Below are positions 1 to 22,059 of a stretch of 22,059 nucleotides of DNA, piece after piece. Both the position numbers and the translations under genes were made by a program. The first letter of the stretch is position 1. Each line of letters begins with the position of its first letter. Below the pieces are notes generated by a model. It was not told the origin of the DNA, searched no databases, and saw only the letters and a list, made by a program, of their open reading frames with translations. The stretch is from a virus: positions 1 through 22,059 of the IMG/VR virus record IMGVR_UViG_3300036901_000045; one strand, given 5' to 3'.

Positions 1-176
1 GGCCGTCGATCGCCGGGATCCACCGGGCGTACGAGCAGGCGTACCTGCGGGGGAAGGCGTACGAGGCCAAGAAGGCCAGGTGCGTTCCCTTCGCCGCGCA
101 GTACGGCGCTGACCGGGTGCTGACCGAGTTCTGGCAGCCGGCGCTTAAGGAGATCGAAGCAAGGCTCCTTGCGTGA
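1..176 (+). CDS. Probable glycosyltransferase, C-terminal end only (5' part outside window)
   Basis: Reading frame 3 is open from the first bases and ends at TGA 174-176, giving 57 visible residues. They contain YEQAYLRGK and end with a GADRVLTEFWQPALKEIEARL segment. This resembles the last helices of GT4-type (group 1) glycosyltransferases, where a helix following '..fda..V...yw.p.l' packs back on the N-terminal Rossmann domain. No catalytic motif is in the window, so the family call rests on this short tail and on the two sugar genes that follow. Its TGA overlaps the GTG start of the epimerase gene by four bases (GTGA), which implies translational coupling. The call is an inference; any protein with a helical C-terminus remains possible. 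Confidence 0.5.
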   Translation, partial: PSIAGIHRAYEQAYLRGKAYEAKKARCVPFAAQYGADRVLTEFWQPALKEIEARLLA

Positions 177-1060
177 GAGTGCTCGTAACAGGCGGCGCCG
201 GGTTCATCGGACGCCACGCCTGCGACGCGCTGACGGCGGCCGGTCATTCGCCGCTCGTCCTTGACCGGCTGCGCGCCCGCGAATGCGATCATGACCTGAT
301 CCTGGGTGACATCCGGGACGCCGCGGCCGTCACCGAGGCGGTGGCCCACTGCGAGGGCGTCATCCACCTCGCCGGGGTTCTCGGCACGGCGGAGACGATC
401 GCCAACCCCCGGCCGGCGGCGGAGGTCAACATCCTCGGCGGCCTGAACGTGCTGGAAGCCTGCGCCCAGTACGGGGTGCCGCTGGTGAACATCGCCGTCG
501 GGAACTGGTTCGAGTACTCCACCTACTCCGTCACCAAGAGCGCCGTGGAGCGGTTCGCGGGAATGTACCGCCGGTACCGGGACCTGCCCGTCGCGTCGGT
601 GCGGGCATTCAACGCCTACGGGCCGGGGCAGTCCGTCGCCGCCCCGTACGGCACGTCGAGGGTGCGGAAGATCATCCCGTCGTTCATCATGCGGGCACTG
701 CACGGCGGGGCCGTCGAGGTCTACGGCGACGGCTCCCAGGTGATGGACATGGTGTACGTGACCGATGTCGCCGGGGCGCTCGTGGCCGCGCTGGACGGCG
801 TGGCGGCCGGGAATGTGCCGGATGAGCCGCTGGAAGCGGGCACCGGCCGCGCGACGACCGTCGCGGAGATAGCCGCGCTGGCCTGCGCCGAGGTGTCACG
901 CCAGACGGGGATCACCGCCAGGGTGACCTTCCTGCCGATGCGGCCCGGGGAGACACCCGGCAGCGTCGTGCTCGCGAAAACCGGGCTGCCCGGCGCGGTG
1001 CCGCTTGAGGAAGGCCTCGATCTCACGGTTGAGCATTACCGGGAGCTGGCGGGATGCTGA
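173..1060 (+). CDS. NAD(P)-dependent sugar epimerase/dehydratase (extended SDR family)
   Basis: This 295-residue protein has the features of an extended short-chain dehydrogenase acting on nucleotide sugars. The N-terminal Rossmann motif GGAGFIG is at residues 7-13, an acidic residue ends strand 2 (D31), GDIRD (45-49) contacts the adenine side, and HLAG (65-68) follows. The catalytic pair is Y118-xxx-K122 in YSVTK. FNAYGPGQ and a VYGDGSQ..DMVYVTDVA stretch follow, as in UDP-glucose 4-epimerase and dTDP-glucose 4,6-dehydratase relatives. It would make or interconvert an activated sugar; the substrate cannot be read from sequence. The segment before the catalytic Tyr is short compared with cellular homologues, and the usual Ser/Thr-rich 'SS..VYG' stretch is reduced. 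Start is GTG 173, inside the previous stop; its end overlaps the next gene by seven bases. It probably supplies substrate for the flanking glycosyltransferases. Confidence 0.88.
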   Translation: MRVLVTGGAGFIGRHACDALTAAGHSPLVLDRLRARECDHDLILGDIRDAAAVTEAVAHCEGVIHLAGVLGTAETIANPRPAAEVNILGGLNVLEACAQYGVPLVNIAVGNWFEYSTYSVTKSAVERFAGMYRRYRDLPVASVRAFNAYGPGQSVAAPYGTSRVRKIIPSFIMRALHGGAVEVYGDGSQVMDMVYVTDVAGALVAALDGVAAGNVPDEPLEAGTGRATTVAEIAALACAEVSRQTGITARVTFLPMRPGETPGSVVLAKTGLPGAVPLEEGLDLTVEHYRELAGC

Positions 1061-1731
1061 TCCACCGGATGTGGCTGGGCCCCCGGCCGATGCCCGCGCC
1101 GTTCCGCGTCTTCGGGAAGAAATGGCAGGAACTCAACCCCGGCGTGAAGGTCATCGAGTGGGGCTGGCACAACCTGCCGGAGGACCTCGCCAATGACGGC
1201 GTGCTGGAGGACATCCGGGGCCGCTGCACGAATGGCGGCTCGATCGAGATGGCCGTCGCGCTCGCCGACGTCATCGCCTACGACCTGGTGAACCGCTTCG
1301 GCGGCGCCTACGTGAACTGCGACATCCAGCCGCTGCGGCCCCTGTCCGCCCTCGGCGATGTCCTTTCCCGGCAGCCGTGGGCGTCGTGGGAAAGCAACGA
1401 GGAATGGCGCGGGGTCGTCAACGCCGCGTTCGGCGGCCCCGCCGGGCACCCGTTCTGGGAGTCCGTGGTCACCGGCCTGCTGCCGGCGCGCTACTGGCGG
1501 ATGAAGGCAGAGGGCAACGGCATCATCCCCGACGCCACCGGCAACGCGCTGATGGGCGAGGCCATGGCAGCGCACCCGGGCGTCCTGCACGCCTTTCCCC
1601 GCGAGGTCTTCAATCCGGTGCACTCCACCGAGCTCGCCCTGCTGACGCCCTCGTGGGTTCCCCCGCCCGGCGCCGTGGCGGTCCACTACTGGGACCACAA
1701 GCGCACCGGCCGCACCAACTACGTCACCTGA
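1054..1731 (+). CDS. Glycosyltransferase with DXD-type sugar-binding region (Gly_transf_sug / OCH1-like)
   Basis: A 225-residue protein beginning IHRMWLGP, as in the capsular-polysaccharide/OCH1-like family whose members start 'IPKIIHqiWlG'. The diagnostic block is ADVIAYDLVNRFGGAYVNCD at residues 71-90, equivalent to the family's 'sD..RY.iLy.yGGiY.D.D'. In this protein the DXD metal/nucleotide-binding motif reads N88-C89-D90, so the first Asp is Asn; the last Asp is kept. It would transfer a sugar from a nucleotide donor in the cytoplasm. It starts at ATG 1054 within the epimerase stop region, so the three sugar genes are coupled. A virion or host surface glycan is a reasonable target, but the acceptor is unknown. 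The Asn substitution could lower activity or mark an unusual subfamily. Confidence 0.8.
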   Translation: MLIHRMWLGPRPMPAPFRVFGKKWQELNPGVKVIEWGWHNLPEDLANDGVLEDIRGRCTNGGSIEMAVALADVIAYDLVNRFGGAYVNCDIQPLRPLSALGDVLSRQPWASWESNEEWRGVVNAAFGGPAGHPFWESVVTGLLPARYWRMKAEGNGIIPDATGNALMGEAMAAHPGVLHAFPREVFNPVHSTELALLTPSWVPPPGAVAVHYWDHKRTGRTNYVT

Positions 1732-1746
1732 AACGAGGGCTGGTCA

Positions 1747-2028
1747 ATGGCACGGTCTTACCCGGTCAGCACCGGCACCGCGCCGACCGTCCTGGTGACG
1801 GCCCCGCCGGGTAACTCCGCCGGGCCGGTGGGGTGGTTCACGGCGGTCAACTCAACCGCCGCGACCTGCTACGTCGGGGGTCCTGGCGTCTCCTCGGCCA
1901 ACGGCGTGGCGATCGGCACCGCCCCGACCGCGAACTCCCTGTCGGGCTACCTCTTTGCCGGCGATGTCCTGTACTTCGCCGCAGGGTCCGGGACGGCCAC
2001 CACCACTGTCCTGGTGACGGGGGCCTAG
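1747..2028 (+). CDS. Small beta-rich structural protein, possibly head decoration/fibre
   Basis: A 93-residue protein rich in Thr, Ser, Ala, Gly and Val with alternating hydrophobic positions (APTVLVTAPP, VGWFTAVNS, TTTVLVTGA), expected to be all beta. There are no Cys pairs, signal peptide or membrane segment. The pattern 'YVGGPGVSSANGVAIGT...L..GDVLYFAAGSG' resembles small actinobacteriophage proteins encoded between the capsid gene and the neck genes, often labelled head decoration or hypothetical. The start is ATG 1747, 15 bases after the glycosyltransferase stop, with a weak purine-rich stretch (gagggctgg) upstream. A structural role is inferred from composition and position. If the upstream cassette glycosylates the virion, this Ser/Thr-rich protein is a candidate acceptor; that is speculation. 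Confidence 0.6.
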   Translation: MARSYPVSTGTAPTVLVTAPPGNSAGPVGWFTAVNSTAATCYVGGPGVSSANGVAIGTAPTANSLSGYLFAGDVLYFAAGSGTATTTVLVTGA

Positions 2029-2030
2029 CG

Positions 2031-2306
2031 ATGGTCAGGGTCAACTTGCCTCCTGGCTGCGGGGGCTTTACTTCAGCAGACGGCAGCAGGTATGACGCGA
2101 AGCCCGGCACCCATGTGGATGTCTCCGACGTGCACGCGGACCGGCTGCGGAAGTCCGCTCACACGTCCATCGGGATGATCAACGTTGATCCCGGGACCGT
2201 GATCGGCACCAAGGGAGGAAGGGTCTGCGAGCCCTGCGGTGGCCGACGGTGGCAGGCGTGGAGCCTGGAATGCCCCCGCTGCGGCCGGCCTACGGTACCC
2301 GAGTAA
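2031..2306 (+). CDS. Small zinc-ribbon protein, unknown function
   Basis: A 91-residue protein starting at ATG 2031, two bases after the previous stop. The first 60 residues contain a short beta-like segment (TSADGSRYDAKPGTHVDVSD) like phage proteins that present a head-neck capping peptide. The C-terminus is a clear zinc ribbon: C66-x2-C69-x11-C81-x2-C84 (CEPCGG ... CPRCGRP). I see no catalytic motif. It is the first of four adjacent genes with zinc-binding Cys patterns. A longer reading frame exists upstream in the same frame (from 1833), but it overlaps the decoration-like gene and its translation there is Arg-rich shadow sequence, so I use 2031. Function is unknown; protein-protein or nucleic-acid binding is likely. 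Confidence 0.68.
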   Translation: MVRVNLPPGCGGFTSADGSRYDAKPGTHVDVSDVHADRLRKSAHTSIGMINVDPGTVIGTKGGRVCEPCGGRRWQAWSLECPRCGRPTVPE

Positions 2307-2322
2307 CTGAAAGGAGCCTTAA

Positions 2323-3024
2323 ATGCGCTATGCCCGCAGTGATGTCCTGAAAGACGGTGACCGCCACGTCGACCACGGCCGCGGCCACGTCCACGAGCGC
2401 CCGCTAGATGACGACGGCAAGCCCGTTCACCCGTGGGGTGAGGACTGCCTGGAGTGTGATGCCTATTTCGCCAACAGCCCTATGTGGGCATCCACGATCG
2501 CCGAGATCCCCGAGACCCCCGATGAGGTCCGCGAGCGGGAGCAGCGCGAGAAGCACGCATCCGCCGAGCAGGAGAAGGCCCTGGGGAATCTTCCCGGCAA
2601 CCTCGCCGGTGCCCTCGGCCCGGCCCTTGCCGCTGCGCTGGCACCGTTGTTCGCCGGCGTGCTGCCCGGCGCGCTCGATGTGGTGCGGTGCGGCAGCGGC
2701 CACCCCAACGCCGTGAACGTCAAGTTCTGCGGCGAGTGCGGCTCCCCGATGGGCTCCGTCCTCGCCGGCGCGGTTGTTCCCGATACCCCGGCGCCTGACG
2801 GCGCTCAGCATGCCCGCCAGGCGCCCACGGGGGCGGAGATCGACAGGTACGGAGCCCGCGCCCAGAAGCCGCGTACGGCAGCAAGGACGGCCTCCAAGCG
2901 CAAGCCCCTCAAGGACATGCGGCTGGCCGACCTGCAGGCGCAGGCGCGCTCTCAGGGCCTGGCGGCAGGCGGCAACAGGAACGAGCTGATCGCCCGCATC
3001 CGCGCCGCGAAGACAGCAGCCTAG
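2323..3024 (+). CDS. SAP-domain protein with zinc-binding Cys/His cluster
   Basis: A 233-residue protein with a good Shine-Dalgarno (gaaaggagcc) before ATG 2323. Residues 1-50 are rich in His, Asp and Arg and contain C42xxC45. Residues 64-88 are a charged, probably coiled-coil helix. Residues 90-118 are a hydrophobic Gly/Ala/Leu helix (NLAGALGPALAAALAPLF) that could be membrane-active or a buried oligomer helix. A Cys/His cluster follows: C123...H127...C136-x2-C139. The C-terminus, about residues 198-226, matches the SAP fold (LADLQAQARSQGL followed by NRNELIARI), a two-helix DNA-binding module. Phages place SAP-containing proteins near head genes, but a role has not been fixed. The combination of zinc cluster, hydrophobic helix and SAP is unusual. 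DNA binding is inferred from the family. Confidence 0.75.
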   Translation: MRYARSDVLKDGDRHVDHGRGHVHERPLDDDGKPVHPWGEDCLECDAYFANSPMWASTIAEIPETPDEVREREQREKHASAEQEKALGNLPGNLAGALGPALAAALAPLFAGVLPGALDVVRCGSGHPNAVNVKFCGECGSPMGSVLAGAVVPDTPAPDGAQHARQAPTGAEIDRYGARAQKPRTAARTASKRKPLKDMRLADLQAQARSQGLAAGGNRNELIARIRAAKTAA

Positions 3025-3030
3025 GAGCGC

Positions 3031-3231
3031 ATGGCGAGAGGCGGGCTGTGCGGAAGGTGCGGGGGACGAAGGCGGGGGTCTCAGGCCCGCGCCGCCCAGC
3101 CGGTGGCCACCTGCGCGGAGTGCGGCTACGCGATCTGCGAACGTCATGCCCGGTGGGACGCTGACGCGGCGCGGGATGTCTGCTCAGCCTGCGCCCGGCG
3201 GCTCGGCCTCCGCGTGATCAGCCGCAGCTAG
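3031..3231 (+). CDS. Small cross-brace zinc-finger protein
   Basis: A 66-residue basic protein starting at ATG 3031, six bases after the previous stop (tag-gagcgc-ATG). The Cys/His spacing is C7-x2-C10, C28-x2-C31, C36-x2-H39, C51-x2-C54. Four metal-ligand pairs in this order are the hallmark of cross-brace folds such as FYVE, B-box and RING fingers, with two interleaved zinc sites. I see this pattern directly; the fold and any function are inference. Its 3' end overlaps the 3' end of the minus-strand LIM-like gene by 48 bases, a convergent overlap in which both frames make sensible protein until close to their stops. It is unlikely to be a ubiquitin ligase in this context; DNA or protein binding is more plausible. 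Confidence 0.6.
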   Translation: MARGGLCGRCGGRRRGSQARAAQPVATCAECGYAICERHARWDADAARDVCSACARRLGLRVISRS

Positions 3232-3435
3232 CGCGGAGTCGCGGGCGCGGGTGTCCTCGCCCGGGTTCTCCCGGTTGATGCGCTGGAAGATCGCCGTCAT
3301 CGGGCCGGGCGGCGTGTAGACCTCACGGGCCTTGGCGCACGCCTTGTGGAACACCCAGTCGGCGCTGTCCCATGAACACTGGCCTACGGGCTTGCCGCAG
3401 CGGTTGCAGTAGCCCATGACCATCTGGATCGCCAT
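3184..3435 (-). CDS. Minus-strand small zinc-finger protein (LIM-like half finger)
   Basis: An 83-residue protein encoded against the operon direction. The N-terminus has C10-x2-C13-x16-H30-x2-C33 (YCNRCGKP ... WVFHKAC), which is the ligand spacing of the first zinc site of a LIM domain. The rest is hydrophilic and ends in an Ala/Glu-rich tail. The first ATG (3435) directly follows a gaggggATG sequence, which is too close for normal Shine-Dalgarno spacing. ATG codons at residues 5 and 7 are alternatives, and the latter puts the finger at the very N-terminus. It fills the space between the cross-brace gene and the connector gene, where no other gene fits. Antisense position, small size and an independent Cys pattern suggest a moron. 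Function unknown. Confidence 0.55.
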   Translation of the reverse strand: MAIQMVMGYCNRCGKPVGQCSWDSADWVFHKACAKAREVYTPPGPMTAIFQRINRENPGEDTRARDSALAAADHAEAEPPGAG

Positions 3436-3500
3436 CCCCTCAGCTTGCCACCACCGCGCCGGGAGTGCGCCTTAGTGCTCGCCGGGGAGGTGCTGCCCTC

Positions 3501-4452
3501 GTGACGTCGCCCTATCAGTTCCCCACGCCGTACATCAACCCGGCCATACTGACTTCGGCGGCGACATTATCGGGCTGGCATCTCGTGGTCCACGATTCCC
3601 ACGCGGCAGGCCACCCCGGCCCAGCAGCTGGCCGAGCAGTACAACATCTGCCAGCGGGCCACCAACATGGTGGACACGGCGGCCAACCAGATCCTGCGCG
3701 CGACCATCACCACGGAGCAGCTCAAGGGCCCCGGCACTACCCGCTTCCAGATCGACAGCATCGGGAACGCCACCCTCATCCTGTCCCGCAGCCCGATCCT
3801 CTCGGTCACGGGCGGCCAGGCCGCACCCGCCATCCCGCCGCTGCAGTGGACTTCCATCCCGGCCGATATGTACGTGGTGGACTCGCCGCCCCTCGGGATG
3901 TACGGCACATCTGTCCCCGCCGATGCAGGCGAGTGGGGCCAGTCGGTAACGCTCGGCGGCGGCTACGTGAACACCTGGGCAGGCCGGGGCGGCTACTTCC
4001 TGCAGACGACCTACGTCAACGGATGGCCCCACTGCTCCCTCACAGCCGCGTCAGATGCCGGTGCGACCACCATTGAGGTTGACGACTGCACTGGGTGGGG
4101 ACCGCCTGCGGGGACCACCCAGGGCGCCGCCGGGGTCATCTACGATCCCGGCGGGAACGGGCAGCAGGAGACGGCGACGGTCACCGGGGCCTCCGTGGAC
4201 ACCGGGCCCGGCACGCTCACGATCACTCCGGCGCTGACCTGGCCGCACTCGCAGGGGATCATTTTCAGCGGGATGCCCTCAACCCTGTATTGGGCCACCA
4301 TATTGTTCTCGGTTTCCCAGGCACTCACGCGAGGTGCGACGGCGACGACGCCCCAGACCATTTCCCCGGCTGGGGTGTCCACGGGCAGTGGTGCAGAAGC
4401 ACTGGCGAAGTGCGCCCGCCAGATGGTCCGCGACTTCCGCCGGGTCTGGTGA
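3501..4452 (+). CDS. Head-tail connector (adaptor) protein, reading frame broken by a one-base shift near 3571-3580
   Basis: The frame from 3553 to the TGA at 4450-4452 encodes a connector: N-terminal helices (TPAQQLAEQYNICQRATNMVDTAANQ), a beta region, and a C-terminal helix (EALAKCARQMVRDFRRVW). Its N-terminus is not complete in that frame: an in-frame TGA is at 3550-3552 and no start lies before ATG 3667. The missing N-terminus is in frame 3: GTG 3501, after a GGGGAGG box, encodes TSPYQFPTPYINPAILTSAAT. Removing one G from the CGGG at 3571-3574 joins the two as ...TSAATLSAGISWSTIP.... The intact product would be about 316 residues. It would sit under the portal and dock the tail. A small beta-domain (DNA about 4055-4275) appears inserted before the C-terminal helix and resembles one in the tail tube protein. 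Cause: sequence error or true lesion. Confidence 0.7.
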
Positions 4453-4455
4453 GCC

Positions 4456-4968
4456 GTGCCCATCCTCACCGCCCAGACCTGGGTCTGGTCCATCCTCAAC
4501 GGGATGCCCATACCCGGCAACAACACGCCCCTTGAAGTGTTCGTCACCCCGCCGAACCCCGAGGAAGACCAGCTCGACCCGCACGTCTACGTCTGGCCGT
4601 CCACGGGGTCAGAAAGCCGTCAGTCCCTTCCGCGGGCGCCAGTGCCGAACCTCGGTACTACGCAGTCCGGCTGGAAGACCATGCCGCACCAGCTGGATAT
4701 TTGGGTGGTCTGGTTCCAGGACGACAGCGACCCGACTCCCGATGCCTCGTTCCCGGTGATCGTGGACGCCATCATGGACGTACTGCGGACCTGCCAGGAT
4801 CCGGTGATGCTCACGGACCCCGTGACCGGCCGCTACAGCCAGATCTACGGCACGGGCGAGCGGCTTACCTACGACATCGCGACGCCGCGCGGCGTCAACG
4901 CTGACCAGCGCATCCTCCGCTACGACGCGCGGATCGCGGCGCGCGTGCTTGAGGACTTCCAGGCGTGA
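4456..4968 (+). CDS. Probable tail terminator / head-tail joining protein
   Basis: A 170-residue protein starting at GTG 4456, three bases after the connector stop. The sequence is an alpha/beta pattern, with a helix-like VIVDAIMDVLRTCQDP, a strand-turn section (LTDPVTGRYSQIYGTGERLTYDI) and a terminal strand-helix RILRYDARIAARVLEDF. Tail terminators of long-tailed phages end similarly and have this length. They cap the growing tail tube and join it to the head connector. Position between connector and major tail protein supports this. No strong signature motif exists, so a stopper or head-closure role is possible. No signal peptide, membrane segment or Cys cluster is seen (a single Cys, at about residue 114). 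It is followed by a convergent minus-strand gene whose stop lies one base beyond its own. Confidence 0.6.
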   Translation: MPILTAQTWVWSILNGMPIPGNNTPLEVFVTPPNPEEDQLDPHVYVWPSTGSESRQSLPRAPVPNLGTTQSGWKTMPHQLDIWVVWFQDDSDPTPDASFPVIVDAIMDVLRTCQDPVMLTDPVTGRYSQIYGTGERLTYDIATPRGVNADQRILRYDARIAARVLEDFQA

Positions 4969-4969
4969 T

Positions 4970-5224
4970 CTAGCCCTCGTACGGCACCGTATCGAGCAAG
5001 ACGGCCTGCACTCGCGGCGGCAGAATCTGGCCGCCGGGCAGCATGACGTTCTCCATCGCGGCGGACCACGCCGTCCCATCTTCCTCGCCGGTCATGAACC
5101 ACACGATGCTCGCGGCGGCCTCCTCGCCGCGCATCATGGCCGCCGCTTCCTCATCGCTGATCTTCCGGGGCTCGCCTGAGCCGATCTCGTACCAGCCGTC
5201 CCCGGGTGCCGCCCAGTCGCCCAT
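4970..5224 (-). CDS. Minus-strand small acidic protein, unknown
   Basis: An 84-residue acidic protein, with balanced composition (Glu, Asp, Ala, Met, Trp) unlike the Arg/Pro-rich shadows on this strand. It contains GWYEIGSGEPRKISDEEAAAMMRGEEAAA, then a Trp/Phe-rich patch (SIVWFMTGEEDG) and ends in DTVPYEG. No recognised domain. It occupies the gap between the terminator gene and the next plus-strand gene, where the plus strand offers no convincing alternative. Its stop lies one base beyond the stop of the plus-strand neighbour (tga-t-cta). The start ATG 5224 follows ggcggg with tight spacing, so an internal start is possible. Similar small antisense genes in phage late operons are often morons; small acidic proteins can also be DNA mimics, which is only a suggestion here. 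Confidence 0.5.
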   Translation of the reverse strand: MGDWAAPGDGWYEIGSGEPRKISDEEAAAMMRGEEAAASIVWFMTGEEDGTAWSAAMENVMLPGGQILPPRVQAVLLDTVPYEG

Positions 5225-5262
5225 CCCGCCAGTGTCCCACCACGCCCGTCACCCGGAGGTGC

Positions 5263-5577
5263 ATGGCCCTTCAGACCTACGCAGGCCCGCAGACGCAGGT
5301 CTTCCCGCACCTCAGGGCACTCGACGGGGTGCCGGGAACCCTCGTCCTGGTCCCCGGCGAGTCCTACGACTTCAGCAAGGAGCCCGAGGGCTACTCCAAG
5401 CCTCCCGGCCCGTCGTGGTGGTGGAAGCCCGCGGAACCTCCCGGTGACTCGCCCCCGGGCCGCTCAGCCCCCGGCGTCGATGTCTCCGTGGACCTGCCGA
5501 CCGCATCCCTGGCGGCTGCGGGCACGGCGGGAACGCCCGCGGCCAAGGACGGCACCAGCGAGAAGGCGGAGGGCTGA
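5263..5577 (+). CDS. Short Pro-rich protein preceding the tail tube gene
   Basis: A 104-residue protein starting at ATG 5263 with a strong Shine-Dalgarno (ccggaggtgcATG). A longer frame exists upstream, but its extra residues are Arg/Pro-rich and precede this ribosome site. Residues 1-45 look folded: LQTYAGPQTQVFPHLRALDGVPGTLVLVPGESYDF, the type of short beta sequence seen in phage proteins that begin 'tyv..g.~v~ip~l~~~~v~pG..v~vp'. A Trp/Pro-rich link (PPGPSWWWKPAEPP) and an Ala/Gly/Thr-rich disordered tail follow. It ends three bases before the tail tube ATG, so the two are co-translated. Function unknown; a minor neck/tail or capsid-associated role is possible. Proteins with similar N-termini occur between head and tail genes in other actinobacteriophages. 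Confidence 0.6.
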   Translation: MALQTYAGPQTQVFPHLRALDGVPGTLVLVPGESYDFSKEPEGYSKPPGPSWWWKPAEPPGDSPPGRSAPGVDVSVDLPTASLAAAGTAGTPAAKDGTSEKAEG

Positions 5578-5580
5578 GGC

Positions 5581-6831
5581 ATGGCACTGACTGTCCCCAG
5601 CGCCGTCTACCCCTCCGAGCGCAGGTCCATGGGCATCGGCCTGGAAGCCGCACCTGGCACCGGGGTCAACTCCCTCTACACGATCCCCGTCGCCGACTTC
5701 AATCCCGAGGACAAGGTCACCGGGCTGCTGGATGAGTCCCTCCGGTCGGCCATGGCCGCAACCTACGGCTACGTCCAGGGCCCGTACGTCGCCGACGTGG
5801 CGATCCCCAGCTCCATCGTCTACGGGGACACGATCGGGCACATCCTGTGGAACGTCCTGGGGGACATGACGGAGAGCGGCACCCCGTCCGGGACGATCAC
5901 GACCACGATCAACAACGGGCCGGGCTACGCGGCGGGAACTACCGGCCCGGTCACGATCACCGCGGGCAGCGGCTTCGGCGCCGGGTACATGCAGATGGGC
6001 ACCACCACTACCTCCGAGATCGTGCAGATCACCGGGGCGACCGCCACTACGGCGACGATCGCGACGACGACGCCCACCCGGTTCGCGCACGCCAACGCCG
6101 CCCCGGTCACCCAGGTCATCGCGCCTTACACGCACATCTTCACGCTGCTCAACGGCACCGGGAACGCGCAGCCGCCCACGCACACGATCACCGACTACAA
6201 CTACATCAACTCCAGCGTGCACGCCCGGTGGTACCCGTTCACGTGCCTGAGCGAGGTGGTCCTGACCGGGAACGCGGAGCAGCTGTTCAAGTACACCGCC
6301 AAGGGGATGGGCTACGCCAACCAGGTTCCCGGCACCACGCCCACGGTGAACGTCTCGACGGTGACCGCGATGCCCTCGTGGGACTCCCAGGTGGGCCTGG
6401 GCGGAACGGTGAGCGGCAGTCCCTACTACGGGATCGGGGAGTGGGAGATCACCCTGGACCGGGTGGTGGAGGCGTACTGGACGGCGGACGGGAGCCAGAA
6501 TCCCTACTATATTGGTAGGGGAAAATTCAAGGCGATGGGAAAGCTCAACTTCACCCCGGCGATTTCCGAAATCGCGCTCACCGAATTGCTGTCCAACACC
6601 CAGCCGCAGATGCAGATCATCCAGACCAACGCTGCCGCCAACGAGACCGTGCAGTTCGACATGCAGGTGGCCGCGTTTGACACCTCGGCGATCCAGGGCG
6701 GCAAGGCGCTCCTCGGCTACAACGATAGCGTTGAGTTCATCGGCAACACCACCAACACCGGCAACAGCGCTGGTTACAGCCCTCTGGCGATCACCGTTAC
6801 GAATCAGTTCCCGACATACAACGTCACCTAG
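5581..6831 (+). CDS. Major tail tube protein
   Basis: A 416-residue protein starting at ATG 5581. It opens with AVYPSERRSMGIGLEAAPGTGV, matching the actinobacteriophage tail-tube pattern in which an N-terminal arm is followed by 'iG.Et.~GTav..t.~ipv..~~p...~..l.dEs.RgsM...yg...G...~..~~~g~vy.D.~g.ll'. The block ESLRSAMAATYGYVQGPYVADVAIP is typical. A region rich in Thr/Gly (about residues 95-180) is inserted before the second half of the tube fold and resembles the small beta-domain in the connector. The second half has IGEWEITLDRVVEAYWTADGSQNPYYIGRGKFKAMGKLNF. The protein stacks as hexameric rings around the tape measure protein. Its position before the tail chaperones fits. Its TAG stop shares a CTAG with the minus-strand HNH gene. 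Confidence 0.87.
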   Translation: MALTVPSAVYPSERRSMGIGLEAAPGTGVNSLYTIPVADFNPEDKVTGLLDESLRSAMAATYGYVQGPYVADVAIPSSIVYGDTIGHILWNVLGDMTESGTPSGTITTTINNGPGYAAGTTGPVTITAGSGFGAGYMQMGTTTTSEIVQITGATATTATIATTTPTRFAHANAAPVTQVIAPYTHIFTLLNGTGNAQPPTHTITDYNYINSSVHARWYPFTCLSEVVLTGNAEQLFKYTAKGMGYANQVPGTTPTVNVSTVTAMPSWDSQVGLGGTVSGSPYYGIGEWEITLDRVVEAYWTADGSQNPYYIGRGKFKAMGKLNFTPAISEIALTELLSNTQPQMQIIQTNAAANETVQFDMQVAAFDTSAIQGGKALLGYNDSVEFIGNTTNTGNSAGYSPLAITVTNQFPTYNVT

Positions 6832-7475
6832 CCCGGGGCCGCAGCTTTCCGCTGCCTGTACGCTCGCGTGCCGCAGGTTCCTGAGCAGTAGAGCGCGCGG
6901 GAGGTCAGCGCCGTGAACGACGAACCGCAGACCGGGCAGGTCTCCGTTGTCGGCTCCCGGCGCCTATAGGTTCGCTCGTAGTAGTTAGCAGCCCTGTCCT
7001 GCATGCACAATTTGCAGTACCTGCGCCTCTGGCCAGCCTTGCGCCCGGTCTTGATCGTGTACCAGTAGGTGTTTTCCTCCGTGTACTCGTGATCGTTATC
7101 GCAGACCTCCTTGAGGGTCAGCGTGCCGTGCCTGCGCCTGTCTTCTATGTTCTCCGCATGCGTACCCCATTCAAGGTTGGATGCAGGCACATGCGCCGCG
7201 ATGCCGTCCCTGTGGCGGACTTCCTCGCCGTCAGGGCGAGAGCCGTGGAAGGCAAGCGCAACAAGCTGGTGGACGAGCCACATGCGGTGCACGCCATCTT
7301 TGGCGAGGTTCACCTGCGGGTAGCCGCCCACATGGCGACCGGGTTTCAGGTACCGGCCGCCGCGGTAGTTGCTCCACACGCGGCCTAGTGAGCTGACCTC
7401 GTACAGCCCCTCGTAGCCGACCACCGGCAGCCAGATCTCATCTGGCTCGAATGGCAGCGTGGCATGATCGGCCAT
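6828..7475 (-). CDS. HNH homing-type endonuclease with NUMOD4 and zinc-finger C-terminus
   Basis: A 215-residue protein in the free-standing phage homing endonuclease class. A NUMOD4 segment spans residues 11-34 (PDEIWLPVVGYEGLYEVSSLGRVWS, read as two parts EIWLPVVGYEG and YEVSSLGRVWS). The HNH core follows: first His in VHQLVALAF (H69), central RHRDG (H88-D90), and N100 in SNLEWGTHAENIEDRRRHG. Two probable zinc sites follow: C125...H129...C154-x2-C157, and C180-x2-C183...C197-x3-C201. The core is complete enough for nickase or double-strand cleavage activity. It lies antisense between the tail tube and chaperone genes, shares CTAG with the tube stop, and has visibly lower GC than its neighbours, all signs of a mobile gene. 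The ribosome site AAGAGG lies eight bases before ATG, in a hairpin loop. Confidence 0.88.
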   Translation of the reverse strand: MADHATLPFEPDEIWLPVVGYEGLYEVSSLGRVWSNYRGGRYLKPGRHVGGYPQVNLAKDGVHRMWLVHQLVALAFHGSRPDGEEVRHRDGIAAHVPASNLEWGTHAENIEDRRRHGTLTLKEVCDNDHEYTEENTYWYTIKTGRKAGQRRRYCKLCMQDRAANYYERTYRRREPTTETCPVCGSSFTALTSRALYCSGTCGTRAYRQRKAAAPG

Positions 7476-7477
7476 AG

Positions 7478-7495
7478 CCGGAACCTCTTTTCCGG
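7478..7495 (-). promoter_or_regulatory. Hairpin presenting the HNH ribosome binding site in its loop
   Basis: The bases CCGGAA-cctctt-TTCCGG form a perfect six-base-pair stem with a six-base loop. In the minus-strand transcript the loop reads AAGAGG, which is the Shine-Dalgarno of the HNH gene, and the ATG follows two bases after the stem. A stem-loop that keeps the ribosome site unpaired but closed by a stem could modulate translation. The structure is seen directly; a regulatory effect is inference. Confidence 0.4.
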
Positions 7496-7498
7496 TCA

Positions 7499-7544
7499 GG
7501 CCCCGGATCCCCGAGTTGGTGACACAACTCGCCGGGGCCGCTTT
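7499..7544 (+). terminator. Strong two-part hairpin between tail tube/HNH and chaperone genes, possible terminator
   Basis: GGCCCCG (7499-7505) pairs with CGGGGCC (7533-7539), and inside it CGAGTTG (7512-7518) pairs with CAACTCG (7525-7531) around the loop gtgaca. A short T run (ctttgcgtt) follows on the plus strand. The structure is by far the strongest in the intergenic space. Phages often reduce transcription after the highly expressed tail tube gene, so a partial plus-strand terminator is plausible. The T tract is weak, and on the minus strand the hairpin would lie in the promoter region of the HNH gene. It could also be an RNA processing site. Confidence 0.4.
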
Positions 7545-7623
7545 GCGTTACCCCCATTCTACCGCTCCCGCCCTCCCCGCGCGGGTGCGTTCACCTGTTC
7601 GATTCCCCCTATCGGAGATGCAT

Positions 7624-7971
7624 GTGCGCGTAGAACTACCGAATGGCGACTGGGCAGAACTGAAAGAGCCCGATGACCTGACGGGCGAGGACGAGGTGAA
7701 GGTCCGGTCGGCGGTCAAGCTGACCGGCGCGGCCCAGGGCGAGGAAGCGCGGATGACCGCCACGGCGGCAGCGACCACGCTGATGGAGTTCGCCATGCTC
7801 GCCCGGGTGATCACCTCGTGGTCGCTGCCGCAGCCCATCAGCGCCATTAACATCCAGGGGCTGAAGCTCTCCCAGCTGCGCCCGCTGAAGAAGGCCATCG
7901 AGGCGCACATGGAGGAGCTGAGGGATGACCCAAACTCCCTGAGCGATGGAGGGACCGATACCGCCTCCTAG
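7624..7971 (+). CDS. Tail assembly chaperone, zero-frame product (lambda G-like)
   Basis: A 115-residue acidic protein made by normal termination at TAG 7969-7971. Start GTG 7624 is chosen because CGGAG (7613-7617) ends six bases before it; ATG 7618 is in frame but abuts the ribosome site, and a longer extension to 7516 runs through the hairpin. The protein starts RVELPNGDWAELKEPDDLTGEDE, then has helices (ARMTATAAATTLMEFAMLARVITSW) and ends LKKAIEAHMEELRDDPNSLSDGG. This matches the G component of long-tailed phage tail chaperones: placed between tube and tape measure, with a slippery site near the 3' end. It acts in the host cytoplasm, keeping the tape measure protein soluble while the tube assembles. 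Confidence 0.82.
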   Translation: MRVELPNGDWAELKEPDDLTGEDEVKVRSAVKLTGAAQGEEARMTATAAATTLMEFAMLARVITSWSLPQPISAINIQGLKLSQLRPLKKAIEAHMEELRDDPNSLSDGGTDTAS

Positions 7972-8174
7972 CCCTCCTGCAGGGCAGGGAGGGGCCGCTG
8001 CCATCGGACCTGGACGCCTGGGACGTGCGGTGCCTGTCCCTGTACGGCAGGAATCAGGCGTGGACGCCTGAGGTCATCCGGTCCATCCCGCTGCGGCACT
8101 GGCGGTACCTGCCGACCCTGTGGGAAGCGCTGGCCGAGATGCAGAACCCGGACCGGCCGGGGAACAAGCGGTGA
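7624..8174 (+). CDS. Tail assembly chaperone, -1 frameshift fusion product (lambda GT-like)
   Basis: Ribosomes slipping back one base at CCCAAAC (7929-7935) enter frame 3, which is open until TGA 8172-8174. The resulting protein is about 183 residues. After the shared N-terminus it continues LPERWRDRYRLLALLQGREG, then ..DLDAWDVRCLSLYG.. and ..HWRYLPTLWEALAEMQNP... The downstream frame has no start codon suited to independent translation but has coherent, aromatic-rich protein sequence, as in the T domain of other phages, which binds the tail tube protein. Slippage at this point keeps the overlap conserved between distant phages. The frame, heptamer and reading phase are seen directly; efficiency is not known. 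Confidence 0.8.
7929..7935 (+). other. Programmed -1 ribosomal frameshift site CCCAAAC
   Basis: The heptamer is in the correct phase: zero frame reads GAC CCA AAC, i.e. C-CCA-AAC, the canonical X-XXY-YYZ arrangement. Slipped tRNAs would re-pair with CCC and AAA. It lies 34 bases before the zero-frame stop (TAG 7969), and the -1 frame opens at 7929, just after an in-frame TGA at 7926-7928, so the only window for entering the -1 frame contains this heptamer. Such sites are conserved in tail chaperone genes of long-tailed phages. Confidence 0.82.
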
Positions 8175-8270
8175 GGCGGTGATCCCATCGCCTCCTTCGC
8201 TGACGCGGCAGGGCAGATAGCGAAGTTCGGCCCGGCTGCGATCCTCGGCGCCGAGGCCGCGGCCAATGAG

Positions 8271-8678
8271 ATGGCCGGCGTCTTCAAGGGCGCAGTGCGC
8301 GATGAGATGAAGATCGGGCACTTCCTGCACACGCAGACGCCCTCCCTCCCCGGTGAGCCGCCCGCCTGGATCAGCGGGAACCTGAAGAACAGCCTCGTCA
8401 ACGAGCCCGCCCACGAGGACGGGCCGGGAACGTTCGTGTCGAAGTCCGGGCCGACAGTGCGCTACGCGCGGATCCAGGAACTCGGCGGCCCGATGCACGC
8501 CCACACCGAGAAGGGGATGCGGTGGCAGCAGCCGCCGGGGGTGTGGCACCGGAGCATGGCGCATGACCTCCCGGCACGCCCGTACATGCTGCCGGCGCAC
8601 GACAAGGGGATTGACGACGGGAGCCTGCACGACGTAGCGGCAGCGGCGTTCGCGGCGTTCGTGGACGCAGTGGCCTAG
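8271..8678 (+). CDS. HK97 gp10-like tail/neck completion protein; true start upstream but not found
   Basis: From ATG 8271 the product is 135 residues. It shows the HK97-gp10-like pattern: a helix, a tG.L..Sl step (WISGNLKNSLVNEP), a strand with YARIQELGG, and a late RPYMLPAHDKG (equivalent to 'RPfl.pA..'), then a closing helix. Coding-like sequence extends upstream in the same frame back to about 8187 (IASFADAAGQIAKFGPAAILGAEAAANE), which restores the N-terminal helix of the family, but there is no ATG, GTG, TTG or CTG between the TGA at 8172-8174 and 8271. The nearest GTG (8179) is one base out of phase, with CCC at 8184-8186 between. In most phages this gene precedes the tube gene; here it lies between the chaperones and the tape measure gene. 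Confidence 0.65.
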   Translation: MAGVFKGAVRDEMKIGHFLHTQTPSLPGEPPAWISGNLKNSLVNEPAHEDGPGTFVSKSGPTVRYARIQELGGPMHAHTEKGMRWQQPPGVWHRSMAHDLPARPYMLPAHDKGIDDGSLHDVAAAAFAAFVDAVA

Positions 8679-8704
8679 GCTGGGGGTGCCCGATTTCAGC
8701 CTAT

Positions 8705-11700
8705 TTGGAGGAGATCGTACAGGAGTTCCGGGCTCAAGCCGAACTCTACCTAGGTCCCGTGAAGGACATGCGCACCGCTGCCCTGGCGGCTGCCGCAGCC
8801 AACGACATCCTGGTGGAGTCCTGCGTCCGGCTGGATGACGTGCTGGACGACGTAGGCATCTCCGCCGGTGCCGCAGCGCGGGAAATGAACGACCTGCGCA
8901 ACGCGGTGGGCGAGACGGCCGCCGTGGATTCCCGGCTGGCCGGCGAGACGAATGACCTGCGTGATGCCCTCGCCGAGAGCGCCGGGGCCGCCTCGGCGCT
9001 GGCCGGGCGCATGAATGACCTGCGGGACGCCGTGGCCGAGAACACGGGGGCTGTCGCCGCGCTGGCTAACCGGGTGAATGACCTGCGGGATTCCTTCATC
9101 ACCGCAGCCGCGGCGGCGAAGCTGCTGGGAGACAGGTCCGCCCTGTCCGGCGGCGAGGCTGCCGTGGCGGCATCCCGGTTCCGCCTTCTGGGCACGGGGA
9201 TACGCCTGACCGGGACCGCGATCCACTGGCTGATCGCCGGGACCGCGGAGTTCCTGGCCGTCTTCATCCCCGCCACGGTGGCGGTGGGGGCGTGGGCGTT
9301 CGCGTGGACGCAGGGCGCGCAGAACATCTACCAGCACATGACGTCGCTGTTCACCGCGACCGAGGCCCTGGGGCAGTCCGCCGGGCACACGATGGGCGAG
9401 ATGCTGGGCCTGTCCGGCGTGTGGCAGAAGATCCAGAACGAGGCCAATTCCGATGTCTACCAGGCGATGGGCGCCGGCCTGAACATCCTGAAGGAAAGCT
9501 TCGGCGGGCTGGCGCAGGAGGGCCTGCGGGTGGGCCAGATTTTCGACACGTTCACCGCGAAGCTGGTCTATGACTTCTCCTCGGTCGGCGGGGCGGGCAA
9601 GACCGTGACCGGGCTGCTGTCAGACATGACCCCGGACCTGATCGAGATCGGGCAGGTCTTCGGGAACCTGGGTCACGCGCTGGTCAACTTCGCCTCCGAC
9701 ATGCCGGGGCTGGCGGAGGGGCTTCTCCTGTTCGTGGATGCCGTGTCGAAGGTGATCCTGTGGGTCTCCAGGCTGCCGCATTACGTGGTGATGGGCGCGA
9801 TGGCGTTCGAGGAGTTCAACCGCTGGGGGTCCCTGGCAGTCACCGTCCTCGGCAAGTTCGGGCTGGCCACCTCGGAGGTCAGCGGCGGGTTCTTCAGCCT
9901 GGAGCGCGCCGGCGGGGTCATCAGGAACGTCTTCGGGATAATCCCGCGCCTGGTGGGGTCGGCATCGATCGCCCTCGGCACGCTTGTCGGCAGGCTGGCC
10001 GGCGTCATCCCGAAGGCCGAACAGGCTGGGACGGCGATGGTCAGGTTCGGCGGCGACCTGCAGACCGGCGCTGCGGGCATGTCGGCGGGAGCCGCCCTCG
10101 GGATCATGGCCATAGCCGGGGCAATGGGGTTCCTGATCTACAAGGCGCTCACCGCGAAAAGCGCGGCGCAGCAGTTCGCGGCGGCGCTGCAGTCGGGTAT
10201 CGCGAAGGCGTCCAACGCCCAGGTGATCGGCCTGCTGGCCGTTGACATGGGGAAACTGCAGGCAGGCACCGACCAGGCCGCAGGCTCGGTCAAGAGGCTC
10301 CAGGGCATCATGGCCTCCGGTCACGCCGCCGGCCAGTACAGCACCGACCTGCGGTCAGTGGGCTCCGCGATGGCCATGAACACGCAGACCGCGGCGACCT
10401 ACACGGCCGCGCAGCAGCAGCTGCAGCACCAGACGGCCAACGTCGCTACCGGGGCTGCCTACCTGGCGAGCACCTACCACACGTCCCTGATCGGCGCCAT
10501 GGAACTCGCCACCACTGCCGGGGTGCACCTAGTCCAGGGCATCACCGGGACGGGGCAGGCCGCGGCGGTAGCGCGCCTCCAGATCGCGGACCTGGTGCAG
10601 GGGTACCGCGCGATGGGCACCCCGGTGGGCCTGGTCGGCAAGTACATGGACGCCATGGCCATCCAGGCCGGTCTCGCGGGCACCCAGATGTCGAAGGTGA
10701 GCCAGGCATTCGACCAGCTGGTGCAGAACATCACCGGCGGCACGGCCAGCCTCGGCTCGATGGTGGAGTCCATCCACAACATCGGGGCGGTCACCCAGTC
10801 CGCGAACGGGAAGCTCGGCGAGTTCGGCGGCCAGCTTTCCCTGACGATGAGCCAGTCCGCGAAGGCCATGCAGGGCTTCGGGCAGGTCGGCTCCCAGGTA
10901 TGGCAGAACTTCGACAGCACGCTGAACGGCTCCGATGAGCAGCTCGCGGACTGGGTGCGCACCGCCCAGGCCATGGGCACCATCACCAAGGGGCAGATGA
11001 CCACGGCGTTCCGGGGCATGGTCGCCCAGCTGCTGCCGTTCACGTCCCATTCCCGGGCCGCGGTGGAGGAACTGTCGCAGCTCGCGCAGGAAGCCGGCGG
11101 CCCGGCAACGGACAGCTTCAAGAAGCTCAAGGACTGGGTGGACGCCGGCGCCCACTCCTCCTCGGACATGTCGAAGGCCATCCAGGACGCGACGATCAAG
11201 ATGGGCAACATGGCGCAGGTCGCCCAGAACCTCGGCAACGTCCTGAACAACGACATCGTTAATGCCATGGGAACGGCGGAGTTCAAGACCTCCGGAGTGG
11301 CGGCAGCGACCCTGAAATACACCCAGATGCTGCGCGACAACACGCAGAACACGGCCGCGGGACGCAGTGAGAGGGCTCAGCTCATCCATGACTTCGAGCT
11401 GGCCGGCGAGAGCGCCCAGCACGCCCGCCAGCTCGTGCGGCTCCTGCAGGCGCAGATCGACGCCATGCACGGCAAGACCGTCAATATCGGCGTCGACACG
11501 AACTACTACACGACCGGCGCCGGGCGCAGCGGCCTCGGCTTCCCCGGCACGGGGCCGGGCGGCCACGGCGGGCCCACCGGCGGGCCGGTGACGGTCGTGC
11601 ACCAGCACATCGCCGGGTCGGTGCTGTCGCAATTGCAGCTAGGCCGCGCCTACCAGACGGCCGGCCTGCAGAAGACGTTCAGGAACGGCGGCACGCAAAC

Positions 11701-11725
11701 CTACCTGCCGGGCAGGCTGCACTAG
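8705..11725 (+). CDS. Tape measure protein
   Basis: At 1006 residues this is the longest gene and lies directly after the chaperone region, as expected for the protein that sets tail length. N-terminal residues 62-140 are tandem 21-residue coiled-coil repeats beginning NDLR. Two hydrophobic segments lie at about residues 173-202 (HWLIAGTAEFLAVFIPATVAVGAW) and 459-481 (AGAALGIMAIAGAMGFLIY), typical of tape measure proteins that insert in the host membrane during DNA injection. The remainder is Ala/Gly/Gln-rich helix, and the C-terminus is Gly-rich (PGTGPGGHGGPTGGP). No lytic transglycosylase or peptidase motif is seen. The start is unclear: TTG 8705 is used, but its GGAGGAG box begins inside that codon's reading frame; see findings. 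By the usual relation of 1.5 angstrom per residue the tail would be near 150 nm. Confidence 0.9.
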   Translation: MEEIVQEFRAQAELYLGPVKDMRTAALAAAAANDILVESCVRLDDVLDDVGISAGAAAREMNDLRNAVGETAAVDSRLAGETNDLRDALAESAGAASALAGRMNDLRDAVAENTGAVAALANRVNDLRDSFITAAAAAKLLGDRSALSGGEAAVAASRFRLLGTGIRLTGTAIHWLIAGTAEFLAVFIPATVAVGAWAFAWTQGAQNIYQHMTSLFTATEALGQSAGHTMGEMLGLSGVWQKIQNEANSDVYQAMGAGLNILKESFGGLAQEGLRVGQIFDTFTAKLVYDFSSVGGAGKTVTGLLSDMTPDLIEIGQVFGNLGHALVNFASDMPGLAEGLLLFVDAVSKVILWVSRLPHYVVMGAMAFEEFNRWGSLAVTVLGKFGLATSEVSGGFFSLERAGGVIRNVFGIIPRLVGSASIALGTLVGRLAGVIPKAEQAGTAMVRFGGDLQTGAAGMSAGAALGIMAIAGAMGFLIYKALTAKSAAQQFAAALQSGIAKASNAQVIGLLAVDMGKLQAGTDQAAGSVKRLQGIMASGHAAGQYSTDLRSVGSAMAMNTQTAATYTAAQQQLQHQTANVATGAAYLASTYHTSLIGAMELATTAGVHLVQGITGTGQAAAVARLQIADLVQGYRAMGTPVGLVGKYMDAMAIQAGLAGTQMSKVSQAFDQLVQNITGGTASLGSMVESIHNIGAVTQSANGKLGEFGGQLSLTMSQSAKAMQGFGQVGSQVWQNFDSTLNGSDEQLADWVRTAQAMGTITKGQMTTAFRGMVAQLLPFTSHSRAAVEELSQLAQEAGGPATDSFKKLKDWVDAGAHSSSDMSKAIQDATIKMGNMAQVAQNLGNVLNNDIVNAMGTAEFKTSGVAAATLKYTQMLRDNTQNTAAGRSERAQLIHDFELAGESAQHARQLVRLLQAQIDAMHGKTVNIGVDTNYYTTGAGRSGLGFPGTGPGGHGGPTGGPVTVVHQHIAGSVLSQLQLGRAYQTAGLQKTFRNGGTQTYLPGRLH
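8888..9127 (+). repeat. Tandem 63-base repeats in tape measure gene (coiled-coil, 21-residue units)
   Basis: Four units start with NDLR at 8888, 8951, 9014 and 9077; the first three are complete 63-base units and the fourth runs into an Ala-rich helix. Each unit reads roughly NDLRdAvaEs.gavaaLagrm, exactly three heptads, so the repeats extend one continuous coiled coil. Unit duplication changes tape length in 21-residue steps. Confidence 0.75.
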
Positions 11726-12105
11726 CACCACCCGGCCGACACGAGCCTCCCGCCGAGGGCGCGGGCAACCTTCACGCTGGCCGGATTGGTCGGGATCCGG
11801 TCCGCCATCACGCCCGCTGCCCAGCGGCTGCCCTGGATGCACTCACTGCCGCCCTGGCGCCCGAGGCTCACCAGCCAGGACTGCTCATCGCCCTGGGTGC
11901 TGAATGTCGCCACGTCCACCGAGGCGTACGGCGTGGTGCAGGTGACTTCCTCCCGCGCGTAGACGGACGGCGCAGCCGCCTGCGGGTGAGAGCAGCCGGG
12001 CACCTTCAGGGCCAGCGACCTCGCGGACGGCTGCGCGGGCGCGCTGCTGCCGCATCCCGCTAACAGGATCACGCAGGCGATGGCCCCTGCCGCCGTCTTC
12101 CTCAC
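11722..12105 (-). CDS. Minus-strand lipoprotein (moron)
   Basis: The chosen GTG start (12105) gives 127 residues beginning RKTAAGAIACVILLAGCGSS: two basic residues, a hydrophobic core and a lipobox LAGC, the signature of a lipoprotein signal peptide cleaved by signal peptidase II. A longer frame extends upstream, but would bury the signal. The mature protein is about 108 residues, with several Cys (for example PGC, TC, SEC and the terminal GWC) that may form disulfides, and segments YASVDVATFSTQGDEQSWLVSLGRQGG and DRIPTNPASVKVARALGG. It would be anchored on the outer face of the cytoplasmic membrane. The location, antisense between tape measure and minor tail genes and sharing CTAG with the tape measure stop, suggests a moron acting on the host, for example in superinfection exclusion. 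That role is inference. Confidence 0.75.
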   Translation of the reverse strand: MRKTAAGAIACVILLAGCGSSAPAQPSARSLALKVPGCSHPQAAAPSVYAREEVTCTTPYASVDVATFSTQGDEQSWLVSLGRQGGSECIQGSRWAAGVMADRIPTNPASVKVARALGGRLVSAGWC

Positions 12106-12153
12106 CGCCTGCTTCCCTTCGCCTCGTCCCCCCTGAACTACCAGACGCGCGGG

Positions 12154-12167
12154 AACCGCTTGCGGTT
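12154..12167. repeat. Short perfect inverted repeat in divergent intergenic region
   Basis: AACCG-CTTG-CGGTT forms a five-pair stem with a CTTG tetraloop. It lies in the 78-base region between the divergent lipoprotein gene (start 12105) and the minor tail gene (start 12184), shortly before the latter's gagaggag ribosome site. It could be an operator or a transcript hairpin; I see no clear -35/-10 pair here on either strand. Confidence 0.3.
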
Positions 12168-12183
12168 GACGCGAGAGGAGCGC

Positions 12184-12645
12184 ATGGCTGTCAACGGGCA
12201 CGTCTTCCCGCAGTGGATCATCGGCGTCAACGCGGGCGACATCGCCATGACCGGCGGCACCTACAAGGTGGCGCTGTCCGACGCGGCGGGCCCGGTCTCC
12301 CTGTCCACGTCGGGCGTGAGCACGGCGAAGCTGTTCACGGACTGGACGTCGAACGTCGCGGCCGAGATCACCGGCACCGGCTACACCGCCGGCGGGGCCG
12401 CGGTGTCCTCCCCGACGTTTACTGCGGGCGGCTCGAACAACTCCGTGGCCACCTGGACGTCAGCCTCGAACCCGAACTGGACCAGCGCCACCTTCAGCGC
12501 CAACCAGGCGATCTTCTACGAGAGCAGCGCCAGCACTTACCAGCTGATCGCGTTCTGGGATTTCGGCGGCGCGACGGGCCCCTCGGCTGCCACGTTCACG
12601 CTGACGATCTCCGGGTCAGGATTGCTGACGGCTACTGTAAGTTAA
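12184..12645 (+). CDS. Minor tail protein (small beta-sandwich type)
   Basis: A 153-residue protein from ATG 12184, preceded by gagaggagcgc. The pattern is that of an actinobacteriophage structural family: YKVALSDAAG (strand producing 'ikvaLlts'), FTDWTSNVAAEITGTGYTAGG (the family's 'evsGtGYtaGG'), then ..PTFTAGG.., ATWTSASNPNWTSATFSANQAIFYES.. and LIAFWDFGGATG. The two consecutive 'W...a..a.~Y' strands and the 'fWDfGg' turn are typical. It lacks Cys, signal peptide and membrane segments. It is the first gene of the minor tail module after the tape measure gene. An exact position in the tail tip is unknown. An upstream in-frame TTG at 12160 lacks a ribosome site and overlaps the inverted repeat, so the ATG is preferred. 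Confidence 0.7.
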   Translation: MAVNGHVFPQWIIGVNAGDIAMTGGTYKVALSDAAGPVSLSTSGVSTAKLFTDWTSNVAAEITGTGYTAGGAAVSSPTFTAGGSNNSVATWTSASNPNWTSATFSANQAIFYESSASTYQLIAFWDFGGATGPSAATFTLTISGSGLLTATVS

Positions 12646-12661
12646 CGGAGGCGTACAGAAC

Positions 12662-12742
12662 GTGCTTGCGCCATTCGGCCAGCGACCGGTGAACGTCGGC
12701 CCGGATCCCCTGGCCTCGACCACCGCATCCACTGTGAGCTAG
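12662..12742 (+). CDS. Possible micro-ORF of 26 codons, maybe a leader for the next gene
   Basis: A GGAGG box (12647-12651) follows the previous stop, with GTG 12662 ten bases beyond it. The short frame encodes 26 residues (LAPFGQRPVN... ending TASTVS) and stops at TAG 12740-12742, three bases before the GTG of the large minor tail gene. That gene has no good ribosome site of its own, so translation of this small frame could couple into it. The spacing is long and the peptide matches nothing I know, so it may be only a remnant. Confidence 0.35.
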   Translation: MLAPFGQRPVNVGPDPLASTTASTVS

Positions 12743-12745
12743 CCA

Positions 12746-15103
12746 GTGGCCGTCACCGCGGTCGGCACGCCGGGCGCCGTCCAGATCCAGTCGGCGTCCA
12801 ATACCGGCAGCGTCACCGGCGCATGGTCCGGCACGCAGCCGCGAACCGCGGGCGACTTCCTGGTCGCCGTGGTCACCGCCTACGGGTCGACCACCGCCGG
12901 GGCGATCTCGGGCCCGGGCGGGATCTGGTCATCAGGCGTCACGATCCAGTCCAGCACCAACCGGGTGCAGGTCACGATCTTCACCGGGGTCGCCGCAGGG
13001 AGTGACGCCGCCCCGGCGTTCACCGCGACGATGACGGGCACCGCGTCGCTGTCCCGGATGTCCTGCTACCTGTACGAACTCACCGGGCAGGCCAGCTCGT
13101 CGCCGATAGCCACGACCGGCACGGGCGACTCCACCACCGCCGGCGCGGTCAGCATCGTCAGCAGCGGCAACGTGCCCGCCTCGGGCTGCTACGCCATCTC
13201 CGGCGTGAACACGGGCCTGAACGCGGCGACGACCGACAGCTACACCGCGGGCTCGCTCTGGTCGAACTCCTACACCACCGGCAGCACGTCAGCCCGGTCG
13301 CACTCCGCCAGCGACATCTACTCCTCGCCGCCGTCCGGTTCCACCCTGACCGACGCCGCGTCATCGACGGGCACGGTCCTGGAAATGACCGGCGCGCTGA
13401 TCGTCGTCCAGCCCGCAGGCGGCAGCGTCTCTGTCTCGCTGACCACCGCCGCGATGGCGGTAGCTGCCCCCGCCGGCACGCCCGGGGCAGGCGCGTCGGT
13501 CGCCCTCCCGGCCGCCGCGATGACCGTGGCGGCCCCTGCCGGCACGCCCGGGGCAGGCGCGTCGGTCGCCCTCCCGGCTGCCGCGATGACCGTGGCGGCC
13601 CCTGCCGGGGTGCCGGGCATCGCCGTCACGCTGCCCACGGCGGCAATGGCGGTCGCGGCACCGGCCGGGTCCCTCTCGGCCGGCGCGTCCGTCGCCCTCC
13701 CGGCCGCCGCGATGGCACTGGCGGCACCACCCGGAACGCCCGCCGCCGGCTCTGCGGTCATCACGGTCACCGTCGCCGGGTCGGCGTCGTTCGCATTCCC
13801 GCTGACCGCCGCGGGCATCCCGGACCCGGGAACCCTCTCCCTGCCGGTGCCGGTGACGAACTTCGCCGGCGACTGGCTGTTCGCGGTCATCTCCTGGCAC
13901 CAGGCACCCGGCACACCCGCCGTCACCTGGTCAGTCGGCGACGACGCGCAGAGCGCGGGGGGAACGCAGGGCCACAACTGGTGGGACCCGCTCGGCACGC
14001 CCACCGGGACGTCCAGCGCGTCCGGGGTGACCCGCACCGCCATCTGGGTGGCCCCCGCCGCGCGGGAGTGCTCCAACGTCTACATCGCCCCCACCGGGTT
14101 CGCCCTGTCCGTGGCGTGCACGGTGCTGGACGTCGCCGGGCTGCTGCCCTGGTACACCCTCGCCGACGCGGTCGCGCACACCCATGCCAACGCCGGGACG
14201 GCCCTGCCGGCGCTGACGCAGGGCGCCCCCGCGTCGCAGTCGTTCTTCCTCACCGCCTGTTCCTCGGACGAGAACGCGGACACCATCAGCCTCGCGGGCA
14301 CCGGGTGGACGTCCGGGTCGCAGGTGCAGGCATCCAACGGCACCGACCACACCTCCGACATCACCCAGAACCTGGCCTGGCAGACCGCCAGCGGGTCAGT
14401 TTCCGCCACCTGGTCCAGCAACTCCGCCCAGGACCTTTCCGGGGTCATCGGCGGGGTCCTGGCCGCCGCGCAGATGCCGGGCCAGCCGTCCCGGTACTGG
14501 CCGGTGACGATCGCGGAGATGGCCCCCGGCTCCGGCATAGGGTCCGCGCCGGACACGCTTTCCTGGACGCCCACGACGGCGCGGTACCTGAAGATGGACG
14601 TGACCCAGGGGCGCCAGTACGAGCTCGCGCAGCTCTCCACGGGCGAGGGCACGCTGCTGCTCGACAACCCGGACGGCGCCTTGCTGCCGCCGGGCACGGG
14701 GTCCTTCGCGGGGATCACGTCGGGGACGCCTTACCGGCTGCGGACGGCGTGGCCGGGCGGGGCGTGGCAGGTCTCCTTCCACGGCGACGGCAGCACCAGC
14801 GGGCCGAAGATCAGCACCGGGAACGTCTACAACGCCTCGGCGGGGAGCACCTATTCTTCCTCCGCGTGGCTGTCGTGCTCCCCGTACTACGCCGCCGGCT
14901 GCCACATGACAATGAACTTCCGCACGTCAGGCGGGTCGGTCATCTCCTCGGTGATGTCCTCCTCGGTGACCGGGCTGCTCGCGGAACTGGTCACGGTCGC
15001 CGGCACCGCCCCGGCCGGCACGGCGCTGATCGACCTGACCTTCGGCGCGGCCGGGACGCCGCCGGCGACGACGACCTTCTACGCCGCCGCCGCGCCGTAC
15101 TAA
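12746..15103 (+). CDS. Minor tail protein: duplicated adhesin-like domain, repeat linker, hub N-terminal domain, CBM-like end
   Basis: A 785-residue protein from GTG 12746. Residues 1-225 form a beta-rich domain (TAGDFLVAVVTAY early in it). Residues 227-330 are a low-complexity Ala/Pro linker of 20-22-residue repeats. Residues 330-575 look like a second, diverged copy of the first domain (FAGDWLFAVISWHQ). Residues 580-670 carry a minor tail signature: RYWPVTIAEMAPGSG, SWTPTTARYLKMDVTQGRQYEL, GEGTLLLDNPDGALLPPG, GTPYRLRTAWPGG, in which a tail-hub domain reads 'GRq.El...~tG...~~LdNpDG'. The last ~110 residues resemble a CBM4-type carbohydrate-binding sandwich (GSTYSSSAWLSC, LVTVAGTAPAGTALIDL). 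It stops abruptly after this domain; its usual continuation seems to be in the gene at 16724. It should sit at the tail tip and bind host surface sugars. Confidence 0.72.
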   Translation: MAVTAVGTPGAVQIQSASNTGSVTGAWSGTQPRTAGDFLVAVVTAYGSTTAGAISGPGGIWSSGVTIQSSTNRVQVTIFTGVAAGSDAAPAFTATMTGTASLSRMSCYLYELTGQASSSPIATTGTGDSTTAGAVSIVSSGNVPASGCYAISGVNTGLNAATTDSYTAGSLWSNSYTTGSTSARSHSASDIYSSPPSGSTLTDAASSTGTVLEMTGALIVVQPAGGSVSVSLTTAAMAVAAPAGTPGAGASVALPAAAMTVAAPAGTPGAGASVALPAAAMTVAAPAGVPGIAVTLPTAAMAVAAPAGSLSAGASVALPAAAMALAAPPGTPAAGSAVITVTVAGSASFAFPLTAAGIPDPGTLSLPVPVTNFAGDWLFAVISWHQAPGTPAVTWSVGDDAQSAGGTQGHNWWDPLGTPTGTSSASGVTRTAIWVAPAARECSNVYIAPTGFALSVACTVLDVAGLLPWYTLADAVAHTHANAGTALPALTQGAPASQSFFLTACSSDENADTISLAGTGWTSGSQVQASNGTDHTSDITQNLAWQTASGSVSATWSSNSAQDLSGVIGGVLAAAQMPGQPSRYWPVTIAEMAPGSGIGSAPDTLSWTPTTARYLKMDVTQGRQYELAQLSTGEGTLLLDNPDGALLPPGTGSFAGITSGTPYRLRTAWPGGAWQVSFHGDGSTSGPKISTGNVYNASAGSTYSSSAWLSCSPYYAAGCHMTMNFRTSGGSVISSVMSSSVTGLLAELVTVAGTAPAGTALIDLTFGAAGTPPATTTFYAAAAPY
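13424..13732 (+). repeat. 66-base tandem repeats encoding Ala/Pro-rich linker
   Basis: Two nearly identical 66-base copies occupy 13475-13540 and 13541-13606; a 60-base variant follows at 13607-13666 and another 66-base copy at 13667-13732. A diverged partial copy lies before them from 13424. Each encodes about 22 residues of the type GTPGAGASVALPAAAMTVAAPA. The near identity of the first two copies implies recent duplication or correction. The repeats join the two beta-rich domains of the minor tail protein and should be elongated or flexible. Confidence 0.8.
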
Positions 15104-15115
15104 CCCTGGGGGGGC

Positions 15116-16696
15116 ATGGCGTACACGATCCCGCCCGACAACCGCAGCGTCGGCTCCGGGAACCCTCCCGCTGACATGAACGACGTGTCGGACGTGCTCA
15201 CGGGCTCCGGTGCGGGCCTGAACGTCCTGAACACCGCGCTCGCCGGGGGCGCTGACCCGACCGGGGACAGCGACTCCACCGCCGCGTTCCAGGGCGCCAT
15301 CTACGCGCTGCCGGCCGGCGGCGGGAAGATCAAGGTTCCCGGGTTCGTCCCCGGCACGACGACCCCGGCGGTCTACAACATCAACGACGGGGCGCTGGAC
15401 CCGGTGCCCGGGATGTGGCTGACCGGCGACGGCTACGGCTGCGCCACGGTCCAGTCCAGCTCAAACGCGCTGTTCCAGATGGACCAGGGCTCCGGTAACC
15501 AGCTCGACTACGTCGAGATCGACCACCTCACGCTGTCCACCACGGGCGCGTTCCCGGTCTTCTCCGGGATGTACGTCACCCGCTCCAGCGTCCACCACTG
15601 CTACCTGCAGGCGCACAATGCCGGGGGCGCCATCTGGTACAGCAACTCCGGGTTCGGCTATATGGCCGAATGCCGCTTCTACGAGAACCGGGAGCAGGTT
15701 TACGGCACGTCAAGAACGGTCCCGGCGTGGTACCTGAATGCGGGCAACACCGGCACGTTGTTCCAGGTCAACGACAACCACTGGCACGACAACGTGTGCT
15801 TCGACAACAACGACGACGACGCGCAGTGGTGGTACCAGGTCATCTACTCCGGCGCCTTCTCCGGGGTGACGAACAATGCCAACACCTTTAATGACATTGT
15901 CTTCGAATTCCCCTGCGGCGGCGCCATCCGGCTGGAGTCGGCCAGCTACACGAGCATCGAGCGGATCACCGTGGAGGACCTGGCCGCGCTGACAGTCGGC
16001 TCTAACCCGATGGTCTCCATCGTGAAGAACTCCGGCGGCGGCGCGTCGCAGGCCAACCGGGTCCGCTCCTACTCCCGCCGCGGCGGGAGCAACGCCGGGA
16101 TCGTGGACATCGCGCTCGACTCGAACTGCGTGAACACCCTGGTCGACTCGCCCGCGCAGGCCGGCGGGGGTACCGCGCTGACGATCAACCTGGGGTCATC
16201 GTCGGACGTCACCGCGATCAATATCCCGTCCTCGGCGATCCTGAGCGGCTACGCGGGGACCGGGGCGGTCACGGCAGCCAGCGCAGGATTCGCCCCGCAG
16301 AATCCGACCGGTACCACCAGCACGACGCAGGTCATGATGGGCCTCGGGCAGGCCGGGACGCCGTGGGTCTTCACACCGCTCGGCACCGGCATTGTCGAGA
16401 TCATCCTGGATGGATATTTCCTGAACTCAACTGCGGTTGCCGATGCCGCCGTTATCGGCGGCCGGTACGGCACCGGGACCGCGCCGATTAACGGGGCGGC
16501 AGTGAGCGGGACGAGTTTTGGCGGGAACCCGACCCTCCAGGCTGCGAGTGTCAGCCGCCCGAGCGCATTCTCCTTCGTGGCCCGGGTCACGATGACCGCC
16601 GGGACGCAGTACTGGATCGATGTGGCGCTGGCGGTGCTCAGCGGCACGGCGGTGGTCTCCGCGGTCCAGGCGACCGTCAAGGAACTGGCGCAGTAA
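15116..16696 (+). CDS. Tailspike/tail fibre with right-handed beta-helix (pectate-lyase-like) and trimer-type C-terminal domain
   Basis: A 526-residue protein starting at ATG 15116 after a ggggggg stretch. Residues 45-76 carry the Pectate_lyase_3/tailspike entry pattern GADPTGDSDSTAAFQGAI...GGGKIKVPG, followed by short strands and turns typical of parallel beta-helices (VEIDHLTLSTTG, GMYVTRSSVHHCYLQAHN, GGAIWYSNSGFGYMAECRFYENRE, ANTFNDIVFEFPCGGAIRLES). Residues 391-526 form a separate domain seen at the ends of actinobacteriophage fibres: NPTGTTSTTQVMMGLG, WVFTPLGTGIVEIILDGYFLNS, RYGTGTAPINGAAVSGT, FSFVARVTMTAGTQYWIDVAL. The protein probably binds or cleaves a host surface polysaccharide. Catalytic residues cannot be assigned; a surface Asp/Asn run (NNDDDAQ) is noted. 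It interrupts two parts of what resembles one minor tail gene. Confidence 0.8.
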   Translation: MAYTIPPDNRSVGSGNPPADMNDVSDVLTGSGAGLNVLNTALAGGADPTGDSDSTAAFQGAIYALPAGGGKIKVPGFVPGTTTPAVYNINDGALDPVPGMWLTGDGYGCATVQSSSNALFQMDQGSGNQLDYVEIDHLTLSTTGAFPVFSGMYVTRSSVHHCYLQAHNAGGAIWYSNSGFGYMAECRFYENREQVYGTSRTVPAWYLNAGNTGTLFQVNDNHWHDNVCFDNNDDDAQWWYQVIYSGAFSGVTNNANTFNDIVFEFPCGGAIRLESASYTSIERITVEDLAALTVGSNPMVSIVKNSGGGASQANRVRSYSRRGGSNAGIVDIALDSNCVNTLVDSPAQAGGGTALTINLGSSSDVTAINIPSSAILSGYAGTGAVTAASAGFAPQNPTGTTSTTQVMMGLGQAGTPWVFTPLGTGIVEIILDGYFLNSTAVADAAVIGGRYGTGTAPINGAAVSGTSFGGNPTLQAASVSRPSAFSFVARVTMTAGTQYWIDVALAVLSGTAVVSAVQATVKELAQ

Positions 16697-16723
16697 CCAC
16701 GGAACGGCGCCGGCGGGGGTGAC

Positions 16724-18613
16724 ATGGGCTATCCCGCGCTCTACGGCGCCACCTATACGGGGCCGCCGCCGCCGTCAGGCTCCCGCCTGTACATCCCGCC
16801 CGCCACGTCGTGGATAGCGGAGAACGGGGCCACGGTCACCACCCTCGCCCCGTTCGCCCCCGACCCGGCCGGGCCCCCGAACGCGACCCCCTGGTACATC
16901 CCGTTCTCGGGGTTCTTCGAGCGGCTGCCGCAGTCCTGGGATGAGCTGCTGCGGGGCCGGGTCGAGGCGACCATCGTGGACGCCTGGGCCGGGGCGAACT
17001 ACGTCCCCCAGCCCATCCTGATCAACGAGCTGCAAAACGATGCACCGTATGCCCTGTGGCCGTGCACGGACCCGGCGGGCGCGAGCACGGCATCGAACTA
17101 CGCACAGGGAAACCAGAATCCCCTGGTCGTCACCCGGTCAAAGTACGGTGCCGGGACCGCACAGGAGGCGTTCGGGCAGAACTCCTCGGCGATCCTCGGC
17201 GCGCAGGGAACCCTGCTGCTCACTTCCTCCGGGTCGTTCCGGGCCTCGGCGCAGTCCGGGATGTGGGGGCAGACCATCGGCGGCGGCACCGACGCCAGCC
17301 AGGGCTACACCCTGCAGGTCATCGACGGCGGCTTTCCGTCGCTTACGACGGGCGTGACGATAGAAGGCTGGTTTCAGGTAACGGATCTTCCCCATCCAAT
17401 CGCGACCGTGTGGGAGGCGACCTCCACCGGCGTCCCGCAGGGATTCGGGATAGCCGTCACCAGCTTTCCCTCTAACGAGATCCAGTTTTTCTATTCCACC
17501 GGCGCCGGGCTGCAGGTCGTCATCGTCACCCCGTTCTCCTTCGGGGCTCCGTATCATATCGTGCTCACCTGCACTACCGCCTTCTACACGGTCTGGGTCA
17601 ACGGGGCAGCGGCGGCATCCGGGTCGTACACTCCGCGGGCCATCTCGTTCTCCGCGCTTTCCGTCGGCGGCGGCGTGGTCAACGGTGTCATAGAAGGGTT
17701 TTCCGGGTTCGTAGCCGTCTACTCGCGGATCCTGTCCCAGCAGCGGATCAGCACCCATTACCTGGCCGGCTCCACGGCCCTGGCGGGGGAGGCGTCCTCG
17801 GACCGGATCGAGCGCCTGCTCCAGGCGGGAAACGCGACCGGCCGCCGGGTGATCCTGCAGGAAACCGGCACCAATGTGGATGCCGTGGTGTCCTGCCAGG
17901 ACATCTCCGGGAGCCCCGCGTCCCAGGACGTCGCCAACATCACCACCGACCTCGTGCCGGCGATGTTCTACGTCGCGCCGACCGGGGACATGTTCAGCCT
18001 GGCCAGGCAGTACGCCTGGAACCAGCCCGTCCAGTGGGTGCTCGGCCAGGACGTCGCCAGCGGGCAGATCCCGTTCAGGGGCGACCTGGTGTTCGACTGG
18101 GACCCGACCCGGATCGTCAACCAGATCCAGCTCACGCAGCTGGACACCCAGAACATCACCGTCCCCTCGGTGACGGCGGAGGAAACGGCCTCCCAGGAGG
18201 CTTACGGGACCATCAGCTATCAGGAGACCGGCTACCTGCAGAACGACTCCACCTCCGGCTACACGGCGGGCCCGGGGCTCACGGACCTCGCCGACTACCT
18301 GGCCACTACTTTCGCGGCGCCGAGGCTGCGGCTGTCGCAGATCACCGTCGAGGCCAGCAGCAACCCGGCGCTGTGGCCGTTCGTGCTGGGGGTCAGTCCC
18401 GGCGACATGGTCACCGTGAACCGGCTGGCGCAGAACGACGTGCTGGTCACGGTCACCGGGCGGGTGACGCAGACCACGCGGTCCTTCGAGTCCGGGATGT
18501 CGCCCACGGCGAGTGTCAGCATCCTGGTGGACCCGGCACCGGAGGAGTCGCCGCTGATTCTCGACGACCCGGCGCACGGGCTGCTCAACGGACTGAATTG
18601 CCTCTCCTGGTGA
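16724..18613 (+). CDS. Minor tail / hub protein with internal LamG-like domain
   Basis: A 629-residue protein from ATG 16724 (gcgggggtgacATG). Residues 57-74 read WYIPFSGFFERLPQSWDE, and ATIVDAWAGANY follows, a junction that in homologous actinobacteriophage minor tail proteins follows directly on the '..LdNpDG.l.P...PyR.ra' domain, here found at the end of the gene at 12746. NELQNDAPYALWPCTDPAGAS then opens a concanavalin/LamG-type insert: about residues 200-348 (GVTIEGWFQV, TVWVNGAAAASGSY, GFSGFVAVYSRILS..RISTHYLAG). The C-terminal ~260 residues (SDRIERLLQAG, DLVFDWDPTRIVNQIQLTQLD, DLADYLATTFAAPRLRLSQI, GDMVTVNRLAQND) form the hub-like part. The protein likely forms part of the tail tip and binds glycans through the LamG domain. 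Confidence 0.75.
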   Translation: MGYPALYGATYTGPPPPSGSRLYIPPATSWIAENGATVTTLAPFAPDPAGPPNATPWYIPFSGFFERLPQSWDELLRGRVEATIVDAWAGANYVPQPILINELQNDAPYALWPCTDPAGASTASNYAQGNQNPLVVTRSKYGAGTAQEAFGQNSSAILGAQGTLLLTSSGSFRASAQSGMWGQTIGGGTDASQGYTLQVIDGGFPSLTTGVTIEGWFQVTDLPHPIATVWEATSTGVPQGFGIAVTSFPSNEIQFFYSTGAGLQVVIVTPFSFGAPYHIVLTCTTAFYTVWVNGAAAASGSYTPRAISFSALSVGGGVVNGVIEGFSGFVAVYSRILSQQRISTHYLAGSTALAGEASSDRIERLLQAGNATGRRVILQETGTNVDAVVSCQDISGSPASQDVANITTDLVPAMFYVAPTGDMFSLARQYAWNQPVQWVLGQDVASGQIPFRGDLVFDWDPTRIVNQIQLTQLDTQNITVPSVTAEETASQEAYGTISYQETGYLQNDSTSGYTAGPGLTDLADYLATTFAAPRLRLSQITVEASSNPALWPFVLGVSPGDMVTVNRLAQNDVLVTVTGRVTQTTRSFESGMSPTASVSILVDPAPEESPLILDDPAHGLLNGLNCLSW

Positions 18614-18626
18614 CCGGGGGTGAGCC

Positions 18627-19790
18627 TTGCCCCTCCCGGTGCTGCCCGTCACGACCACCTGGGCCAGCGAGGAGATAGTCCCGGCACCGGTGCTGCGCGC
18701 GCAGGTCTCCGACGCCGTGGCACTGCTGGCCGCCCGGCCGATGTTCATCGGGCAGCAGACCGCCACGGGGCAGTCCATCACCGCGAGCTCCACCACGGCG
18801 ATCAGCCTGGACACCGAGCAGGCCGACAACTACAGCATGCACCAGATCAGCACCGACGCCACCCAGGTCTTCTGCCAGTTCCCCGGCTGGTATCTCTGCG
18901 AGGCGACGGTGCCGCTGAACTACACCGGGGGCACCGGCACCCTGTCGGCCCTGATCGGCGGGGTGCAGAACGGCGGGCCGCTCGCCTACTACGGCGGGAT
19001 GCGCACGCCGAGCAACTCCGGCCACATCACGGTGGCGACCGCGGCGAAGCTCATGCAGCTCGTCAGCACCGGGTTCGGGACCGGGGATTACGTCTCCGCG
19101 GCCGTGTTCCAGAACAACACCGGCTCGTCGGCGGAGACGCTGAACAACAACCCCGCCAAGGCCCCGTACCTGATGGCCCGGTGGGTATCGGCCCTGTCCG
19201 GCACCCAGCCGCTGATCGTCCCCGCCAACGACGCATGGCCGTCGCCGCCCGCGGTGCTCGGGCACGTCTTCATGAACAAGAACGTGCGGGACACGATCAA
19301 CTACCTCATCTACCCGCCCATCGGCGAGTGGGTGCAGAGTGCCGCCCAGAACCTCGCCTCGCAGTCCTCGGTGCCCGCCACCGGGACCACGATCGGGCTC
19401 GGCAGTGTCGCGCTGAACCCCGCCGTGGTCGACAACTACGGTGCCTACAGCCAGGCCGCCAACGTGTGGACGGCCCCGGTCGCCGGCGTCTTCTACTGCT
19501 ACGGCCAGGTGGGCCTCACGACCGGCTCTAACACCGTCTCGATGGGCGCGGGGCTGACCGTGAACAGCAGCAACTACAACTCGGGGTCCACGTTCACGAT
19601 CTGGGGCGGGACGATGGCCACCGCCGCGTCCCTCCCGCAGATGGCGAACGTCCGGCGCAGACTGCGGCTCAACGCTGGCGACACGATCAGCCTCGCGGGG
19701 TTCCAGAAGGACTCCGGGGCCGCGAGCAACGCCCTGAACACCACGGGAGCGTGGCTGAGCAGGCTCATTATCTGCTGGGAGTGCGCGTGA
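18627..19790 (+). CDS. Minor tail protein with two jelly-roll-like domains
   Basis: A 387-residue protein; start TTG 18627 is used with the preceding GGGGTG as ribosome site. After a short N-terminal helix (residues 15-36) two repeats of the same pattern follow. The first has QTATGQSITASSTTAISLDTE and FPGWYLCEATVPLNYTGGTG; the second has VPATGTTIGLGSVALNPAVVDN and VAGVFYCYGQVGLTTGSN. Each shows the 'p.~G.Y...~.v.......g....~.l..g' strand order of C1q/TNF-type jelly rolls common in phage receptor-binding proteins. A central Arg/Asn-rich connector (HVFMNKNVRDTINYLIYPP) separates them. It ends WECA, with its TGA overlapping the next GTG. A receptor-binding or fibre role is inferred from the fold pattern and position. 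Confidence 0.68.
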   Translation: MPLPVLPVTTTWASEEIVPAPVLRAQVSDAVALLAARPMFIGQQTATGQSITASSTTAISLDTEQADNYSMHQISTDATQVFCQFPGWYLCEATVPLNYTGGTGTLSALIGGVQNGGPLAYYGGMRTPSNSGHITVATAAKLMQLVSTGFGTGDYVSAAVFQNNTGSSAETLNNNPAKAPYLMARWVSALSGTQPLIVPANDAWPSPPAVLGHVFMNKNVRDTINYLIYPPIGEWVQSAAQNLASQSSVPATGTTIGLGSVALNPAVVDNYGAYSQAANVWTAPVAGVFYCYGQVGLTTGSNTVSMGAGLTVNSSNYNSGSTFTIWGGTMATAASLPQMANVRRRLRLNAGDTISLAGFQKDSGAASNALNTTGAWLSRLIICWECA

Positions 19791-20323
19791 CCCTCTCCCC
19801 GCCCCTGGTGCCGGTCTTCCCGGCCGGGTACGGCCCCCTGCCAGCCGACTTCGACACCTGGGTCCAGGACACCTTCGGCTTCATCACCGCGCAGGTGGTC
19901 TTCCGCGCCGAGCAGCACACCACCCAGTCCCTGTCCTCGGCTGCCTTCACCACGATCACCTACGACACGATCCTGGAAGACCCCTACGGCGGCTGGTCGG
20001 CCACCAGCACCAGCAGCCAGGCTGCGCACTCCTGGCTGGCGCCGTTCACCGGGTGGTACGAGATCACCCTGAACCACTCCATCTCCACCGTCACCACGGT
20101 CACCGAGGCAGTGCCGTACATCTCGGCTACTACGCAGTGGGAGATGAGCGAGGTGAGCTGCACCAGCAGCACCGAGGGAGGCACCGGGGCGTCCCTGCTG
20201 GTGTCGATGGTGGGGGGCAGCGACTACGTCCAGGGGCAGGCATGGTCATCGGCCGCGGCCTCTATCGACGTCTCAGCAGCCGGGAGATACCCCTGGATGG
20301 AGATCACGTTCATCTCGCAGTAG
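19787..20323 (+). CDS. Minor tail protein with one jelly-roll-like domain
   Basis: A 178-residue protein. GTG 19787 is chosen because it overlaps the previous TGA (GTGA) and GGGAG lies five bases upstream; GTG 19781 is an in-frame alternative. After a Pro-rich N-terminus with PADFDTWVQDTFGFI, a single domain follows: FRAEQHTTQSLSSAAFTTITYDTI, then WLAPFTGWYEITLNHSIST and YPWMEITFISQ. FTGWYEITLNHSI matches FPGWYLCEATVPL and VAGVFYCYGQVGL of the preceding protein, so it is a third related domain. It probably arose by duplication of a receptor-binding module. No catalytic motif is seen. Confidence 0.65.
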   Translation: MTLSPPLVPVFPAGYGPLPADFDTWVQDTFGFITAQVVFRAEQHTTQSLSSAAFTTITYDTILEDPYGGWSATSTSSQAAHSWLAPFTGWYEITLNHSISTVTTVTEAVPYISATTQWEMSEVSCTSSTEGGTGASLLVSMVGGSDYVQGQAWSSAAASIDVSAAGRYPWMEITFISQ

Positions 20324-20330
20324 GAGGTGC

Positions 20331-20666
20331 ATGCCCGCGGCCGGGGATGACTTCGAGCGCGGGCATGCCGCCGGGGCGCTTTCCGAGCGGCTCGCCGAGC
20401 ACGACCGGCACTTCACCAGGATCAACGGGTCCATGGAGCGCATCGCCGCCGAGATGCACGAACTGGTCCTGGCCGTCCAGCGCCTCGCCGACGCCGCCGA
20501 GGCCGACCGGACCACGGCCCTTACTCTCGCCGCAGGGCTGAAGGACGCGGACCAGGCCCGCCGGGACAGCACCGAGCAGCACTGGTCCCCGGTAGCGAGG
20601 CTGATAGCAGCGGTCGCGGCATTCGCCGCCCTGGCCAGCGTGATCCTCTACGCCACGTTGCACTAA
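20331..20666 (+). CDS. XhlA-like coiled-coil membrane protein of the lysis module
   Basis: A 111-residue protein with a strong Shine-Dalgarno (taggaggtgcATG). Residues 15-80 are helical with heptads (LSERLAEHDRHFTRINGSMERIAAEMHELVLAV in two stretches), then a single membrane segment near the C-terminus (ARLIAAVAAFAALASVILYA, residues ~88-107) and a three-residue end (TLH). This topology, an N-terminal coiled coil and C-terminal anchor, is that of the XhlA family encoded beside holins in many Gram-positive phages. Position after the receptor-binding genes and before a holin-like gene agrees. It would sit in the host membrane with the coiled coil in the cytoplasm. Sequence similarity is by pattern only. 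Confidence 0.6.
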   Translation: MPAAGDDFERGHAAGALSERLAEHDRHFTRINGSMERIAAEMHELVLAVQRLADAAEADRTTALTLAAGLKDADQARRDSTEQHWSPVARLIAAVAAFAALASVILYATLH

Positions 20667-20710
20667 GGAGCGCATGGGCGGAACGGCACGGCGGGAATGA
20701 GGGGGCGAGG

Positions 20711-20974
20711 TTGCGTTGGTGGAGTACGTCGTGGCTCGTGATCAAGGATGTGCTGCTGACCGGACTCGGCGTCGTGACGATCTGGTCGCAGATCCGCTCC
20801 CAGCACCCGAACGGGCTGCTGATCGGCGCGGGCCTGGCGCTCACCGTGCCGTCCGTCGCCGAGCATGTGCGGGCGCTGCTGCCCGGGCCCGGCACTGGGG
20901 CGTCCTCGCCGTCATTGCCTTCACCTGGGGAGCCGGAATCACCGCATGGGCAGCAGGGGGGGTCCGGTGAGTGA
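20711..20974 (+). CDS. Holin-like small membrane protein
   Basis: An 87-residue frame from TTG 20711 (gcgagg upstream). It begins RWWSTSWLVIKDVLLTGLGVVTIWSQI, with one hydrophobic segment, then a polar turn RSQHPNGL and a second hydrophobic stretch LLIGAGLALTVPSVAEHV, and ends in a Pro/Ser/Gly-rich hydrophilic tail. GTG 20738 would start the protein at IKDVLLTGL, a very common start among small phage membrane proteins, so the true length may be 78. Two short helices and a charged tail fit a class II holin, but actinophage membrane proteins of this size are diverse, so the call is tentative. It ends within the next gene (8-base overlap). Confidence 0.5.
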   Translation: MRWWSTSWLVIKDVLLTGLGVVTIWSQIRSQHPNGLLIGAGLALTVPSVAEHVRALLPGPGTGASSPSLPSPGEPESPHGQQGGSGE

Positions 20975-21209
20975 CGGCAGGAAGTTCCCGCTCTGGTCGT
21001 TCGTGTTCCTGGTGCTGCTGGCCTTCGCCCTGTCCGGGGCGGCGCTGCTGGTCGCCAGTAACGAGGTGAACGCCAGCCAGGCCCGGTGGTGCAGCACCCT
21101 GGTCACCCTGGACAACGCCGATCGCCACGCGCCGCCCCCGGCCACGCAGTTCGGCCGCCAGCTCGTCTCTGACTTCCGTAACCTGCGGCGCGCCTTCGGA
21201 TGCGGCTAG
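20967..21209 (+). CDS. Single-span membrane protein A (paralogue of next gene)
   Basis: An 80-residue protein from GTG 20967, which follows a GGGGGGG run and overlaps the holin-like gene by eight bases. A short basic cytoplasmic start (SDGRKFPL) precedes one membrane helix (WSFVFLVLLAFALSGAALLVA, residues 10-30), followed by about 48 residues outside. The outer part has SNEVNASQARWC, then APPPATQFGRQLVSDFRNLRRAFGCG. It aligns with the neighbour's outer part through E...A..(x)C, RxPxP / APPP, a conserved F...FR..R..GC end. The longer upstream frame is rejected since its extra sequence is Cys/Arg-rich shadow of the holin-like gene. The two conserved Cys may form a disulfide outside the membrane. 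Function unknown. Confidence 0.6.
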   Translation: MSDGRKFPLWSFVFLVLLAFALSGAALLVASNEVNASQARWCSTLVTLDNADRHAPPPATQFGRQLVSDFRNLRRAFGCG

Positions 21210-21541
21210 TGAGCGGCCCCGGTGCCACGTGGCACCCGGAGCGGGGGGAGAAGGGCGAGCGTGGCGAGAAAGGCGACAAGGGCACCAGGGGAGACCCGCT
21301 GTCCCCCCGGGTCCGCCGGGCCTTTGCCTACCTGTTCGTGTTCGTGATCATCGGCCTGGCCCTGAACCTGGCATGGTCCTACGAGCTGTCACGCGCCGGT
21401 CACGCCGACAAGTGCGCGCTGATCAGCAAGGTCGCCGCCATCAGGGTGCCGCAGCCGACCGCCGGGAACCCGTCGCGGGAAGCCTTCGCGCAGCTCGAGG
21501 CGGCGTTCCGCACGCGAGGCCGCCAGCTTGGCTGCTTCTAA
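21209..21541 (+). CDS. Single-span membrane protein B with collagen-like cytoplasmic tract
   Basis: From GTG 21209 (TAGTG overlap with the previous stop) the protein has 110 residues; ATG 21200 would add three. The N-terminus carries a run of Gly-X-Y triplets (RGEKGERGEKGDKGTRGDP), a collagen-like tract of six or so triplets, rich in Glu/Lys/Arg, then a basic stop PRVRRAF and one membrane helix (AYLFVFVIIGLALNLAWSY). The outer part ends SREAFAQLEAAFRTRGRQLGCF with two Cys at DKC and GCF, mirroring protein A. Gly-X-Y tracts usually drive trimerisation; seven or fewer triplets is short for stability, so another role such as flexible charged linker is possible. It belongs to the small membrane gene cluster after the tail genes. 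Confidence 0.6.
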   Translation: MSGPGATWHPERGEKGERGEKGDKGTRGDPLSPRVRRAFAYLFVFVIIGLALNLAWSYELSRAGHADKCALISKVAAIRVPQPTAGNPSREAFAQLEAAFRTRGRQLGCF

Positions 21542-21563
21542 GCCCTACAGAACGGATCCCGTC

Positions 21564-21752
21564 ATGAGTAACGACACCCCGCGCCGCCATTACGCCGGCG
21601 TGAACTTCGGCACCCTGTTCGTCATCGCGGCGATCCTGTGCTTCATCCTCGCGGCGCTTGAGGCGTTCGGGACCATCAGGATCTCCGGGGGCGCCGCGCT
21701 CGGGCTGGTCGCCGTGGGGCTCGCCCTGTGGGCCGCCGGCGGCTTCGCGTGA
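21564..21752 (+). CDS. Small two-span membrane protein
   Basis: A 62-residue protein starting at ATG 21564; ggatcc seven to eight bases upstream is a weak ribosome site. An in-frame upstream ATG (21528) overlaps the previous gene and is less likely. After SNDTPRRHYAG, two hydrophobic helices follow: VNFGTLFVIAAILCFILAAL and SGGAALGLVAVGLALWAAGG, joined by EAFGTIRI. The chain ends immediately after the second helix (FA). The size and topology are compatible with an antiholin or with the membrane proteins commonly found in actinophage lysis cassettes. No further motif is visible. Confidence 0.55.
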   Translation: MSNDTPRRHYAGVNFGTLFVIAAILCFILAALEAFGTIRISGGAALGLVAVGLALWAAGGFA

Positions 21753-21816
21753 CCTGACTTTCCCCCAGCCATAGCCGGGCACCCCGGCGCACTCCCCCTG
21801 TCCCCGGAAGGTGCCC

Positions 21817-22059
21817 GTGACATCCATAGATGAAGCACGCCTGGAAGGGCTGCGGCTCGCGGTCGAGCTTCACTCGGCCAAGGACCAGTCCTGGCCCCCG
21901 TTCGCCGCCCAGCCGCTGCCCGAGCGCGTCATCACGACCGCCGGGCAGTTCGCCAACTGGCTGGCCTCCCGGCCCGCGCACCTGCGACTGCGGCCGGCCC
22001 CGTTCACCTTCGCCGAAGGCCGTCCCGGTCCCGGCGTACCCACCAAGCACCAAGGAGAT
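21817..22059 (+). CDS. Small soluble protein, 3' end outside window
   Basis: GTG 21817 follows a GGAAGG box by about five bases, and the frame stays open to the window end (81 codons so far). It begins TSIDEARLEGLRLAVELH and continues with PERVITTAGQFANWLASRP. The start resembles small hypothetical proteins of actinophage late operons that contain 'R..aL..Av...g' helices followed by 'vv..A..fa.yl'. The last bases, caaggagat, look like the ribosome site of the following gene, so this one probably ends within a few codons. No function is assigned; the gene after it may be an endolysin or another late gene. Confidence 0.5.
   Translation, partial: MTSIDEARLEGLRLAVELHSAKDQSWPPFAAQPLPERVITTAGQFANWLASRPAHLRLRPAPFTFAEGRPGPGVPTKHQGD

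Follow-up and report, generated by a model that had tools for sequence, protein, structure and literature searches.

Gene order and protein architecture

Near the right end of a viral DNA fragment, two adjacent genes, P0001 and P0002, encode small single-span membrane proteins, and the locus raises the question of what these proteins do beside a holin-like gene and whether they are related to each other. The fragment, IMG/VR record IMGVR_UViG_3300036901_000045, was analyzed over its whole length of 22,059 bases (positions 1–22,059), referred to in the following as the window. It carries siphovirus tail genes, and its genes have a GC3 of ~0.9. The features at the right end are:

20331–20666, + strand: P0003, 111 aa, coiled-coil-like body and C-terminal TM helix (residues 88–106)
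20711–20974, + strand: P0004, 2-TM holin-like protein, 87 aa in frame 0
~20860 to 20970, + strand: −1 frame over the 3' end of P0004, hydrophobic segment ...RHWGVLAVIAFTWGAGITAWAAGGVR
20967–21209, + strand: P0001, 80 aa, GTG start, single-span
21209–21541, + strand: P0002, 110 aa, GTG start, single-span; an alternative in-frame ATG at 21200 is possible
21245–21298, + strand: Gly-X-Y tract of P0002 (GEK GER GEK GDK GTR GDP), predicted cytoplasmic
21564–21752, + strand: P0005, 62-aa 2-TM holin-like protein, downstream of P0002

The TAG stop of P0001 (21207–21209) and the GTG start of P0002 overlap by one base. Both of the single-span reading frames described in the original prediction are present, as is the adjacent holin-like gene, with the 2-TM gene P0004 upstream and a further 2-TM gene, P0005, downstream. 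No endolysin gene was found in the window, and the contig ends at 22059, downstream of P0002 and P0005. At the left end, the products of positions 173–1731 include a nucleotide-sugar epimerase (PF01370) and, with a score under the cut-off, possibly a sugar transferase (PF04488). A minus-strand ORF between tail genes (6828–7475), in which HNH-like and zinc-finger-like features were seen by eye, is possibly a homing endonuclease.

The TM helix of P0001 spans residues 12–30 (hydropathy 2.72) and is flanked by two K/R residues on the N side versus one on the other side; hydropathy and charge together predict an N-in/C-out orientation. The helix of P0002 spans residues 38–56 (hydropathy 2.22), and the flanking K/R residues, five on the N side versus two on the other, predict the same orientation. 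As the original prediction had described, both outer domains have a Cys shortly after the helix (Cys42 in P0001; Cys69 in P0002), a Pro-rich middle and a second Cys near the end (Cys79 and Cys109, respectively), the C-terminal ends being FRNLRRAFGC in P0001 and FRTRGRQLGC in P0002. The AlphaFold model of P0001, of moderate confidence (pLDDT 74.6), has helices at residues 7–53 and 61–77 joined by a loop. That of P0002, also moderate (pLDDT 71.0), has helices at 33–77 and 89–107, with residues 1–32 outside any helix. The two models thus have a common topology of a long helix, a loop and a second helix, and the modeling of P0002 from an alignment with the P0001 family may bias its model.

Gly-X-Y repeats are found in P0002 and are absent from P0001, again as described. 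The six triplets are uninterrupted, lie N-terminal to the helix and were equalled in 1 of 20,000 shuffles; no other same-strand open frame of at least 60 aa in the window has a run of at least five. Despite the six perfect triplets, PF01391 scored P0002 at 14.8 bits, under its gathering cut-off of 27.2. The first match of P0002 (L003) was an unrelated tail fiber, matched via the collagen repeats, and phrog_26303, considered as a lead, reached nothing but long collagen-like ORFs.

P0001 belongs to a family of actinobacterial phage membrane proteins

P0001 matches no family in Pfam, PHROG or NCBIfam, and neither a PDB sequence search nor a Foldseek fold search, its model being of moderate confidence (pLDDT 74.6), gave a meaningful match. 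A scan of viral contigs with P0001 led to L004 (IMGVR 3300036820_000026), an HMM search of 347 Streptosporangiales genomes to L127 and, in a follow-up, to L143 and L144, and scans with enlarged alignments to L157–L160 and L170. The same genes were reached twice in some cases (L157 = L143, L159 = L127, L160 = L144), and the P0001-type family comprises seven distinct loci including the window, i.e., six others.

The family has a single N-terminal TM helix followed by an outer-domain motif of W-C-x2-L-x2-L-D, P, G, L-R and a terminal C, and P0001 carries all of the invariant columns (RWC..L..LD..P..G....LR..GC). When an HMM was built from five members (L157, L158, L159, L160 and L170), the outer domain of P0001 scored 34.3 bits and L004 scored 21.5 bits against it, with 0 of 5,000 shuffles as good in either case. 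In L004, a single gene combines a Gly-X-Y tract, a TM helix and an outer domain with 53% identity to that of P0001. On sequence grounds, P0001 falls into an unnamed family whose members are small membrane proteins with a single span, encoded by siphoviruses and prophages of actinobacteria.

Other searches added nothing to the family. By tblastn, neither phage records, queried with P0001, P0002 and the L004 protein, nor plasmid records, queried with the L004 protein, gave a match. An L157-type member used as a tblastn query gave chance matches only, the 629-aa tail protein of the window found no relatives, class-wide genome searches gave only noise, and pattern scans gave chance matches except for L004.

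The family lies in lysis cassettes of relatives

In five prophage or metagenome relatives (L157, L158, L159, L160 and L170), the gene order is 2-TM gene, P0001-type gene and endolysin gene, with a 58-aa ORF separating the last two in L159 and a short gap between them in L160. The endolysin consists of CHAP and PG-binding domains in L157 and L159, of CHAP alone in L158, of GH25 in L170 and of Amidase_2 in L160, giving four architectures among the five relatives. Endolysins of differing architecture follow one and the same pair of membrane genes, which suggests that the catalytic gene was exchanged and the membrane pair retained in these cassettes.

The window has its 2-TM gene, P0004, directly upstream of P0001, and the 2-TM genes of the five relatives are homologues of P0004. 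Most of the 2-TM proteins of the relatives start with W-L-K-V-V-R-D. The N-terminus of P0004 is a modest fit to its relatives (P ~0.011), and the tail protein upstream in the window matches the L143 tail protein (E 3e-10). Because a 2-TM gene and an endolysin gene flank the P0001-type gene in these relatives, P0001 probably belongs to a lysis cassette as well. The suggestion that the proteins are lysis components or partners of a holin thereby gains support from five independent relatives, from viruses whose hosts are soil actinobacteria. The synteny is that of the P0001-type gene with the 2-TM gene and endolysin; the tandem pair is not kept.

A P0004-type gene is missing from the L004 locus, and an endolysin was not identified next to its collagen-tailed gene either. 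A 451-aa hydrophobic, polytopic-looking ORF (3078–4433, minus strand) lies there between a tail fiber gene and the collagen-tailed gene. Related endolysins also occur in Streptomyces phages, which have other membrane proteins at the corresponding place, outside the P0001-type family.

P0002 is probably a diverged copy of P0001

The proposal that the two proteins are paralogous is moderately supported. In a single-pair BLASTP comparison, P0001 and P0002 matched with E = 0.001, and a Smith–Waterman alignment of the outer domains alone was equalled by 14 of 5,000 shuffles (P ~0.003). The comparison with the family was less favorable: the outer domain of P0002 scored 3.1 bits against the family profile (144 of 5,000 shuffles, P ~0.03), and the family HMM did not return P0002 at E < 0.01. 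It lacks the W, LD and LR of the family motif and keeps both Cys. The family aligned by hhalign against full-length P0002 gave 92%, but partly over the collagen and TM columns.

The low profile score and the failure of the family HMM to recover P0002 are what would be expected if P0002 were unrelated to P0001 and the likeness, one TM helix and two Cys, had come about by convergence. We consider this unlikely in view of the pair alignment, the adjacency and shared predicted topology of the two proteins, and the architecture of P0002, which matches that of a true member, L004. Since L004 bridges the two in architecture, its one gene joining a collagen-like tract to an outer domain of the P0001 type, P0002 is probably a tandem copy of P0001 that has diverged and has either kept or gained the collagen-like tract. 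No second family copy was found in any of the six other loci. Among the seven loci, the tandem pair occurs in the window only, and the P0001–P0002 pair as such is not conserved.

A possible frame switch in the upstream 2-TM gene

The hydrophobic segment read in the −1 frame where P0004 nears its 3' end runs to a TGA stop (20968–20970) that overlaps the GTG start of P0001 as GTGA. P0004-type genes were located at five other loci:

L159: 4729–4991
L158: 4718–4999
L157: 4721–5008
L170: 2974–3255
L160: ~4625–4914

At each of the six loci that have a P0004-type gene, codon usage favors frame 0 in the first 53 codons and the −1 frame over frame 0 in the last 26 (mean synonymous score 0.29 for −1 vs. 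−0.17 for 0); of 267 control windows taken from ordinary genes, only 3 prefer −1. In the tail of L160, the +1 frame scores above the −1 frame. The −1 frame of the six loci encodes a hydrophobic segment, and its stop lies −4 to +5 bases from the next start, which it overlaps as GTGA or ATGA in three loci. The −1 frame is favored because the frame-0 GC3 is relaxed in the tail, at 0.60–0.76 versus 0.92 in training genes; in GC-rich DNA, a Pro/Ser-rich frame 0 mirrors a hydrophobic −1 frame, and composition alone is not decisive. Over the six loci, residue-level conservation of the −1 segment was not significant and no canonical XXXYYYZ slippery heptamer was conserved at the frame switch. In five of the six, the −1 segment has no start codon of its own.

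Judged by these frame statistics, the P0004-type gene is a candidate for a frameshifted holin gene, with a −1 switch near its 3' end. A genuine switch would let the gene produce two forms of holin by a route that was not found described in the literature searched. A more elaborate scheme, which we put forward only tentatively and regard as doubtful, would combine a 1-TM accessory protein that has a cytoplasmic, trimerizing collagen-like tract and has been duplicated into collagen and non-collagen copies with a holin gene that is partly read in the −1 frame. The gene would yield a 2-TM form ending in a Pro/Ser tail and, as a fusion of different topology, a 3-TM form, and frameshifting would set the holin/antiholin ratio.

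Proposed role and alternatives

To judge from their position, the function of both proteins is most likely to help the virus burst its host. We favor, with some reserve, the reading that P0001 is a family member in a lysis cassette and P0002 its probable diverged copy, and that they have an accessory part in lysis together with the 2-TM holin-like partner. Here the family, its cassette position in relatives, the architecture and the single span were computed. In the mechanism that we infer, P0001 and P0002, in their predicted orientation, would accumulate in the membrane in late infection alongside the upstream 2-TM holin-like protein and make contact with it, and disulfides may form. Once the membrane had been opened and the endolysin was active, the outer domain would help to finish envelope disruption or would control holin triggering. 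The collagen-like tract would trimerize the cytoplasmic side of P0002.

Alternatively, P0001 might be an antiholin or lysis-inhibition protein, with an outer domain that binds the holin-like partner on the outside and delays triggering, like T4 RI. The T4 RI antiholin is a small protein with an N-terminal TM helix and a helical periplasmic domain with two Cys. P0001 resembles it in its small size, N-terminal TM helix and helical two-Cys outer domain, and the holin-like gene adjoins P0001. However, general PDB searches by sequence and by fold, using the pLDDT 74.6 model, matched P0001 to no solved structure, and we know of no established antiholin genes in such phages. Moreover, a positive action has been published for the 1-TMD proteins of mycobacteriophage F1 (PMC13056207). 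We therefore give the antiholin reading a small chance of being correct.

The original prediction also raised the possibility of a two-protein complex. A specific hetero-oligomer of P0001 and P0002, acting as a spanin-like pair, would suit the tandem genes, the one-base overlap and the common predicted topology, but it is made quite improbable by the presence of a single family member at each of the six other loci. A two-component spanin of the Gram-negative kind does not fit the actinobacterial setting either: there is no lipoprotein partner, and the lipobox of an Rz/Rz1-type spanin partner is found in neither P0001 nor P0002, whose Cys follow the TM helix and stand at the C-terminus. Small membrane proteins with outer domains can in general exclude phages, but nothing specific points to superinfection exclusion, which had also been suggested, by a protein expressed with the late genes. 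Lysis is the likelier role for genes that adjoin endolysins of four architectures, and exclusion is very improbable.

Comparison with known systems

The Gly-X-Y triplets of P0002 are shared with collagen-like phage tail fibers (PHROG tail families, PF01391), but the tract of P0002 is short and is part of a membrane protein, on the side predicted to be cytoplasmic, and not of a fiber. A collagen-like tract is not usually described in such a place, in the portion of a membrane protein that is predicted to face the cell interior.

The accessory lysis role that we favor has counterparts in actinophages, in which efficient lysis depends on a module made up of a 2-TMD and then a 1-TMD protein (PMC13056207, PMC13148394). 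In phage Girr, both LysF1a and LysF1b are required for efficient lysis (PMC13056207). The LysF1a/LysF1b genes of mycobacteriophages Girr and NormanBulbieJr have the same order in the lysis cassette as the genes described here, 2-TMD and then 1-TMD, but LysF1b is predicted to be N-out/C-in with a highly charged cytoplasmic tail, whereas P0001 is predicted to be N-in with a two-Cys outer domain (PMC13056207).

A holin/LysZ pair of corynephages is reported in PMC13148394 and PMC13056207. According to these papers, LysZ of Corynebacterium phages CL31 and Cog has a single TM helix, is proposed to be N-in/C-out and follows a 2-TMD holin. LysZ is also reported to be required in lysis and to be connected with lipid-anchored glycans. 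P0001 shares these LysZ-type traits, namely the single TM helix, the N-in/C-out orientation (by hydropathy and charge prediction) and the place after a 2-TM gene. LysZ differs in being about twice as long and in having no two-Cys domain. The gene order differs as well, with the 1-TM gene before the endolysin gene in the relatives of P0001 and after the lysin and holin genes in CL31. When CL31 clg_49 (MW582634), taken as LysZ by its place after the lysin and holin, was compared with the family by hhalign, the probability was 4.7%, with no detectable similarity; likewise, no similarity was found between the P0004-like family and the CL31 holin. In the absence of similarity on either count, P0001 is better said to work like LysZ than to be a LysZ: by analogy, it most likely resembles LysZ in place and topology and is not homologous to it.

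The original prediction had held that the pair was not a described lysis component. This holds for the sequence family, with no match in Pfam, PHROG or NCBIfam, but not for the 2-TMD plus 1-TMD module, which is already described in actinophages (PMC13056207, PMC13148394). An uncharacterized actinophage membrane-protein family gains a testable place in host lysis.
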